Part shown: positions 1 to 64,000 of the stretch, piece after piece | Position numbering within the stretch: position 1 is the stretch's first letter | Layout: each line of letters starts with the position of its first letter | Assembly (NCBI GenBank): GCA_900316625.1 | Contig: ONDO01000001.1 | Span: 1 to 64,000, forward strand | Reading direction: 5' to 3' | DNA from: an uncultured Lachnospiraceae bacterium | GTDB lineage: Bacteria; Bacillota; Clostridia; Lachnospirales; Lachnospiraceae | Length of the DNA stretch: 64,000 nucleotides | Notes under the pieces: generated by a model | The model's database searches: none | Told to the model about the DNA's origin: nothing | Seen by the model: the letters and a program-made list of their open reading frames with translations, nothing else | Program-made: the position numbers and the translations under genes

Positions 1-136
1 GCTTTACTGCTTTAAGGTTGTCTATGAAATAGACGCGTTCTTATGAAAATCTTATAAAGAAATTTCAAGGTTGTTTCACTGTTCAGTTATCAAAGATCTC
101 GTGACTTCTCGGAAGCTTTCGCCTCACTTGAAGTGC
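1..136 (-). promoter_or_regulatory. rRNA operon leader with boxA-like antitermination element
   Basis: Downstream of the tandem promoters the minus strand contains GATCTTTGATAACTGAAC within 81-100. This is the sequence type found in Firmicute rRNA leaders and 16S-23S spacers (boxA-like antitermination and processing region). A-rich sequence follows down to the edge. The 16S gene itself is not in the window, so the operon is inferred from leader and promoters only. Confidence 0.65.
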
Positions 137-142
137 TTGTCG

Positions 143-171
143 AGTATACCCTACAGGGAATCCCCTGTCAA
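143..171 (-). promoter_or_regulatory. Downstream rRNA promoter (P2)
   Basis: The minus strand reads TTGACA (166-171), a 17-base spacer, then TATACT (143-148), a near-consensus sigma-A promoter. It faces off the left edge of the window. With the boxA-like leader that follows it, it most likely drives a 16S rRNA gene just outside the window. Confidence 0.8.
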
Positions 172-224
172 GTATTGTTTTGCTTCCGGTTTGTTTCTTC
201 GGAGCAGCGCCTCAACGCTTAGTA

Positions 225-253
225 ACTATATATCCTGTAAAGGCATCCGTCAA
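225..253 (-). promoter_or_regulatory. Upstream rRNA promoter (P1)
   Basis: On the minus strand a -35 TTGACG (248-253) and a -10 TATAGT (225-230) are separated by exactly 17 bases. A second, better promoter follows 80 bases downstream and then an rRNA-type leader. Tandem sigma-A promoters of this kind are typical of Firmicute rRNA operons. The start site itself is inferred. Confidence 0.7.
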
Positions 254-386
254 CAGAAAAATGACATTTTCCTTAAAGTAGCACGATTCACCAAATTGTA
301 TGCATTTGTGTGCCAATTCCGACACATTCTGAAAGCGCCTATCTTACAGGGTTTCTCTAACTTTCATAAAGCCAGGTCATTCTCTT

Positions 387-540
387 CTATCTCAATTGCG
401 TCCGAATTTCTCCCAGCGGACGCAGGACATCGCTTGTCAGTTCCTGGTCCAGTTCAAATACCATAATGGCACTGCCACACGGTTGGCGCGACTTAGCTGC
501 ATGGAGGCGATATTGATGGAATTAGCCTGCATGGATATTC
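387..540 (-). pseudogene. Frameshifted ACT-domain remnant (serine dehydratase beta-like C-terminus)
   Basis: Between radA and the rRNA promoters the minus strand encodes INIASMQLSRANR and then, one frame over, AIMVFELDQELTSDVLRPL followed by TAG at 387-389. Adding one G after the CGTG of the Arg codon would join the two as ...NRGGSAIMVFELDQ..., which matches the beta-alpha-beta core of ACT domains at the end of L-serine dehydratase beta or phosphoglycerate dehydrogenase. The N-terminal part is absent because radA ends at 552. I read it as a decayed gene fragment. The parent family is uncertain, with serine dehydratase favoured. Confidence 0.5.
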
Positions 541-551
541 CTTTGTCTAAC

Positions 552-1910
552 TTAATCGAGTGCTTTTACTGCTTCTGCAATGTTCGCTACACCTACGAGA
601 TCGATTCCCTTCGTATTCTTCAGCGCCTTCAGATTCGAAGCAGGCAGGATCACACGCTCGAAGCCCAGTTTCTTCGCCTCATTCACACGTTGCTCTGCCA
701 TCTGGACAGAGCGAACCTCACCCGACAGACCGATTTCTCCAAAACAGATTACGCGGTCACTGATCACTTGATCCTTCATGGAGGACACAATAGCAAGAGC
801 AATCCCAAGATCAATCGCAGGCTCATTCATCTTCATACCACCAGCGATATTCACATAGGCATCATATTCCGACAGATGAAATCCCAGCCTCTTCTCCAGC
901 ACAGCCATGAGCAGATTCACACGATTGTAATCACAACCTGCCGCCGTACGTCTCGGCATACCGAAATTCGAACGACAAACCAGGGCCTGTACTTCCACCA
1001 GGATTGGACGGGTACCTTCCACGGAGCAGGCAACAACCGATCCACTCGCCTCTTCCGGTTTCCCTTCCAGCATATACTCAGACGGATTCAATACTTCCCG
1101 TAATCCATCCTGCTGCATCTCAAATACTCCGATTTCATCCGTTGATCCAAAACGGTTCTTGACCGCGCGAAGAATACGATAAGATGCATGGCGATCGCCC
1201 TCGAAATACAGAACCGTATCCACCATGTGTTCGAGAACTCTAGGCCCCGCCACAGTCCCTTCCTTGGTCACATGACCGACAACGAAAACCGTAACCCCCA
1301 GTCCCTTGGCGAGTTTCATCAGCATTGCGGTAGACTCCCTCACCTGGGATACAGAACCCGGGGCCGAATCCACGCCATCCGAATACATCGTCTGAATAGA
1401 ATCGATGATAACGATATCCGGCTTCTCCTTACGGATCACACCATCAATAATCTCCAAATTCGTCTCCGCCAGCAAGGCCAGATGATCATTGAATTCTCCT
1501 ATACGATCTGCACGCATACGAATCTGCTGAAGAGATTCCTCACCGGAAATATAAAGCAGACTTAAGTCGTCTGCACATAATCTATGACATGTCTGTAAGA
1601 GTAAGGTGGATTTCCCGATTCCCGGATCACCACCGACAAGGACAAGGGAACCACGGACAATGCCACCACCTAATACGCGGTCCATCTCCTCCATATGGGT
1701 AGAGATTCTCTTCTCCTCTTCCATCTGGATTTCAGACAGATGAGAAGGCTTCCTCTCCATCAGTGCTTTCTCGACCTTCTGTGAAGACTTCGTAACTTTT
1801 GCCTCTACAAAAGTGTTCCACTCATGGCAGACGGGACACTGTCCCAGCCACTTGGAAGATTCATTGCCACATTCCTTACAATAGAATAAAGTTTTCGTTC
1901 CTTTTGCCAC
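552..1910 (-). CDS. radA: DNA repair protein RadA (Sms)
   Basis: RadA is a RecA-like ATPase and branch-migration helicase that acts on recombination intermediates. The 452-residue protein has all family marks in order: an N-terminal zinc finger with Cys 11, 14, 25 and 28, a Walker A motif GDPGIGKST around residues 94-102, the RadA-specific KNRFG motif near residue 250, and a Lon-protease-like C-terminal domain. Length is normal. The start is GTG at 1908-1910 with GAGGT upstream. It lies downstream of a terminator that ends the neighbouring small gene and has no obvious promoter of its own, so it may depend on read-through. The disA gene that often follows radA is absent and an ACT-domain remnant lies there instead. 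Confidence 0.97.
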   Translation of the reverse strand: MAKGTKTLFYCKECGNESSKWLGQCPVCHEWNTFVEAKVTKSSQKVEKALMERKPSHLSEIQMEEEKRISTHMEEMDRVLGGGIVRGSLVLVGGDPGIGKSTLLLQTCHRLCADDLSLLYISGEESLQQIRMRADRIGEFNDHLALLAETNLEIIDGVIRKEKPDIVIIDSIQTMYSDGVDSAPGSVSQVRESTAMLMKLAKGLGVTVFVVGHVTKEGTVAGPRVLEHMVDTVLYFEGDRHASYRILRAVKNRFGSTDEIGVFEMQQDGLREVLNPSEYMLEGKPEEASGSVVACSVEGTRPILVEVQALVCRSNFGMPRRTAAGCDYNRVNLLMAVLEKRLGFHLSEYDAYVNIAGGMKMNEPAIDLGIALAIVSSMKDQVISDRVICFGEIGLSGEVRSVQMAEQRVNEAKKLGFERVILPASNLKALKNTKGIDLVGVANIAEAVKALD

Positions 1911-1964
1911 CTAAGTACCTCGCTCAAGCTAAACGCCTCACGCTCTGCTTTTGGCATTCAATCC

Positions 1965-2000
1965 TCAAAAAAAGCACCTGACCAAAGGGATCAGGTGCTA
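1965..2000 (-). terminator. Rho-independent terminator between the 137-aa gene and radA
   Basis: The minus strand has a 9-bp stem (AGCACCTGA paired with TCAGGTGCT, 1973-1981 with 1991-1999) followed at once by seven T residues. Confidence 0.88.
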
Positions 2001-2010
2001 GATGAACCTT

Positions 2011-2424
2011 TTATTTACGAACAATCGTAACAGGTACGGAGACAGACGGATCAAGTTCAACACTAAAACTCAGTTTTCCGCCAAGATTCGTCTTCATCGT
2101 ACCGGCGTCCTTACCATTCACAGAGATATCATACTCTGTCTCGGCCTCCAGTTCGAATGTGATCTGTGCATCTTCGGCACCCTCTACCGTAAATGTGATT
2201 TCATTATCCGTAACTAACAGATGCTCAACAGACGTCCCGGGAACAGATTCATAAACAAACATCTCGTTCTTCTCAAGCTTGGTGATCTCTGAAAAAGTCT
2301 TGACCTTGTACAGGTCTCCATTATGCTTGAAATCGCTTTTCTTGGCTTTCTGGTCCAGCTTATAATTGCCGAAACTAATCGTCCCGTCCCCTTCTTCGCG
2401 GATCAGATCTTCAATGACTGCCAT
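2011..2424 (-). CDS. Small conserved acidic protein of Lachnospiraceae type (often labelled endosialidase)
   Basis: The protein has 137 residues, no signal peptide and no membrane segment. It begins MAVIEDLIREEGDGTISFG and ends in a strand-rich half with FELEAETEYDISVNGKDAG. I recall similar short proteins from Lachnospiraceae genomes carrying the name endosialidase, but no catalytic domain is visible and I would not assign that activity. The start at 2424 is chosen because GAGAGGAG lies just upstream; an earlier in-frame ATG at 2457 has no ribosome binding site. An extended -10 sequence (TGTTATAAT, 2478-2486) inside the clpC end could be its promoter, and a strong terminator follows the gene. 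Confidence 0.75.
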   Translation of the reverse strand: MAVIEDLIREEGDGTISFGNYKLDQKAKKSDFKHNGDLYKVKTFSEITKLEKNEMFVYESVPGTSVEHLLVTDNEITFTVEGAEDAQITFELEAETEYDISVNGKDAGTMKTNLGGKLSFSVELDPSVSVPVTIVRK

Positions 2425-2477
2425 CCCTACACTCCTCTCATTGATTATTAACAACACAGTACTCTGACTGTTTCATC

Positions 2478-2486
2478 ATTATAACA
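2478..2486 (-). promoter_or_regulatory. Possible extended -10 promoter for the 137-aa gene
   Basis: The minus strand reads TGTTATAAT, matching TGnTATAAT, about 54 bases upstream of the chosen start. No good -35 is seen. It lies just past the clpC coding end. Confidence 0.4.
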
Positions 2487-2495
2487 TAGGGCATC

Positions 2496-4940
2496 TTATT
2501 TTCCATTAATTAAAAAGCTGAGTTTATCATTTTTTACCCCAACTGTTACCTGATCACCGGGATGAATATCACCAGCGAGAATTTTCTCAGAGAGAAGGTC
2601 TTCAAGTTCAGTTTGGATCTTACGACGTAAGGGTCTTGCTCCATATTTGGGATCATATGCCTTGTCTACGATCCAGCGCTCTGCAACCGGTCGAATCTTC
2701 AGTGTAATATTCTGAAGAGACTTGCATCTATTGACAAGGGAGGATATCTGGATCTTCACGATCTTCTGCAGATCATCCTTGGTCAGCTGACGGAAGACAA
2801 TCGTCTCATCGATACGGTTCAAGAATTCCGGACGGAAGAGTCTTCTCACTTCTTCCATCACACCACTCTTCATATCCTTATAATTCTCAGCTGCATTATT
2901 CCTATCACCGAAACCCAGTCTCTTGGGTTCTACGATAGACTGTGCACCTGCGTTACTTGTCATAATAATGATCGTATTCTTGAAGTCAACCTTACGTCCC
3001 TGAGAATCTGTGATATGACCATCATCTAATACCTGTAAAAGAATATTGAAGACATCAGGATGCGCTTTCTCAATCTCATCAAAAAGGATAACAGAATATG
3101 GATGACGGCGTACCTTCTCAGAGAGCTGTCCACCCTCTTCGTAACCCACATATCCGGGAGCGGAACCGATCATCTTCGAGACGGAATACTTCTCCATATA
3201 CTCAGACATGTCGACACGAATCATGGCATTTTCAGATCCGAAAACAGCTTCTGCGAGAGCCTTGGAAATCTCTGTCTTACCTACACCGGTCGGACCCAGG
3301 AAGAGGAAGGAACCAATCGGGCGATTCGGTTCTTTCAATCCTACACGGCCACGGCGAACAGCGCGGGATACAGCACTGACTGCATCCTCCTGACCGATAA
3401 CTCTCTGATGCAGAGTCTTCTCAAGATTGCGAAGACGAACTGTCTCAGACTGAGAGAGTCTGGTCACCGGAATACCAGTCCACTGGGCAACCGTATCCGC
3501 CACATCATCAAAGGACAGGCTAAGAGTCTTTCTCTTATTTCTAGCCTGCATTCTCTTCTCTAATCGTTCGATCTTCTTCTTGGTTTCTTTTTCTTCTGCA
3601 CGAACCTGCTTTGCATTTTCCAGATCATTTTGGGCAAGAAGAGCCACAATCTGATTCTCATAACCCAATGCCTTCTTCCGAAGTTCATTGAGTTCTTCCG
3701 GCATTGCAATAGAAGAGAGACGAAGCTTGGCAGCAGACTCATCCATAAGATCAATCGCCTTATCCGGAAGGAAACGGTCCGTAATATAACGATCCGACAG
3801 ATCAACCGCAGCATTGATGGCCTCATCTGTAATATTCACATGATGATGCTCTTCATAGAGAGAACGAACCCCCTTCAGGATAGAGATCGTCTCTTCCTTG
3901 CTCGGCTGTTCGATATTGACCGGCTGGAAACGGCGTTCCAGAGCGGCATCTTTCTCTACATGCTTACGATATTCATCAACTGTTGTTGCACCGATTACCT
4001 GGATCTCGCCACGAGCAAGAGCAGGCTTTAAGATATTGCTGGCATCGAGAGCACCTTCTGCTCCCCCCGCACCAATCAAGGTATGAAGCTCATCAATAAA
4101 GAGGATGACATTACCGTCAGCGATAACTTCATTAATAACCTTCTTAATACGTTCTTCGAATTCACCACGATACTTCGATCCGGCAACCATGCCTGACAGA
4201 TCAAGAGACATCAGTCTCTTGTTCTGTAGAGAATCAGGGACATTACCAGCTACAATACGCTCTGCAAGTCCTTCGACAACCGCCGTCTTACCAACACCAG
4301 GCTCACCGATCAGACAAGGATTATTCTTGTTTCTACGACTCAGAATCTGGATTACTCTTTGGATTTCCGTCTCACGGCCGATTACAGGATCCAGTCTTCC
4401 CTGTGCTGCCATGGCTGTAAGATCTCTGGAATACTGCTCTAAGGTAGGTGTTCCACCATCCCCCTGTGCCTTCTCTGTCTCCACAACGTTATCGCGATAG
4501 ATCTCACCCTCATGTCCCATAGACTGCAGGATACTCTGCATCAGTTTCTGGGGATTCACATCCATCGAGTTAAGGAGTCTTGCACCGGCACAATCAGGAA
4601 TGCGAAGCATCGCAATCAAAAGATGTTCTGTTCCAATCTCATCGGATTCAGAGAGATAAGCCTCGGTCTCCGCCTGCTGAAGGAGTTCCTGCAATTTCGG
4701 TGTATAGCCCTCCCTCTCCATCACAACTGTTCCCTCTTCCGGAGCAATCAGTTCAGAGATTAAGTTAATGACATCTTCCTTTTCAAGCTTTTCCTCTACA
4801 AGTACATGAGCTGCAATTGATGAAGACTGCTGTAAGAGTCCGATTAGAAGATGCTCTGTTCCTACATAATTATGCTTGAGTCTCTTAGAAACCCTTACCG
4901 CATATTCCAAAGCCATTTTTGCCTGTTTTGTATAATTCAT
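2496..4940 (-). CDS. clpC: ATP-dependent Clp protease ATP-binding subunit ClpC
   Basis: ClpC is a hexameric AAA+ unfoldase that feeds proteins to ClpP and works in heat-shock and general proteolysis. The 814 residues show the N-terminal double Clp-N repeat (about 1-145), first AAA+ module with GEPGVGKT and [19 protein letters not shown], a middle UVR-like coiled region ([20 protein letters not shown], about 425-460) that separates ClpC from ClpA/ClpB, and a second AAA+ module with GPTGVGKT and [14 protein letters not shown]. Length is normal. In many Firmicutes clpC closes a ctsR-mcsA-mcsB-clpC operon; none of those genes is next to it here. A perfect 10-bp hairpin separates it from the upstream gene. 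Confidence 0.97.
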
Positions 4941-4983
4941 TCGGCCTCAGCCCTTTCCTTCTAACAATTATCCATGTGCAAGA

Positions 4984-5009
4984 ATGACAGGCATTCGCAT
5001 GCCTGTCAT
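4984..5009 (-). terminator. Intergenic hairpin between membrane protein gene and clpC
   Basis: A perfect 10-bp inverted repeat (ATGACAGGCA with TGCCTGTCAT, 6-base loop) follows the upstream gene. There is only a short TCTT after it and no real U-tract, so it may be a weak terminator or a processing/stability hairpin. Confidence 0.45.
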
Positions 5010-5018
5010 CCATGATGA

Positions 5019-6623
5019 TTAAAGATTATTCAGATCGATAAAATCGGTTCCTGAGGAATCGCTGTCATCGTCATGGGGACGTGTATTCTTTTTCTGAACA
5101 GGAGCTTCTTTCTTCGCTTCCTCTTCATCTTCCTCCCCATCCTCTTCTTCGTCTTCGTCATCCCAGAAATCGTCTTTTCTGTGACGGAAGAGGCCACGCT
5201 TCTTCTTCGGAACTTCCTCCTCATCCTCTTCTTCAGATTCTTCAGAAGGTTCCTCGTCATTCTGCTTTTCTACTTCTTTCACAGGTTTTACCGATAGCTG
5301 TTCCTTACGATCTTCAGCAACATCATTTGTTTCAGAATTCATTGCTTCGACCAGTTTTGCTGAGATATCCTCAACATCATCCTTCTCTTCATCCTTCCAG
5401 TCATCCCAGGAATCCTCACCTTCATTGCCTTCATATAACTTGCGAAGGTTATGACGGGAAACCAGAGTGTTGATCAAAAGAATCAGCAGAATCAGACAAA
5501 CAACTACGAGAACGCAGATAATCATGCGATAATTATCAGATTTAATTCTAAGCTTGTCAAAGAATCTACCGGTCATGGAAGAATCTGTCTTCTCTTCTTC
5601 CGTATCCGTATCTTCTGCTGCAGGCTCCTCTTCATCACTTACTACGGGTGCATTCGCAGCAAACAGATCTGTATTCGCCTTCTGAATGCTATCACTCGTG
5701 GAGTCATAAGAAAACCAACCAAGACTTCCATCTGCACCGGTACCATATACATAATAGAATCCATTCGCTTCGGTGCCGTACTGGTAAGCCTGTACCGTTC
5801 TCTCACCTACGGTAATTGTCGTCTCTGTCAGAAGACTGCTGGGCAAACTGTCCGGAGCAGACAGGATAACGAGCTGAGAACCACTTCCAAGATATGCGAA
5901 GGAAGCTACCGTATTCGCATTCGGATCATAGAGATAGAATACGCCGGAACCCTGAATGTTATCAGCAGGCTTAAGATAAACAAGAGTAATCGTACCATTC
6001 GAGATCTCACGGAAGGAAGCTCCTCCGATATTCACCGGTGTCCGGGTGAATCCTGCAGGAATCTCAGCATCTGTATAACGCTCTGAAACAACATATTCAA
6101 CACCACCGATATTGAATCCCTTATCGCTGGCTGTTCCAACAACGCTTCCACTTGCTGCCGGTGCTGCTGTCTCCGCCGGTGCCTCATCTGTAGTATCCGG
6201 TGTTGCATCCTGTGCAGCTTCTTCCGGCTGCGCCGCAGCTGCTTCTAAAACATTCAGAACTGCGCTCTGCTGAGCCACGCCACCAACACTAACGATCACA
6301 TTGGCCTTGCCGGCTGCAGCAGCCTTCATCTTCAAGGTCATGGACTTGTTGTTGAAAGAGATCTTGCCATCTCCTCCGGTATAATTCGCACTGGATTCGG
6401 ACAGGGTAATTACCGATGCGGTATAGGCAACGGTAATATCTTCCGCAACAGAATCTGTAATCGTCACCGTTACAGTATCACCTACACTAGGATTGCTGTT
6501 GGAAAAAGCAAGCTGAACTGTTCCAGCTGCATACGCCTGACCTGTCGGAAGAAGAACCGTAAGGATCAAAAGAAAGGCTAACATCCCGGCAGTCCAAAAC
6601 TTGTTTATCTTTTGAAATATCAT
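5019..6623 (-). CDS. Signal-peptide, single-pass membrane protein with acidic cytoplasmic tail
   Basis: I do not recognise a named family. The 534-residue protein starts with a lysine-containing N-terminus and a hydrophobic signal sequence ending near AYAAG. A short strand-rich, Ig-like segment (VGDTVTVTI, about 50-130) follows, then an Ala/Glu/Thr-rich linker and a central globular part rich in Tyr and Gly. One strong membrane segment is MIICVLVVVCLILLILLINT. The last 155 residues are dominated by Asp, Glu and Lys and would lie in the cytoplasm. The start at 6623 is chosen because AGGATGG precedes it; the ATG 18 bases earlier has none. A consensus promoter with 17-base spacing lies upstream. 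It could be a surface sensor or scaffold; that is a guess. Confidence 0.8.
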   Translation of the reverse strand: MIFQKINKFWTAGMLAFLLILTVLLPTGQAYAAGTVQLAFSNSNPSVGDTVTVTITDSVAEDITVAYTASVITLSESSANYTGGDGKISFNNKSMTLKMKAAAAGKANVIVSVGGVAQQSAVLNVLEAAAAQPEEAAQDATPDTTDEAPAETAAPAASGSVVGTASDKGFNIGGVEYVVSERYTDAEIPAGFTRTPVNIGGASFREISNGTITLVYLKPADNIQGSGVFYLYDPNANTVASFAYLGSGSQLVILSAPDSLPSSLLTETTITVGERTVQAYQYGTEANGFYYVYGTGADGSLGWFSYDSTSDSIQKANTDLFAANAPVVSDEEEPAAEDTDTEEEKTDSSMTGRFFDKLRIKSDNYRMIICVLVVVCLILLILLINTLVSRHNLRKLYEGNEGEDSWDDWKDEEKDDVEDISAKLVEAMNSETNDVAEDRKEQLSVKPVKEVEKQNDEEPSEESEEEDEEEVPKKKRGLFRHRKDDFWDDEDEEEDGEEDEEEAKKEAPVQKKNTRPHDDDSDSSGTDFIDLNNL

Positions 6624-6684
6624 TTCACACCATCCTGACATCTTATGTTCGGTAAGTAAAGCTATGCTGTTTATCTCTCATAAG

Positions 6685-6713
6685 ATTATAGGTAACCTCG
6701 GAAACTCCGTCAA
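6685..6713 (-). promoter_or_regulatory. Sigma-A promoter of the acidic-tail membrane protein gene
   Basis: The minus strand reads TTGACG (6708-6713), 17 bases, TATAAT (6685-6690). The -35 overlaps the last codons of the upstream 67-aa gene. Confidence 0.75.
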
Positions 6714-6913
6714 CAATTACGGATCAGGGAAATGCACCATAAGATTCCTGTAATGCAGGAAATCGCAGTTACGAGATCCGCTCGATTCAACTGGGAGATC
6801 TCATATCCCAAAACCGAGGGTACGAATAAAGAAATTACAACGGAAAAAGTAAGGGATAATAAACCAAAAAGAAGGATTGTCTCTCTGTCAAGCTCATGTT
6901 TCTTCGTATGCAT
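6710..6913 (-). CDS. Small two-pass membrane protein, unknown function
   Basis: The 67-residue product has a charged N-terminus (MHTKKHELDRE) and two hydrophobic helices (about 11-37 and 45-64) joined by a short loop, with an Arg-Asn-Cys end. No family is recognised. The upstream GGAGG favours the second of two adjacent ATGs (6913), six bases away; the first is three bases away. It stands alone between the aldolase end and the next promoter. The reading frame could be fortuitous, but the ribosome binding site and clean two-helix profile support a real gene. Confidence 0.55.
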   Translation of the reverse strand: MHTKKHELDRETILLFGLLSLTFSVVISLFVPSVLGYEISQLNRADLVTAISCITGILWCISLIRNC

Positions 6914-7064
6914 CATAAACCTCCATAATTCTACGAACGATATTTCCATCGTTCCTAACTGCAGCTCTACGAATTAGCTGCACTTGCTTTGAACTATGGA
7001 TATGATACAAAACCATATGAGCGTATAACTTCCCATTTATTTAACAGAATCCGACGGCAGAACG

Positions 7065-8093
7065 TTACAGCTCCTGGATTACTGAAATCAGCTTCTCTAC
7101 CTCTTCTTCACTTGTCGCCCAACTGGTACAGAAACGAGCGATGCGTCCTCTCTCATCTCTGCCACAATCTTCAAAGACAAAATCTTCTGAAAGACGATCT
7201 GCATTTTCATCCGACAGGATTACAAACTGCTGATTGGTATAGGAATCTGCCATCAAGGGAATCTTCTTCTCTTCAAAGGCTGCCCGAATCTGCATCGCGT
7301 ACTGATCCGCACGTTTGCTTGCCTCAAAATATTCACCATTGGAGAGCATAGTATGAAACATAAGTCCCATTAACCAGCCCTTTGCCATCACTGCTCCATT
7401 CTGCTTCATATAGGCTTTAAACCGAGGTTTTAAATCCTTATTCAGAAGAACCAGGGCTTCTCCAAAGAGTGCACCGCACTTGGTTCCACCCAGATAAAAA
7501 GCATCCGTATAAAGGGCAAGATCCTCCAGAGTCACATCATTATTAGATGCACCAAGACCATAGGGAAGACGTGCTCCATCAACAAAGAGATACATGCCAA
7601 ACTCTCTGCAGACCAAAGACAGGTTCTTCAATTCTTCCTTGCTATAGATCGTTCCCTGTTCCGTCGGAAAAGAGATATATACCAGCTTAGGCTCTGTCAG
7701 ATACTCTGCTTCTTCGCCATAATACGCTTCTGCGACCTTTTTTACCTGGTCTGCATCAATCTTACCCTCCTTGTTGGGAAGTTCTAAGATCTTATGGCCG
7801 GTATTCTCAATGGATGCTGCTTCATGCGCATTGATATGGCCGGTATCTGCACAGACAACACTCTGCACAGAAGTCAGAGCGCGTGCGATCAGAACATAAT
7901 TTGCCTGGGTTGCCCCGGGAAAATACCAGATATCCGCATCCTTCCTATGAATCAGCTTACGAATCGTATCGCTTGCCTTATCACACCAATCATCTGTTCC
8001 ATAGCCAGCGTGAGACTGACAGGCATCCTCAGAAAGAGCCTGCATAATATCGGAGAAAGCCCCCCTGTTATAGTCATTATTAAAACGAATCAT
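7065..8093 (-). CDS. Low-specificity L-threonine aldolase (PLP-dependent)
   Basis: The enzyme would cleave L-threonine or L-allo-threonine to glycine and acetaldehyde in the cytoplasm. The 342-residue sequence fits the beta-eliminating lyase/threonine aldolase fold: N-terminal FNNDYNRGAF, the DTGHINAHEAA segment, the cofactor-binding DGARLPYG around Asp172, and the PLP lysine in GGTKCG (Lys205). The start overlaps the stop of the relQ-type gene by one base (TGATG), so translation is coupled to it. This makes a metabolic enzyme the last gene of a long signalling run. Substrate stereochemistry cannot be told from the sequence. Confidence 0.9.
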   Translation of the reverse strand: MIRFNNDYNRGAFSDIMQALSEDACQSHAGYGTDDWCDKASDTIRKLIHRKDADIWYFPGATQANYVLIARALTSVQSVVCADTGHINAHEAASIENTGHKILELPNKEGKIDADQVKKVAEAYYGEEAEYLTEPKLVYISFPTEQGTIYSKEELKNLSLVCREFGMYLFVDGARLPYGLGASNNDVTLEDLALYTDAFYLGGTKCGALFGEALVLLNKDLKPRFKAYMKQNGAVMAKGWLMGLMFHTMLSNGEYFEASKRADQYAMQIRAAFEEKKIPLMADSYTNQQFVILSDENADRLSEDFVFEDCGRDERGRIARFCTSWATSEEEVEKLISVIQEL

Positions 8094-8842
8094 CAGATGT
8101 TCCCCTCCTTGTATTCATTGTCAGGATCCGGCAATTCCAAAGGAACGATCTGACTTCTGACATATTCCATTCTGCGATCCAGATCCGCACACTCTTCTGC
8201 GCAGATGGAGAGTTCCTTCTGCAGAGCCTCTATCTGTTCTGCAGATAATTTCTTCTTGTAACGCAGCTTGTGTTCCAGTGCTGCCCAGAAGTCCATAGCT
8301 ATGGTTCGAATCTGCACTTCGACATACATCATCTTCTTACCGACTTCGGTGAAGATCGGCGTACGCACAATAAGGTGCAGGGAGCGATAGCCATTGGGCT
8401 TTGGATGATTGATATAATCCTTTCTCTCCACCAGTTCTATATCATCCTGCTGCAGGAACACATCAGCAATACGGAAAACATCCTCCTCGAAGGAACAGAT
8501 GACACGTACACCTGCAATATCCCGAATATTCTCTTCCACGGATTCGATGGAGAAGGGAAGTCCCTTACGCTCTACCTTACGAATAATGGAATCCATGCTC
8601 TTCACACGGGTTTTGATGGACTCGATCGGATTACCATCATATTTCACGCCCATGCGTTCATTTAATACCTTAAACTTAGTCTCTACCTCATAGACTGCGC
8701 ACTGGTAATTGGCCATCTCCTGCCTCCAGGGCAGAGTCTGCTCATCCATGGTATCCAGTAAACTATTCAGATTCAGTCTCTTCAGCCAGTCGGCAGGAAT
8801 TATTCCATTCTGAAACTGCTTGAGATTCTCAATTTCGTTCAT
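8093..8842 (-). CDS. relQ: Small alarmone synthetase (RelQ/YjbM type GTP pyrophosphokinase)
   Basis: This 249-residue protein has only the RelA/SpoT synthetase domain, so it should make (p)ppGpp from ATP and GTP/GDP without the hydrolase domain of long Rel. The features are an N-terminal helical part, DIAGVRVICSFEEDVF, the catalytic HPKPNGYRSLHL, and VEVQIRTIAMDFWAALEHKL with the conserved Glu and Gln. Length is typical of small alarmone synthetases. Its start overlaps the end of the upstream kinase by four bases (ATGA) and its stop overlaps the aldolase start by one. It is thus tightly coupled to two-component genes, which is not the usual setting. Confidence 0.88.
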   Translation of the reverse strand: MNEIENLKQFQNGIIPADWLKRLNLNSLLDTMDEQTLPWRQEMANYQCAVYEVETKFKVLNERMGVKYDGNPIESIKTRVKSMDSIIRKVERKGLPFSIESVEENIRDIAGVRVICSFEEDVFRIADVFLQQDDIELVERKDYINHPKPNGYRSLHLIVRTPIFTEVGKKMMYVEVQIRTIAMDFWAALEHKLRYKKKLSAEQIEALQKELSICAEECADLDRRMEYVRSQIVPLELPDPDNEYKEGNI

Positions 8843-10653
8843 TCATTACCCTCATTTCTGCCGTAATCACTTAGTAATCTCTTAGAACGATAAATGGTTT
8901 CGTCGAATACTTCAAGCATATTCTGATGACGACTGACAAGATAAGGGTCTGTATCCTCCCTCTGCATGCGGTTCGCAAGCTTCTGCATTTCTGCTGCTGC
9001 ATCGGATAATTTCTTTGCTCCCACATTCAAGGCATTGCTCTTCATGGAATAGATGAGTCTCAGATAGAGTTCCTGATCCTTGCCAAAAGCCTCCGCGAGC
9101 AGACGACGCTTCTCATCTGCATAGTGCACTGTCAGCCGTAATATACGGATATAGAGTTCCATGGAATCACCACAGTAAGCCAGTCCCAGTTTGGTATCGA
9201 GAATATTCCCATCATCCTTCATCTCCAGCCCCGAGCGAAGAGGAAGAATTACGGTAAATGTAGAGCCCTGACCATAAACACTGTTTACCTCGATCTTGCC
9301 ATCCATCTTATGTACCAGCTCACTTACAACGGCAAGGCCCAGTCCGGTACCCTGAATATGGGCATTCTTCTGCCCATCCATTCGGGCGAACTTATCGAAA
9401 AGATGCGGAATATCCTTTTTACGAATGCCAATACCTGTATCAGAAACCGCAAGGCACAGCCTTCCGTCTGTGGTAAGGCTGATCTCCAATGCCACATAAC
9501 CGTTCGATGTATATTTGACTCCATTCGCAATCAGATTGATCAGGATCTGACGCAGGCGAATGCTGTCGCCATACCAGATGTCCGGAATTCCATCCGATTC
9601 ATGAATGATAAACTGTAAACCCTTGGCTTCCGCCATAACCGTCATCATCGAGCGAATATCACACAGTACTTCAGACAGATGGAAACGTAGAACGAACAGT
9701 TGTAAACTGTCCGACCGCGCGTGCACCATATCGAAGATATCACGCACCAGATAATCCAGAGTTTCCTGGGAGGCTGAGATGCTTCTGGCATAGGACCTGG
9801 TCTCTTCATTTTTTGCCTTAAGCTCTAATTCCCCTGCATCTTCTCCAAGAGCATAGAGAGGCTTACGAATGTTCTCCGACATTCTGCGAATAAACATCTC
9901 CCACTCTCTTGCCGAATATTCAGCCTCTTCCCCTGCCTGTCGAACATAACCCATCATGTCGATCACACTGTGGTAATCCCTGGACTCCATCGCGAAGAAG
10001 AGAATATACGTTCCAATCGAAATCACCGTAAGGCCCAGAGGCACTGTCTGTGGGAAGCAGAAACGATAGATACAATAAGACAGTGTGATCAGGAAAAGAA
10101 TGGTATAACTGCTTACGTGTAAATAAGTAAACTTTCTGCATACCGGGAAAAAGACAAGCATGGCAACCAGGCCCAGGGCCAGTTCAACCGTAAGGCCCAG
10201 GTAAAATACCATCATGCCGCCCATAATCTCATCGGCCGGCTGTGTCATTTTCAGGAGAAAGGCTCTCGAGGCCATAAGAACCAGCACGATACCATAGAGC
10301 ACCAGAGTCCAGTCGAAGATCCAATGCACCGTATCAAGATGTTTCTTAGGCCAGTCTGTGTATGCCGCAATGTATTTTATGAAGAAGTATGGCGGTAGAC
10401 ACTTCATCAGATATACGGAACCCGAGATCAGTACTGCCAGATAATATGGCAGGCCGAGATTCATATTCAGGATCACCATTCCAAAGACATCGTAGCTTGT
10501 CGCAAGAAGAAGTGTGGTCAGATAGGAACGAAAGGCAGCTCCGTGCTTGGTCGCATTGCCATACTGAAGGAAGGTGAAGACCAAAAGGATCAGGAGAAAA
10601 AATACAGAAGTCAGTTCAATATAGATATTTATATTGACGTGGAAGCACTCCAT
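8839..10653 (-). CDS. Membrane sensor kinase-like protein with ATPase but no acceptor histidine
   Basis: The 604-residue protein has about six membrane helices (1-220), then a HisKA-like helical pair, a HATPase domain (about 350-475) and a degenerate HPt-like tail. Where paralogues read MSHEIRTP this one reads MSENIRKP, so the phospho-accepting His is Glu260. In the tail, the HPt histidine of HALKSSSRTIGA is replaced by Tyr535 (IYSMKSNALNVGA). The ATP-binding N box (INLIANGVKY), DTGIGI and GTGLGL are intact. There is no REC domain. It overlaps the end of the upstream histidine-bearing kinase by 25 bases and has a strong AAGGAGG. I infer that it binds ATP and may phosphorylate its neighbour in trans, or serves as a scaffold. 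Confidence 0.85.
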   Translation of the reverse strand: MECFHVNINIYIELTSVFFLLILLVFTFLQYGNATKHGAAFRSYLTTLLLATSYDVFGMVILNMNLGLPYYLAVLISGSVYLMKCLPPYFFIKYIAAYTDWPKKHLDTVHWIFDWTLVLYGIVLVLMASRAFLLKMTQPADEIMGGMMVFYLGLTVELALGLVAMLVFFPVCRKFTYLHVSSYTILFLITLSYCIYRFCFPQTVPLGLTVISIGTYILFFAMESRDYHSVIDMMGYVRQAGEEAEYSAREWEMFIRRMSENIRKPLYALGEDAGELELKAKNEETRSYARSISASQETLDYLVRDIFDMVHARSDSLQLFVLRFHLSEVLCDIRSMMTVMAEAKGLQFIIHESDGIPDIWYGDSIRLRQILINLIANGVKYTSNGYVALEISLTTDGRLCLAVSDTGIGIRKKDIPHLFDKFARMDGQKNAHIQGTGLGLAVVSELVHKMDGKIEVNSVYGQGSTFTVILPLRSGLEMKDDGNILDTKLGLAYCGDSMELYIRILRLTVHYADEKRRLLAEAFGKDQELYLRLIYSMKSNALNVGAKKLSDAAAEMQKLANRMQREDTDPYLVSRHQNMLEVFDETIYRSKRLLSDYGRNEGNE

Positions 10654-12029
10654 GCATTCCCTCCTTCCATAACCAGTGAGAGCACAGCGAAAAGTTTCTC
10701 TCTACGGATGGGTTTCTCAATATAGGCAGAGAATCCCTCCGCTCGATAGAGTTCCATACATTCCACACCACTGTTTCCTGTCATCATAATGACAGGAGTC
10801 GACCGAATCATTGGCTTCAGAGCATGAAAGGTCTCAATGCCATCCATTTGGGGCATCTGATGATCCAGAAAGATACAGTCAAAATCCCGCATTCTGGCCT
10901 TTGAAATGGCTTCCTCTCCACTTAGAACCGATACTACTTCCAGTCCGGTTCCCCTCATAATGCCTTCTAAGACACGAAGATTCATAGGGGTATCATCCAC
11001 ACAAAGAACCGACATATTACGGTAGGTAAGTTTCTTTACCTCCATCTTGCTCTCCTGTTCTTTCCCGGAGGAAATGGAAGCAGAAGGACTACTCTTCTGT
11101 TCTTTCTTCGCCTGGTCGAGAACGCTGTTTACAAAACTCAGCAATTCATTTCCATCCCGGTCAATCTTCTCCGTCAAAGCCAGAATCAAAGGATCCTGAT
11201 CTGAGGACTGAATAATCTGATTCATGCCCAGAATTGCATTCATAGGGGTACGGATCTCATGCGTCATGGATGCAAAAAATTCCTTCTTGGCAATTCTCGC
11301 TTCTTCCGTCTTCGCCTGGGCCTGCTGTCTCTCCAAAATCAGTTCTGAAAGTCTACGGTAATCTGGTGACTCGATGGAGAAAAAGAGGTTATATACACCG
11401 AGGATTGCACCACAGTATGCCACAGGGAATCTGGCACCATAGACTGCCTGCAGAGCACAGCTAAAGAGGACCAGAACATAGGTAATATAGAGAGCCGCTC
11501 TTTGTTTTCTGCTAAATTCCTTCTTATGAACTATGATCGAAATGAATGCACAGGTAACAATGAACAGAGGAATTACATAGCCGATCGTCAGTTGTAAGGG
11601 GCCATGAACATAGACCTTATGTTCTTCATCGTAATCCACCACCAGCGGGAAGAAGAGATTGAGTATCACCGGGATTGTAAAAAAGACAATGATGACCAAA
11701 AATACCTTCTTCAATAGATGCACAGCCTGGGTTGGCTGGTAATAGGAGAAGATATAGAGAATCAGAAGATATGCGATATATCCGAAAGACATATAGTTCA
11801 CGGTATTGAGAAAGCGGATCAGGAAATGTGGGACATGTCCTGCCATGCCCTGCGTCACGATCATGGTCACAACATCGATGATAGCTGATAGCACACAGGC
11901 ATAGGTCAGTATCCGGTATTCGAATCTGGTCTCATCCCTGTCAAAAAAAAGGAATACACACAATACCAGACCGAACACCGCTGCCGTTGCTTCAAAATAG
12001 ATATTCGATTCTACCAGGAAGTTTTCCAT
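10629..12029 (-). CDS. Truncated hybrid kinase: membrane domain, HisKA and REC, no ATPase
   Basis: The 466-residue protein starts with a membrane domain of about seven helices (1-220) similar in layout to those of its neighbours. A HisKA helix with SMTHEIRTPMNAILG (His257) follows, and then, after a short Ser-rich linker, a REC domain (about 338-455) with SVLCVDDTPMN, acceptor Asp389 in CIFLDHQMP, and the EKP lysine. The HATPase domain that should lie between HisKA and REC is missing, with no sign of a frame break. The next gene has the mirror-image defect (ATPase, no His). Spacing of eight bases from the upstream HD-GYP frame and an AGAGGAG just before the start indicate one operon. Confidence 0.85.
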   Translation of the reverse strand: MENFLVESNIYFEATAAVFGLVLCVFLFFDRDETRFEYRILTYACVLSAIIDVVTMIVTQGMAGHVPHFLIRFLNTVNYMSFGYIAYLLILYIFSYYQPTQAVHLLKKVFLVIIVFFTIPVILNLFFPLVVDYDEEHKVYVHGPLQLTIGYVIPLFIVTCAFISIIVHKKEFSRKQRAALYITYVLVLFSCALQAVYGARFPVAYCGAILGVYNLFFSIESPDYRRLSELILERQQAQAKTEEARIAKKEFFASMTHEIRTPMNAILGMNQIIQSSDQDPLILALTEKIDRDGNELLSFVNSVLDQAKKEQKSSPSASISSGKEQESKMEVKKLTYRNMSVLCVDDTPMNLRVLEGIMRGTGLEVVSVLSGEEAISKARMRDFDCIFLDHQMPQMDGIETFHALKPMIRSTPVIMMTGNSGVECMELYRAEGFSAYIEKPIRREKLFAVLSLVMEGGNAWSASTSI

Positions 12030-12037
12030 AATCTCCT

Positions 12038-12601
12038 CTAGCTCTCACGCATCGTGTAGTCTTTATCTTCATCAATCATCTCTAACATGATCCTGCCGTA
12101 GTAAGGATCGAACTGGGTACCACAACCGCTCGCAATCTCCCTGCGAACCGCAGCCTGCTCCATGACATCACGATAGCTCCGCTTGGAGGTCATGGCATCA
12201 TAGGCATCTGCAACCCCGATGATTCTGGCAATCTCCGGAATCTCACTTCCAATCAGACCATCCGGATATCCCGTTCCGTTATAACGTTCATGATGCCAGT
12301 GGGCACCAACTGCAATATTTGGAATTTCAGTAATATTTTGAAGAATCCGGGATCCAATGACCGGATGCGTACGGATCTTCATGTATTGTTCATCCGTTAA
12401 CATGCCTTTATCATTGATCACATCATCCGGGACACCAATCTTACCGATGTCGTGCAGTAGACCGGTATAGTAGGCTTCCTTCTGTACCTCTTCTGACTTA
12501 CCGGCTCTTCTTGCAATCTCCTGGGAGTACTGGGCCACTCTTCCACTATGTCCATGTGTATAATGGTCCTTGGCATCCACTGCTCCGGAGAGTGCTTTCA
12601 T
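12038..12601 (-). CDS. HD-GYP c-di-GMP phosphodiesterase domain (severed C-terminus of upstream kinase)
   Basis: The 187 codons encode a nearly complete HD-GYP domain: the LLHDIGK metal site (His50, Asp51), THPVIGSRIL, HHERYNGTGYPDG with the GYP signature, and VADAYDAMTS. Such domains hydrolyse c-di-GMP. The frame is open without interruption back to the TAA that ends the large hybrid kinase at 12626-12628, and the codons between (FELLSIQT) continue the linker usually seen between REC and HD-GYP. No ribosome binding site precedes the ATG at 12601. The domain is therefore either made only by read-through or reinitiation, or is a nonsense-mutated remnant. All visible catalytic residues are kept, which suggests recent loss or continued use. 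Confidence 0.75.
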   Translation of the reverse strand: MKALSGAVDAKDHYTHGHSGRVAQYSQEIARRAGKSEEVQKEAYYTGLLHDIGKIGVPDDVINDKGMLTDEQYMKIRTHPVIGSRILQNITEIPNIAVGAHWHHERYNGTGYPDGLIGSEIPEIARIIGVADAYDAMTSKRSYRDVMEQAAVRREIASGCGTQFDPYYGRIMLEMIDEDKDYTMRES

Positions 12602-12625
12602 CGTCTGGATTGACAGAAGTTCGAA

Positions 12626-15607
12626 TTATGCCTTACGTTTCTCTGCCACTCTGGTCTGTCTTGCAACCTCCATCTGCAATCTGTGCTGAAGGAAGTTTAG
12701 TTCCAGAATACGGTCTACACGCTGGAGCATAATTTTCTCTACATATGGTTTATGAATGAAGTCCATTGCTCCGGACTTCAGTCCCTGTAATTCTGCCTCA
12801 CGATCTTCATCACCGGTAAGGAAGATCACCGGAAGATCCGTAATCTGCTTCTCTTCATGTAATTCCCGCAGGAATTCGAATCCATCCTTCTCCGGCATAT
12901 GGATATCTAAGAGGATCAGATTTGGACGTTCTTCTTCTAAGAGATCCATAGCCATATCCGCAGAAGATGCCGTCATAACATCATATCTTCCCGAGAGCAT
13001 CTGCTTTGCGATATCTCTTCCCAGATCATCATCATCCACGACCATAACCTTCCATCGGAGTGGACGCTCGAGTTCCGTAGAAAGAGGCGCTTCTACGAGA
13101 GGCTGCACCGGACGATCTTCCGTATCTAAGTCTTTCTCCAGAGATTCCGGAAGAATCTCTTCGGTATGCTGGTCGGCATCTCCATCCTGCTTCAGTGCTT
13201 CACTGATCTTTACCAGAATATCTGTATATTCTTCCATCACCTCCCGATGATGCTCCCTGATATAATCCGTTCTTTCTTCCTTGCAGGCATCTTCCAGGGC
13301 CTTGGCATCCTCTGACAATTGGTCCGCACCAATGGTTCGGCTCGAACTCTTCAGGGCATGAACACCGATACGGTAATTATCCCAGTCTTCACTGCCATAG
13401 TTCTCTTCTATCTCTTCTCTACGATTTCCTTCTACGTAATCATTCAGTATGACCAGATAGAAATCGATACTGTCCGCACAGTAAGTCAGGGCTGCTTCCG
13501 TATTCAGGAAGGAGCCTAGAACTTCCATACTCTTTGCATTTTGATTAAGGGCGCCGGACATTGCGGAAGTCAGGCCCTCTTCTTGCCCCACTTCCGCGAC
13601 ATTGGCTGATCGCTCGGAAACACTTCTACCTGTCAATCTCTCAATCGTATCGATCAATTCCTGTCTTACGACAGGCTTCAGCAGATAAGCAGAGAATCCC
13701 TGATGAATATATTCTCTCTGTACATCCGTAACCGCATTTGCTGTCAGGGCAACTACGGGAGTATGGGGACAGAGATTTTCATCCCGGATAATATGCATGG
13801 CTTCAACACCATCCATCACGGGCATCATGTGATCCATGAAGATAATGGAGAATGGCTGAGCGCTGTTTCGAATCAGATTCAGAGCTTCTTTTCCATTCTC
13901 TGCCTTAACGATTCGGTAGCCGGTTCCAGACAAAAGTCTGCGGAAGAGATCGAGGTTCAGTCGATTATCATCCACCGCCAGAATGGTTCCCTTCTGTCCA
14001 GGTGCAAGCAGGGAAGACTCATGGTTATTTCCTTCCTCTCTGCTGCTAAATCCACTCGCTACCATGTCTGAATAAGCACTTACCGTCTCATCAATAGCAG
14101 CAGACAGGTTCTTGCCGATGTATTCTTCCCGGTTGGTATTCTCCAGATTCCGCGCTGCCATCTCACCAATCGTCTCTGTACCAACACGTTCCTGCTTCAG
14201 ATGGAACCAGAAACGAGAACCGACTCCATAAGTGGAGTCATACTCTAACCTGGAATCCATCATCAATAGAAGCCTGGTTACCAGTGACAATCCAAGTCCC
14301 ATGCCAAGTACGCTGCCCGTATGCTTCTCATCCATGCGAAGGAAGCTCTCAGAGATGCGTCTCATATCATCTCTTCGCATACCGATACCGGTATCTTCCA
14401 CAGAGAAGAGAAAGCCATCTCCGTTCCATCGAAGGGTAATCGTGATCTGTCCATGATCTGTATACTTGACCGCATTTGAGGTCAAATTATTCATTATCTG
14501 AAGAATACGTACATGGTCACCATAGAGGTTCTCAGGGAACTCCGGATCCACATGGATGAGTACCTTCAGTTTCTTATCTGCGTTAAAGAATTCCAGAGAG
14601 GTCAGCATATCCCGTATCATACTCTGGGTCTGGTAGACGCTTTCATTTACGGTTGCTGTACCATCCTCCAGCTCCACAAAATCCTTGACATTGTTCGTCA
14701 TCGACAGAAGATTCTGGCCTGCTGCACGAATCTTAACTGCATCTTCTGCCGTATCCTTCTCTCTGGTATTCTCCAGGATGAGGCCGGCATATCCGAGTAC
14801 CGCATTCAGAGGAGTGCGAAGTTCATGGGACATATGAGATAGGAAGGATGATTTTGCATTACTGGCTGACTGTGCAAGAGCAGCCGACTTCTCAGCCTCT
14901 CCCCGGATCATCTTCAATTGTTCCATACTCCAGATCATCTGCTGATAATCCGGTGTCTCTAAGAGCACCAGCATAAAAAGCATACCCATGGAGATGGAGA
15001 AGATGGTCAAAAGAACTGTTCTTAAGTAGAGCATCTGCAATAGGGATACCCCCAGGCAGAAAGTGAGGTAGCTTGCCATCAGAATCTTCTTCCTGATATC
15101 TTCCAGCTCTTCTGCACGTAAAATCGTACGAATAAAGCAATATAGAAGCAGAGAATATGGATAGAAATAAATACTGTAGTAAATGGGACCATGGATATAG
15201 AGACCATTCTCAAAAGATGCAATAATCCCTGTCGGTACATTGGCAATCAGCAAGGTACAGAAAATAACAAAAGCGACATTGGCAATCCGTTCCATCCTTC
15301 TCGCCATCCGGGTCGTCTTTGCAAGCGTCATGGAATAACGCATAAACTGGAATCCAAACAGGCCCAGGCTGATAAAATAAAGCGTATTTAAGAAGAGATT
15401 GACTCCATCCGGGATGTCACTTCCCATACTGATGGTAAATGCCGTCAAAACATCCAGGAAATTCGCTAACAGATTAATTATGGCAAGAACAAAGAATTCC
15501 CGATTACGTCGAATCCGCAGATCATACTGTATGGATATATATAGAACCAGCATCACCATGAAAATCATGGATGAGAGTTCAAAATCCACATTGAAGATAC
15601 ATCTCAT
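12626..15607 (-). CDS. Large hybrid histidine kinase (membrane-HisKA-HATPase-REC-HPt-REC)
   Basis: The 993-residue protein is a full phosphorelay: membrane sensor (1-220), HisKA with SHMSHELRTPLNAVLG (His261), HATPase with NLTSNAVKY, DTGIGM and GMGLGL (about 365-475), REC1 with acceptor Asp592 in IIFMDHMMP, HPt with HALKSSSRTIGADQL (about 775), and REC2 with LILLDIHMPEKDG (about 905). It ends in a coiled linker QHRLQMEVARQTRVAEKRKA and TAA. The same frame goes on directly into an HD-GYP domain, so the ancestral protein was probably about 1190 residues with a c-di-GMP phosphodiesterase output. The start is two bases after the stop of the lone REC gene, with GGGAGAG as ribosome binding site. 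Confidence 0.92.
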   Translation of the reverse strand: MRCIFNVDFELSSMIFMVMLVLYISIQYDLRIRRNREFFVLAIINLLANFLDVLTAFTISMGSDIPDGVNLFLNTLYFISLGLFGFQFMRYSMTLAKTTRMARRMERIANVAFVIFCTLLIANVPTGIIASFENGLYIHGPIYYSIYFYPYSLLLYCFIRTILRAEELEDIRKKILMASYLTFCLGVSLLQMLYLRTVLLTIFSISMGMLFMLVLLETPDYQQMIWSMEQLKMIRGEAEKSAALAQSASNAKSSFLSHMSHELRTPLNAVLGYAGLILENTREKDTAEDAVKIRAAGQNLLSMTNNVKDFVELEDGTATVNESVYQTQSMIRDMLTSLEFFNADKKLKVLIHVDPEFPENLYGDHVRILQIMNNLTSNAVKYTDHGQITITLRWNGDGFLFSVEDTGIGMRRDDMRRISESFLRMDEKHTGSVLGMGLGLSLVTRLLLMMDSRLEYDSTYGVGSRFWFHLKQERVGTETIGEMAARNLENTNREEYIGKNLSAAIDETVSAYSDMVASGFSSREEGNNHESSLLAPGQKGTILAVDDNRLNLDLFRRLLSGTGYRIVKAENGKEALNLIRNSAQPFSIIFMDHMMPVMDGVEAMHIIRDENLCPHTPVVALTANAVTDVQREYIHQGFSAYLLKPVVRQELIDTIERLTGRSVSERSANVAEVGQEEGLTSAMSGALNQNAKSMEVLGSFLNTEAALTYCADSIDFYLVILNDYVEGNRREEIEENYGSEDWDNYRIGVHALKSSSRTIGADQLSEDAKALEDACKEERTDYIREHHREVMEEYTDILVKISEALKQDGDADQHTEEILPESLEKDLDTEDRPVQPLVEAPLSTELERPLRWKVMVVDDDDLGRDIAKQMLSGRYDVMTASSADMAMDLLEEERPNLILLDIHMPEKDGFEFLRELHEEKQITDLPVIFLTGDEDREAELQGLKSGAMDFIHKPYVEKIMLQRVDRILELNFLQHRLQMEVARQTRVAEKRKA

Positions 15608-15609
15608 AC

Positions 15610-15975
15610 CTACTCTCCCAACAGCTTATTTACCTGTGACATAAGATCCTGAGGGAGGAATGGCTTATTCACATAACCGACAGCATGAAGTTCTTCTGCC
15701 CGGTTCTGATCCCTGGCATCATTTGATGCTGTAAGGAACATGACCGGAAGATCTGCCCCTCTTTCCAGAGTACGAATCTTCTTCAGGGTATCAAACCCAT
15801 TCATTTCTGGCATCTCGATATCCAATAGCACAAGATCATACTCCTCACGTTCAATGGAACGAATGGCTTCTTCCCCGCTCTCTACGGTCTCGGATTCATG
15901 ACCTGCCTTTGACAATATATACTGTGCCATACGGCGGTTCATCATATCATCGTCCACGACTAAGATCTTCCCCAT
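15610..15975 (-). CDS. Single-domain response regulator (REC only)
   Basis: The 121-residue protein is only a receiver domain: ILVVDDDMMNRRM acid pocket, acceptor Asp in LVLLDIEMPEMNG (about 52), Thr in FLTASND and Lys in NKPF. With no output domain it probably acts as a phosphate shuttle or sink for the hybrid kinases around it. GGGAGAG precedes the start, and the next gene begins two bases after the stop. A 54-base gap separates it from the upstream HD-GYP gene. Confidence 0.93.
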   Translation of the reverse strand: MGKILVVDDDMMNRRMAQYILSKAGHESETVESGEEAIRSIEREEYDLVLLDIEMPEMNGFDTLKKIRTLERGADLPVMFLTASNDARDQNRAEELHAVGYVNKPFLPQDLMSQVNKLLGE

Positions 15976-16029
15976 ATTCTCTCCCTTAATGATCTAATCT
16001 ATCCTTCAAGCCACTTTTCTATCGAGTGT

Positions 16030-17487
16030 TTAGACGTTGTCTCTCCTAAGCCCCAAGGCAACTGCTACTCTCTCTCGAACATATATCGGTGAAGAGGGCT
16101 TTAAGAGATAATCCGACATTCCAACCTGATAACCTCTCATGATGGTCTCTTTACCAGAGATGCCGGATAGGAAGATAATCGGAACATCCCGCATCCCATG
16201 CGCCTTCATCTTCTGAATCATCTCAATCCCATCCATGCCCGGCATATCAATATCCGCAAGGATCAGATCCGGATAGCCGGAAGTTCGCACCAGATTCAAA
16301 GCTTCAATTCCGCTACTTGCCAGGACAACTTCATATTCCTCTTCCAAGGCATGCTGGGCCTGTAGCCTGGAGACTCCCATATCATCAACCACCAGAACCT
16401 TCTTCCGTCGATGGGCCGGATTCCGGTCTTCATTCAGTTTCTCTACATTCCCCTTATAATCGACCGGCATAATGCAGGAATTGGTAATCAGGATATTCTC
16501 ATAGGCAGGATCCCTTGCTAAGTTCACCATTTTGCCAGAACCTAACATATGTACGATCGGGCGCTTTAGAATCGGGGTCATACCTATCACCAGACCATAC
16601 TCTCCATTGGACAGATGTACCGTGGTTCCTACAAAGAAGGGAGACAGAATCTCTTCCAATGCCCCTACCACCTTCCTGGAGAAGAGGATCTCCGCTCCGG
16701 ACTTAAGATAAGCAATGGCATCCTTGGGCGCATAGGCCCTCTGATAAGGGCGATGACTGGTCAGGGCATCATATACGTCCGCTACATGTATAATCTTCGC
16801 TGCTAAGGGAATCTCTCTATCCCTCTTTCCGAAGGGATAACCACTACCATTCTCGTTCTCATGGTGAAGAGCAATGGCCTGATAGATAAAAGCATTCATC
16901 TCCCCATTCTCACGCAAAACTTCCACAGACTTCTCCGGGTGGGTCATAATCTCCTGGTATTCCTCATCCGAGAGCTGACCCTTTTTACATAGGATCGATG
17001 CAGAGATGAGATTTTTGCCCAGATCATGGCTAAGACCTGCTGCGATCAGATTTTTAACATCATCCGCTTCCATTCGCATCTTGAAGCCAATAGCCGCACA
17101 GATCATACCAACGCTGACATTATGATGCAGGGTGTAAGTCCGGAGACTTCTAATATCGAATTCAGAGATAATGCGTTCCTCTTCCTTCTTTGCCGCCAGC
17201 TCATCGTAGATCAGCCGGGCAACCTTCAGAATTTTCTCGGGCTTCGCGGACTTTACAGCCAGTAAAGCCTGAACAAAGGTCTTCTCTGATACGAAATATG
17301 GGAATTTCACATTTTTAGAAAAATCGTCTTCCACATAACAGCCCAGATAACCCTCCAGCTGGAAACGGCGAACCATCTCCTCGTCAATCTCTCTTCCAGC
17401 CTTAAACTCTGGTTCTCTATTATCCGTATATATGTTTCTACCTAAAATCGAGCCCGAAAGAATAGCGTCTACAGGTACAAATCTCAT
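16030..17487 (-). CDS. HD-GYP phosphodiesterase with C-terminal receiver domain
   Basis: This 485-residue protein would degrade c-di-GMP under phosphorylation control. After an N-terminal DUF3391-like part (1-115) comes the HD-GYP domain with GLSHDLGK (His154, Asp155), THPEKSVEVL, LHHENENGSGYPFG and HVADVYDALTS, then a small beta-rich segment, and a REC domain at the C-terminus (about 365-480) with KVLVVDD and ILADIDMPGMDG. The usual order is REC first, so this arrangement is reversed. The start codon overlaps the stop of the PAS hybrid kinase by four bases, which makes that kinase its likely partner. Confidence 0.92.
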   Translation of the reverse strand: MRFVPVDAILSGSILGRNIYTDNREPEFKAGREIDEEMVRRFQLEGYLGCYVEDDFSKNVKFPYFVSEKTFVQALLAVKSAKPEKILKVARLIYDELAAKKEEERIISEFDIRSLRTYTLHHNVSVGMICAAIGFKMRMEADDVKNLIAAGLSHDLGKNLISASILCKKGQLSDEEYQEIMTHPEKSVEVLRENGEMNAFIYQAIALHHENENGSGYPFGKRDREIPLAAKIIHVADVYDALTSHRPYQRAYAPKDAIAYLKSGAEILFSRKVVGALEEILSPFFVGTTVHLSNGEYGLVIGMTPILKRPIVHMLGSGKMVNLARDPAYENILITNSCIMPVDYKGNVEKLNEDRNPAHRRKKVLVVDDMGVSRLQAQHALEEEYEVVLASSGIEALNLVRTSGYPDLILADIDMPGMDGIEMIQKMKAHGMRDVPIIFLSGISGKETIMRGYQVGMSDYLLKPSSPIYVRERVAVALGLRRDNV

Positions 17488-20120
17488 AGAGACTCTCTCC
17501 CTTCCAATGCCTCGCTGACTTGCGACAGAATCTCGGCATAATCCTGCATCACCTTATGATGATTCGCCCGAATGAAGCCGATATCTTCTCTCTTCGCTGC
17601 CTCTTCCAGTTTCAGAGCTTCTTCACCAAGCTGGTCTGCACCAATGGTTCTTGAACTGCTTTTCACTGCATGAATAAATACGCGATATTCCTCCAGGTTC
17701 TCGACCGCATAGGCTTCTTCCAGCCGGTCTTTCTTCTGATCCTCTACATAACTCGTTAGAATTTCACGGAATAGTTCTTCATCTTCCATGCAGTAATTCA
17801 TTCCTTTCTTCACATCAAGAAGGGTTAAGGAATTCAGAAATTCGGAATCATATGTCTCTGTCTCTGCCTGATCTTCCTCCTGCTCTCTCCCCTCTTCTGT
17901 TTTTATAAAGAGACGAATCTTATCTTCGAGGGCTTCCATCTCCAAGGGTTTCGGAAGATATGCTGCAAAACCGAGTTCCAGATATCTGGCCTCATCTCCC
18001 TTCATTGCATTGGCGGTAAGAACGAAAATAGGCGTATCCTGGTTCTTCGAATCTTCCTCTGTCTGTATCAGCCGCATGGCATCCACACCATCCAGGACCG
18101 GCATCAGATGGTCTAAGAGAATCAGATCATAATGATTCTTCTTAGAAAGGGCGACAGCCTCTTCACCATTCTCCGCCTCATCCAGTGTCACTTCTGTATG
18201 ACGAAGATAAGCCTCTACGACTTTACGGTTCATCGGAAGATCATCAGCAAGCAGAATCTTCCTGCCAGACAGGATCAGCTTCTTACCTTCCCTACCAAGA
18301 CGAATCTGTTCATCCCTTATCTTCTGGATCATATTCTGCAAGGAATCACCAATCGGATTCGGATCTTCGACCTTCTGAGGAATCACTATGGTAAATGTAG
18401 AGCCCAGACCATATGTGGAATCGACACTAACATCGCCTCCCATAAGTTCTGTCAGCTGCTTCACAATGGACATTCCGAGTCCGGCACCGGAGATTGCCTG
18501 ATTCTGCTTCTGATCAAAACGGGAAAACTTATCAAATAAATGAGGAATATCTTCCTTCCGAATTCCCATACCCGTGTCACTGATACGAACCACCAGATGG
18601 AGAAGGCTATTGTTCTCGTTTTCGTCATCCTTTGTCTGTCGGCCGATCACGAAAGTAATACTGCCACTCGAGGTATATTTCACAGCATTAGAGAGAATAT
18701 TCGAGATGATCTGTCGAATACGCATCTTATCTCCCCTTAACATACGGGGCAGATTACGATCATATTCCAGACGAAAATCCAGACCCTTCTTCTGTGCCAT
18801 GGGTTGGAACATCTGTCTGCATTCATCGATCAGACCAACGGTATGATAAGAATCCTCCACGATCTCCATCTTGCCCGATTCGATTCTGGAGAAATCAAGA
18901 ATGTCATTAATTTGTGTCAGTAAGGCCTCAGATGCTATCCGAATATTCTCTGAATATTCGAGAATCTGTCCTTCCGTCGCTTCCTGCAGTATCACCCGGT
19001 TCATACCAAGGATGGCATTAATAGGGGTACGAATCTCATGTGACATGGATGACAGGAAGGCTGATTTGGCAGTACTGGCAGCTTCTGCCTTACGAAGCAT
19101 CTCTTCCTCATGTGTTAGATCTGTTGCTGCAACAATGATGGCATAGGGCTCTTTATTTCGATCCAGTGCAGGAGATATGTTCAGGTTATATCCCGACTTG
19201 TTGTCAATCGTTCTGGCATTGATAGAGAAAGCCTCTTCCTTCATCGCACGCAATAACAAAGAATTTTCATCCTGTAAGCGGAAGATCTCGCCTGGAGACT
19301 TATGAAGCAGTTCTCCGGTGTCAAAATGATCCTGTACATATTTATTGTAGATACAAAGCTTCCCCTCCATATCGAAGACAAAGATTCCGATATTGACTGC
19401 ATTCATAAGGAAACGGTTCAGATTTTGAACTGACAGATCAAAGGCACTCGATCTGGTTGCTGCAAGCCAGATAAAGTAAAGGGTCAGAGCGCCTCCAAAG
19501 GCGGATGTGGGGAAGGATACCCCAAGTGTCAGATTCAAAAAGGTATCTGGGAGTGTCGTGAAGATAAGTGCAAAATTCGAAAAATATAAGTTCTTAACAA
19601 ACTGTCTGTCACGTTGGAAGTGTAATTTACGGAACCAGAAAGTAGAGAAAACCAGCATACAAAGAGCTGAAATAACAATAAAGATATAGTGATAGGTACG
19701 GTAGGGAGAATAGAGTGCGCGCCAGGTCATCCAGTCACCTAGCTTATAGAATTCATCCACTTCCGGAGATGAGAAATATACCCAGTCCAGGAGAGCCAGA
19801 TCCGTATAAACAATTAAAACTGCGTATTTGGCCTTAGGGAGAATCCTGGCACGGAAGAGATACATCACAACCTCTCCTACGACGAAGCCATCCACACCTG
19901 CAAGGCCGATCATTCTAAAGATCTGCGCCTGCTCAATGGTCTCAGTGATACCTACCATTCCATAGCCAAAAGACCATACGGCAGCGGAGATTCCAAGGAA
20001 CAGAAGGGACACCCTCAGATTACTGTGCTTCTCTCTTACAAAATATGAAATTCCCAGATTTGCCGGGATTGCAGTCACTAAAAGCAGAGCGACGCTCATA
20101 ATCATACCAAAACTTGCCAT
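17484..20120 (-). CDS. PAS-containing hybrid histidine kinase (membrane-PAS-HisKA-HATPase-REC-HPt)
   Basis: About 878 residues. Numbering from the first possible ATG: seven hydrophobic helices (1-230, resembling histidine-kinase 7TM regions), a PAS domain (about 235-345), HisKA with SMSHEIRTPINAILG (His363), HATPase with NILSNAVKYT, DTGMGI and GAGLGM, REC with LILLDHLMPVLDG, and HPt with HAVKSSSRTIGADQL. All phosphorelay residues are present. The ATG at 20120 is preferred because GGGAG lies seven bases before it; an ATG six bases upstream is too close. It is the first gene of the signalling run and diverges from a LytTR regulator. Confidence 0.92.
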   Translation of the reverse strand: MASFGMIMSVALLLVTAIPANLGISYFVREKHSNLRVSLLFLGISAAVWSFGYGMVGITETIEQAQIFRMIGLAGVDGFVVGEVVMYLFRARILPKAKYAVLIVYTDLALLDWVYFSSPEVDEFYKLGDWMTWRALYSPYRTYHYIFIVISALCMLVFSTFWFRKLHFQRDRQFVKNLYFSNFALIFTTLPDTFLNLTLGVSFPTSAFGGALTLYFIWLAATRSSAFDLSVQNLNRFLMNAVNIGIFVFDMEGKLCIYNKYVQDHFDTGELLHKSPGEIFRLQDENSLLLRAMKEEAFSINARTIDNKSGYNLNISPALDRNKEPYAIIVAATDLTHEEEMLRKAEAASTAKSAFLSSMSHEIRTPINAILGMNRVILQEATEGQILEYSENIRIASEALLTQINDILDFSRIESGKMEIVEDSYHTVGLIDECRQMFQPMAQKKGLDFRLEYDRNLPRMLRGDKMRIRQIISNILSNAVKYTSSGSITFVIGRQTKDDENENNSLLHLVVRISDTGMGIRKEDIPHLFDKFSRFDQKQNQAISGAGLGMSIVKQLTELMGGDVSVDSTYGLGSTFTIVIPQKVEDPNPIGDSLQNMIQKIRDEQIRLGREGKKLILSGRKILLADDLPMNRKVVEAYLRHTEVTLDEAENGEEAVALSKKNHYDLILLDHLMPVLDGVDAMRLIQTEEDSKNQDTPIFVLTANAMKGDEARYLELGFAAYLPKPLEMEALEDKIRLFIKTEEGREQEEDQAETETYDSEFLNSLTLLDVKKGMNYCMEDEELFREILTSYVEDQKKDRLEEAYAVENLEEYRVFIHAVKSSSRTIGADQLGEEALKLEEAAKREDIGFIRANHHKVMQDYAEILSQVSEALEGRESL

Positions 20121-20149
20121 ATTCATACTCCCACTTTCTTATGAATAGC

Positions 20150-20158
20150 ATTTTAGCA
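20150..20158 (-). promoter_or_regulatory. Possible extended -10 for the signalling run
   Basis: The minus strand has TGCTAAAAT (TGn plus TAAAAT) about 30 bases upstream of the PAS kinase start. No convincing -35 is present, so it is only a candidate. Confidence 0.35.
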
Positions 20159-20252
20159 ATCCCAAATTGTATATGGAATTACCAAATACGAAGGTATTCT
20201 TTCGAAATCGGTACTTGACAAGCAAAAGAAAATATGAATTTTTTATAAATTT

Positions 20253-20267
20253 TGCTATAATCTGCTT
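20253..20267 (+). promoter_or_regulatory. Extended -10 promoter giving a predicted leaderless mRNA
   Basis: TGCTATAAT (-10 at 20256-20261, TG at 20253-20254) is an extended -10 element. A start site six to seven bases downstream would fall on the ATG at 20268. No ribosome binding site precedes that ATG. Confidence 0.55.
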
Positions 20268-20981
20268 ATGGACGAAATTCTTAGAATCGCAATCTGTGAA
20301 GACGAAGAGGTCTCACGTAAGCTGACCTTGGGGCTGATTCACAAGATTGAACAGGAAGTGAATATTGAATCTTTCACTGATGGGTCATCTTTTCTAAGCG
20401 AATTCTATCGCGGAAAATATGATCTTATTCTTATGGACATTTTTATGCCTGGAATCACTGGTGTAGAAACAGTGAAAAGGATCCGTAAGATTGATGATAC
20501 GGTCCCGATCACCTTCCTGACTTCCAGCGCAGAACATGCCTTGGATGGTTATAAGTACCATGTCGACCGTTATCTGATCAAGCCTCTCCAGGTGGCCCAG
20601 TTAAAAGAAGTTCTCGAATTTGCCCATGAAGTACTGCACAAGTCGTCAATTCCCATCACCTGTGATCGAAAGGAAGTATTTGTTCCGCTCTCTTCCATCC
20701 TCTACCTGGAACAGACAGATCATTATGTCATCTTCCATCTCACAGAAGACCGGGATCTTATCACTACAGGCAAGATCACTGCTCTCTTGCAGAATCTTCC
20801 TTCTCCCGACTTTGTACAGTGTCACCAATCCTACTGTGTCAATATCCGCAAGGCCACTGACTTCGATATCGAACTTCGCACACTCACCATGGAGAATGGA
20901 GGGACCGTTTATATCCGAAGACAAGATGTCTCCCGCATCCGCGCTCTCTGGGATGAAATTCATTCTCCGATTCAAATCTGA
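20268..20981 (+). CDS. LytTR-family response regulator
   Basis: The 237-residue protein has an N-terminal REC domain (LRIAICEDEEVSRK, acceptor Asp in LILMDIFMPGITG, Lys in YLIKPL) and a C-terminal LytTR DNA-binding domain (about 128-230: VPLSSILYLEQTDHYVIFH, CHQSYCVN). LytTR regulators control peptide signalling, surface or competence genes. It is divergent from the big kinase run and has no dedicated kinase beside it, so one of the hybrid kinases could feed it. No Shine-Dalgarno sequence precedes the start. A -10 element ends seven bases before the ATG, so the mRNA may be leaderless. Confidence 0.92.
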   Translation: MDEILRIAICEDEEVSRKLTLGLIHKIEQEVNIESFTDGSSFLSEFYRGKYDLILMDIFMPGITGVETVKRIRKIDDTVPITFLTSSAEHALDGYKYHVDRYLIKPLQVAQLKEVLEFAHEVLHKSSIPITCDRKEVFVPLSSILYLEQTDHYVIFHLTEDRDLITTGKITALLQNLPSPDFVQCHQSYCVNIRKATDFDIELRTLTMENGGTVYIRRQDVSRIRALWDEIHSPIQI

Positions 20982-20989
20982 TAAAGCAA

Positions 20990-21036
20990 AAGGGGCTGTA
21001 AAAAAATGATTATCTCATTTTTTTCACAGTCCCTTC
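20990..21036. terminator. Bidirectional terminator between LytTR gene and transketolase
   Basis: A long inverted repeat (GGGGCTGTaAAAAAATGA with TCATTTTTTTCACAGTCCC) sits between convergent genes. U-rich tracts on both sides allow it to work in either direction. Confidence 0.75.
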
Positions 21037-21108
21037 GTTTATCTAAAATACAAATCCGCCAAGCTGCTGTCAGCGTTCGAAATCTGATGATTTCTAATCA
21101 GACCTGTA

Positions 21109-22047
21109 TTACAGCCAAGCCTTGATCTGCTCGTAGATTCCTGCACCGTCCAGCTTGTACTTTGCAAGCAGTTCTACAGCGGGGCCGGATTCACCGAATT
21201 CGTCGTATACACCAAGCTTCTTAACCGGAGTAGGCATCTTCTCGGAGAGGACATCACATACTGCGGAGCCGAGGCCACCGATTACGGAATGTTCTTCTAC
21301 GGTTACAACCTTGCCGGTCTTCTTAGCGGATGCGAGGATGAGTTCCTCGTCCAGAGGCTTGATGGTATGGATGTTGATTACTTCTGCATTTACGCCGTCG
21401 GCAGCGAGCTTTTCAGCTGCTTCAAGAGCGAAGCCAACTTCCAGTCCGGTAGCTACGATGGTGAGGTCAGTGCCTTCCTTAAGGATGATACCCTTGCCGA
21501 TTTCGAACTTGTAGCCTGCTTTATCGTTGATAACAGGGCATGCAAGACGGCCAAAGCGAAGATATACAGGGCCATCCAGCTCATAGGCTGCTTCTACTGC
21601 TGCCTTAGCTTCTACATCGTCAGAAGGAACGATAACGGTCATGCCGGGGATGGTACGCATGAGAGCGATATCCTCACAGCACTGATGGGTTGCTCCATCT
21701 TCACCTACGGAGATACCTGCATGGGTAGCACCAATCTTAACATTGAGGTGAGGATAGCCTACAGAGTTACGAACCTGCTCGAAAGCGCGACCTGCTGCGA
21801 ACATTGCGAAGGAGGAAGCAAAGGGAACCATGCCTGCTGCTGCCAGTCCTGCTGCGATGCCGATCATATCGGACTCTGCGATACCGGAATCGAAGAAACG
21901 ATCCGGGAATTCCTTCTTGAATACGCCGGTTTTGGTTGCGCCTGCAAGGTCAGCATCCAGAACAACGAGATTTTCATGCTTCTTACCGAGCTCTACAAGG
22001 GCATTACCATAGGAGTCTCTGGTTGCGATTTTATTAACGTCTGCCAT
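21109..22047 (-). CDS. Transketolase, C-terminal subunit
   Basis: The 312 residues match the pyrimidine-binding and C-terminal domains of transketolase, supplied as a separate chain: ATRDSYGNALVELG start, SGIAESDMIGIAAGLAAAG with the activating Glu, and GEDGATHQCCEDIA. The gene starts three bases after the stop of the N-terminal half, so the two subunits are made together. They interconvert pentose phosphates with triose and hexose phosphates. As the last genes of the arabinose run they finish pentose breakdown. Confidence 0.96.
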   Translation of the reverse strand: MADVNKIATRDSYGNALVELGKKHENLVVLDADLAGATKTGVFKKEFPDRFFDSGIAESDMIGIAAGLAAAGMVPFASSFAMFAAGRAFEQVRNSVGYPHLNVKIGATHAGISVGEDGATHQCCEDIALMRTIPGMTVIVPSDDVEAKAAVEAAYELDGPVYLRFGRLACPVINDKAGYKFEIGKGIILKEGTDLTIVATGLEVGFALEAAEKLAADGVNAEVINIHTIKPLDEELILASAKKTGKVVTVEEHSVIGGLGSAVCDVLSEKMPTPVKKLGVYDEFGESGPAVELLAKYKLDGAGIYEQIKAWL

Positions 22048-22050
22048 GAT

Positions 22051-22872
22051 TTATGCCTCCTTCTCAAGATCAGCCATTGCAATAGCGAATTCTTCATCGT
22101 TAGGAGCCTTACCATGCCAGCCGGCATTGTTCTCCATGAAGGATACACCCTTGCCCTTCACGGTCTTGGCAACGATTGCTACGGGCATTCCCTTAACGGT
22201 ACGTGCCTCATCAAAAGCTGCGCGGAGCTGCTCCATGTCGTTACCGTCAGCAAGGTTGATTACATGGAACTTGAAGGCTTCAAACTTCTTGTCGATGGGA
22301 TAAGGAGAGTTAACCTCTTCCAGAGTTCCGTCGATCTGAAGGTTATTGTTATCTACGATAACTACAAGGTTGTCCAGATGGCGGTTACCTGCGAACATTG
22401 CAGCTTCCCAAACCTGGCCTTCTTCGATCTCACCATCTCCGAGGAGGGTGTAGACACGATAGTCCTTCTTCTGAACCTTGGCTGCAAGAGCCATACCAAC
22501 TGCTGCGGAAATGCCCTGTCCAAGAGATCCGGAAGACATGTCAACACCAGGGGTGTCATTCATGTTGGGATGCCCCTGGAGATGGCAGCCCACATGACGA
22601 AGGCCTAGGAGGTCTTCCTTGGGGAAGTATCCGCGCTCTGCCATTGCAGAGTAATAACCGGGAGCAGTGTGTCCCTTTGAAAGTACGAAGCGATCTCTGT
22701 TAGGATCTTTAGGATTCTTGGGATCGATATTCATCTCTTCGAAATACAGATAAGTGAAAATATCTGCTGCAGAGAGGGATCCGCCCGGATGTCCACTCTT
22801 CGCAGAATGTACTGCAGTCACGATGTCTTTACGGACTTCATTGGCGATTTTCCGTAATTCCTGATTTGTCAT
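22051..22872 (-). CDS. Transketolase, N-terminal subunit
   Basis: The 273-residue chain carries the thiamine-diphosphate binding domain: HSAKSGHPGGSLSAADI, KGHTAPGYYSAMAERG, and the GDGEIEEGQVWEA motif with DNNNLQIDG. It pairs with the C-terminal subunit encoded three bases downstream. Split transketolases are common in Clostridia. A strong hairpin upstream separates it from the transaldolase gene, so part of the transcript probably stops there. Confidence 0.96.
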   Translation of the reverse strand: MTNQELRKIANEVRKDIVTAVHSAKSGHPGGSLSAADIFTYLYFEEMNIDPKNPKDPNRDRFVLSKGHTAPGYYSAMAERGYFPKEDLLGLRHVGCHLQGHPNMNDTPGVDMSSGSLGQGISAAVGMALAAKVQKKDYRVYTLLGDGEIEEGQVWEAAMFAGNRHLDNLVVIVDNNNLQIDGTLEEVNSPYPIDKKFEAFKFHVINLADGNDMEQLRAAFDEARTVKGMPVAIVAKTVKGKGVSFMENNAGWHGKAPNDEEFAIAMADLEKEA

Positions 22873-22899
22873 GATCTGACTTTCCTTTCTTAATACCTT

Positions 22900-22943
22900 A
22901 AAAGAGACCGATAAAGTGCGTCTGTGTCATAGCACTTTATCGG
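22900..22943 (-). terminator. Hairpin between transaldolase and transketolase genes
   Basis: A perfect 12-bp stem (CCGATAAAGTGC with GCACTTTATCGG) is followed on the minus strand by TCTCTTTT. It looks like a partial terminator inside the pentose operon. Confidence 0.65.
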
Positions 22944-22967
22944 CCCGATTTCAGCCTACATTACAAA

Positions 22968-23627
22968 TTATTTGTCACCAAATACAGCGCGATAATCATT
23001 CTGGAACTTCACAATACCTTCATCGGTCAGAGGATGATGAATCATCTGCATGATTACCTTGAAGGGAACGGTGGCTATATCAGCACCTGCCATAGCACAC
23101 TGGGTTACATGGAGCGGGCTGCGAACGGATGCGGAGATGATTTCGGAATGAATCTCAGGATACTGAGCGAAGATGTCAGCAATGTCCTGAATCAGCTGAA
23201 AGCCGGGTTCCGAAATGTCATCCAGACGTCCCAGGAAAGGAGATACGAAATCAGCGCCTGCATTTGCTGCCAGGAGAGCCTGGTTTGCAGTGAAGATCAG
23301 TGTGCAGTTGGTCTTGATTCCTTCGCTGTGAAGAACCTTGATGGCCTTCAGACCTTCCGCGGTCATAGGAATCTTAACTACCATATTTTCATGGAGAGCT
23401 GCGATCTCGCGGCCTTCCTTGATCATGCCTTCTGCATCGGTGGTGGTTGCCTTAACCTCACCGGAGATGGGTCCGTCAACGATATCGGTGATTTCCTTCA
23501 GAACGGTGGCATAATCTCTGCCTTCCTTTGCGATCAGGGAAGGATTGGTGGTAACACCGGCGATAACTCCCATATCGTTAGCTTCTCTGATTTCATCTAC
23601 GTTAGCTGTGTCGATAAAAAACTTCAT
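22968..23627 (-). CDS. tal: Transaldolase (TalC/fructose-6-phosphate aldolase-like)
   Basis: The 219-residue short-form enzyme has the family start [29 protein letters not shown], the Schiff-base Lys in NMVVKIPMT, and [11 protein letters not shown]. It transfers the dihydroxyacetone unit between sedoheptulose 7-phosphate and glyceraldehyde 3-phosphate. The length fits the TalC/MipB class. Its place between the sugar kinase and transketolase gives it a role in processing arabinose-derived xylulose 5-phosphate. Confidence 0.95.
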
Positions 23628-23689
23628 AACTGCTACCCTCTTACTCTTTCTTCATAAACGTGGGGCTTGCCCATCAATTTATCAGTAGG

Positions 23690-23715
23690 CGATGCGCTCC
23701 GAAGGGAACGCATCA
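23690..23715 (-). other. Intercistronic hairpin before transaldolase
   Basis: In the 143-base gap between the kinase and transaldolase genes the minus strand can form GATGCG..CGCATC with an inner TCC/GGA and a CTTC loop. No U-tract follows, so it is more likely an mRNA-processing or stability element than a terminator. Confidence 0.4.
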
Positions 23716-23770
23716 CTTGCTGTTGTTACCTGCTTATCATTTAGAATTCTCAATCGCTGTCTTTACCTAT

Positions 23771-25369
23771 TTACCACTTTGCATTCTCAATTGCTGCCTT
23801 CTCGATTGCCAAGCCGCTCTTGTAATGCTCTGCAAAGGCTTCGTATCCCTTAACGGTCTCGTTATCGGGAGCAAGTGTAGTCCCCTCCATATTTGAGAAT
23901 ATTACACGCTCCAGATATTCTGGAAGAGATTCTTTTTCACGTCCACCCTCTAACATGTATGCTGCCAGAAGTGCCATGCCCCAAGGGCCGCCTTCCGTTG
24001 CAGTAGACATTACGGTTACAGGAGTATCGATTGCTGCTGCCAGATACTTCTGAACACATCCGGGAGTGGTGAAGAGTCCGCCATGACCGGTGATACGATC
24101 GATTGCTACATGTTCTTCCTTCTGCAGGATATCCATGCCAAGCTTTACTGCACCCAGTGAGGTGTAGAGGTGAGCACGCATGAAGTTTGCGAGATTGAAC
24201 TTGGAATCGGGCATACGCACATAGAGAGGACGCCCTTCATTTAACCTGGTTACACCCTCGCCGGAATAGTATCCGTAGTTGAGGAGTCCGCCGCAGTCTG
24301 CATCGCCTTCTAAGGACTTTCTGAAGAGAATGTCATAGAGGTTCAGATCAGAGGTATCTACGCCCAGAAGCTCAGCGAATTCCTTGAAGAGGTCATGCCA
24401 AGCGTTGATATCAGTGGTTCCGTTATTGGCATGGCTCATAGCTACCGGCTTACCGTCAGGAGTGGTTACCATGTCGATTTCACGATGAAGCTTGGAAAGC
24501 GGCTTCTCGGTTACGATCATTGCAAAGGTGGAAGTACCTGCAGATACGTTTCCGGTTCTTGCTGCAACGGCATTGGTCGCTACCATTCCGGTGCCTGCAT
24601 CACCTTCAGAAGGGCACATGGGAATGCCTGCCTGGAGGTTGCCGGACTCATCGAGGAGTGCTGCACCTTCTACGGTAAGACTACCTGCCTTATCGCCTGC
24701 GCAGAGGACCTTAGGAAGAACATCACGCAGCTTGAAGGTATAGCCTTCCTTGGCGATCAGTTCGTCGCAGATATCAAGCATCTTCTGGTCATAGTCGAGT
24801 GCTTCGGAATCAATGGGGAAGATACCGGATGCATCACCGATACCTGCTGCCTTTACTCCGGTCAGTCTGTAATGCATGTAGGAATCCAGAGTGGTGACAA
24901 AATCCACTTGGGGGAGATGCTCCTCATGATCCAGAACACACTGATAGAGGTGCGCAATGGTCCAACGGAGAGGAATGTTGAAGTTGAACTTCTCTGTCAG
25001 AATATCTGCTGCCTGCTGGGTATTGGAATTTCTCCAGGTCTGGAAGGGAGCAATCGTCTTGCCTTCCTTATCCAGTGCGATGTAACCATGCATCATGGCG
25101 GAGATGCCAATGGCACCTACCGTCTTGATGGTTACCTGATGGTTGCGCTCAACGTTTGCGCGAAGCGCGCTATAACAGTCGCGGAGGCCGGCATCGATTT
25201 CTTCATACGAATAGGTCCAGATGCCATCCTTCAGACTATTCTCCCAGCGATGGGAGCCCTTGCCCAGGACATTGCCCTCGAGGTCTGTGAGGACGGCCTT
25301 GATGTTGGTGGAACCAAATTCGATTCCAAGGGCGGTCTTACCGCTTTCGATCAATTCTCTTGCGCTCAT
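23771..25369 (-). CDS. araB: FGGY carbohydrate kinase (L-ribulokinase type)
   Basis: The 532-residue protein shows the FGGY fold: N-terminal phosphate loop [34 protein letters not shown] substrate region, [11 protein letters not shown] and the C-terminal [16 protein letters not shown] site. In this setting, overlapping araD by four bases and downstream of araA, the likely substrate is L-ribulose, phosphorylated to L-ribulose 5-phosphate. It is not close to classical short xylulokinases in its N-terminus. Xylulose remains a possible substrate. Confidence 0.85.
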
Positions 25370-26073
25370 TCATCTCTCCCCTTCTGTCCGTAGTAGGCAT
25401 TGGCGCCGTGCTTACGGAAATAATGCTTATCCTGCAGTTCCTGCGGTGCAGGCTTTACGCCGGGATTGATCTGCTCGGTGAGAGCTGCCATCTTGGCGCA
25501 TTCCTCAAATACAACCGCATTGTAAACAGCTTTGTCTGCATTTTTTCCCCAGGTGAACACACCGTGGTTCTTGCAGAGAACTCCGGGAACCGCATCCGAA
25601 TCCAGGTTCTCAGCAGCAAAATAATCGGCGATCAGTACGCCGGTGTTGGTCTCATATGCTTCTTCGATCTCCTCCTTGGTCAGATTGCGAACACATGGAA
25701 TTGCGCCGTAGATGTAATCTGCATGGGTCGTGCCGTAGCAGGGAATGTCTCGGCCGGCCTGAGCCCAGGATGTTGCCCAGGTAGAATGGGTGTGGACGAT
25801 GCCGCCCAGGGTCGGGAAGCGGTTGTAGAGAACCACATGGGTTGGAGTATCGGAGGAGGGATTGAGTTCGCCCTCTACCTTATTGCCATTGAGATCAACG
25901 ACAACCATGTCCTCCGGCTTCAGTTCTTCGTAAGGAACTCCGCTCGGCTTGATGACGAAGAGGCCCTTCTCGCGATCGATACCACTGGCATTACCCCAGG
26001 TAAAAGTGATCAGGCCATACTTCGGAAGCTGCATATTGGCTTCATATACTTTCTGCTTCAGTTCTTCAAGCAT
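25366..26073 (-). CDS. araD: L-ribulose-5-phosphate 4-epimerase
   Basis: The enzyme converts L-ribulose 5-phosphate to D-xylulose 5-phosphate. The 235-residue class II aldolase-fold protein has the zinc-binding histidines in [13 protein letters not shown] and the HADYIYG motif characteristic of AraD, with GNASGID and [10 protein letters not shown] near the N-terminus. The start overlaps the end of the regulator gene by one base and the stop overlaps the kinase start by four, so translation is coupled. Confidence 0.96.
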
Positions 26074-27170
26074 TATTCGTTTTCCTTTCTGATATCAATA
26101 ACGGACTCTCTAATCTTCACCTCCGGTACAAAGAGAAAGTTTCCATCTGTAAGGGGATTCTCCAGCATCTGGAGCAGGTTCTCCGCTGCCTTCATACCAA
26201 GTTCCTGCTTGGGATGAGGATAGGTCGTAACCTTGGGTGAAATGGTCTTGGCTGTGTCTGCATCATCGATACTGATAATGGACAGTTCTTCTGGTATCTT
26301 AAGGCCTCGTCTCGTTCCATACTTGATCAGCTGGCAGGCAACCTCGTCGTTGTAGGCAAGGACTGCGGTACAGCCGTCAATTCTGGTCAGGATGTAATCC
26401 ATGAGAGCTTCTAACTTATGAATGGAGGTGGTATCCAGCCAGATCACGTTCTTCTGCTCCAGTACAATACCGGCCTGGGAGAGAGCCTTCTCATATCCCA
26501 GATAACGCTCTGTTCCCTGAGCATCCTCGCAATGGAAGATACCTGCGATCTGGCGGTGTCCTCTGCGAATCAGCTGCTGAACTGCGTCATATGCAACATG
26601 ACGATCATCCAGACGAACGCAGGGGAAATTCAGGTTAGGATAGGAGGCGTTGATGAAGAGCACGGGAATGTGACGCTTCTTCAAGATCTCGTAATACTCC
26701 AGATTTGGATTGGGAAGGGCGCTCATGGAAGGTTCTGCGATGACTGCATCGACATTGTCATTCTCGATCAGATTCTTCAGAATCTGACCTTCCTTACGAA
26801 CGTTATTATCCGTAAAGGAAAGCTGCATGGAATAACCATTTCCTTCCAGCACATTCGAGATGCCTCGAACAACAGGGGGGAAGATGTAATTGTCGACATA
26901 GGTCAGCATCACTGCCACTGACATATATCTGGGACGATTGGGATTGTCTCGGATGTCTCCAATATAGCTTCCGGAACCTCTGACGCGGGTGATCACACCC
27001 TGCTCTTCCAGTTCTCCGGTCGCATGACGAATGGTCTGTCGGGACAGTCCGAATCGTTCGCCGAGTTCCTTCTCCGAAGGCATGCGGTCACCTTGCTTAA
27101 GGTTTCCGTTCTCAATCTCGGTTCTGATGTAGTTAATAACTTGCTTGTAATGAGGTTCGTTATCGTTCAT
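26073..27170 (-). CDS. araR: Arabinose repressor AraR (GntR-LacI chimera)
   Basis: The 365-residue regulator joins an N-terminal GntR winged helix (about 5-70: [35 protein letters not shown]) to a LacI-type sugar-binding domain ([48 protein letters not shown]), the exact AraR layout. It should repress the operon until L-arabinose binds. The start is set at 27170, after AGGAAGAG; the longer open frame to 27305 runs into araA and has no ribosome binding site. Its gene lies inside the operon it is expected to control, giving negative autoregulation. GTAC-core sites lie upstream of the binding-protein gene. Confidence 0.93.
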
Positions 27171-27200
27171 AACTCTTCCTGTTCCATAATATAGATAAGT

Positions 27201-27226
27201 CCGAGCTCTCTCATCGGAGAGCCCGG
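27201..27226 (-). other. Intercistronic hairpin between araA and araR
   Basis: A 10-bp stem with one G-U pair (CCGGGCTCTC with GAGAGCTCGG, six-base loop) follows araA. No U-run comes after it. It may protect the upstream mRNA and lower araR expression. Confidence 0.5.
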
Positions 27227-27249
27227 TCATATCCGCTGTTAGTATTTCA

Positions 27250-28695
27250 TTAGAACTTAGGCATGAAGAACTTCTGAAGATCTGCTTCTGTGGTGTCTTC
27301 GCCAATGGTAATCAGTTCTGTATTGGTAAGTTTTGCAAACATTGCGATATCGGAACGGTTCAGAGCTGTGGAGATAACGGAATGGTGAGCACCACCTGCA
27401 TAGCACCATGCTGCTGTGCCAATTTCAAAGTTAGGCTTATGACGGTACATGATGTGTGCTACCGGAAGGTTGGGCATGGGATGCGGTTCCTTAACCAGCT
27501 CAACATCAGCACAAATGATGCGGAAATGGTCGCCCAGATCGATCAGGGTTACCTGTACGCCGTCACCTTCTACGCAGTCAAATACAAGTCTTGCAGGATC
27601 GGACTTGTCGCCGATTCCAAGAGGATGTACCTGAATCTCAGGCTTAGAAGCTGCCAGCTGTGCAGGGACTTCCAGCATATGGGATGCCAGTTCAAGTTCT
27701 TCGCCTGCAGTCAGATCATAAGTATAATCTTCCATGAAGCCGGTGGCACCCTTTCTGCCTTCGGACATCTTCTGAAGGACTGCAGAGAGAGCTGCGATCT
27801 TATAGTCACCTTCGGGTCCGAAACCAACGCCATTTGCCATCATGTTCTGAGCAGCAATACCGGGCAGCTGGTTCATTCCGTGCAGATCCTGAAAGGTATC
27901 GGTGAATGCCTTGCAGTTATTCTTCTTGAGGAACTTCTCAAATGCTACCTCGTAGCGAGCCTGCTCTTCTACTACATCAACGCGATCGGTTGCCATGGTG
28001 TACTTAGAAGTGTACTCTGCCATCTTCTCTGCAACTTCCGCATCCGTTACGGTCTTAGCGAGTTCTACAATCTCACCAATTCCCCAATACTTAATCTCCC
28101 AACCATAATGGATCTCGGCTTCGAGACGGTTACCATCGGTAACTGCTACATCACGCATGTTGTTACCAAAAGTTGCAACACGCATGTTGTGAGACCAGTC
28201 GATAGCCTTTGCAACATCTGCAAACTGGCGAACCTTAGCAAGGAAGTTCTCATGGGTGTAATAACCTGCTACTACCTGGTGAGGAATGTTCATACGGGCA
28301 AGGATGAAGCCGTACTCACGGTCGCCATGTGCAGCCTGGTTCAGGTTCATGAAGTCCATATCGATCTTGTCATAGGGAAGCTTCTCATTTGCCTGAGTAT
28401 GAAGGTGCAGGAGGGGCTTGTTCAGAATCTGAAGCCCCTTGATCCACATCTTTGCAGGGGAGAAGGTATGCATCCAGGTCACAACACCGATGCAGTCATC
28501 ATCCATCATTACCTGCTTCATATCTGCTACACAGATTTCGGAAGTTTCTACGGTGGGAAGGAGTACGAACTCTACGGTGTCGCCGAGCTTCTCATTAAAG
28601 AACTTCACCATCTCTTCGCAATCAGCATGTACCTGCTTCAGGCACTCCTCGCCATACAGATCCTGGCTTCCCGGAACAAAATACAGTTTTTTCAT
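27250..28695 (-). CDS. araA: L-arabinose isomerase
   Basis: The 481-residue enzyme converts L-arabinose to L-ribulose, using Mn2+. The start MKKLYFVPGSQDLYG, the WMHTFSPAKMWIKGL segment, FGNNMRDVAVTDG, the metal region FGPEGDYKIAALSAVL, and the late histidine in HSVISTALN are typical. Length is normal. It follows the transport genes and precedes araR in one minus-strand run. No frameshift or truncation was seen. Confidence 0.97.
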   Translation of the reverse strand: MKKLYFVPGSQDLYGEECLKQVHADCEEMVKFFNEKLGDTVEFVLLPTVETSEICVADMKQVMMDDDCIGVVTWMHTFSPAKMWIKGLQILNKPLLHLHTQANEKLPYDKIDMDFMNLNQAAHGDREYGFILARMNIPHQVVAGYYTHENFLAKVRQFADVAKAIDWSHNMRVATFGNNMRDVAVTDGNRLEAEIHYGWEIKYWGIGEIVELAKTVTDAEVAEKMAEYTSKYTMATDRVDVVEEQARYEVAFEKFLKKNNCKAFTDTFQDLHGMNQLPGIAAQNMMANGVGFGPEGDYKIAALSAVLQKMSEGRKGATGFMEDYTYDLTAGEELELASHMLEVPAQLAASKPEIQVHPLGIGDKSDPARLVFDCVEGDGVQVTLIDLGDHFRIICADVELVKEPHPMPNLPVAHIMYRHKPNFEIGTAAWCYAGGAHHSVISTALNRSDIAMFAKLTNTELITIGEDTTEADLQKFFMPKF

Positions 28696-28716
28696 TTCTA
28701 TACCTCTCTCTTTTTA

Positions 28717-29691
28717 TTACTTTACAACTTCGTTGGAATCACGATCCGCGAAGAGAAATACGAATACCAGGAATACGATACCCTGTATCAGCTGGTTCAT
28801 CTGCGTAGTGAATCCCATCATATTCAGACCGGAATTCAGGATAACGTAGAGGAAGGAACCTACGATGATGTTGAGGAAGTTAACCTTAGCACCACCGGCA
28901 ATCGGCATACCGCCAAGCACCAGTGCAATCAGAATCTGGGTCTCTAACTGGTTACCACCGGAGGATGTAACGGATCCGATATGGATAACACTCAAGAATG
29001 CTGCGATACCGGTAATGGCACCGGATAGAACATAGATCAGGAACTTGGTACGGTTGGTACGGATACCTGCGAACTTTGCTGCCTTCTCTCCTGCTCCGAT
29101 TGCCTTTAGATCAGTACCAAATCTGGTGAAACGGAATACTACAAAACCGATGACCAGAAGACCGATGGTGATGGTAAGTTTGAATCCTAATGTATCAAGA
29201 TAGATCAGGTTCGCATTACCTGCAACCGGAGAATTGGTGGTCAGGTACTTGATCAGTCCTCTAAAGAGGAACATGGTGCAGATGGTTACAATGAAGGACT
29301 TGATCTTACGATTTACATAGAAGAAACCGTTGATTGCGCCGATCGTTGCACCAGCCAGAACACCTGCAAGTACTGCTACCGGAATGGGAGCAACTTTGGA
29401 AACATAGCAGATAACAATGGATGCAATACCAAGGATAGAACCCTGGGAGAAATCCAGGCCGCCCATCGTCATGATGAAGAAGACGCCCATCGCAGATATG
29501 ATGATCGGGAATACCTGATTGATAATCAGCGAGAAACGGGTCACCATAGCGCCGCCAGTCAAGAAATTAAACAGTAAAAATATTACGACAAGTCCGATAA
29601 CAGGAAGAATGGTACGCAAGGTTGATGCAAGATCTCCCTTCTGGAAAATACCCTCTTTTGAAGTCAGGACTTTAGCATTTGTATTCGTCAT
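28717..29691 (-). CDS. Sugar ABC transporter permease (second permease)
   Basis: The 324 residues form about nine hydrophobic segments of the AraH/RbsC permease family (BPD_transp_2), with the GGLDFSQGSILGIASI segment and GAINGFFYVNRKIKSFIVTICTMFLFRG. A second permease lies on the other side of the ATPase gene, so the membrane channel is probably a heterodimer, as in galactofuranose-type systems. The spacing to the ATPase gene is 11 bases. Specificity for arabinose is inferred from the operon. Confidence 0.9.
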   Translation of the reverse strand: MTNTNAKVLTSKEGIFQKGDLASTLRTILPVIGLVVIFLLFNFLTGGAMVTRFSLIINQVFPIIISAMGVFFIMTMGGLDFSQGSILGIASIVICYVSKVAPIPVAVLAGVLAGATIGAINGFFYVNRKIKSFIVTICTMFLFRGLIKYLTTNSPVAGNANLIYLDTLGFKLTITIGLLVIGFVVFRFTRFGTDLKAIGAGEKAAKFAGIRTNRTKFLIYVLSGAITGIAAFLSVIHIGSVTSSGGNQLETQILIALVLGGMPIAGGAKVNFLNIIVGSFLYVILNSGLNMMGFTTQMNQLIQGIVFLVFVFLFADRDSNEVVK

Positions 29692-29702
29692 GATCTTCCT
29701 CC

Positions 29703-31208
29703 TTATACCATCTTTGCGATCAAGGCATTTTCATCAACTTCAGGGCTTCTCTGGATCTCACCGTTGATCTCGCCATCCTTCATGATGAGGATGCGATCAC
29801 ACATACCGATCAGTTCCATCAGCTCTTCAGAAATCATAATAATGGACTTGCCATTTTTACGCATCTGATCCATGAGCTGGTAGATGTCCTGCTTAACCTT
29901 GATATCAATACCACGGGTCGGAGAATCAAGAACGACAATATCGGAATCCTTGGCAATCCATCTTGCCAGGACTACCTTTTGCTTATTACCGCCGGACAAC
30001 TGGGATACGAACTGCTTCGTGTTAACCATCTTGACGGAAATCTCGTGTGCATACTTATCAGCGAACTTGTTATTCTTAACATCACTTTCAAATACCTTGC
30101 CGACAGCCAGTTCATCCAGAGAAGGAAGAACAATGTTGTCGCCAATGCCCTGGTTCATGACAACAGATTCGTTATCACGGTCCTTAGAGGTATATGCAAT
30201 GCTGTGCTTGATTGCGGTCGGGATATCATTGATCTTGGTTCCATCAGCAAGTTCCACGCTTCCACTACGATCAAAGGAAGCACCAAAAATTGCCTTGCCT
30301 ACCTCATGCATACCGGATTCGGACAGGCCGCCGATACCAAGAATTTCGCCCTTATGCAGGTCGATGTTGATGTTCTTGATCTGTCCGGGAACGGATACGT
30401 TCTTAACAGAGAGAACGACTTCATCAGACACCTTTTCACCATAGTCTGCACGATAGTAGTTACCGGATACTTCACGGCCAACCATCAGCTTCTTCAGGTC
30501 TTCTTCGGTCACATCCTTGGATTCAACCGTATCAATGTAGACACCATCGCGGAGAATTGTGATCGTATCCGACATGTTTAAGACCTCTTCCAGATCATGG
30601 GAGATAAAGATTACGGTTCCGCCATAATCACGTACTCTCTTCATCTGCTTGTAGAGTTCTTCACGGCCTTCCTGGGAAAGAGCCGTTGTGGTCTCATCAA
30701 TAACGATTACCTTGGGCTGGAAATAGGTGGATTTTACGATTTCAACCAGTTTACGATCCTCAAAATTGTAATCGTCGATCATCTTCTGGGCCTTGATCTT
30801 GTCAAAACCGTATTCTTTCAGAAGATCATTTGCCTTCTTGTTCATGGCTCGGGTATTACGAATTCCAAACTTTACAAAGGGTTCCTCATGTCCGAGGAAG
30901 ATGTTCTCTGCAACAGTCAGGCCATCCAGAGTGCCCTGCTCCTGAACGATAATGGAGACACCGTGGTTATTGGCATCTACCTGGTTTTTGGAATGGATAT
31001 GCGTTCCATCCAGAATGAACTTGCCTTCCTCCTGTGTATAGATACCGGTCAGCATGTTCGTCAAAGTTGATTTACCGGATCCATTTTCACCGATCAGTGC
31101 ATGGATCTCTCCTTTATACAGGTCGAACGATACGTTCTGTAATGCTTTGGTAACACCGAAGTTCTTACTTACATCGCGAACCTGTAAACGTACTTCTCTT
31201 TCGCTCAT
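29703..31208 (-). CDS. Sugar ABC transporter ATP-binding protein (AraG/MglA type)
   Basis: A 501-residue tandem ATPase that powers sugar import. The first half has Walker A GENGSGKST, signature region and VIVIDETTTALS. The second half has a degenerate Walker A (GLSESGMHEVGKAIFG), an intact LSGGNKQKVVLARW signature and VVLDSPTRGIDI. This asymmetry, with one catalytically weak site, is normal for the monosaccharide class. It sits between two permease genes with short gaps. Confidence 0.94.
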   Translation of the reverse strand: MSEREVRLQVRDVSKNFGVTKALQNVSFDLYKGEIHALIGENGSGKSTLTNMLTGIYTQEEGKFILDGTHIHSKNQVDANNHGVSIIVQEQGTLDGLTVAENIFLGHEEPFVKFGIRNTRAMNKKANDLLKEYGFDKIKAQKMIDDYNFEDRKLVEIVKSTYFQPKVIVIDETTTALSQEGREELYKQMKRVRDYGGTVIFISHDLEEVLNMSDTITILRDGVYIDTVESKDVTEEDLKKLMVGREVSGNYYRADYGEKVSDEVVLSVKNVSVPGQIKNINIDLHKGEILGIGGLSESGMHEVGKAIFGASFDRSGSVELADGTKINDIPTAIKHSIAYTSKDRDNESVVMNQGIGDNIVLPSLDELAVGKVFESDVKNNKFADKYAHEISVKMVNTKQFVSQLSGGNKQKVVLARWIAKDSDIVVLDSPTRGIDIKVKQDIYQLMDQMRKNGKSIIMISEELMELIGMCDRILIMKDGEINGEIQRSPEVDENALIAKMV

Positions 31209-31225
31209 GTTTTCTCTCCCCTCGG

Positions 31226-32194
31226 TTACTTAACGATCTCGCCCTTACGTACCTTGGTCGTAAGAGTAATGATGATCAGAAGTGCCAGACCTGTGATCAG
31301 ATCCTGGATTGCGGTAGGTGCTCCTAATGCAATGAATCCGTAGAAGATAATGTTGATAACGAACTCACCGATGATGATTGCAGGAAGCGGCATGCCGTAT
31401 TTCTTAAATGCAACACCGAAGAAGCAACCCATGGTCGGAATGAAGTTTCTGGTCATGGATGCCATACCGGTTACTGCTACCATGGAAGATCCATAAGAGA
31501 TGGTCAGAATTGCCATAACTCCCAGGAAACTTCCGGAGATGATAAATGCAAGAGCCTTATAAAAGTTAACGTTGATACCCATGTTCTTCGCAACTGCTTC
31601 ATTGGAGCCAATTGCATAGGTATAAGTACCGATCTTGGTGTAGTTCAAGAGCAGATACGCTACAGCAAAGGCGCATACAGCGAGAACCAGGTTCATCGGC
31701 ATGGTACCGAATGCACGCATCTCATAGGGGATGGTCTGTTCAACGCCTCCTGCGATGTAGTTGGCTACTGACTCATAGATCAGTGCGAGACCTGTTGTAA
31801 CGATCATCGAAGGGATATGAAGTTTAACGTAAAAGAAGCCGTTCAGCAGGCCAACGATGGCGCCGGTCAGAATACAGCCAAGGATCAGTCCAGGATATCC
31901 CATTCCATAGGTAACTGCGATCTTACATCCAACAATGGCGGAGAGCATGATGCAGGCACCAATGGAGAAATCGAACATTCCCATCACTAATACGAAATAA
32001 AATCCAACAGCTCCAACTGCTGCCATCAGGGATGCTTCAAAATATGAAACAAGCTGAGCAGGTGAGCCGAAATTTCCGGGTGTGATTAATTTAAAGACAG
32101 TCCAGGACAGGATGACTAAGAAGATCAGAATCAGGTAACCTTTTAGGTAACCGGACATCTTCTTCGTCCCGGTAGCTGTTACAGTAGTATCCAT
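31226..32194 (-). CDS. Sugar ABC transporter permease (first permease)
   Basis: The 322-residue AraH/RbsC-family permease has eight to nine membrane helices, the GMFDFSIGACIMLSAIVG segment and GLLNGFFYVKLHIPSMIVTTG. It is a distant paralogue of the permease on the other side of the ATPase. Its gene is the first after the terminator-like hairpin that follows the binding-protein gene. Confidence 0.9.
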   Translation of the reverse strand: MDTTVTATGTKKMSGYLKGYLILIFLVILSWTVFKLITPGNFGSPAQLVSYFEASLMAAVGAVGFYFVLVMGMFDFSIGACIMLSAIVGCKIAVTYGMGYPGLILGCILTGAIVGLLNGFFYVKLHIPSMIVTTGLALIYESVANYIAGGVEQTIPYEMRAFGTMPMNLVLAVCAFAVAYLLLNYTKIGTYTYAIGSNEAVAKNMGINVNFYKALAFIISGSFLGVMAILTISYGSSMVAVTGMASMTRNFIPTMGCFFGVAFKKYGMPLPAIIIGEFVINIIFYGFIALGAPTAIQDLITGLALLIIITLTTKVRKGEIVK

Positions 32195-32242
32195 ACTTAT
32201 TACCTCTTTTGAACTAGATGTACTTTACAAGTTGGGAAGCTG

Positions 32243-32280
32243 TAAAAAGGCCGGTATCGCCGCGCGACACCGGCCTCCTC
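32243..32280 (-). terminator. Intra-operon terminator after the binding-protein gene
   Basis: The minus strand has a GC-rich stem (GGCCGGTGTCG with CGATACCGGCC) followed by TTTTT. It lies between the binding-protein and permease genes, where partial termination would make binding protein in excess. Confidence 0.85.
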
Positions 32281-32325
32281 ACCACTCATATATGTTACTG
32301 AAAGGTTATTATGAAAAAGATTGGA

Positions 32326-33501
32326 TTACTTTCCGGATCTTGCAGCAGCATCCTCAATGGAGAGTTCTGCAGCCTTCTTAGCAAGATCATCGAAGCTCAG
32401 CTTGGACATCTCAACGAGCTCATCGTCGGTGTAAGGAAGCTGGTCAACGAAGTAGGTCTCATAAGACTTGTAGTCATCTTCGGAAGATACATAGAGGTAA
32501 GGGAACTTGATCTCGTTGAACTTGCCTTCGAATCCGGTGTAGTTACCCTTGATTGCATTGTAAACCATCATGAATGCAAACAGAGGATCGCAGTAATGTC
32601 CGCCAGACTCACCAGCCATGGAACCATCTGCAAGTCTCTCGCCAAGGTCAGGAAGGAAGTCGGTAGATACAACATCGATATCTCCGGTCTTACCAGCTGC
32701 CTGGATTGCGGATACAGCACCCTGAAGAGGATCTCCGCCACCACCTGCAGGAATGATTGCATCGAGGTTAGCGTCTGCCTGCATCAGAGCGTTAGCAGCC
32801 TTAGCACCACCTTCGGAAGTAGTACCTGCGTACTGGGGTTCAGAAAGAGTTGCAGGGTCATCGGAATGTTCCTTGTTCCACTTCTCAACGCCTGACTGAT
32901 AGCCTTCGTAACGGCCAAGCCAGGTAGCATCACCCTGTTCCCAACCGATCAGGCCGATATTTCTATCGCCCTTATCGAGAAGGATCTGTACGAGCTTCTC
33001 ACCGTTCTCAACTTCGTTCTCATGAACTGCACCTACATAGTAAGGAGAGTCGGTAGCTGCCTTATAGATATCAGCACTGTTCTGCTCGTTGATAATACGG
33101 AAGAACTGTGCAAGGTAAACCTGGTTATCATTACAGGTCTTAATTGCGGAAGTCATCTCTGTATCGGAAGAGTTACAGATGATAATACCCTGGCATCCTG
33201 CTGCACAAAGCTGTTCAACAGATGCAGTAACCTTCTCAGATACATGTCCCTGGTCAACGTACTGTACCTGAACACCAAGTGCCTTAGCTGCCTCATCAAG
33301 GATCAGTTTGCACTGGGAACCAAGTACATCGGTGGAAGACCAAATGGAAACACCGATCTTGATCTGAGAGTCATCTGTTACGGTCGGAGTTGTTCCACCT
33401 GTTGCGCCTCCTGCTGCGCCACCGGTAGCGCCACAGCCTACAAGCATGGAAGCTGCAAGGACAATTCCGAGAGCTGATTTTACTAGACGTTTAATTTTCA
33501 T
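32326..33501 (-). CDS. Sugar-binding lipoprotein of ABC importer
   Basis: The 391-residue protein has a lipoprotein signal (MKIKRLVKSALGIVLAASML, lipobox VGC with Cys23), a Gly/Thr linker, and a type I periplasmic-binding fold (IKIGVSIWSSTDVLGS, GCQGIIICNSSDTEM, IIPAGGGGDPLQGAVSAI). It would capture L-arabinose or a related sugar outside the membrane. The start at 33501 follows AAAGAGGAG; an earlier in-frame ATG lacks such a site. It is the promoter-proximal gene of the arabinose operon, and a terminator hairpin follows. Confidence 0.93.
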   Translation of the reverse strand: MKIKRLVKSALGIVLAASMLVGCGATGGAAGGATGGTTPTVTDDSQIKIGVSIWSSTDVLGSQCKLILDEAAKALGVQVQYVDQGHVSEKVTASVEQLCAAGCQGIIICNSSDTEMTSAIKTCNDNQVYLAQFFRIINEQNSADIYKAATDSPYYVGAVHENEVENGEKLVQILLDKGDRNIGLIGWEQGDATWLGRYEGYQSGVEKWNKEHSDDPATLSEPQYAGTTSEGGAKAANALMQADANLDAIIPAGGGGDPLQGAVSAIQAAGKTGDIDVVSTDFLPDLGERLADGSMAGESGGHYCDPLFAFMMVYNAIKGNYTGFEGKFNEIKFPYLYVSSEDDYKSYETYFVDQLPYTDDELVEMSKLSFDDLAKKAAELSIEDAAARSGK

Positions 33502-33573
33502 GCTACTCCTCTTTTCTTTTTTTAACCCTTGATGCACAAAACAGGAAACCCGTATTCGAATTCAACTCTTTCC

Positions 33574-33790
33574 ATCGTACCTTCTGATCCCCACCATAGT
33601 TGTACGTGTACATCTTTAGTTGACTCTGTACAAATTTCGTTTTTTTCTTTTGTACATCCCCTATTTACAAGTGCAACTATAGACTCATATCGTACAAATG
33701 TCAATACTATTTATACGATTTGTGCAATGTTGTACATTTATAGATAGCTATTTTGTTCACTTTTCAGACTAATTTATATATGTACAACTT
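33574..33790 (-). promoter_or_regulatory. Cluster of GTAC-core operator sites (AraR-like)
   Basis: Within 220 bases there are repeated TGTACA/CGTACA sites: 33601-33612 (TGTACGTGTACA), 33627-33634, 33651-33657, 33691-33698 (inside the promoter spacer), 33731-33737 and 33781-33788, plus a TCGTAC near 33575. The known Bacillus AraR operator has a GTACGTAC core. The spread on both sides of the promoter suggests cooperative binding and DNA looping. The rest of 33502-34095 has no gene on this strand. Confidence 0.7.
33676..33704 (-). promoter_or_regulatory. Arabinose operon promoter
   Basis: The minus strand reads TTGACA (33699-33704), 17 bases, TATAGT (33676-33681). The spacer itself contains TTTGTACGATAT, an AraR-like site, so repressor binding would block polymerase directly. 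The predicted 5' leader is about 165 bases. Confidence 0.85.
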
Positions 33791-33924
33791 ATGTATATTT
33801 CCTTTTGAAACAATCTGTATTTCACGAAAAAACATCGAAAGTATAAAGACTTTCTTAATAGATTCTGGCAGGGAAAGTTGTTGTAGCATAGAAACCGCCC
33901 TCCATGCAGGACGCATTTTACATT

Positions 33925-33955
33925 TTGACAAATTCAGTCCCAATTATGCTATAAT
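33925..33955 (+). promoter_or_regulatory. Promoter of the Nif11-like gene
   Basis: TTGACA (33925-33930) and TGCTATAAT (-10 33950-33955) on the plus strand. The 19-base spacing is long but the TGn extension compensates. A leader of about 135 bases follows. Confidence 0.6.
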
Positions 33956-33972
33956 TCATGAAAACAAAGACG

Positions 33973-34046
33973 TTCACAGACTTGCTTGTCGATTCTGTGG
34001 ACTTTTTTATTATCTGCGGACTTAGTATCTGCAACTTTTTATCTGC
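33973..34046 (+). promoter_or_regulatory. Leader hairpin with T-run and three TATCTGC repeats
   Basis: An 8-bp hairpin (TTCACAGA with TCTGTGGA, one G-U pair) followed by six T residues resembles a terminator placed between the promoter and the Nif11-like gene. TATCTGC then occurs three times (34011, 34026, 34040) at 14-15 base spacing. It may be an attenuator. No known riboswitch fold was recognised. Confidence 0.35.
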
Positions 34047-34095
34047 AGATGAATGTAAAGGAAAACTGCCGGGATAAGAATAGATTGGAGTCTAT

Positions 34096-34377
34096 ATGTC
34101 AGTTCAGGACATCTTAGAAAATGTAAAAAGAGAAGCAAAAAGCGATGAGGCATTCCGCCTCAGCCTGCTCGCTACTGCAAGCCAGCCGGAAGCACTCGAG
34201 AAGTTCTGCAAACTTTGCAGAGAACATGGCCATGAACTCTACGCCATAGACGTAGTTCTGGCCGGCGAAGAATCCTATGCAGCAATGCGTCGTTCCACCA
34301 ATGGTGGTGGTGAGAACTCTCCCCTCCTGCAGGGCGAAGATGATCTGTATGAGATGTTCCTGATGGAGTTGAAATAA
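34096..34377 (+). CDS. Nif11-like small protein, possible RiPP precursor
   Basis: The 93-residue product starts MSVQDILENVKREAKSD, has a helical part with FRLSLLATASQPEALEKFCK and HGHELYAIDVVLAG, reaches a Gly-rich NGGGENSPLL, and ends in an acidic Tyr/Phe/Met-rich tail. The first part resembles Nif11-type leader peptides, in which a double glycine marks cleavage before a core. The tail has no Cys/Ser/Thr richness, and no modifying enzyme lies nearby, so a RiPP role is uncertain. I believe similar stand-alone proteins occur in Lachnospiraceae. TTGGAG precedes the start. Its stop abuts the stop of the convergent rhomboid gene. Confidence 0.7.
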   Translation: MSVQDILENVKREAKSDEAFRLSLLATASQPEALEKFCKLCREHGHELYAIDVVLAGEESYAAMRRSTNGGGENSPLLQGEDDLYEMFLMELK

Positions 34378-34959
34378 CTACTTTCTCTTACGATTAAAGA
34401 TATATCCCATCAAAGCACCAATCACACCACCTACGATGTGTGCCATATAGGAGATATTCGATTCCACAGTCATACTCTCATAGATCTGCTGACCAAGGAA
34501 AATAATGGTTACCAAGATAAAGGTGATGGGAATCTCATGTCTTCGGAAACCGGTAAAGGAAATCAGAAGAATAAATGCAAATACAACGCCACTGGCGCCA
34601 CAGAGAGCGGATGCAGGGAAGAAAATGTAATTGATAAGCCCTGTAACGATTGCCGTCACAAGAATGGTAAGCATTACATTTCTCGAGCCATATCTGTCTT
34701 CTAAGGTCGGGCCCAGGAGAAGGATGTAGGAGATATTCCCAAGGAAGTGTGACCAGTTGGCGTGTCCCAAGACATAAGTCACCAGTCTAAGGTAAGTCAT
34801 GGGATCCTTCAGGGATGAATGATAAGTGATGAAGATCGTACGATTGGTCTCTCCATCGGTCAGGATATTCAATACCATGGCCAGAAAACAGAGAAAGGTA
34901 AACTCGATCACAGTTGGGGAATTAAAGGTAATTTTCAATCTTGCATTATTGCTTGCCAT
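34378..34959 (-). CDS. Rhomboid-family intramembrane serine protease
   Basis: The 193-residue protein has six hydrophobic helices, the HANWSHFLGN loop motif, the catalytic GASG (Ser123) and the partner histidine in MAHIVGG (His174). It therefore keeps the Ser-His dyad and should cleave membrane substrates within the bilayer. No accessory domain is fused. The gene is transcribed alone and meets the Nif11-like gene tail to tail with no spacer. Confidence 0.93.
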   Translation of the reverse strand: MASNNARLKITFNSPTVIEFTFLCFLAMVLNILTDGETNRTIFITYHSSLKDPMTYLRLVTYVLGHANWSHFLGNISYILLLGPTLEDRYGSRNVMLTILVTAIVTGLINYIFFPASALCGASGVVFAFILLISFTGFRRHEIPITFILVTIIFLGQQIYESMTVESNISYMAHIVGGVIGALMGYIFNRKRK

Positions 34960-35013
34960 ATCTGCTCCTCTTCTAACTAGACACTATGATTCTATACAAA
35001 CTCGCATATGAAT

Positions 35014-35049
35014 GCAAAAAAATAACCGATATCATCGCGATATCGGTTG
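35014..35049 (-). terminator. Terminator after the 895-aa EAL protein gene
   Basis: The minus strand forms AACCGATATC paired with GATATCGGTT and is followed by a run of seven T residues. Confidence 0.85.
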
Positions 35050-35133
35050 GGGGAGGATTATGAAAATCTTTCAAAGGGATTTGCTTTCCTTTGTTAATGA
35101 TTAATCTACTCCCCGTCTGTGAACAAACCGTGT

Positions 35134-37821
35134 TCATTGCATGAAGGATTTATTAAGATTCGCATCTGTCTTCTCGATCGTAAAGAGCAGACTGTCTAAC
35201 TTCACGCCGGGCACAGAGATAACGGTACCTGCATACCACTCTGAATTACCATCCTCATCGAGCATGCGGAAGTATTCCGTGAATTTTACCTTCTTCGTAG
35301 AACGAAGGCGTTCTCTGATATTCTCAGCATCCAGCACCTGATTTACTCTCTCGACATCTAAGGGATCCAGATGGAACTGGAAGGCCAGGTCCACATTTCT
35401 CACGGTAGAACCATTGGCTTCACTCGAAAACATAGAACGAACCACATAAGAATCGTGGGTCCCCATATCGACGATATAGACACAGTCGAAGGATGCAACC
35501 ATATAGCGGAGTGCGGAATCGTAATAACGTACATCGAGTCTGCGATTCTCTGACAGATTCAATACATTCATACGAAGTAAGGTCTTCCCCTGACCGCTCG
35601 CAACTTTTTTGAAACGAACCTGCAGATAATAGTCTTCATAGGTAATGAAGGTAGCTTCCGTCTCATTGGTCTCCTTGGCACGATTGGCAGTAATAACAAT
35701 CTGCTTTGACCAGGGATCTTGTCTCTTGGACATAAGATCTGCAACATCATAAGACTTCACACCCATCTTCTGGCAGAGATTACGAAACGGTGCATTTAAG
35801 AAAAGCACCTCAAACTTCTCACCATCATCTATGATGAAACCCATTTCATCATCCACAGAGATCGGTTCATGAGCTGCCTTGTCATAGAACTTTCTCTGGT
35901 CCGGGGTCTCTACAGTAAGTCCCTTGGATATCACGTGTGGCATAAGATCATGAAGAGTCATGGGTTTGCCATAATAATAGCCCTGAATATACTCATAGCC
36001 AATGTCTCTTAGAAAACGATACTGCTCTTCTGTCTCAACACCTTCTGCCAAGGTTGCAATATCTAATTGCTTTGCCATATTTACAAGATCCGACAGAATG
36101 ATCTCTGCCTTACTGCCGCGGGTCATCTCATGTACAAAACGCATATCGAATTTCAGGAGATCAAAATCGTATTCCTTCAGGACATTCAGGGTCGAATAGC
36201 CACTACCAAAGTCATCCATCCAGACCTTGAATCCATTCTCATGGAATCGTTTGATCTCTCCCTTCAGGATCTCTTCCTGATAAGCCAGGGAAGATTCTGT
36301 AATCTCTATATTGATCAGACGATGATCAATACCTGCATGGTCACAGAGCTTACTAATCTCATTAACCATATCTGCTTTTACAAAATCTGTTCGTGAGTGA
36401 TTCACCGAGATGGGGAGTAAGGGAAGTCCATCTTCTTTTCTCTGTTTTAAGATATCAAGAACCAGTTTTACGATATAGAGGTCAACCTTATAATTAAAGC
36501 CTCGTTCTTCCAGAGGAGAAATAAAATCTGCCGGGAAAAGAAAACCATACTTTGGATCGATCCAGCGGGCAAGTGCTTCCTCATTACAGAGTTCACCACT
36601 TACCGAACGAACGATTGGCTGGAAGTAAACTGTCAGCCAGCCCTTCTCAATCGCTTCATCAATATGGGAGAGGACATACTCCTGCTTCTCCTGAGCCTCT
36701 GCCAGAGCGGTATCATAGATCCCATCCGAGAATCCTCTGCTGGGATGGCGTTCCTTTTCTCTCTTCACAACATCACAGGCAAGCTGTGCTCTGTCGCAGG
36801 CAATTCCGATCTCTTCATCCCCTGTGATCTGATAGGTACCGGTTGCCAGATGAATATTCATAATGGGTTCGTCAAGACTACGCTCAGCAGCATGAATCTG
36901 CATGAGTTTCATATCACGTTCTTCCATGGTTGTGAGTATCACAAAGTGGTCTTCCGAGAACCTTGCAACCGGTTCCCCTTCAAAACGATCTCTTAGGACA
37001 TCTGCGATTCTTACCAGAAGCTCGGATCCCTTCTGATAGCCAAAGGTGGAATTGTAGCGTTTCATGTTCATGACATCTATACAGATAATGCAGGGTGTCT
37101 TCGATCCTGCTCTATATCTGCGAAGATAGTCCCCGGAATATGACAGGAAGCTATAGATATTCGAAGCACCAGTCAGGGGATCTTCCACCGGCGGCATGGC
37201 TTCGATATAGTTCTTGATCGCGCGCATGCGAACAACAATGATTGCAATGGCAACCATTGTGGATGAGAATCCGAATTCCAGAGAATAAAGCAGATCACCG
37301 CGGAAGTGACCAGATTCCTTGAGACAATAAGAACAGATAACAAAAAAAAGAAGCCAGCCTGCAGTCCAGCCGGCAACACGCCAGGGTTTATCTAAGATGA
37401 GCAAGGGGAGTACAGAGACGAATACGAAGATGGTAATCGCCTGATGATTCGGATCCATAAAGGTTCCCATGAGAAGTACTGTGAAAAGGATCGGTGCCTG
37501 CAAGAGATAGATCAGGAGGGTCTTGTTCTGTATCTTAGAGAGTACCGGTCTACGTAGGAGAACAAGGATCAGCATATAGATCAGCATTCTTACAGCGAGC
37601 AGCATAGCCGACAGATATCCCATGAAAAGCTGGGCCAGGATGGCAAGGATTGTCATCAGTATGCCGCCGTAAACCATGATCTCAATCATATTTCCGTTAT
37701 GGCGATTCACCTCGTCCTTATAACGGTCAAAATCTTTTCCAATTGAAAAAATACTTTCTATTTTGGATCCCCCAAGCATAATTTCCAGATAAGCCGTTAT
37801 ATCAGGAAAAATTCGAATCAA
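35134..37821 (-). CDS. Membrane c-di-GMP phosphodiesterase (degenerate GGDEF-EAL-PAS-like)
   Basis: About 895 residues: five to six membrane helices (roughly 45-205), a GGDEF-fold domain whose signature is RFSEDHF and so should not make c-di-GMP, an EAL domain (about 380-620) with EEALARW, ISVNHSR, EITES, MDDFGSGYS and AEGVET all present, and a C-terminal PAS-like part of 230 residues. The EAL domain should hydrolyse c-di-GMP; the GGDEF domain may sense GTP. The first codon is taken as TTG at 37821; a later ATG (37779) has no better ribosome binding site, so the N-terminus is uncertain. A truncated DUF1887-like gene lies 20 bases upstream. Confidence 0.85.
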   Translation of the reverse strand: MIRIFPDITAYLEIMLGGSKIESIFSIGKDFDRYKDEVNRHNGNMIEIMVYGGILMTILAILAQLFMGYLSAMLLAVRMLIYMLILVLLRRPVLSKIQNKTLLIYLLQAPILFTVLLMGTFMDPNHQAITIFVFVSVLPLLILDKPWRVAGWTAGWLLFFVICSYCLKESGHFRGDLLYSLEFGFSSTMVAIAIIVVRMRAIKNYIEAMPPVEDPLTGASNIYSFLSYSGDYLRRYRAGSKTPCIICIDVMNMKRYNSTFGYQKGSELLVRIADVLRDRFEGEPVARFSEDHFVILTTMEERDMKLMQIHAAERSLDEPIMNIHLATGTYQITGDEEIGIACDRAQLACDVVKREKERHPSRGFSDGIYDTALAEAQEKQEYVLSHIDEAIEKGWLTVYFQPIVRSVSGELCNEEALARWIDPKYGFLFPADFISPLEERGFNYKVDLYIVKLVLDILKQRKEDGLPLLPISVNHSRTDFVKADMVNEISKLCDHAGIDHRLINIEITESSLAYQEEILKGEIKRFHENGFKVWMDDFGSGYSTLNVLKEYDFDLLKFDMRFVHEMTRGSKAEIILSDLVNMAKQLDIATLAEGVETEEQYRFLRDIGYEYIQGYYYGKPMTLHDLMPHVISKGLTVETPDQRKFYDKAAHEPISVDDEMGFIIDDGEKFEVLFLNAPFRNLCQKMGVKSYDVADLMSKRQDPWSKQIVITANRAKETNETEATFITYEDYYLQVRFKKVASGQGKTLLRMNVLNLSENRRLDVRYYDSALRYMVASFDCVYIVDMGTHDSYVVRSMFSSEANGSTVRNVDLAFQFHLDPLDVERVNQVLDAENIRERLRSTKKVKFTEYFRMLDEDGNSEWYAGTVISVPGVKLDSLLFTIEKTDANLNKSFMQ

Positions 37822-37841
37822 AAAGACTCATCTGCCCATAT

Positions 37842-38114
37842 TTAGTGCATGACCTCTACCGCATCCTTCAGGGAATTTCGGTTCAGATCCACAAAACGAA
37901 CTTCCTTCACCTCACACTTGTCTATGAGATACTTCTTAAGGTTGTCCTTCTGCCTCTGCTCCCGCTCACTCTTCTCCTTCATGATCCGATTGTTTAGTGG
38001 CATCTGGCTCTGATTCTTATATTTAAAGAAAACCACCTTATCCATCTGATAATTCAGACAGGTGATAATATTCTCCAAGGGTTCTTCATCATAAAACTCG
38101 AATTCAACTCGCAT
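37842..38114 (-). pseudogene. Truncated DUF1887-like N-terminal fragment
   Basis: The 90 residues begin MRVEFEFYDEEPLENIITCL and continue NYQMDKVVFFKYK, a Lys/Glu-rich helix, and CEVKEVRFVDLNRNSLKDAVEV. This resembles the start of DUF1887 (Card1-like/CARF-related) proteins that are normally near 380 residues. The frame stops at 37842, and the adjoining sequence is the EAL gene, so the rest is missing. It might also be a small stand-alone protein. The ATG at 38114 is used; a TTG two codons earlier is possible. Family assignment is by resemblance only. Confidence 0.5.
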
Positions 38115-38240
38115 CTCCAAATACTCCCGAAAAAAATGATAGTGAAAATCGAATGCAGAAAAACTATAATACTTGCTGACGTTTCAATCCGATACTGCCA
38201 TTGTAATACATTGATACACATCATAAAACAGGTTTCCCTT

Positions 38241-39638
38241 ATGAATCACGATAGCAATGCTTCCTTCGTAAATGAAGAGCAGAAAAAACATTTTCACTAT
38301 ATGACCGAGACTCCGGTCTCTCGTCTTATTCTGTCCCTGGCCATCCCAACCATCATCAGCATGTTGGTCACTAATCTCTACAATACTGCAGATACCTGGT
38401 TCGTATCTTCCCTTGGCACCTCCGCCAGTGGAGCGGTCAGTATTGTTTTCTCCTTAATGGCAATCTACCAGGCCATCGGCTTCATGTTCGGTCATGGTGC
38501 CGGTAGCAATATCTCCAGAAAACTTGGCGCTGGTGATATCGATATCGTAAAGACCTATTCTTCAAGCAGTTTCTTCTACTCCATCCTCGTAAGTTCCCTC
38601 ATCTCCATCCTGGGACTTGTCTTTATGGACCCTCTGCTTCACCTTCTGGGTTCTACTTCTACCATTCTGCCCTTTGCCAGACAGTATGTTTTCTGGATTC
38701 TGATCTCCGGACCTTTTCTCTCGGTTAGCTGTGTTCTCAATAACATCCTTCGCTATGAAGGTCATGCGAACTTTGCGATGATTGGCCTAACCACTGGCGG
38801 TATCTTAAATATCATCGGGGATCCTCTCTTCATGTTCCATCTGGGCATGGGTGTCAGTGGTGCCGGTATCTCTACTGCTATCTCTCAGTTCATTAGTTTT
38901 CTGATCCTGCTTAGCATGTATCGTAAGAAGGAGATCGTCTCCTCCTTCCATATCAGCGCTGTTTCCACCAGGTCTATCCTGATCTTCTCGATCATCTCCT
39001 GTGGATTCCCCAGCTTATTGAGACAGAGTCTCAATAGCATCTCTACCGTAATACTCAATCATCAGGCGGCTTTCTATGGAGATGCTGCCATTGCTGCAAT
39101 GGGTATCGTCACCAAGATGATTATGTTTCTGGTCTCTCTTGCGATTGGTATCTGTCAGGGAATGCAACCGGTTGTTTCATTCAACTACGGTGCTGCCCTC
39201 TATGAGCGGGTCAGGAAAGGCTTCCGATTCACATTTATCTTCGGAAGCCTCTTACTCTTTGTATTTTCAATTCTGTCCTTTATCTTCGCCCCGGAACTCA
39301 TCGCGTGGTTTCGTGACGATGCAGAAGTCATTCAGATTGGAACGACAGCCCTACGTCTGCAGTGCATCTCCTGCCTCTTCATGAGTTATTCCATCTCCGC
39401 CGGCATGCTCTTCCAGAGTACCGGAGTCAGCGGAACTGCAACCTTCCTGTCTGCTCTTAGAGCAGGCATCCTCTATATTCCTCTCATTCTCATCCTGCCC
39501 GGCTTTCTTGGTATTCTGGGAATCGAACTTGCCCAGCCCGTCGCTGATATCTTAGCCATCCTGATCTCCATTCCGATTACCGAGAAGTTCTTAAAGGAAC
39601 TCCACCAGAGAGCAGTGGCTACTCTTCCACAGCAATGA
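38241..39638 (+). CDS. MATE-family multidrug/cation antiporter
   Basis: The 465-residue protein has twelve membrane helices and the MATE pattern: SRLILSLAIPTIISMLVTNLYNTADTWFVS, the second-half repeat SLLRQSLNSISTVILN, and GICQGMQPVVSFNYGA. It would export organic cations or drugs by Na+ or H+ exchange. The start at 38241 gives a short charged tail before the first helix; the open frame continues upstream without a ribosome binding site, and an internal ATG at residue 21 is another option. It diverges from the DUF1887-like fragment. Confidence 0.93.
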   Translation: MNHDSNASFVNEEQKKHFHYMTETPVSRLILSLAIPTIISMLVTNLYNTADTWFVSSLGTSASGAVSIVFSLMAIYQAIGFMFGHGAGSNISRKLGAGDIDIVKTYSSSSFFYSILVSSLISILGLVFMDPLLHLLGSTSTILPFARQYVFWILISGPFLSVSCVLNNILRYEGHANFAMIGLTTGGILNIIGDPLFMFHLGMGVSGAGISTAISQFISFLILLSMYRKKEIVSSFHISAVSTRSILIFSIISCGFPSLLRQSLNSISTVILNHQAAFYGDAAIAAMGIVTKMIMFLVSLAIGICQGMQPVVSFNYGAALYERVRKGFRFTFIFGSLLLFVFSILSFIFAPELIAWFRDDAEVIQIGTTALRLQCISCLFMSYSISAGMLFQSTGVSGTATFLSALRAGILYIPLILILPGFLGILGIELAQPVADILAILISIPITEKFLKELHQRAVATLPQQ

Positions 39639-39658
39639 CATCCCTTAGGATATAGTGA

Positions 39659-40315
39659 TTACTCGACCGGACTTATCTTAAGTTTACTGAAGAGACTTCC
39701 CATGGAGGTTGTCACATCTTCCTTGGGTGTCATAAAATCAATCAGAGGCTGCATTCTCTTACGGAATTCCTCAGGGTTCTGCATGATCTGATAGAGTCTT
39801 GCCGTGTTCCTTGCATCATCGCAAGCACTATGCTGCTGTCCAACGAATGCGATATCACAGGCAGACAGCGCCTTTTCCAGAGCAAGATTCTTAGATAGAT
39901 GTAACATGTCATCGACAATCTGCTGCAGATCAAACCAGTGCTTCACCGCCTGATCCAGTTTCTGATTCTTATATCTCTTCAAACTTCTCTCTTCCATCAG
40001 AATCTGAAGATCGATCATGGACCAGGAGTAGAATTCCGCCTCATCTCCTGCCCACTCAAAGAAGGCATCCATTACTTCCGAAAAACCAGCTGCATCCTTC
40101 ACCGTCTCATCACTGATATGTGTAAGTTCCGAAATCTCACTTGTGATGCTGGAGTACTGCGGCTTGATCAACTGATCAAAGGAAGAGATGATCTCGTTCT
40201 CTTCGTTCAGAAGAACCGCTCCAACCTGTATAATCTCGTGTTTACAAAGTTCATATTCCTGGGTCAGTTTCTTAGGCAGACCACAGAATTCCAGATCTAA
40301 AATCACCTTATTCAT
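39659..40315 (-). CDS. DEDDh-type 3'-5' exonuclease (DnaQ-like)
   Basis: The 218-residue protein has Exo I acidic residues in VILDLEFCG (Asp7, Glu9), the IIQVGAVLL strand, an Exo II Asp in SWSMIDLQIL, and an Exo III HSACDDARNTARL. This matches the DnaQ/KapD nuclease superfamily, which acts on DNA or RNA 3' ends. The substrate is unknown. It follows the PH-domain-like gene by 20 bases and both probably share one promoter. Confidence 0.88.
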   Translation of the reverse strand: MNKVILDLEFCGLPKKLTQEYELCKHEIIQVGAVLLNEENEIISSFDQLIKPQYSSITSEISELTHISDETVKDAAGFSEVMDAFFEWAGDEAEFYSWSMIDLQILMEERSLKRYKNQKLDQAVKHWFDLQQIVDDMLHLSKNLALEKALSACDIAFVGQQHSACDDARNTARLYQIMQNPEEFRKRMQPLIDFMTPKEDVTTSMGSLFSKLKISPVE

Positions 40316-40335
40316 TATTACGATTCTATTCCTAA

Positions 40336-40752
40336 TCAGCCCAGCAAATTCTCGTCATCCATGTCATCATCAGCTTCATCAGAATCACCGATGAATTCTC
40401 TACTGCTTACCCGCTTCCTGTCACGCTCTGCTTCTACCAGCTGGGAGAGCTTCTCTTTCACTGCCTGCGGCTGCTTTACCTTAAGGATCTGAAAATCTCT
40501 CAGAGACTTATCCGAGGAATGGATTTCAATCGTGCCAACACCAAACAGTCTCTGTCCCAGAGGACGAATCAGTCTGACATCCAGAATGCGATAGAGACGA
40601 ACCTCATCTTCTCTCAGATTCAGAAAACCCGTCTTAATAAAGAGTCGATCCTCCGAAAGAGAATACTTGGTGAAACTAATGGGCAGACCCAGATGACGCT
40701 TACGGTCAGACCAGATAATATCTACTTCTTCATTTTCGATTTTCTTAGACAT
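40336..40752 (-). CDS. Bacterial PH-domain-like protein with acidic tail
   Basis: The 138-residue cytoplasmic protein has a strand-rich bPH2-like core (DIIWSDRKRHLGL, FTKYSLSEDRLFIKTG, DEVRLYRILDVRLIRP, VGTIEIHSSDKS), one helix, and an acidic end (DSDEADDDMDDENLLG). No membrane segment is present. GGGAG before 40752 sets the start. Function is unknown. It is co-transcribed with the exonuclease gene. Confidence 0.75.
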   Translation of the reverse strand: MSKKIENEEVDIIWSDRKRHLGLPISFTKYSLSEDRLFIKTGFLNLREDEVRLYRILDVRLIRPLGQRLFGVGTIEIHSSDKSLRDFQILKVKQPQAVKEKLSQLVEAERDRKRVSSREFIGDSDEADDDMDDENLLG

Positions 40753-40814
40753 AATAAGCTCCCTTTTCTTCTGCCGCACCAATTCCTAAGCGACATTTTC
40801 TCATATACTTTTCT

Positions 40815-40843
40815 ATTATAGCGCGTGACATTCAGCGACTCAA
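40815..40843 (-). promoter_or_regulatory. Promoter for PH-like protein and exonuclease genes
   Basis: The minus strand reads TTGAGT (40838-40843), a 17-base spacer, TATAAT (40815-40820), 63 bases upstream of the start codon. Confidence 0.75.
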
Positions 40844-40970
40844 AAGAATTTTTGACTCCAAGCATTGTTTTTTCGTAGTTTTTCTTCTAAACTGTTACAG
40901 GCTCTGACGATTTCTATCTAGAAAGAGTTTTTGATTTTATTTCTGTTGATTTTACGAAAGGACATTTTCT

Positions 40971-42257
40971 ATGAATTGTATGATCGCACAGTCCGGCGGA
41001 CCTACGGTTGCCATCAATGCTTCTCTGGCAGGTGTACTGAAAGCAAATGAAGCCACAAAATCCTACGACAAGATCTACGGTGCTCTCAACGGAATCGTTG
41101 GTGTCCTTCATCATAACTTCCTGGAGCTTACTTCTCTCATTGAGGAAGAAGATAACTTCATCGACCGACTGATTCATACCCCTGCTATGTATCTCGGTAG
41201 CTGCCGTTTTAAGATTCCTTCTGGAGATGAAGGTCAGGAAATCTATCGCCAGGTCTTCAAAGTCTTCGAAGAATATCAGATTGGTGCCTTTTTCTACATC
41301 GGTGGTAATGATTCCATGGATACCGTGGATAAGCTTTCTAAATATGGAGCTTCCATCAACTCTTCAGTCCGAATCGTTGGAATTCCCAAAACCATTGATA
41401 ATGATCTGGTTACCATCGATCACACTCCTGGATTTGGTTCTGCCGCCAAGTATGTTGCCACCTCTGTTCGTGAAGTTGCCTGGGATGCATATATCTACGC
41501 GGTTCCAAGTGTAACCATCATCGAAATAATGGGAAGGGATGCCGGATGGCTGACTGCAGCTGCTGCTCTTGCTCGTACCGAAGACTCTCCTGCTCCAGAT
41601 CGCATCTATCTTCCGGAAGTTGCTTTCGATCTCGATGCTGTCACAGAGGATGTCAGAAATATCCTTAAGGAGAAAAACACAGTTGTTCTTGCAATCTCTG
41701 AAGGTATCCGTGACAAAAATGGCGAATACATCTCTACGACCGATGGCGGTTCCGACATCTTCGGACACAATCACCTCTCCGGTGCAGGTAAAACACTTGA
41801 ACATCTTCTGAAGGAAGCTCTTGGAGTAAAGGTCCGTTCCATCGAGATTAATGTTCTGCAGAGATGCGCTTCTCACCTGGCTTCTCGTACCGACCTCGAG
41901 GAGTCTGTACGCCTGGGTGAAACTGCTCATGCACTTGCTCTTGCCGGCAAGACCGCTGTTATGGCCTCTGTAAAGAGAGTCAGTGGTACCGGATTCGATG
42001 GAACCCGTCCTGCCCATGAATGTGTAGAGGATGCTTCCTCTCCTTACCAAGTAGCTTATACCTCCGTTCCTGTATCTCTTGTGGCAAATCAGGTCAAGTC
42101 CGTTCCTCGTGAATGGATCAATGCAGAAGGAAATGATGTAACAGATGCGATGGTTAATTACCTCCGTCCTCTGATCGCCGGCGAGCCCCACTTAAGCTAC
42201 ACCGATGGCCTTGCTGATTATCTCAGTACCAAACACCTCTATCACGTAAAAGCATAA
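40971..42257 (+). CDS. pfp: Phosphofructokinase, probably pyrophosphate-dependent
   Basis: The enzyme phosphorylates fructose 6-phosphate in glycolysis. The 428-residue protein has MIAQSGGPTVAINASLAG, IGGNDSMDTV, PKTIDNDL, GFGSAAKYVA and EIMGRDAGWL. Asp in GGND (in place of the Gly of ATP enzymes) and Lys in PKTIDND are the residues that mark pyrophosphate as donor, and the protein is longer than the 320-residue ATP form. A GAAAGGAC site precedes the start. It is a single gene, convergent with the dipeptidase gene, with no terminator visible between them. Confidence 0.93.
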   Translation: MNCMIAQSGGPTVAINASLAGVLKANEATKSYDKIYGALNGIVGVLHHNFLELTSLIEEEDNFIDRLIHTPAMYLGSCRFKIPSGDEGQEIYRQVFKVFEEYQIGAFFYIGGNDSMDTVDKLSKYGASINSSVRIVGIPKTIDNDLVTIDHTPGFGSAAKYVATSVREVAWDAYIYAVPSVTIIEIMGRDAGWLTAAAALARTEDSPAPDRIYLPEVAFDLDAVTEDVRNILKEKNTVVLAISEGIRDKNGEYISTTDGGSDIFGHNHLSGAGKTLEHLLKEALGVKVRSIEINVLQRCASHLASRTDLEESVRLGETAHALALAGKTAVMASVKRVSGTGFDGTRPAHECVEDASSPYQVAYTSVPVSLVANQVKSVPREWINAEGNDVTDAMVNYLRPLIAGEPHLSYTDGLADYLSTKHLYHVKA

Positions 42258-42371
42258 TCATCTAGCATTTCTTCCATACAAGCAGACGACACATGCAGAT
42301 ACGTGACATATAAGGCCAAAAAGAATGTTGCGAAGAAGGCATCCTGAAGAACTCATCACCTTAGTATCTTC

Positions 42372-43781
42372 TTACATGCAAAGCTGCATGATAGCTTCCG
42401 CAAACACTTTTGTTGCTAAGTTAATGTTCTTGATGTCCATGAATTCGTCGGCACCATGCATATGGGTATCAATGTCCGGAAGAACTGCACCAAAGGCAAC
42501 ACCATTCTTCAATTCATGTACATAAGTACCTCCACCGATTGCAACTGCCTTACCTTCTAAACCAGTCACATCCGTATACGCCTTCAGAAGAGTCTGCACG
42601 AAGGGAGTATCTGCCGGTACATTATGAGGCATAATCATACCCTGTGATGAGAATGTAAATCCTGCTTCTTCAATGGTCTTCTTCGCAACCTCGAGACAGT
42701 TTTCTTCGTTTGCCATAACCGGAGTTCTCGAATCGAAGGAGAAGCTCATCTTACCATCTTCAATATGGTAGAGATCCAGGGTGCAGGTAAGAGGACCGGA
42801 CTCTGCATCAGACATACGAATGCCGACACCGGATCCATCGGTTACACCATAGGGGAAGAGAACAAGAAGCTTGGAAATTGCATCCTTCATCTTCTCATCT
42901 GCAAGAGGAAGACGATCCACTAACTTAATGGCAGCAAGTCCCGCATTCTTACCTAATTCCGGTGTCGATGCATGGGCTGACTCACCAATTACGGTCAGCT
43001 CTACATTTGCGCCGGAGGCGCTAACTTTCACCTCTACCTTACACTCCTCTTCAATCGCACGAATGGCAGCAAGGAGGCTGCTATCTGTGGCGCCGATTCC
43101 TTCTAAGACGATCGTGGCCTTCTGCGGCACTGCGTTCAATGCGATTCCAGCATTAAGGCTGAGAATTCTGGGCAGTGCATCAGAAAGATCAATGGTCTTC
43201 TCCAAGCTGGCACGGAACTGGCCCTTCTCGATATTGATGAGAGGGAATTCAGCATCCGGAGAAAAGGTCATGGGTGCTTCTTCTTCCACTGCATAATACT
43301 TGGTGATATCGGTAGATCCGGTCTCTTCATCAGAACCCATGATCATGCGAACGCCTTTGGTCAGGGGAATATTGCATTCCTTTAAAGCGCGCATGGCATA
43401 GAGGGCACAGAGCATGGGGCCCTTGTCATCCGAAGTTCCGCGGCCATAGAGGCGGCCATCCTTCTCAATGATCTTGAAGGGCTCCGTCACCGTCCAGCCT
43501 TCGCCTGCAGGGACGACATCTGTATGTCCGAGCATATCCAAGGTATGCGGAAGACTGGGGTCAAAATCTGCAGTAGCGACATAATTGTCGTAATTCCTGG
43601 TAGCAAAACCATACTTCTTGCAGAGATCGATGGCTGCAAGAAGAGCTTTCTTACACTCTGTACCGAAAGGTGCATCCCCTTCAGCAGGTGCTAAGACAGA
43701 AGGAATCTCACAGAGTTCCTTAATGTCAGAAAGAAGTTCTTTCTCGTGTGCATCAATCCATTCATTCACTAACTGATTCAT
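42372..43781 (-). CDS. M20-family dipeptidase (PepV/Sapep type)
   Basis: The 469-residue metallopeptidase has the two-zinc ligands in LDMLGHTDVVP, GTSDDKGPM and GSDEETGSTD, a long lid domain, and the late IGGGTYVHEL. This order fits the PepV dipeptidases that release N-terminal residues from dipeptides. The start at 43781 (MNQLVNEW) follows GAGAAG; the longer frame overlaps the upstream gene. It is the last gene of a five-gene run. Confidence 0.92.
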   Translation of the reverse strand: MNQLVNEWIDAHEKELLSDIKELCEIPSVLAPAEGDAPFGTECKKALLAAIDLCKKYGFATRNYDNYVATADFDPSLPHTLDMLGHTDVVPAGEGWTVTEPFKIIEKDGRLYGRGTSDDKGPMLCALYAMRALKECNIPLTKGVRMIMGSDEETGSTDITKYYAVEEEAPMTFSPDAEFPLINIEKGQFRASLEKTIDLSDALPRILSLNAGIALNAVPQKATIVLEGIGATDSSLLAAIRAIEEECKVEVKVSASGANVELTVIGESAHASTPELGKNAGLAAIKLVDRLPLADEKMKDAISKLLVLFPYGVTDGSGVGIRMSDAESGPLTCTLDLYHIEDGKMSFSFDSRTPVMANEENCLEVAKKTIEEAGFTFSSQGMIMPHNVPADTPFVQTLLKAYTDVTGLEGKAVAIGGGTYVHELKNGVAFGAVLPDIDTHMHGADEFMDIKNINLATKVFAEAIMQLCM

Positions 43782-43806
43782 AATCTTCTCTTTTCTAAGA
43801 TATATC

Positions 43807-44484
43807 TTATATTCGAAATCTCCTCTGGAGTTCCGTTCTTGCTGTTCTTCCACCCAGGATCAGTGTTCCAAGAAACAGGAGCAGGGCTGACAGGATGGCA
43901 AGTTCTGACACGATAGGGTGTGTCACGATTCCCTTCAGAATAAGTACCAGGGGCACCAGTGCCACCAGAATCATCAGGATCTGCAGGATCATATAGCCCT
44001 GCCAGTTACGACTGTTGATAAGCATGAGGATGAGAAAAGCCAGATCGACAAAGAGCATGGCACCGGGTAGAACATAGTTCCAGGACCAGCCTCTCGCTCC
44101 TGTAGTCAGGTCTATCACAACAACCAGGGCTACGCCACCCAGAACGATGGCGAAGATCTTCGTCAGATATCCTGCCTCCCGATAGATCAGAAACACGATC
44201 CAGAGCAGGTAGACCGATGCAAGCGATACGATCAGACTCCAGGGGAAGGAAGGCGAGAAATTATAGTTGGCGAAGATAGAGAACATACAGGCAGCCAGCA
44301 CCAGGAAGGTAACCAGGCGCATCACCAGGCTAAAGTGCTTTCTCTTCTTCATTACATCCGGATAAGGGTCCTTAAAGGTATCCGGCCAGTCATCCAGATC
44401 AACTTTACTTAAGACGGAAGAACACATAGGACAGATCTCTGCCTCATCTAATATTCTTATGCCACAATTCTTACAATATCTCAT
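43807..44484 (-). CDS. Zinc-ribbon membrane protein (DUF6320-like)
   Basis: The 225-residue protein starts with a four-cysteine zinc ribbon (CKNCG and CPMC, residues 4-21), a short charged linker and then six to seven membrane helices. I associate this layout with DUF6320, which tends to sit beside condensation-fold acyltransferases as it does here two genes away. No catalytic motif is apparent. It could help in membrane lipid or glycolipid modification, by inference from its neighbours. Confidence 0.75.
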   Translation of the reverse strand: MRYCKNCGIRILDEAEICPMCSSVLSKVDLDDWPDTFKDPYPDVMKKRKHFSLVMRLVTFLVLAACMFSIFANYNFSPSFPWSLIVSLASVYLLWIVFLIYREAGYLTKIFAIVLGGVALVVVIDLTTGARGWSWNYVLPGAMLFVDLAFLILMLINSRNWQGYMILQILMILVALVPLVLILKGIVTHPIVSELAILSALLLFLGTLILGGRTARTELQRRFRI

Positions 44485-44516
44485 AGATATTCATATTCCT
44501 TTATACTCTCTTCTGC

Positions 44517-46988
44517 TTATTCTGTTCCTTGTTCCGGCAGATGCAGTTTCAGGTAATCCTTCAGATCCCTGAGAGGAATCGGCCTCGAAAAGAGATAACC
44601 CTGACTGAATTCACAACCAATATCCTGCAGGAATTCATACTGGTCTTCTCTCTCAATACCCTCCGCCAGGGTCTTCATATGGAGTGCATTGGCCATATTA
44701 ATGATGGAGCGAAGAATGCGTGCCGTACGGTCATCCGCTTCCTTATAGCCGCGCATGAACATAAGGTCAATTTTAAGTACATCGAACTGATAATCCTTGA
44801 GAACATTCAGGCTCGAATATCCGGAACCGAAGTCATCCATCCAGACCTCATAGCCGAGTTCTCTCAGACGATATACCCCTTTCTTGACGAAGACTTCATC
44901 CTTGGCTCTTCCCGTCTCCGTCACTTCGAAGTGGATCAGGTGGGAAGGAATGCCAGCTTCCTTAATGATCTCATCTGCAATGCTGACGATATCACAGCTG
45001 ACAAAATCGATACGGGACAGATTGATGGAGATGGGAACCAGAGGCACTCCCTCTTCCATCATATCCAGAAGATCCTGCACTACATGGCGGATCATTGCGA
45101 TATCTAATTTACTGATCACATTAAAGTGCTCAAGAACCGGAATATACTCAATGGGGCTTACCAGACCATAGACCGGATCATTCCAGCGTACCAGCGCTTC
45201 TGCAGAAGATACCCTGCCTGTTTTCGTATCCACGATTGGCTGATAATGCGGATAGATCTTCCCGCCCTCGATCGCTGATTCCAGATTGTTAAGGAAGAAG
45301 AGCATCTTCTTCTGCCTGCTCTCCATTCTCTCTTCGAAGAAGGCACAGGAGACATCATAGGTATCGTGAATGCTGTTACATGCCATTCTCGCACGATCAC
45401 AGCAGAGATCCACTTCATTGCCCTGTTCATAGACATAGATACCAGCCTTAAGTGTAATCATATTCCCCCCAGCCACTTCTCCAATATGGGAGAAGAGGCG
45501 GTTTAATTTCAGCTGAATATCCTGCAGTTCCGCCAGCACAACAAAATGATCTTCTCCAAAGCGAGACACCAGCTGATGTGGGAAGGAATCTAAGAGCGCA
45601 TTGGCAATCATCCGTAAGAGATCATCTCCGGCACGATAGCCATTGGCCTCATTGTAGGACTGCATTCCGATCACATTCATATAGAGGAAGGCATAACGGT
45701 CATCATCTCCCGAGAAATTATTGAGCACAATCTCAGCCTTATTGCTGAAATACATCATGCCAGGCAGACCCGTCAGGACATCAAGATCCGAGGTCTTCCC
45801 ATTCTCAGTACTGTCAAGATCCATCAGAAGAATCTCTCTGTGATTCATCTTAGGATCGTAAGCATAACCCTTGGAGACACCCTTGCCTTCATGGCGCAGG
45901 TGATTCAGGCGAACATCTGCCTGACGAAGCATATCAAGAAGGACCTTCTTCTTGTCTGCCTCTCCGAAGACATAACCACCAGACACCGTGAAATGTACCT
46001 TCAGATCGTCGATCATCGCCTCATGGAAAGAGATCCAGGCCGCAAGTTTTCTCTGGAATTCGCTTCTCTCCTTCTCCGTTCCAATAACGAGGAAGAGGTC
46101 ATCTCCATAGAGATAACAGCGATCCCCCGCGAAACATTCCTCGAGCTTCTTCGCCGCAATCTTCATCAGTTCATCCCCACTAGGATGTCCATAGAGATCG
46201 TTGAAGAAGGTGAAGTCATCGATTCCGGTCAGAAGAACATAGACCGGCTTTCTTACATACTGTCTGATCTCCTTATGCAGGGCATGACGATTCCGAAGTC
46301 CAGTCATATAGTCATGATCAGAAATATGGACCAGATTGTTATTCATGTCCATGAGCTGTTCCTGTCGCACCGCCATTCGTAAGCTCTCCTGATATCGAAC
46401 AATGGAGAGAACCAGGGACACAAGCAGAATAAAGAGAAAAGTCAGACGTAGATTCAAGGAGGATTTCACATTGCTGTTAATAGACAAAGACAGATAGCCC
46501 ACGTAAGTCAGTGTTCCAATAATCGCAACCGACCATGGTTTTATCGTAAATACAGCAAAGCAGAGAATCAGTTCCGTCGAAAGGAGAAGCATTCCTGTAA
46601 TACCACGATAGTCCCAGAATCCGATGGAGAGGCCAAATCCCAGGCACTCGATAATATAGGCATAGACTTCTAAGACAACGAATTTGTGATCCGTAATACC
46701 GTCAATAAAGAAGCGATGCCCATAATAGCAGTAAACAACACTTAAGAAGATGAAGACACCATAGATATAACGCATGGCAAGCAGGTTATTCGTGCTGGTG
46801 GCGTGTGCAAGCATAATATCTTCGTTAAAGAAGCTACCGATCAGCATGATTCCCAGTGTAATCACATGAAAGATGGCTATGATGAGTCCGATCACAACAT
46901 TCTGCCGATCCAGCAAATCCTGCTCAAAAGGACTATTTTCCGATATTCCGAAGATATCCTTCAGAAAGGTAATGCGATATTCGTTCAT
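44517..46988 (-). CDS. Membrane c-di-GMP phosphodiesterase with two degenerate GGDEF domains
   Basis: The 823-residue protein has six membrane helices (about 25-210), two GGDEF-fold domains in tandem (about 220-370 and 400-545) with signatures LYGDDLF and RFGEDHF, and an EAL domain (about 555-810) with AEALVRW, ISINLSR, FEVTET, MDDFGSGYS, VLKIDL and AEGIERE. Both GGDEF sites are altered, so only hydrolysis of c-di-GMP is expected. Spacing to the neighbours (15 and 32 bases) places it in the acyltransferase operon. Its domain plan resembles the other EAL protein at 35-38 kb. Confidence 0.88.
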   Translation of the reverse strand: MNEYRITFLKDIFGISENSPFEQDLLDRQNVVIGLIIAIFHVITLGIMLIGSFFNEDIMLAHATSTNNLLAMRYIYGVFIFLSVVYCYYGHRFFIDGITDHKFVVLEVYAYIIECLGFGLSIGFWDYRGITGMLLLSTELILCFAVFTIKPWSVAIIGTLTYVGYLSLSINSNVKSSLNLRLTFLFILLVSLVLSIVRYQESLRMAVRQEQLMDMNNNLVHISDHDYMTGLRNRHALHKEIRQYVRKPVYVLLTGIDDFTFFNDLYGHPSGDELMKIAAKKLEECFAGDRCYLYGDDLFLVIGTEKERSEFQRKLAAWISFHEAMIDDLKVHFTVSGGYVFGEADKKKVLLDMLRQADVRLNHLRHEGKGVSKGYAYDPKMNHREILLMDLDSTENGKTSDLDVLTGLPGMMYFSNKAEIVLNNFSGDDDRYAFLYMNVIGMQSYNEANGYRAGDDLLRMIANALLDSFPHQLVSRFGEDHFVVLAELQDIQLKLNRLFSHIGEVAGGNMITLKAGIYVYEQGNEVDLCCDRARMACNSIHDTYDVSCAFFEERMESRQKKMLFFLNNLESAIEGGKIYPHYQPIVDTKTGRVSSAEALVRWNDPVYGLVSPIEYIPVLEHFNVISKLDIAMIRHVVQDLLDMMEEGVPLVPISINLSRIDFVSCDIVSIADEIIKEAGIPSHLIHFEVTETGRAKDEVFVKKGVYRLRELGYEVWMDDFGSGYSSLNVLKDYQFDVLKIDLMFMRGYKEADDRTARILRSIINMANALHMKTLAEGIEREDQYEFLQDIGCEFSQGYLFSRPIPLRDLKDYLKLHLPEQGTE

Positions 46989-47003
46989 ATTGATTCTCCC
47001 ACA

Positions 47004-48278
47004 TTAAAACAAATCATTCGTTTCAACGGATACGTGTATTCCGTCTTTTGCCATCTGGCGAAAAACACCGCCGGGCACCGAAGTATCGGTCAAAGAAGAA
47101 GAGAAACATACCGTCATCTCCTCCCCAAAAGAAGTGATTGCACACTTTAAATCCTGTCCCTTCGAGAAGGGAAGGAAACTATAGAAACGATCAATGTACT
47201 GACCGTAATCCTCTGATACACTCATCTTTCCAATATTGGTAATGGTGGTAGTATTGGCCAGTGCGTTCTTGGTATAGACAATTTTCATAGCCAGATTCTT
47301 TACCGGAAGAGGTACTGCTCTGCCAATCAGAACCTTCTCATTCGAAACATTATAAGAGAAAATCGCTTCCAGATTCTCCCTGGTCATCTGCTCCTTAAGA
47401 CATGCCCTGGTAATCTCTAAGATCTCTTCAAAACTGTAATCCTCCTTCTCCGGATAAAACTCAGCAGAGATCATAACGAAGAAGTTCTTCGTCGTTATCG
47501 ATTCAAAATATGGACGAAGGTTCACCGGAACGGCCACACGAACCGGACGGTCCATTCTAATCTGTCCCCTGAAGCGCTGATAGGTGCTATAGATAAAAGC
47601 AGACACGATATAATCATTAATCGTGGTATGGTACTTCTCCTTGGTAACCTGCTTGATCTCCTGTAAGGGGATCAGACCGGCAATTACGCCAAAACCATGA
47701 TAAGGAAGATGCTCTCCCTTAATGAGGAAAGCTCGTCCTGCCTTATAGGGAGCCTTGCAAGCTTTCTGAAAATTCCTGAGATAGGAATCCTCACGATTCA
47801 GAGATGTCTCATCCGACAGATCATCGCTGTACTTTGCTCTAAGGTCTTCATGCGCCAGACGCAGGTACTGATAGATCAGTTCACGAAGGAAAGTTACGCC
47901 ACCCATTCCGTCTGCCAAGGCATGGAAGACTTCCAGATTGATTCTCTTCTTGTAATAGGTCACATGAAAGAGATAGGAGCGATTGAGGTTGGGATGAATC
48001 AGACGGCAGGGGTACTGTGACTCTTCCACAACCGTAGGTGCCTTCTTGCCATTCTCTTCCAGGTAGTACCAGAAAACACCGCTTCTTAGGCGAACATTAA
48101 ATCCCGGAAACTTAGGTGTAACGATATCAACCGCCTCCTGTAAGAGTTCGGGCTGAATATCTTCCTTGAGAACCGCGCAGATTCTATAGGTATTGGTCAT
48201 GTTCTCCCCGGCAATGACCGGGAAGATATTGGCTGTATTATCTAGTTTTTCCCAATGCTTTTCTCTTCTGTTCGTCAT
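47004..48278 (-). CDS. Condensation-fold acyltransferase (alcohol acetyltransferase/WES-like)
   Basis: The 424-residue protein has the HxxxDG-type catalytic motif in FHALADGMGG, the IRMDRPVRVAVPVNLRPYF segment in the second half, and the two-lobe layout of chloramphenicol-acetyltransferase-like enzymes such as wax-ester synthase, PapA and alcohol acetyltransferase. It should move an acyl group onto an alcohol or amine. The substrate is unknown. It lies between a short-chain dehydrogenase and a c-di-GMP phosphodiesterase. Confidence 0.82.
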   Translation of the reverse strand: MTNRREKHWEKLDNTANIFPVIAGENMTNTYRICAVLKEDIQPELLQEAVDIVTPKFPGFNVRLRSGVFWYYLEENGKKAPTVVEESQYPCRLIHPNLNRSYLFHVTYYKKRINLEVFHALADGMGGVTFLRELIYQYLRLAHEDLRAKYSDDLSDETSLNREDSYLRNFQKACKAPYKAGRAFLIKGEHLPYHGFGVIAGLIPLQEIKQVTKEKYHTTINDYIVSAFIYSTYQRFRGQIRMDRPVRVAVPVNLRPYFESITTKNFFVMISAEFYPEKEDYSFEEILEITRACLKEQMTRENLEAIFSYNVSNEKVLIGRAVPLPVKNLAMKIVYTKNALANTTTITNIGKMSVSEDYGQYIDRFYSFLPFSKGQDLKCAITSFGEEMTVCFSSSLTDTSVPGGVFRQMAKDGIHVSVETNDLF

Positions 48279-48323
48279 GATTCTCTTCTCAGATTTCTCT
48301 CATTTCTTCTCGCAATATATGTA

Positions 48324-49199
48324 TTATTTTGATTTTTTCGACTGATGTCTGCTGGCAAGATGAAGCAAGAAGGAATCCGGCAGGAGTTTTGCCGCAGGAA
48401 TGGTAAACTTCATCCAGAATCCGGGAACAATTCTCCGTTTCCTGCGAAACATGGATACGATTGCCTTCCTTGCACATACTTCTGCCGTAAGTGTCGGGGA
48501 AAAGACAGACGGTTTCTCTCCCACTGGCTTTGCATCCCCGGGGCCTTCTGTTCCATGATTCGCATCTTGCTCATTCCCAAGGGCCTTACGGGAGAAATCC
48601 GTCAGCACCGGTCCGGGGCAGAGGCAACCGAGATATACCTGATCTGCTCTCTTATGGATCTCCTGATATACTCCTTCTGTCAGTCGAAGGACATAGGATT
48701 TACTTGCATAATAGACAGCCATATTGGGACTGCCAGGCATGTAAGATGCAGATGATGCGACATTCAGGAAATATCCATGATTACGCTCTACCATATCCGG
48801 GAGGAAGGCATGCATCATATGAAGAACACCATTGCAGTTGGTAAGTGTCTCCTGTTCTTCCTTCTCCCAGTCATTCGATAAGAATTCGCCGATAGTACCA
48901 AAGCCTGCAGCATGGATGACAAGATCCGGAAGGCATTCCTTCTCCTGCAGCTTCTGATGTAAGTTCATTACCTGTCTGCGATCACTTACATCCAATGCAT
49001 AGGTCAAGATGGAGGGAAATCTCCCTTCCGGGACATCCTTTTTGCCTTCTGCCCACAGGAGCGTAAGTTTCTGTCTGGCATCTTCCAATCGGTCTATATT
49101 TCTCCCTGTCAGGATCAGATCGTAACCGTAGTCCATAAGGAGAATGCGGCTCATCTCATATCCGATTCCGGAACCAGCTCCGGTAATGACTGCTATCAT
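48324..49199 (-). CDS. Short-chain dehydrogenase/reductase
   Basis: The 291-residue NAD(P)-dependent oxidoreductase has TGAGSGIGYEM for cofactor, the NAG-equivalent HAAGFG, catalytic Ser in NVASSASYMPG and YYASK (Tyr/Lys). The C-terminal third is basic with MFRRKRRIVPGFWMKF, typical of DltE-like members that sit at the membrane. It is the first gene of the run with the acyltransferase, and a promoter lies 40 bases upstream. Confidence 0.92.
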   Translation of the reverse strand: MIAVITGAGSGIGYEMSRILLMDYGYDLILTGRNIDRLEDARQKLTLLWAEGKKDVPEGRFPSILTYALDVSDRRQVMNLHQKLQEKECLPDLVIHAAGFGTIGEFLSNDWEKEEQETLTNCNGVLHMMHAFLPDMVERNHGYFLNVASSASYMPGSPNMAVYYASKSYVLRLTEGVYQEIHKRADQVYLGCLCPGPVLTDFSRKALGNEQDANHGTEGPGDAKPVGEKPSVFSPTLTAEVCARKAIVSMFRRKRRIVPGFWMKFTIPAAKLLPDSFLLHLASRHQSKKSK

Positions 49200-49237
49200 G
49201 TTTCTTCCTAATCTCTCCTCATAAAAACTCTTGATGT

Positions 49238-49266
49238 ATTATACCACTTCGTGCCTCTTTTTCGAA
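49238..49266 (-). promoter_or_regulatory. Promoter of the dehydrogenase-acyltransferase operon
   Basis: The minus strand has TATAAT (49238-49243) with TTCGAA (49261-49266) 17 bases upstream. The -10 is perfect and the -35 is weak. Confidence 0.55.
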
Positions 49267-49383
49267 ATTCTTCCCGATGAAGCACCGGAAATGATACACA
49301 AAATCTCGTTCCCACACCAATCTTCTCTGCATGCTCGAGTGTCTCTCTCCATGCCGTATTGGGATTGGAATTTCGGAAATATT

Positions 49384-49417
49384 ATAAAAAACGCCTGACG
49401 GAAGGACCGTCAGGCGC
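49384..49417 (-). terminator. Terminator after the purine permease gene
   Basis: The minus strand folds CGCCTGACGG with CCGTCAGGCG around TCCTT and is followed by six T residues. Confidence 0.92.
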
Positions 49418-49441
49418 AAGTTTTATCTGGTTCTTATCGAA

Positions 49442-50806
49442 TTAGAGGAAGATGTACTTGCAAACAAAGAGTACTGCAAGAACGTACATCAACGGAGTGA
49501 TCTTCTTCTTCTCTTTGCAGAAGAAGTTGCAAACAAAGTTGATTACAACGTAGGAGATAACACCGATGGAGATACCCTCAGCGATGGAGTACATCAGAGG
49601 CATTGCAAGCACTGCAAGGAATGCAGGGAATGCTTCGCGGATATCCGTGAAGTCAATCTCAAGGATAGAAGTCAGCATCAGGAATCCAACATAGATCAGA
49701 GCCGGTGCTACTGCGAATCCAGGGATGGAAACGAAGATCGGTGCGAAGAAGATTGCAACCAGGAAGAGAAGTCCGGTAACAACAGATGCAAGACCGGTAC
49801 GTGCGCCTGCACCTACACCTGCAGAAGACTCAACATAAGTGGTTGTGGTAGAAGTGCCGAAGATTGCACCAGCGCAGGTAGCGATTGCATCTGCGAGAAG
49901 TGCGGGCTTAACTCGCTCAAGCTTACCTTCTTTGTCAAGAAGTCCGGCACGATCAGAAACACCGATCAGGGTTCCGATGGTATCGAACATATCAACGAAG
50001 AGGAAGGAAAGCATAACAACAACGAAGTTGAAGAATCCAACGCCATTGAAGTCAACATTGAAGCACTGTCCAAATGTAAGACCGATCTTGGTGAAGTCGG
50101 TGAAATGCATGTTGGGAAGCAGGCTGAAGAAGTTTTCGTTGTCAGGAACGTAAATTCCGCAAAGCTGTGCAAGAATTCCAAGTACCCAGGTAACGATGAT
50201 ACCGATCAGAATACCACCACGAACCTTCTTAACCTCAAGAATAGCGATAAGAAGAAGACCAATCAGTGCAAGAAGTGCACAGATACCAGCGGTATGCCAC
50301 TCGTTACGGAAACTTACATAAGTAACAAGGGTGCTGTCGGAATTAACAACGATCTTAGCGTCCTGCAGACCGATGAAAGCAACGAAGAGGCCGATACCGG
50401 CGCCAACGCCCTTCTTCAGGGTCAGGGGAATGGAATTGAAGATTGCTTCACGAACGTTTGTCAGGGAAAGAATGATGAAGATGATACCTTCAACAAATAC
50501 TGCAAACAGAGCAACCTGCCAGGGATATCCCATGGAACCACAAACGGTGAATGCGAAGTATGCATTCAGACCCATTCCGGGAGCCAGGGCGAACGGATAG
50601 TTTGCAAAAAGTGCCATGCAAAGAGTACCAACAAAAGAAGCAAGACAGGTAGCAATAAGCACTGCCTCTGCATCCATGCCAGCTGCGCTAAGCATGTTAG
50701 GGTTAACGGCCAGAATGTAGGCCATGGTCATGAAGGTGGTGATACCTGCAAGAACTTCGGTCTTGACGTTGGTATTATTTTCCTTCAGTTTAAAGAAGTC
50801 AGCCAT
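49442..50806 (-). CDS. NCS2-family purine permease (AzgA type)
   Basis: The 454-residue transporter has about 13 membrane helices and the AzgA-like start FFKLKENNTNVKTEVLAGITTFMTMAYIL, with NPNMLS, PGMGLNAYFAF and SSAGVGAGARTGLASV. It imports adenine, guanine or hypoxanthine with protons. GGAGG seven bases before 50806 sets the start; the longer frame lacks one. A consensus-like promoter lies 60 bases upstream. I looked for a purine riboswitch in the leader and did not find its conserved core. Confidence 0.95.
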   Translation of the reverse strand: MADFFKLKENNTNVKTEVLAGITTFMTMAYILAVNPNMLSAAGMDAEAVLIATCLASFVGTLCMALFANYPFALAPGMGLNAYFAFTVCGSMGYPWQVALFAVFVEGIIFIILSLTNVREAIFNSIPLTLKKGVGAGIGLFVAFIGLQDAKIVVNSDSTLVTYVSFRNEWHTAGICALLALIGLLLIAILEVKKVRGGILIGIIVTWVLGILAQLCGIYVPDNENFFSLLPNMHFTDFTKIGLTFGQCFNVDFNGVGFFNFVVVMLSFLFVDMFDTIGTLIGVSDRAGLLDKEGKLERVKPALLADAIATCAGAIFGTSTTTTYVESSAGVGAGARTGLASVVTGLLFLVAIFFAPIFVSIPGFAVAPALIYVGFLMLTSILEIDFTDIREAFPAFLAVLAMPLMYSIAEGISIGVISYVVINFVCNFFCKEKKKITPLMYVLAVLFVCKYIFL

Positions 50807-50863
50807 TTCATATCCTCCTATAACTGAACTCACGCTCCGCATATCGGAGCCATACACATGAAG

Positions 50864-50892
50864 ATTATAGATGAGTAATCGTTTTCAGGCAA
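50864..50892 (-). promoter_or_regulatory. Promoter of the purine permease gene
   Basis: The minus strand reads TTGCCT (50887-50892), 17 bases, TATAAT (50864-50869). The short leader contains a CTCCG..CGGAG hairpin. The 373-base interval 50807-51179 otherwise holds only this and the divergent promoter. Confidence 0.7.
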
Positions 50893-51014
50893 TGCGTTTG
50901 TTTAGAAAATTTTCATAATGAACTCATAAGTATAGTTTATATATGCTTTCCCACTTATGTGCACGAGCACTATTTACGAGTTTCCGTGTTTATCAGGTTT
51001 ACAGAATATACTTT

Positions 51015-51043
51015 TTGAAGTGAAAAATTAGCATTCATAATAT
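51015..51043 (+). promoter_or_regulatory. Possible promoter of the DUF1846 gene
   Basis: TTGAAG (51015-51020), 17 bases, TAATAT (51038-51043) on the plus strand, about 135 bases upstream of the start codon. A TATACT at 51080-51085 is an alternative -10 with no clear -35. Confidence 0.4.
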
Positions 51044-51179
51044 AAGAAAAAAAACCTGTGCACTTCCCCCTTTCGAGTGATATACTAGCAAACGGTTTTT
51101 TATTTAGTATCGGATGACTCAGGCATTTGCGTGTGGCATTTGATTTTTCGAGGTGAAATATCTACAGAAGGAGTACATC

Positions 51180-52658
51180 ATGGAAATCGGATTCGATAAT
51201 GACAAATATCTGAAAATGCAATCCGAACATATTCGCGAACGTATCGCAAAGTTTGGCGATAAGCTCTACTTAGAGTTCGGAGGAAAGCTATTCGATGACT
51301 ACCATGCATCCCGCGTTCTTCCTGGCTTCCAGCCGGATAGTAAGATCCGTATGCTTTCTAATCTGAAAGATCAGGTAGAAATCGTCGTTGCAATCTCTGC
51401 CGGTGCCATTGCATCCAACAAGATTCGTGGTGATCTCGGAATCACTTATGATAAGGATGTACTTCGTCTGATTGACATATTCCAGGGACTTGGCTTCTAT
51501 GTCGGATCCGTTGCCATCACCCAGTACACTGGAGAAGCTTCTGCAGATAAGTTCCGTGCAAAGTTGCAGAGCTTAGGAATTCGTTCCTATATATTAAAGA
51601 AGATTCCTGACTATCCCGATGATGTAGAAACCATCGTCTCTGACGCAGGTTACGGTGCCAATGATTACATCGAAACCTCCCGTCCTCTCGTCGTTGTTAC
51701 CGCTCCTGGTCCCGGTTCCGGAAAGATGGCTGTCTGCCTCTCCCAGCTCTATCAGGAAAACAAGCGTGGCATTCGTGCAGGTTATGCTAAGTTTGAGACC
51801 TTCCCGATCTGGAATCTCCCCCTCAAGCATCCCGTAAACCTCGCTTATGAGGCTGCTACTGCTGATCTGAATGATGTTAACATGATCGACCCCTTCCATC
51901 TGGAAGCTTATGGTGAGACCACCGTTAACTACAACCGTGATGTAGAGATCTACCCTGTTCTCAAGGCCATCTTCACCAAGATCTATGGTGACTGTCCTTA
52001 CAAGTCACCGACCGATATGGGGGTTAACATGGCTGGTAACTGCATCTCTGATGACGAGGTTTGCCGTCGTGCATCCGAACAGGAAATCATTCGTCGTTAC
52101 TACAAGGAACTCGCGAATATCAAACGTGGCACCGGCTCCCGTGATGCTCTTAAGAAGTTAGAATCTCTCATGAAGCAGGCTGGTGTTTCTCCTGAGAACC
52201 GTTCGGTTGTTCAGCCCGCTCTGGTTCGCGAGGAAGTATCCGGAGGCCCCGCATGTGCTCTTCAGCTTCCCGATGGCAGAATCGTCACCGGAAAGACCTC
52301 CGACCAGCTCTCCGCTTCTTCTGCTGTTCTTCTGAATGCATTAAAAGAAATGGCTGGTATCCCTCATGCTGGCCATCATGTCATCGCACCTGAGGCACTT
52401 GCCCCCATCAATGCGCTGAAGAAGGACTACTTAGGAGATCGTGACAGCAGACTTCATCTGTCCGAGACTCTGATCGCCCTGACCATGAGTGCACAGACCA
52501 ATCCGGAAGCAGCGAGGGCCTTAGAGCAGATGCCTAAGATCCATGGCCTCGACTTCCACTCCACCGTCCTCATCACAGCAGATGATGAAGCAGTCCTCCG
52601 CAAGCTTCGTGTCAATGCTACCTGCGAGCCTAAGACCGAAGGTGGCAAGCTCTTCTAA
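51180..52658 (+). CDS. DUF1846 domain protein
   Basis: The 492-residue cytoplasmic protein matches the widespread DUF1846 family in full length: start MEIGFDNDKYLKMQSEHIRE, ASRVLPGF, the Gly-rich TAPGPGSGKMA phosphate-binding-like motif, YAKFETFPIWNLPL, and YKSPTDMGVNMAG. Structures of the family suggest a nucleotide-binding fold, but I know of no firmly assigned reaction. AAGGAG precedes the start. It is transcribed alone, and two back-to-back terminators follow. Confidence 0.9.
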   Translation: MEIGFDNDKYLKMQSEHIRERIAKFGDKLYLEFGGKLFDDYHASRVLPGFQPDSKIRMLSNLKDQVEIVVAISAGAIASNKIRGDLGITYDKDVLRLIDIFQGLGFYVGSVAITQYTGEASADKFRAKLQSLGIRSYILKKIPDYPDDVETIVSDAGYGANDYIETSRPLVVVTAPGPGSGKMAVCLSQLYQENKRGIRAGYAKFETFPIWNLPLKHPVNLAYEAATADLNDVNMIDPFHLEAYGETTVNYNRDVEIYPVLKAIFTKIYGDCPYKSPTDMGVNMAGNCISDDEVCRRASEQEIIRRYYKELANIKRGTGSRDALKKLESLMKQAGVSPENRSVVQPALVREEVSGGPACALQLPDGRIVTGKTSDQLSASSAVLLNALKEMAGIPHAGHHVIAPEALAPINALKKDYLGDRDSRLHLSETLIALTMSAQTNPEAARALEQMPKIHGLDFHSTVLITADDEAVLRKLRVNATCEPKTEGGKLF

Positions 52659-52681
52659 GATATTCCTTCTAAAACCAATTC

Positions 52682-52708
52682 GTCCCCGGCAGGCGCCGGG
52701 GACTTTTT
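52682..52708 (+). terminator. Terminator after the DUF1846 gene
   Basis: GTCCCCGGC pairs with GCCGGGGAC and is followed by TTTTT on the plus strand. Confidence 0.93.
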
Positions 52709-52712
52709 CCAG

Positions 52713-52743
52713 AAAAAAACCTGCGTCCCAAGACGCAGGTTTC
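52713..52743 (-). terminator. Terminator after yajC
   Basis: On the minus strand ACCTGCGTC pairs with GACGCAGGT and is followed by seven T residues. It lies directly next to the convergent terminator of the DUF1846 gene. Confidence 0.9.
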
Positions 52744-52786
52744 TTAATACTACTCAACTCTCCTTCAAAAGGCAGGAGCCCCTAGA

Positions 52787-53173
52787 TCAGTCCTTCTTCT
52801 TACCGAAGAGACCCTTCTTCTCCGTCTTCTCTTCAGTAGCATCAGCCTTAGTCTCAGATGCAACAGCATCTTCGGGCTTCTCTACAGCAGAGATTGCAGA
52901 CTTCTGCATAGGGATACGGCAGTTCTTGTTAGAACCAAATTCTACGATAACGGTATCATCTTCCATAGCGATGACTACGCCATAGAATCCGCTGGTGGTA
53001 AGAACGGTATCACCAACTTCAAGAGCTTTCATCATAGCATCCTTCTTCTTGGTCTCGTTCTGCTGAGGACGAATCATGAAGAAGTACATGAAAGCGAAAA
53101 GAACAACAATCCATACAACAAGCATGATGCTGCTGGAACCATTGGTAGCAGCAAGGAAAAGATCCATAGACAT
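52787..53173 (-). CDS. yajC: Preprotein translocase accessory subunit YajC
   Basis: The 128-residue protein has a short outer end, one membrane helix (about 15-35, ending YFFMIRPQQNE), the MMKALEVGDTVLTTSGFYGVV domain and a charged C-terminal extension ending KKGLFGKKKD. YajC associates with SecDF in protein export. AGGAGG lies eight bases before the start. The usual partner tgt is directly upstream. The acidic/basic extension of about 35 residues is longer than in the shortest homologues. Confidence 0.94.
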   Translation of the reverse strand: MSMDLFLAATNGSSSIMLVVWIVVLFAFMYFFMIRPQQNETKKKDAMMKALEVGDTVLTTSGFYGVVIAMEDDTVIVEFGSNKNCRIPMQKSAISAVEKPEDAVASETKADATEEKTEKKGLFGKKKD

Positions 53174-53275
53174 AAGTTAAACCTCCTGAGCATTCTCTCA
53201 AATATTATTCCGTCATTCGGGAAAACCCGACGCTGTTTATTCTACTTGACATAGCCTCGTGATTCAAGTGAATCA

Positions 53276-54433
53276 TTACTTTTTTTGGCGATTGTACTCC
53301 TGCATATTGTCAATTGTCTCGCGCTTGAATTCTGCATAACGATCTTCGTCAATCGCTGTTCTGATCTCTTCCATCAGATGATTATAGAAGTAGAGATTAT
53401 GCAGTACGCAAAGGCGCATTCCTAACATCTCGTTGGCCTTCAGGAGATGTCTGATATAGGCTCTGCTATAAGTTCTGCAGGCGGGGCAACCGCAGCCTTC
53501 TTCAATCGGAGACATATCCATCTCCCACTTCTTGTTGAAGAGGTTCATCTTCCCCTTGTGAGTGTAGACATGACCATGTCTACCGTTACGGCTGGGATAA
53601 ACACAATCGAAGAAATCAATCCCACGGTCCACTGCTTCTAAGATATTCTCAGGAGTACCGACACCCATAAGATAGGTCGGCTTCTCTTCCGGAAGATATG
53701 GTACAACATGATCGAGGACATCATACATCTGCTCTGCAGTCTCGCCGACGGCAAGTCCACCGACTGCATAACCATCGAGATCCATCTCAGAGATTCTCTT
53801 GGCACAATCGATTCGAATATCGTTGAAGATGGCACCCTGATTGATACCGAAGAGCATCTGCTTCTGATTGACAGTATCCTCTCTTGCATTCAGTTCATCC
53901 ATCTTAACTCTGCAACGCTCTAACCAGCGAATGGTTCGGTCCACAGAAGGCTGAACATAAGAACGGTCAGCCACGGAAGACGGACACTCATCGAAGGCCA
54001 TGGCAATGGTAGAACCCAGATTCGACTGAATCGTCATGGATTCTTCCGGTCCCATGAAGATCTTGTGCCCATCAATATGACTACGGAAGGTAACACCTTC
54101 CTCCTTGATCTTACGAAGTCCGGACAGGGAGAATACCTGGAATCCACCGGAATCAGTAAGGATGGGACGGTCCCATACCATGAACTTATGCAGACCGCCA
54201 AGCTGCTTAATGGTCTCATCGCCGGTTCTAACATGCAGGTGATAGGTATTCGCTAATGCTACCTGGGTACCAATGCTATGTAAGTCATCTGTCGAAACTG
54301 CCCCCTTAATTGCACCTACGGTAGCAACATTCATAAAAAGGGGGGTTTGAACCCTTCCGTGCACTGTTTTAAATTCCGCACGTTTCGCACATCCGGATTT
54401 CTTCAGAAGTCTGTATTCTGCTTTCTGGGACAT
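53276..54433 (-). CDS. tgt: tRNA-guanine transglycosylase
   Basis: The enzyme exchanges guanine 34 of GUN-anticodon tRNAs for the queuosine precursor preQ1. The 385-residue barrel has PILTDSGGFQVFSL with the catalytic Asp, the second Asp in GIDFFDCVYPSRNGRHG, and the zinc site CGCPAC...LHNLYFY. Length is normal. It stands 102 bases upstream of yajC, a common pairing. No preQ1 riboswitch was recognised nearby. Confidence 0.97.
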   Translation of the reverse strand: MSQKAEYRLLKKSGCAKRAEFKTVHGRVQTPLFMNVATVGAIKGAVSTDDLHSIGTQVALANTYHLHVRTGDETIKQLGGLHKFMVWDRPILTDSGGFQVFSLSGLRKIKEEGVTFRSHIDGHKIFMGPEESMTIQSNLGSTIAMAFDECPSSVADRSYVQPSVDRTIRWLERCRVKMDELNAREDTVNQKQMLFGINQGAIFNDIRIDCAKRISEMDLDGYAVGGLAVGETAEQMYDVLDHVVPYLPEEKPTYLMGVGTPENILEAVDRGIDFFDCVYPSRNGRHGHVYTHKGKMNLFNKKWEMDMSPIEEGCGCPACRTYSRAYIRHLLKANEMLGMRLCVLHNLYFYNHLMEEIRTAIDEDRYAEFKRETIDNMQEYNRQKK

Positions 54434-54451
54434 TCTATACCTCTGTCTTCA

Positions 54452-55552
54452 TTAACGGCAGTTACGGTATGCTTTCTCAATCGTATCAATCTTCGCAGAT
54501 GTATTACGAAGCATCATATCAAGTACGGTCATTGCTGCCATACTTTCAACAACTACCACTGCTCTTGGAACAATCACCGGATCATGTCTTCCGGTAATCT
54601 TAAGATTCACTTCTTCACCGCAGTCATTGACTGTCTTCTGCTCCTTGGCAATCGAAGGAGTCGGCTTCACTGCACAACGTAAGATCAGGCAGTCACCATC
54701 AGACATACCACCTAAGGTTCCACCGGAATGATTGGTCTTCTTCTGGACAAATCCATCCTTCATGTAGAAGGCATCATTATTCTCAGAACCTAAGGATCTT
54801 GCTACAGCGAATCCATCACCGATTTCAAAACCCTTTACCGCTCCAATGGACATCACTGCCTTGGCAAGTTCAGCGTCAAGCTTGTCGAAAACCGGCTCTC
54901 CAATGCCGACAGGAAGACCTTCGATTCTGCATTCGATAATGCCTCCAACGGAATCGTGATCTCTTACCTTCTCTGCAATATAATCCTGCGCCTCACGGGA
55001 AGCATCCGCATCCGGCATGCAAAGTGGGTCACTTCTCATAACGGTTTCATCATATTTACGAATCTCGATGGGGCCAATGGATCTGGTATAAGCCTTTACA
55101 CTTACACCTAACTTATAGAGAACTTCCGATGCAATGGCACCGCCGATGACACGACCGATGGTCTCCCGACCACTGGATCTTCCGCCACCTCGATAGTCGC
55201 GGAACCCGTACTTCTCCGTAAATCCAAGATCTGCATGTCCCGGACGGAAGGTATGCTCGATATTCGAATAATCATTGGAATGCTGGTCGCTATTGCGAAC
55301 CAGAACGCTGATGGGTGTACCTAAGGTTACACCATCAAAGATACCGGACAGAATCTCTGCCTTGTCTCCTTCTCTTCTTGAGGTCGTAAATTGTGACTGG
55401 CCGGGCTTTCTCCGGTCCAGATATTCCTGAATAAACTCTTCAGACATCGGGATACCCGCGGGACATCCATCGATAACTGCGCCAAGTGCAGCTCCATGGG
55501 ATTCCCCCCAGGTGGTAACACGGTATATATTTCCGAAGGTAGATCCTGCCAT
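54452..55552 (-). CDS. aroC: Chorismate synthase
   Basis: AroC converts 5-enolpyruvylshikimate 3-phosphate to chorismate with reduced FMN, the last shikimate step. The 366-residue protein has [45 protein letters not shown] and [11 protein letters not shown]. Length is normal. No other aromatic-pathway gene is next to it; it is 18 bases upstream of tgt and may be co-transcribed. Confidence 0.97.
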
Positions 55553-55604
55553 AGTAACTCCCGTCTAACTCATGCGATGCCGTGATCTACGACGTCTACG
55601 AAAC

Positions 55605-56663
55605 TTAGCCTGTAATCTTGTGGATAATGATGGAATTGCCCTTGGAGAGCTTCACAGGAGGGTTCACCATCAATGCATAACCATCCTTATAGTCAACACG
55701 GAAGGTACGAAGCTCGTTGGTGTCATGGTTGATGACTGCGAGGAACTTATTCCCGGGAAGAACTGCGATATCCTTGGGGAACTCACCGGAATTGGTGGTC
55801 TGTCCTGCATGGGAGAGCTTACCCGTCTTCTCATCACGGAGAAGCCAGCTGGTTGCATTCATTCCATCTACACTGACGAAAAGATACTTCTCATCATCTG
55901 TAAAGGCCATAGCGCTGGCTGCAGAAGACTCATCGGCCTTCTTTAAGACGCTGATGGTCTGGATGCGTTCGAAGACAGGTTCATCGTCTTCATCCTTATA
56001 ACTATAGACTTCAATGGAATTATTAAAACTGGTAAGGGTATACATGAACTTACCATCTTTGGAAAACTGTACTTCACGAACACCGGCATCTAACTCGGGA
56101 CGCACAATATCCACCAGTGTCAGATGACCAAGATTATAATCGATGCGATACACCTTGATCTGGTTAATACCGATATCGACAGCACAGAGATACTTCTCGT
56201 CCGGGGTCAGCTTCACGCAGGTAACCTTGGCATGATCCAGATGGCGTTCATTACCACCTAAGCTGATGCTCTGGTGGAAAAGGCCGAAAGCAACATTGCC
56301 AATGGAACCATCCTCTGCCAGCTTCATCATGGTAACTCTTCCATCATGGAAGCCACCGACGAAGAGGAAACGATTCTTAGAATCCACATCGATATAATCG
56401 CCACGCATACCACCGATCCAGTTCTGGTTCACCTTCTCAAGGTTACCATCGGGCAGGATATTGAAGGCTGCAACACCCTCATCTTCAATGGAATAGAGAT
56501 GCTTACCATCCTTAGAGACGGTTACATAAGACGGATTATTGATTGGAGCAACTGCTTTCTCGCAGAATACACCAGTTTCAGGATTCACATCATATACATG
56601 AATACCAACACTATTGGTATGTGTATAGGTTCCTACGTATGCAACGTACTTTTCTTTTGCCAT
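55605..56663 (-). CDS. pgl: Beta-propeller 6-phosphogluconolactonase (lactonase family)
   Basis: The 352-residue protein starts YVAYVGTYTHTNSVGIHVYDV and repeats blade motifs such as VSKDGKHLYSI, LTPDEKYLCAVD, QFSKDGKFMYTLTS, FTDDEKYLFVS and GNKFLAVINHDTNELRTFRV, with conserved HLDHAKV. This is the YbhE/Pgl lactonase fold, which opens 6-phosphogluconolactone in the pentose pathway. The start is three bases after the stop of the U32 gene, whose last codons form its GAGGAGG site. Confidence 0.85.
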   Translation of the reverse strand: MAKEKYVAYVGTYTHTNSVGIHVYDVNPETGVFCEKAVAPINNPSYVTVSKDGKHLYSIEDEGVAAFNILPDGNLEKVNQNWIGGMRGDYIDVDSKNRFLFVGGFHDGRVTMMKLAEDGSIGNVAFGLFHQSISLGGNERHLDHAKVTCVKLTPDEKYLCAVDIGINQIKVYRIDYNLGHLTLVDIVRPELDAGVREVQFSKDGKFMYTLTSFNNSIEVYSYKDEDDEPVFERIQTISVLKKADESSAASAMAFTDDEKYLFVSVDGMNATSWLLRDEKTGKLSHAGQTTNSGEFPKDIAVLPGNKFLAVINHDTNELRTFRVDYKDGYALMVNPPVKLSKGNSIIIHKITG

Positions 56664-56666
56664 GGT

Positions 56667-57911
56667 CTATACCTCCTCTTCCTGTCTGCTGATCAGGTCC
56701 ATAGGTTCTGCAGCCTCACTCAGGCGCACCAGAATATGCTGGCTGGCATGGGAAGCGCTCTCCATAGGATTACCATCCTCATCAAGTATTTCTAACACCT
56801 TAACTTCTCTATCATTCATGTCGGGTTTCATGATACGAATTGTCTCGCCGACAGAGAATTTATTCTTCTGCATCAGATGGTGGTAGCCATTCTCATCCAC
56901 GGACTCGATGGTTCCGAGGTAGATACTACCACTGTGATAGGTATTGTTGTCATAGATCTGATCTTCATCGGATGGCTTGCCGAAGAAGAAGCCTGTCGTA
57001 AAGTCGCGATAGGTACAACTTCTGATCTCCTTGTCATAGAGGGGAAGATTTTCTTTGTACTTCTCTTCCGACGCAAAACAATCATCAATCGCCTTACGAT
57101 AGGTACGGACAACAGCTGCCACATAAAGGGCTGTTTTCATTCTACCCTCTATCTTCAAACTGTCAATGCCGCTGGACAGGAGTTCCGGTACATGGTCAAT
57201 CATGCACAGGTCCTTGGAATTCATGATATAAGTACCGCGTTCATTCTCTTCGACCGGGAAGTACTGACCGGGTCTTGTCTCTTCCATCAGAGCGTACTTC
57301 CAACGACAGGGGTGCGTGCATTCTCCCCGATTCGCATCACGGCCGGTGAAGTAATTAGAGAGCAGGCATCTGCCAGAATAAGAGATACACATAGCACCAT
57401 GAATGAAGGTTTCAATATCCATATCCGCAGGGATTTTCTCGCGGAGTTCCTGAATCTCACGAAGAGAGAGTTCTCTTGCGGTAACGATTCTCTTGGCGCC
57501 CTGTTCGTACCAGAATCTGGCCGACATATAGTTGGTATTATTCGCCTGGGTCGAAACATGAAGCTCGATATCGTGAAGTTCTTCCTTTGCAATTGCGAAG
57601 ATTCCGGGATCTGCAATCAGAACTGCATCCGGACGAACTTCCCGGTCTAATTCTCTAAAGTACTCTCTTACTCCATCGATATCACCATTATGGGCGAAGA
57701 TATTGGCTGTGATGTAGATCTTCACACCGCGCTCATGAGCATAGCGAACAGCCTCGATCATCTCCTCCCTGGAGAAGTTATCTGCATTGGCACGAAGGCC
57801 ATACGCCTCACCACCCAGATACACAGCATCTGCACCGTAGCGAATCGAGGTCTTCAGAATCACCAGGTTTTTCGCAGGAGCCAGAAGCTCCGGTTTCTTA
57901 CGTTCTGTCAT
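56667..57911 (-). CDS. trhP: U32-family protein, tRNA wobble-uridine hydroxylation (TrhP-like)
   Basis: The 414-residue protein has the U32 start KKPELLAPAKN, AVYLGGEAYGLRANADNF, the signature ETFIHGAMCISYSGRCLLSNYFTGRDANRG and the CTHPCRW cysteines that hold an iron-sulphur cluster. In Bacillus, members beside trmR make 5-hydroxyuridine at tRNA position 34 from prephenate. The O-methyltransferase gene upstream supports the same role here. It was formerly called a collagenase-like peptidase; no peptidase site is evident. Confidence 0.9.
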   Translation of the reverse strand: MTERKKPELLAPAKNLVILKTSIRYGADAVYLGGEAYGLRANADNFSREEMIEAVRYAHERGVKIYITANIFAHNGDIDGVREYFRELDREVRPDAVLIADPGIFAIAKEELHDIELHVSTQANNTNYMSARFWYEQGAKRIVTARELSLREIQELREKIPADMDIETFIHGAMCISYSGRCLLSNYFTGRDANRGECTHPCRWKYALMEETRPGQYFPVEENERGTYIMNSKDLCMIDHVPELLSSGIDSLKIEGRMKTALYVAAVVRTYRKAIDDCFASEEKYKENLPLYDKEIRSCTYRDFTTGFFFGKPSDEDQIYDNNTYHSGSIYLGTIESVDENGYHHLMQKNKFSVGETIRIMKPDMNDREVKVLEILDEDGNPMESASHASQHILVRLSEAAEPMDLISRQEEEV

Positions 57912-57954
57912 TATATAACCTGTCTTTCAACTGCCTTCTTGGGCATAAGATCAT

Positions 57955-58656
57955 TCACTTTCCATCGGCCTGTCTTGTTTTCACTGACAATGCCATGCCA
58001 TCTCCCAGATCCAGGATCTCCGTCGAGATTCCAGGAGTATGGGTTAGCTTATAGAGGTATTCCCTCATTCTCTTATGGATCGTACGGTCACGTCTCGGCA
58101 CGATATAATGCGATTCCAAGAGGGAACCCTCCTGAAGGACATTGTCCGTCACGATCATTCCATCCTCGCTTAAGAGTCCAAGCAAACGGTCTGACATCAC
58201 AGGGTACTGTCCCTTGGCAGCATCGAGGAAGATGAAGTCGAACTTCCCATCCAATTCATCGATCAGTTCTCCAGAATCTCCGGGGAGAAATGTAATACGA
58301 CTTCCATCTCTGTACTGCGAGAAATGTTCGCGGCACTTCTCGATCCTCGGCGGATAGGATTCAATCGTCGTAATCAGAGCCTCTGGCGCAAAATGTGCCA
58401 TGAGAAGCGCACTGAATCCAACACCGGAACCGATCTCCAGGATCCTTTTGGGCTGCTTCATTCGCATAAGGAAGCGTAAGAATCTCTGGGTCGGACGTCT
58501 GATGATTGGGACATTCAGCTCTAGAGACCTTGCTTCTAATTCTCTTAATTCCTCCGGAAAGCCTTCATCGATGGATTCGATATAGGACTCCAGTCGAACG
58601 GGGTCGAGGGACAGGGTTTCCGTTCGAATCGATTCAATTCTAAATTCTTCTTCCAC
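57955..58656 (-). CDS. trmR: O-methyltransferase, likely tRNA 5-hydroxyuridine methyltransferase
   Basis: The 233-residue protein has the SAM-binding core ILEIGSGVGFSALLMA, LITTIESYPPRIEKC, the metal-site FIFLDAAKGQYPVM and DNVLQEGSLLES, as in YrrM/TrmR and catechol-like methyltransferases. It would convert 5-hydroxyuridine 34 to 5-methoxyuridine with S-adenosylmethionine. The U32 gene follows after 43 bases, so both steps are coupled. It lies downstream of RNase J. Confidence 0.88.
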   Translation of the reverse strand: MEEEFRIESIRTETLSLDPVRLESYIESIDEGFPEELRELEARSLELNVPIIRRPTQRFLRFLMRMKQPKRILEIGSGVGFSALLMAHFAPEALITTIESYPPRIEKCREHFSQYRDGSRITFLPGDSGELIDELDGKFDFIFLDAAKGQYPVMSDRLLGLLSEDGMIVTDNVLQEGSLLESHYIVPRRDRTIHKRMREYLYKLTHTPGISTEILDLGDGMALSVKTRQADGK

Positions 58657-58698
58657 GCTTTCCTCGTTCCAAACCGGGCCATAGGCTCTATCGTTCCA

Positions 58699-60366
58699 TC
58701 AGACTTCCTGAATGATCGGAAGGATCATGGGACTTCTCTGGGTTTCTTTCCATACGAAGTCAGACAGAGTCGTCTTCACTTCGTTCTTGATCTTAGACCA
58801 ATCAGATACACCATGATCCTCGAGTTCCATCAGACGGTCATAGAGGGTGTTGTGTGCTTCTTCCATCAGGTCTTCTGCATCCTTCACGTAGACAAAACCA
58901 CGGGATACGATATCAGGACCTGCCAGAAGTCTGCCACTGCCCTGTTCTAAGGTCATAACAACAACGATGATTCCATCTTCTGCAAGATGCTGTCTGTCGC
59001 GAAGTACGACATTACCGACATCGCCAACACCAAGACCATCTACCATAATTGCACCGGTCTTCACCTTGCCGTTAATCTTGGCATTCTGATCTGCGTCGAA
59101 TTCCAGAACATCGCCGGAAGAGAGAATGATTCTGTGCTTGGAATCATAGCCAAGGCTCTCAGCGATTCTCTCCTGTGCCTTCAGGTGCTGGTATTCACCA
59201 TGAACAGGAATGGCATACTTAGGCTTAACCAGAGAATAGATCAGCTTAATATCTTCCTGGCAGGCATGTCCGGAAACATGGACATCCTGGAAGATAACAT
59301 CAAGCCCCTTGCGATAGAGGTCATTTACCACCTTACCAACAGACTTCTCATTGCCAGGAATTGCATGGCTGGAGAAGATGATGGTATCGGTCGGTTTGAT
59401 CTGTACCTTGCGATGCGTTCCATTGGCCATACGGGACAGGGCTGCCATAGACTCACCCTGAGAACCGGTAGTGATCAGAACGGTTTTCTCATCCGGATAA
59501 TTACGGATCTCATCAATGGAGATCAGGGTGTTATCCGGTATATTAATATAGCCGAGTTCGATTGCAGTAGAGATGATATTGACCATACTGCGGCCTTCTA
59601 CAACAACCTTACGTCCGAACTTATGAGCGCTGTTGATGATCTGCTGAACACGGTCTACATTTGAAGCAAAGGTAGCTATGATAATACGACTGTTCGCGTG
59701 TTCCGCGAAGATATTGTCCAGATTCTTGCCTACGGTCTTCTCGGAAGGGGTAAAACCAGGACGGCCTGCATTCGTGGAATCGCACATCAGGGCAAGGACA
59801 CCCTTCTTGCCGATCTCAGCGAAGCGCTGCAGATCAATAGCATCACCGAATACAGGGGTGTAATCCACCTTGAAGTCTCCGGTGTGAACGATGGTTCCAA
59901 CAGGACTATAGATTGCCAGAGCGGCTGCATCCTGAATGGAGTGGTTGGTACGAATGAATTCCACGCGGAAATCACCTGCATTTACATTTGTGCCATAGGT
60001 TACAACCTTACGGCGAACGGAATTCAGCATGTTATGCTCTTCGAGCTTGTGGTCAATGATACCCATGGTGAGCTTGGTAGCATAAATCGGCGCATTGATC
60101 TTGCGAAGAACATAAGGGATTGCACCGATATGATCTTCGTGACCATGTGTGATAAAGAAGCCCTTGATCTTCTTCTGGTTCTCTTCCAGATAAGAGATAT
60201 CCGGAATCACCAGATCTACACCGAACATATCATCCTCGGGGAATGCCATACCGCAATCAACGACGATAATACTGTCTCCGTACTCAAAAGCGGTCATGTT
60301 CATACCAATCTGTTCCAGACCACCGAGTGCAATGACTCTGAGCTTTCCATTTTCAGTTTTCTTCAA
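58699..60366 (-). CDS. rnj: Ribonuclease J
   Basis: RNase J is the 5'-3' exo- and endoribonuclease of Firmicute mRNA turnover. The metallo-beta-lactamase/beta-CASP protein has VIALGGLEQIGMNM, FITHGHEDHIGAIPYVL with the zinc ligands, GDFKVDYTPVFG, HVSGHACQED and HGEYQHLKAQ. The start is taken as TTG at 60366, ten bases after GGAGG, which gives the usual 555 residues; ATT at 60369 is also possible, seven bases away. A longer ATG frame from 60453 would add 29 non-conserved residues and is less likely. Confidence 0.93.
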   Translation of the reverse strand: MKKTENGKLRVIALGGLEQIGMNMTAFEYGDSIIVVDCGMAFPEDDMFGVDLVIPDISYLEENQKKIKGFFITHGHEDHIGAIPYVLRKINAPIYATKLTMGIIDHKLEEHNMLNSVRRKVVTYGTNVNAGDFRVEFIRTNHSIQDAAALAIYSPVGTIVHTGDFKVDYTPVFGDAIDLQRFAEIGKKGVLALMCDSTNAGRPGFTPSEKTVGKNLDNIFAEHANSRIIIATFASNVDRVQQIINSAHKFGRKVVVEGRSMVNIISTAIELGYINIPDNTLISIDEIRNYPDEKTVLITTGSQGESMAALSRMANGTHRKVQIKPTDTIIFSSHAIPGNEKSVGKVVNDLYRKGLDVIFQDVHVSGHACQEDIKLIYSLVKPKYAIPVHGEYQHLKAQERIAESLGYDSKHRIILSSGDVLEFDADQNAKINGKVKTGAIMVDGLGVGDVGNVVLRDRQHLAEDGIIVVVMTLEQGSGRLLAGPDIVSRGFVYVKDAEDLMEEAHNTLYDRLMELEDHGVSDWSKIKNEVKTTLSDFVWKETQRSPMILPIIQEV

Positions 60367-60512
60367 AATAAAAAATCCTCCATCTGCGCCCCTGCTTCGA
60401 CGCACCTCATATGCGTAAACAGGAACACGAAAAACTCCCCGATCAAACTCCATACAGATAAAACCCTGTTGTGGAGATAGGATCGGTCACTAAAGCTATA
60501 ATGTATCGGAAA

Positions 60513-60770
60513 TCAATCGAAATCCGTATCATCCATTAATTCTTCGAAGATCTTAAGTACAGCATCAAATTCCGTGTCATCTTCGACAGGAACATAGGTT
60601 GCCTCATCATCTTCTTCATCCGATGCTTCTTCACGGAAGATATAAGCATCGCTGTCACCCTCTGCATCTTCTGCAAGAAGCAGGTAGTGCTTGCCGGCAA
60701 TGTTCGTCTCTTCTAAGACAAAGAGCTCGATATCATTGCCCTCTTCGTCACGGAGGTTAATCTTCTCCAT
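60513..60770 (-). CDS. DUF1292 family protein
   Basis: The 85-residue acidic protein starts MEKINLRDEEGNDIELFVLEE, continues GKHYLLLAEDAEGDSDAYIFR, and ends KIFEELMDDTDFD. This matches DUF1292 (YrzB-like), a small conserved Firmicute protein of unknown role always found with ruvX and ireB, as it is here. Confidence 0.92.
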   Translation of the reverse strand: MEKINLRDEEGNDIELFVLEETNIAGKHYLLLAEDAEGDSDAYIFREEASDEEDDEATYVPVEDDTEFDAVLKIFEELMDDTDFD

Positions 60771-60788
60771 GTGTATTCCTCTTACTTT

Positions 60789-61244
60789 CTATTCCCGCGT
60801 CTCCGCGGAACCATCCATGTATCTCTGTAAGATGAGCATGGCGGCAATCTCATCCACATACAGATGCATATCTTCTCTCTTAACGCCGGTTTCTTCCATG
60901 ATTTCATAGGCTTCTACCGTCGTAAGTCTTTCATCGGTAAGGATAACGGGCAGACCGAACTTACTTACCAGCTCGTCTCGAAAGGCATAGGTATCTTCCA
61001 CACGCCAACCCTCACTGTTATCCATATTCAGAGGAAGGCCCAGAACAATCTTCTCCGGATCGTATTCCTCAATCAGCTCACCGATTCTTCGGTAGGTCGC
61101 ACGAAGCTTGGTCTTCTTCTCTCTTCGAATGATTTCGACTCCGTGAGCACTCATGCCCAGCTGGTCTGACACTGCAACACCGCAGGTCTTATTGCCGAAA
61201 TCCAGTCCCAGAATTCTTCTCTTCAGGGTATGATCCAATTCCAA
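60789..61244 (-). CDS. ruvX: RuvX/YqgF pre-16S rRNA nuclease family
   Basis: The 151-residue RNase H-fold protein starts RILGLDFGNKTCGVAVSD, has EKIVLGLPLNMD and LTDERLTTVEAYEIM. It is named as a Holliday-junction resolvase homologue, but in bacteria the family mainly finishes the 5' end of 16S rRNA. It is six bases downstream of ireB. Confidence 0.95.
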   Translation of the reverse strand: MELDHTLKRRILGLDFGNKTCGVAVSDQLGMSAHGVEIIRREKKTKLRATYRRIGELIEEYDPEKIVLGLPLNMDNSEGWRVEDTYAFRDELVSKFGLPVILTDERLTTVEAYEIMEETGVKREDMHLYVDEIAAMLILQRYMDGSAETRE

Positions 61245-61250
61245 TACCTC

Positions 61251-61526
61251 TTAGTGCTTTGTCTTCCAGGATTCGTTCTTAATATATTCTCTTAAAAGCT
61301 CTTCCACCAGCTCGTCACGCTCCACCTGGATGATCAGGCTTCTGGCATTCTTATGGCTGGTGATGAAAGTCGGATCGCCGGACATAATATATCCAACGAT
61401 CTGGCTCACGGGATTGTAGCCTTTCTCGCTCAGTGCTTCATAGACCTGACGGATGGTTTCCTTCACGCCTACCTTAGGCTCATCATGAACTTTGAAATAC
61501 TGGGTATTGCTGAGATCCTGCTTCAT
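61251..61526 (-). CDS. ireB: IreB family regulatory phosphoprotein (DUF965)
   Basis: The 91-residue protein has the family core TIRQVYEALSEKGYNPVSQIVGYIMSGDPTFITSHKNARSLI. In enterococci IreB is a substrate of the IreK Ser/Thr kinase and limits cephalosporin resistance, the Thr near the N-terminus being modified. ATG at 61526 is used; a TTG six codons earlier has no better site. It heads the ireB-ruvX-DUF1292 operon with a good promoter upstream. Confidence 0.94.
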   Translation of the reverse strand: MKQDLSNTQYFKVHDEPKVGVKETIRQVYEALSEKGYNPVSQIVGYIMSGDPTFITSHKNARSLIIQVERDELVEELLREYIKNESWKTKH

Positions 61527-61576
61527 GCTCGTAACACTTTCCAAATCACTATAGATGTTGTCTTCTTTGACACTTC

Positions 61577-61606
61577 ATTGTACGCTACAAATGGCGCTTT
61601 CGTCAA
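61577..61606 (-). promoter_or_regulatory. Promoter of the ireB operon
   Basis: The minus strand reads TTGACG (61601-61606), 18 bases, TACAAT (61577-61582), about 50 bases upstream of the ireB start and just past the mtaB end. Confidence 0.65.
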
Positions 61607-61617
61607 GAAATGCCCTC

Positions 61618-62976
61618 TCAGACGCGTAGCAGCATCACTTCTTCATTCAGCATGCCACTAACTTCTCCGGTAACCAGCTGATTCTTAAGATCAAGGTCAG
61701 AATCGACAGCCATACGGACATACTCCCTGGTGAATCCCACCCAGACTTCTCTTCCGTTAATCACTTCTCTCTCTTCCACTAAGATCGTATCCGTCTTACC
61801 CCTTCTTCTCAGGCGAAATTCCTCAGACTGTCTCTTCGACATCTCCAGAAGAACATGGGAACGCGCTGTCTTTGTCTTGTCTGTATGCTGCTGGGGCATA
61901 CGATCTGCCGGTGTTCCCTTACGGCGGGAATACTTGAAGACATGCATCTCGTAGAAGCCAATCTCTTCGAGAAATGTAGAGCATTCCTCGAAGTCTTCCT
62001 CGGTCTCTCCAGGAAAGCCCACGATAACATCTGTGGTAATGGCAGGATCATCAAAAGCCTCTCTTAAGAGTCTTACGCCCTCTCTGTATTCTGCCGCTGT
62101 GTATTTTCGGTTCATTCTCTTCAGGGTACGATCACATCCACTCTGCAGGGAGAGGTGGAAATGAGGACAGATCTGGGGAATCTTCACCAGACGGTCTACA
62201 AATTCCTTCGTGATAATACGAGGCTCAACAGAGCCAAAACGGATTCTCTCCACCCCTTGAATGCTGGATATTTTCTCAACGAGATCAATCAGACCATATT
62301 CTGTTCCCTGACCATAGGAATCCAGATGGATTCCGGTAATAACGAATTCCTTATAGCCTGCAGTCACAAGATCCTTTACTTCTGCTGCAACTTCTTCCAT
62401 GCTCTTAGAACGTACACGTCCTCTGGCATAAGGAATAATGCAATAAGAACAGAACTGGTTACAGCCATCCTGCACCTTCAAAAAAGCACGGCTCTTCTCA
62501 CCGGTCTTCTTTCGCTTCAGATTCTCAAACCCGAGTTCCACACGATTTACGTCCACGATATCCGAAAGCTGCTCTAAGGCAAAATCATCCGCTTCACTTC
62601 CGCTCTGCTTCAGATTTTTTTGTTCCTCACGTGCTTCTATCAGTTTATGCACTTCCGGAATCAGGTCGTTCTTCTTATTGTTACCGATAATGATATCTAC
62701 CGTGCGATCCTTCATCAGTTCATCCGCGCCCGTCTGAACATAACAGCCGGCAGCCACAACGATAGCGTCCGGATTCAGGCTGCGGGCACGATGAATCATC
62801 TGTCGGGACTTGCGGTCTGCAATATTCGTTACAGAACAGGTATTGATGAGATAGAGATCTGCTTCTTCTCCGAAGGGAACGATCGTATATCCGTCCTCTT
62901 CCAGGAGTTCCTGCATGGCCTCTGTCTCGTATTCATTTACTTTACAGCCCAGATTATGGAGTGCTGCTCTTTTCAT
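61618..62976 (-). CDS. mtaB: tRNA t6A37 methylthiotransferase MtaB
   Basis: The 452-residue radical-SAM enzyme has the UPF0004 N-terminal domain (HNLGCKVNEYETEAM, INTCSVTNIADRKS, GCYVQTG cysteines), the CNQFCSYCIIPYARGR cluster motif, and a C-terminal TRAM domain. It converts t6A to ms2t6A at position 37. The NLGCKVN start and length mark MtaB and not MiaB or RimO. GAGGT before 62976 sets the start. Confidence 0.94.
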   Translation of the reverse strand: MKRAALHNLGCKVNEYETEAMQELLEEDGYTIVPFGEEADLYLINTCSVTNIADRKSRQMIHRARSLNPDAIVVAAGCYVQTGADELMKDRTVDIIIGNNKKNDLIPEVHKLIEAREEQKNLKQSGSEADDFALEQLSDIVDVNRVELGFENLKRKKTGEKSRAFLKVQDGCNQFCSYCIIPYARGRVRSKSMEEVAAEVKDLVTAGYKEFVITGIHLDSYGQGTEYGLIDLVEKISSIQGVERIRFGSVEPRIITKEFVDRLVKIPQICPHFHLSLQSGCDRTLKRMNRKYTAAEYREGVRLLREAFDDPAITTDVIVGFPGETEEDFEECSTFLEEIGFYEMHVFKYSRRKGTPADRMPQQHTDKTKTARSHVLLEMSKRQSEEFRLRRRGKTDTILVEEREVINGREVWVGFTREYVRMAVDSDLDLKNQLVTGEVSGMLNEEVMLLRV

Positions 62977-63060
62977 CTGTTTACCTCGTTTCGCATTTTC
63001 GAAACTTAAGAAATTCATTCTGATTCGTGATAATTCCTTACATTTTCACTTCTCTAAAAA

Positions 63061-63089
63061 TTGACTTTTGTGTATGCAAGGGGTACGAT
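63061..63089 (+). promoter_or_regulatory. Promoter of the HPr-like gene
   Basis: TTGACT (63061-63066), 17 bases, TACGAT (63084-63089) on the plus strand, 43 bases upstream of the start codon. Confidence 0.65.
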
Positions 63090-63131
63090 TGTTTTACATA
63101 AAAAATCCCATTTGATACGGAGGAGACGAAT

Positions 63132-63365
63132 ATGAAAACCGTACAGATTTCTCTGAACTCTATCGATAAGGTCAAGTCTTTCGTTAATACCATCAACATG
63201 ATGGATTGTGACTTCGATCTGATTTCTGGAAGATATGTCATCGATGCAAAGTCCATCATGGGTATCTTCTCTCTCGACCTGTCCAAGCCCATCGATCTTG
63301 CAATTCATACCGATGACGGACTTGAGAAGATTCTCGAGACCTTAGATCCATATCTTGTAAAATAA
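63132..63365 (+). CDS. HPr-like protein without the phospho-histidine (Crh-like)
   Basis: The 77-residue protein has the HPr fold pattern: MKTVQISLNSIDKVKSFVNT, then SGRYVIDAKSIMGIFSLDLS and a C-terminal helix. The usual GLHARPA segment with His15 is replaced by IDKVKSF, so it cannot carry phosphate in sugar transport. The regulatory serine in AKSIMGIFSL (Ser41, equal to Ser46 of HPr) is kept. It may therefore be a target of HPr kinase and act in catabolite control like Crh, or bind another partner. GGAGGAG precedes the start and a terminator follows. Confidence 0.88.
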   Translation: MKTVQISLNSIDKVKSFVNTINMMDCDFDLISGRYVIDAKSIMGIFSLDLSKPIDLAIHTDDGLEKILETLDPYLVK

Positions 63366-63383
63366 GTTCAGACTCATTATTGA

Positions 63384-63412
63384 AGTCCTCGCAAAATGCG
63401 AGGACTTTTTTT
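63384..63412. terminator. Bidirectional terminator between HPr-like gene and thiI
   Basis: AGTCCTCGC pairs with GCGAGGACT (loop AAAAT) with seven T residues on the plus side. It lies between convergent genes. Confidence 0.92.
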
Positions 63413-63464
63413 CTTGGTATCAAACACCGGCAGATAGGAATATGCGAGATTCGATCTATCTTCT

Positions 63465-64000
63465 TTAGTCTTCTGCCTTCACCCAGATGGTCTCGGTAGA
63501 GTCGATCGCAGCCTTCATGAGATCCGGAAGAACCTCGTCAAGCTTGGACTCAGAACGCTTGATGGCATCGAGTCTGGGCTTGGTTACAGGGTGCTTTGCA
63601 ACGAAGATGGTACAGCAATCTTCATAAGGAAGAATGGAAGTATCATAAGTACCGATCTTAATAGATCTCTCGATGATCTCCTGCTTATCGAAGCCAACCA
63701 GAGGGCGATATACAGGCATGGTTGCCGCATCATTGGTAACAAACATGGAAGACATGGTCTGGGAAGCAACCTGACCGATGGACTCACCGGTAACAAGGCC
63801 GAGATCTCCGTCTTCCTTCGCGAAGTGCTCTGCCAGATACATCATGATACGTCTCATGATGATGGTCAGTTCGTCATGAGGGCACTTCTCATAGATTGCC
63901 AGCTGAATGTCTGTAAAGTTAATGATATGAAGACGGATGGGGCCACTGTAACGAGCCACGATCTTCGCAAGGTCAACGACCTTCTGCTTTGCACGCTCAG
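63465..64000 (-). CDS. thiI: tRNA 4-thiouridine synthase ThiI (partial, C-terminal part)
   Basis: The visible 178 codons end in VKAED. The reading frame is open to the window edge (ERAKQKVVDLAKIVARYSG...), so the N-terminal part is outside. HIINFTDIQLAIYEKCPHDELTIIMRRIMMYLAE, TGESIGQVASQTMSSM and PLVGFDKQEIIERSIKIGTYDTSI are typical of the ThiI pyrophosphatase domain. ThiI adenylates and thiolates U8 of tRNA and can feed sulphur to thiamine synthesis. The rhodanese extension of enterobacterial ThiI is absent, as in other Firmicutes. Confidence 0.95.
   Translation of the reverse strand, partial: ERAKQKVVDLAKIVARYSGPIRLHIINFTDIQLAIYEKCPHDELTIIMRRIMMYLAEHFAKEDGDLGLVTGESIGQVASQTMSSMFVTNDAATMPVYRPLVGFDKQEIIERSIKIGTYDTSILPYEDCCTIFVAKHPVTKPRLDAIKRSESKLDEVLPDLMKAAIDSTETIWVKAED

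Follow-up and report, generated by a model that had tools for sequence, protein, structure and literature searches.

Two adjacent, overlapping genes in a 64,000-nucleotide stretch of DNA (here called the window; contig ONDO01000001.1 of assembly GCA_900316625.1) from an uncultured Lachnospiraceae bacterium encode kinase-like membrane proteins, P1 and P2, each of which keeps a part of a histidine kinase that the other has lost. The locus raises the question of whether the two proteins are halves of one split enzyme. The genes concerned are the following.

8093..8842, minus strand: RelA/SpoT-domain gene, small alarmone synthetase-like, with a 4-base overlap with P1
8839..10653, minus strand: P1, 604 aa, TM-degenerate HisKA-HATPase-degenerate HPt
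10629..12029, minus strand: P2, 466 aa, TM-HisKA-REC
12038..12601, minus strand: HD-GYP open reading frame, sharing its frame with K993, with one in-frame TAA between them
12626..15607, minus strand: K993, complete hybrid kinase of 993 aa (TM-HisKA-HATPase-REC-HPt-REC), just upstream of the pair
15610..15975, minus strand: single REC protein, a candidate partner by position only

Domain anatomy of P1 and P2

The N terminus of P2 (residues 1 to about 230) is a multi-TM domain, and P1 has an N-terminal TM domain of the same kind. In P2, the TM domain is followed by a HisKA domain, whose phosphoacceptor His257 lies inside an HEIRT motif, and by a REC domain with Asp389. Pfam analysis of P2 revealed HisKA (49.3 bits) and Response_reg (82.4 bits); no HATPase family matched, even with E values up to 0.1 allowed, and no HPt domain was found. 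The gap between HisKA and REC is 26 residues, compared to 193 to 227 residues in the complete relatives that were checked (C29a, L063, and K993). An ATPase therefore cannot be hiding in this gap, and an undetected ATPase within P2 was ruled out. Without an HATPase, P2 alone falls outside the HisKA-type hybrid histidine kinases, which combine a HisKA histidine, an HATPase, and a REC domain. The P2 HisKA score was the seventh lowest of 57 rows and the REC score the fifth lowest of 54.

In P1, the HisKA domain is degenerate and carries Glu260, Asn261, and Lys264, and the HPt domain is degenerate as well, with Tyr535. The HATPase domain has conserved motifs and extends to about residue 473. Pfam analysis of P1 gave 99.7 bits for HATPase_c, 14.2 bits for HisKA (cut-off, 26.9), 19.2 bits for Hpt (cut-off, 24.6), and no Response_reg. 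With Glu260 in place of the phosphoacceptor histidine, P1 is a histidine pseudokinase. Against profiles built without P1, its HisKA score of 18.6 bits was the lowest of 57 rows and its HATPase score of 160.5 bits was mid-range, 26th from the bottom of 50 rows. Comparison of 48 near-invariant positions, taken from nine other sequences with the DHp piece of P2 among the nine, revealed that P1 keeps 26 of the 27 positions in the ATPase and 8 of the 21 in the DHp domain (Fisher p = 1.2e-5). The P1 ATPase thus looks selected, apparently conserved as in complete kinases, whereas the acceptor site does not and seems to have been abandoned.

The P2 and P1 genes overlap by 25 bases. Each gene has an uninterrupted frame and a plausible ribosome-binding site; that of P1, AAGGAGG, is positioned 6 bases ahead of the ATG, and together with the clean overlap it rules out a mis-called P1 start. 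The overlap and the complementary defects, down to Glu260 and Tyr535 in the histidine positions, had been described in an earlier note on this DNA and are borne out by both the Pfam results and the open reading frames. An AlphaFold2 model of the cytoplasmic part of P1 gave a mean pLDDT of 82 to 96 in 13 of 15 ten-residue blocks (residues 101 to 250) and of 50 and 70 in the other two, and confidence for the DHp hairpin was only moderate. The top structural matches of the predicted fold were GacS, HK853, and RetS; DivL structures matched as well.

Relatives of the pair

The nearest relatives of P1 and P2 are the two kinases, C29a and C29b, of a tandem pair on another contig (C29) of the same genome. 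This pair has the same gene order as P2-P1, its genes overlap too (by 26 bases if the start listed first is used), and both genes encode HisKA, HATPase, and REC. All domains are present in C29b; its ATPase has an insertion and the lowest score of 50 rows (59 bits), and the ATPase motif residues, read by eye, are present. Local identities among the four proteins are about 25 to 39%.

Two trees were examined, a TM-domain tree of the 70 rows with a TM score above 70 bits and a concatenated tree of the 55 of those with a HisKA domain. P2 grouped with C29a and P1, less securely, with C29b. The support for P1 and C29b in the concatenated tree was 74/23, and this grouping was flagged as two long branches meeting; in each of the trees, the longest terminal branch was that of P1. 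The best tree suggests, short of proof, that the pair was duplicated as a unit. Pairwise scores argue against a unit duplication: the P1 TM domain scored 147 against P2 and 146 against C29b, the P1 ATPase was nearer to C29a, and the P2 HisKA was nearer to C29b than to C29a. The order of the duplications is one that we infer. The earlier note had proposed tandem duplication with reciprocal loss; the trees gave no preference for a sister grouping of P1 and P2 and did not reject it either (p-AU, 0.435 and 0.479). The inclusion of K993 in the same duplication did not hold. K993 as a sibling was ruled out in the TM-domain tree (p-AU of 0.00088 for P1+P2+K993), where it sits on another branch of the family, and the C29 pair is nearer. 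Three other genera also have ordered tandem pairs; each of these six genes has an acceptor histidine, HATPase, and REC, and they form two starred clades, one of first genes and one of second genes. In eight members scanned, the TM domain matched nothing in Pfam better than E 0.047.

ATPase-less hybrid kinases recur within the bacterial family of the window, and some are conserved between species. They account for 6 of the 55 HisKA rows, a biased sample in which L025-L027 came from P2 as the query and the remainder from the TM profile. G394 and G081 have such a protein without any kinase neighbour, in G012 and G414 it adjoins a complete kinase in a shared gene cluster, and in G148 and G719 it lies beside a kinase whose acceptor and ATP site have both degenerated (ATP sites read by eye; L174 from G719 was added later, outside the 55 rows). 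Found beside no, complete, or dead kinases, such proteins evidently serve otherwise, and since they occur without a complementary neighbour, a missing ATPase alone does not imply a split mechanism.

Searches with P2, P1, the TM profile, or an ATPase-less profile as the query covered 61 relatives, nine genomes of the genus, 397 family genomes (scoring 4 and at most 7 candidates per genome), and 392 order genomes (3 per genome). Sixty stretches were fetched among the matches listed for the family genomes, and duplicate loci (L001-L008, L010-L024, and L028-L057) were left out when the relatives' loci were read. No second reciprocal pair was seen at the fetched loci whose neighbours were read. The eight other genus genomes contained no match of comparable strength, a contig scan for close P2 relatives in named genomes gave four loci, all kinases with HATPase, and none of 1030 plasmid records with a match had a place covering 80% of P2. 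The alarmone synthetase-like gene is 78 to 80% identical in the genus relatives G002, G004, and G006, and no HisKA, HATPase, or REC match was found around it there (12.6, 19.0, and 15.4 kb read).

A possible split kinase and its alternatives

P1 and P2 have the layout of a split histidine kinase, in that neither protein has both the acceptor histidine and the ATPase and the ATPase half retains 26 of its 27 near-invariant positions. Because P2 keeps the acceptor and P1 the ATP engine, the two may function only jointly. Judged from sequence, the chance that together they make up one membrane hybrid histidine kinase, divided over two proteins, appears to be about even. The ancestor was probably a tandem pair of paralogous kinases, each with HisKA, HATPase, and REC, from which P2 would have lost the ATPase and P1 the phosphoacceptor histidine and REC. 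The overlapping genes would yield both proteins together, and these would pair via their DHp helices into a heterodimer in which the P1 ATPase would phosphorylate P2 His257 in trans. The phosphoryl group would then pass from His257 to the P2 REC domain and possibly to an HPt domain such as that of K993. Phosphatase activity, if any, would reside in P2, which keeps HExxT.

The feasibility of trans-phosphorylation depends on DHp geometry, that is, on cis or trans handedness. According to PMC4734776, a mixture of ATP-binding-dead and His-dead EnvZ mutants underwent self-phosphorylation, BarA was reported as trans throughout, and the hybrid kinases ArcB and EvgS were reported as cis by the same kind of test. 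If P1 and P2 are of the ArcB/EvgS kind, the split model fails. The low P2 HisKA and REC scores and the single occurrence of a reciprocal pair among the loci read also count against it, as do the moderate confidence of the modelled P1 DHp hairpin and the other roles that ATPase-less relatives evidently play.

Complete kinases of the same genome could phosphorylate P2, and K993, which has every domain and is located just upstream of the pair, is a possible alternative donor. It is conceivable, and in our estimate unlikely, that P2 acts as a hub for phosphorelay or phosphatase activity, fed by K993 or a C29 kinase, and that P1 has a regulatory role as a pseudokinase, its ATPase domain sensing nucleotide or shifting the conformation of a partner, as has been proposed for RetS on GacS or DivL on CckA. 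The ATPase-less relatives that share a gene cluster with complete kinases (G012 and G414), or lie beside a kinase without a working ATPase (G148 and G719), are consistent with such a hub. Regulation alone has no obvious need of ATP-binding residues, yet P1 has kept 26 of the 27 conserved ATPase positions. L065 and L064, which lack REC like P1 (L064 keeps the acceptor histidine; L065 has Gln, by eye), have ATPase scores of 104 bits each, below that of P1.

The grouping of P2 with C29a and, less securely, of P1 with C29b could mean that each of P1 and P2 forms heterodimers with C29 proteins and that the pair in the window thereby tunes the C29 pair; with identities this low, this seems improbable. 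Decay of both genes, the losses being neutral steps to pseudogenes, would fit the long P1 branch, the degenerate P1 DHp and HPt domains, the low-scoring P2 domains, the eight genus genomes with no comparable match, and the stop inside the neighbouring K993/HD-GYP frame, but it is equally hard to credit with both frames open behind plausible ribosome-binding sites and a P1 ATPase that shows no decay.

The split-kinase reading can be taken further, tentatively: a complete tandem kinase pair, already heterodimeric, would have undergone duplication as a unit, after which the labour was fully and reciprocally divided in one of the copies. The result would be a natural equivalent, among transmembrane HisKA hybrid kinases, of the engineered dimer of a His-dead and an ATP-dead mutant, and because the undivided sister pair persists in the same genome, the states before and after the split could be compared. 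A kinase signalling solely as a heterodimer would make two different membrane sensors the inputs of an AND gate, and the undivided related pair would make the route from complete kinases to obligate halves directly testable. The recurrence of ATPase-less hybrid kinases in the family makes the question wider than one locus.

Comparison with known systems

In RetS/GacS and DivL/CckA, the signalling partner is itself a complete kinase, unlike in P1/P2. These systems are described as a histidine-kinase-like regulator plus a kinase, and the predicted P1 fold matches GacS, RetS, and DivL structures. RcsC/RcsD, a membrane hybrid kinase and a kinase-like phosphotransfer protein that may, according to the authors, have arisen when one ancestral protein was duplicated, divide relay steps between them. 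However, RcsC is reported there to autophosphorylate alone, with RcsD supplying phosphotransfer, whereas P1 and P2 divide ATPase and acceptor.

The earlier note had considered a split kinase possibly new as a design; such kinases have already been published. In the first, CheA3/CheA4 of Rhodobacter (Cereibacter) sphaeroides, one protein has the ATPase without an acceptor and the other the acceptor, jointly making up one kinase from one operon, and the authors derive the pair by duplication and loss. This pair was reported in 20 other Rhodobacteraceae genomes, whereas the reciprocal P1/P2 pair was seen in one genome only. CheA3/CheA4 is a cytoplasmic chemotaxis kinase of another class, with its acceptor on a P1/HPt domain; P1 and P2 are membrane HisKA proteins. 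FasB/FasC of group A Streptococcus is very similar to P1/P2: two adjacent six-TM kinase-like proteins are reported to form a heterodimer, and in the authors' model the FasB kinase domain phosphorylates FasC His246. FasC, however, retains a kinase domain, which is dispensable, FasB retains its DHp histidines, and the schematic described contains no REC, whereas in P1/P2 the acceptor histidine and the REC domain are found on P2 and the ATPase on P1.

Anatomy and conservation of the P2 and P1 genes

An earlier note described two adjacent membrane kinase genes that look like complementary halves of one hybrid kinase. This finding is real: both genes were confirmed, with the domains claimed, at the following positions.

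10629-12029, minus strand: P2 (466 aa), N-terminal multi-TM (TM) domain, HisKA, and receiver domain (REC)
8839-10653, minus strand: P1 (604 aa), TM domain, degenerate HisKA, HATPase, and degenerate HPt

The genes overlap by 25 bases, and His257 of P2 and Glu260 and Tyr535 of P1 were found where they had been reported. The spacing between HisKA and REC is 26 residues in P2 and 193 to 227 residues in the complete relatives checked (L063, a fetched locus; C29a, from a tandem kinase pair on contig C29 of the same genome; and K993, the 993-aa complete hybrid kinase of the window).

P1 was aligned with nine other sequences, among which 48 columns were near-invariant. P1 retained 26 of the 27 such positions in the ATPase versus 8 of 21 in the HisKA helical hairpin (DHp) (Fisher p = 1.2e-5). 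The DHp positions lost include the acceptor histidine, the next glutamate, and the threonine of the HExxT motif; the ATPase positions retained include residues of the N, G1, F, and G2 boxes. P2 retained 17 of 23 near-invariant DHp positions. Scoring with profiles made without P1 and P2 placed the P1 HisKA domain at the bottom of 57 rows (18.6 bits) and its HATPase domain 26th from the bottom of 50 (160.5 bits). The P2 HisKA domain was seventh lowest of 57 (70.1), though the acceptor is retained, and its REC was fifth lowest of 54 (108.7). A predicted model of the P1 cytoplasmic part showed a confident ATPase fold and a moderately confident DHp hairpin, and its C-terminal region was predicted poorly (mean pLDDT 69.9); GacS, HK853, and RetS were the top structural matches.

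Origin of the pair

The best Pfam match of the TM domain reached only E 0.047. The domain is common in the family of the window, with matches at E ≤ 1e-8 in 148 of 397 genomes. Sixty stretches were fetched in addition to earlier loci, and architectures were assigned with profiles made in this analysis. The TM-domain tree (70 rows) paired P2 with C29a (99/94) and P1 with C29b (97/86). C29a and C29b are overlapping tandem genes in the same order as P2 and P1, and each encodes HisKA, HATPase, and REC domains. The ATPase of C29b, which contains an insertion, has the lowest score of 50 rows. The concatenated tree (55 rows) kept P2 with C29a (91/90), and support for P1 with C29b decreased to 74/23, two long branches meeting there. 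Pairwise domain scores followed the first-gene/second-gene pattern in some cases, not all.

Ordered tandem pairs with all domains were found in three further genera (G066, G361, and G367; L087 7887-12031, L093 7419-11288, and L098 7124-11367). The first genes of these pairs group in one starred clade in both trees, and the second genes in a separate starred clade. The proteins of these pairs are candidate heterodimers.

The note had proposed tandem duplication followed by reciprocal loss, with K993 as a sibling. The trees favor duplication of the whole pair, and sisterhood of P1 and P2 is neither favored nor rejected (p-AU 0.435 in the TM-domain tree and 0.479 in the concatenated tree). K993 falls outside, as a P1-P2-K993 clade was rejected (p-AU 0.00088). 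The most economical account, favored though not proven, is duplication of a pair as a whole, followed by division of labor within one copy.

A clade uniting K993 with P1, P2, C29a, and C29b was also rejected (p-AU 0.0233). K993 grouped with uninterrupted TM-kinase-REC-HPt-REC-HD-GYP proteins (99/83, concatenated tree).

12626-15607: K993
12038-12601: HD-GYP ORF in the same frame

A single in-frame TAA (12626-12628) splits the two, unlike L058 to L061, where kinase and HD-GYP are fused in one uninterrupted protein. The stop may mark genuinely separate genes, or it may stem from a recent nonsense mutation or from faulty assembly. Positions 7065-20126 form a long same-strand stretch of signaling genes with short gaps (hybrid kinases, HD-GYP, REC, a RelA/SpoT-domain gene, and a PLP-enzyme gene), possibly one transcription unit.

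Distribution of ATPase-less and acceptor-less relatives

A search of eight other genomes of the genus with P2 gave no match at E 1e-40. The TM profile matched in six of the eight (best E 2.9e-19), and five kinases of the window's own genome matched it at E 3.2e-76 or better. HATPase was absent from 6 of 55 TM-family HisKA rows (P2, L025, L026, L027, L075, and L091), a sample that is not random because L025 to L027 came from searching with P2; all six keep the acceptor histidine. The acceptor was missing from four rows (P1, Glu; L065, Gln; L071 and L096, Arg), all of which keep a HATPase match. Among the loci read, proteins of these two kinds were neighbors only in the window.

Gene sets around relatives of P2 and P1
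L027 3608-11217 and L091 2176-8608: common gene cluster of lipoprotein-like substrate-binding protein (by eye), complete kinase, ATPase-less TM-HisKA-REC-HPt protein, and REC-HPt protein
L075 5049-9972 and L174 (its G719 counterpart) 6041-10925: set kept in two species of one genus; kinase degenerate in both acceptor and ATP site (36% identity), adjoining ATPase-less TM-HisKA-REC-HPt protein (49%), and REC protein (71%)
L065 6886-9099: P1-like architecture with acceptor Gln, changed HPt site, ATPase match, and no REC; adjoins complete kinase and single REC

The L075/L174 set is without any working ATPase. L025 and L026 (60% identity) have no kinase among neighboring ORFs of at least 200 aa, as judged by eye. 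ATPase loss falls on three tree branches (P2; L025/L026; L027/L075/L091). Across 392 genomes of the order, with three candidates scored per genome, the list of unbroken TM-through-REC matches named G012, G148, G719, and the window's genome. Since ATPase-less relatives lie on several branches and some are kept between species, ATPase-less hybrid kinases are a recurring, partly conserved design in this TM family. Such a kinase need not have a complementary neighbor.

Proposed mechanism and known split kinases

P1 and P2 would form a heterodimer in which the P1 ATPase would phosphorylate His257 of P2, and the phosphoryl group would then pass to the REC of P2. The mechanism of the note, trans-phosphorylation within a heterodimer, is the likeliest single one, with about an even chance of being correct. 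The model holds only if the natural pair is of the trans type. According to excerpts of PMC4734776, engineered ATP-dead and His-dead EnvZ subunits function together; trans phosphorylation is reported for BarA, and cis for ArcB and EvgS, with the authors urging caution on the cis result. The cis versus trans question is also treated in part of PMC5956149. That the signal moves on to the HPt of K993, to the single REC protein, or to the alarmone synthetase-like gene is speculative and derives from how the genes are ordered; no kinases were found near the latter gene in three genus relatives.

In the literature listings examined, each showing part of the field and drawn from a collection with few subscription journals, no paper was seen that describes membrane HisKA hybrid kinases occurring naturally as a reciprocal pair. 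Comparison pairs appear in excerpts of other papers: FasB/FasC (PMC12675982), RcsC/RcsD (PMC7418988), and ChrS/HrrS, for which BACTH detected heterodimers between native proteins and none with the truncated pseudokinase (PMC9491836). The suggestion that the design could be new is superseded, as PMC3591291 already describes CheA3/CheA4 as split kinases, anticipates that HisKA kinases may be split as well, and counts 1556 of 42417 HisKA proteins in SMART that lack HATPase. The history of CheA3/CheA4 is given as duplication and loss in a portion of PMC10542144. P1/P2 is thus no new kind, and is a variant of the split kinases already known.
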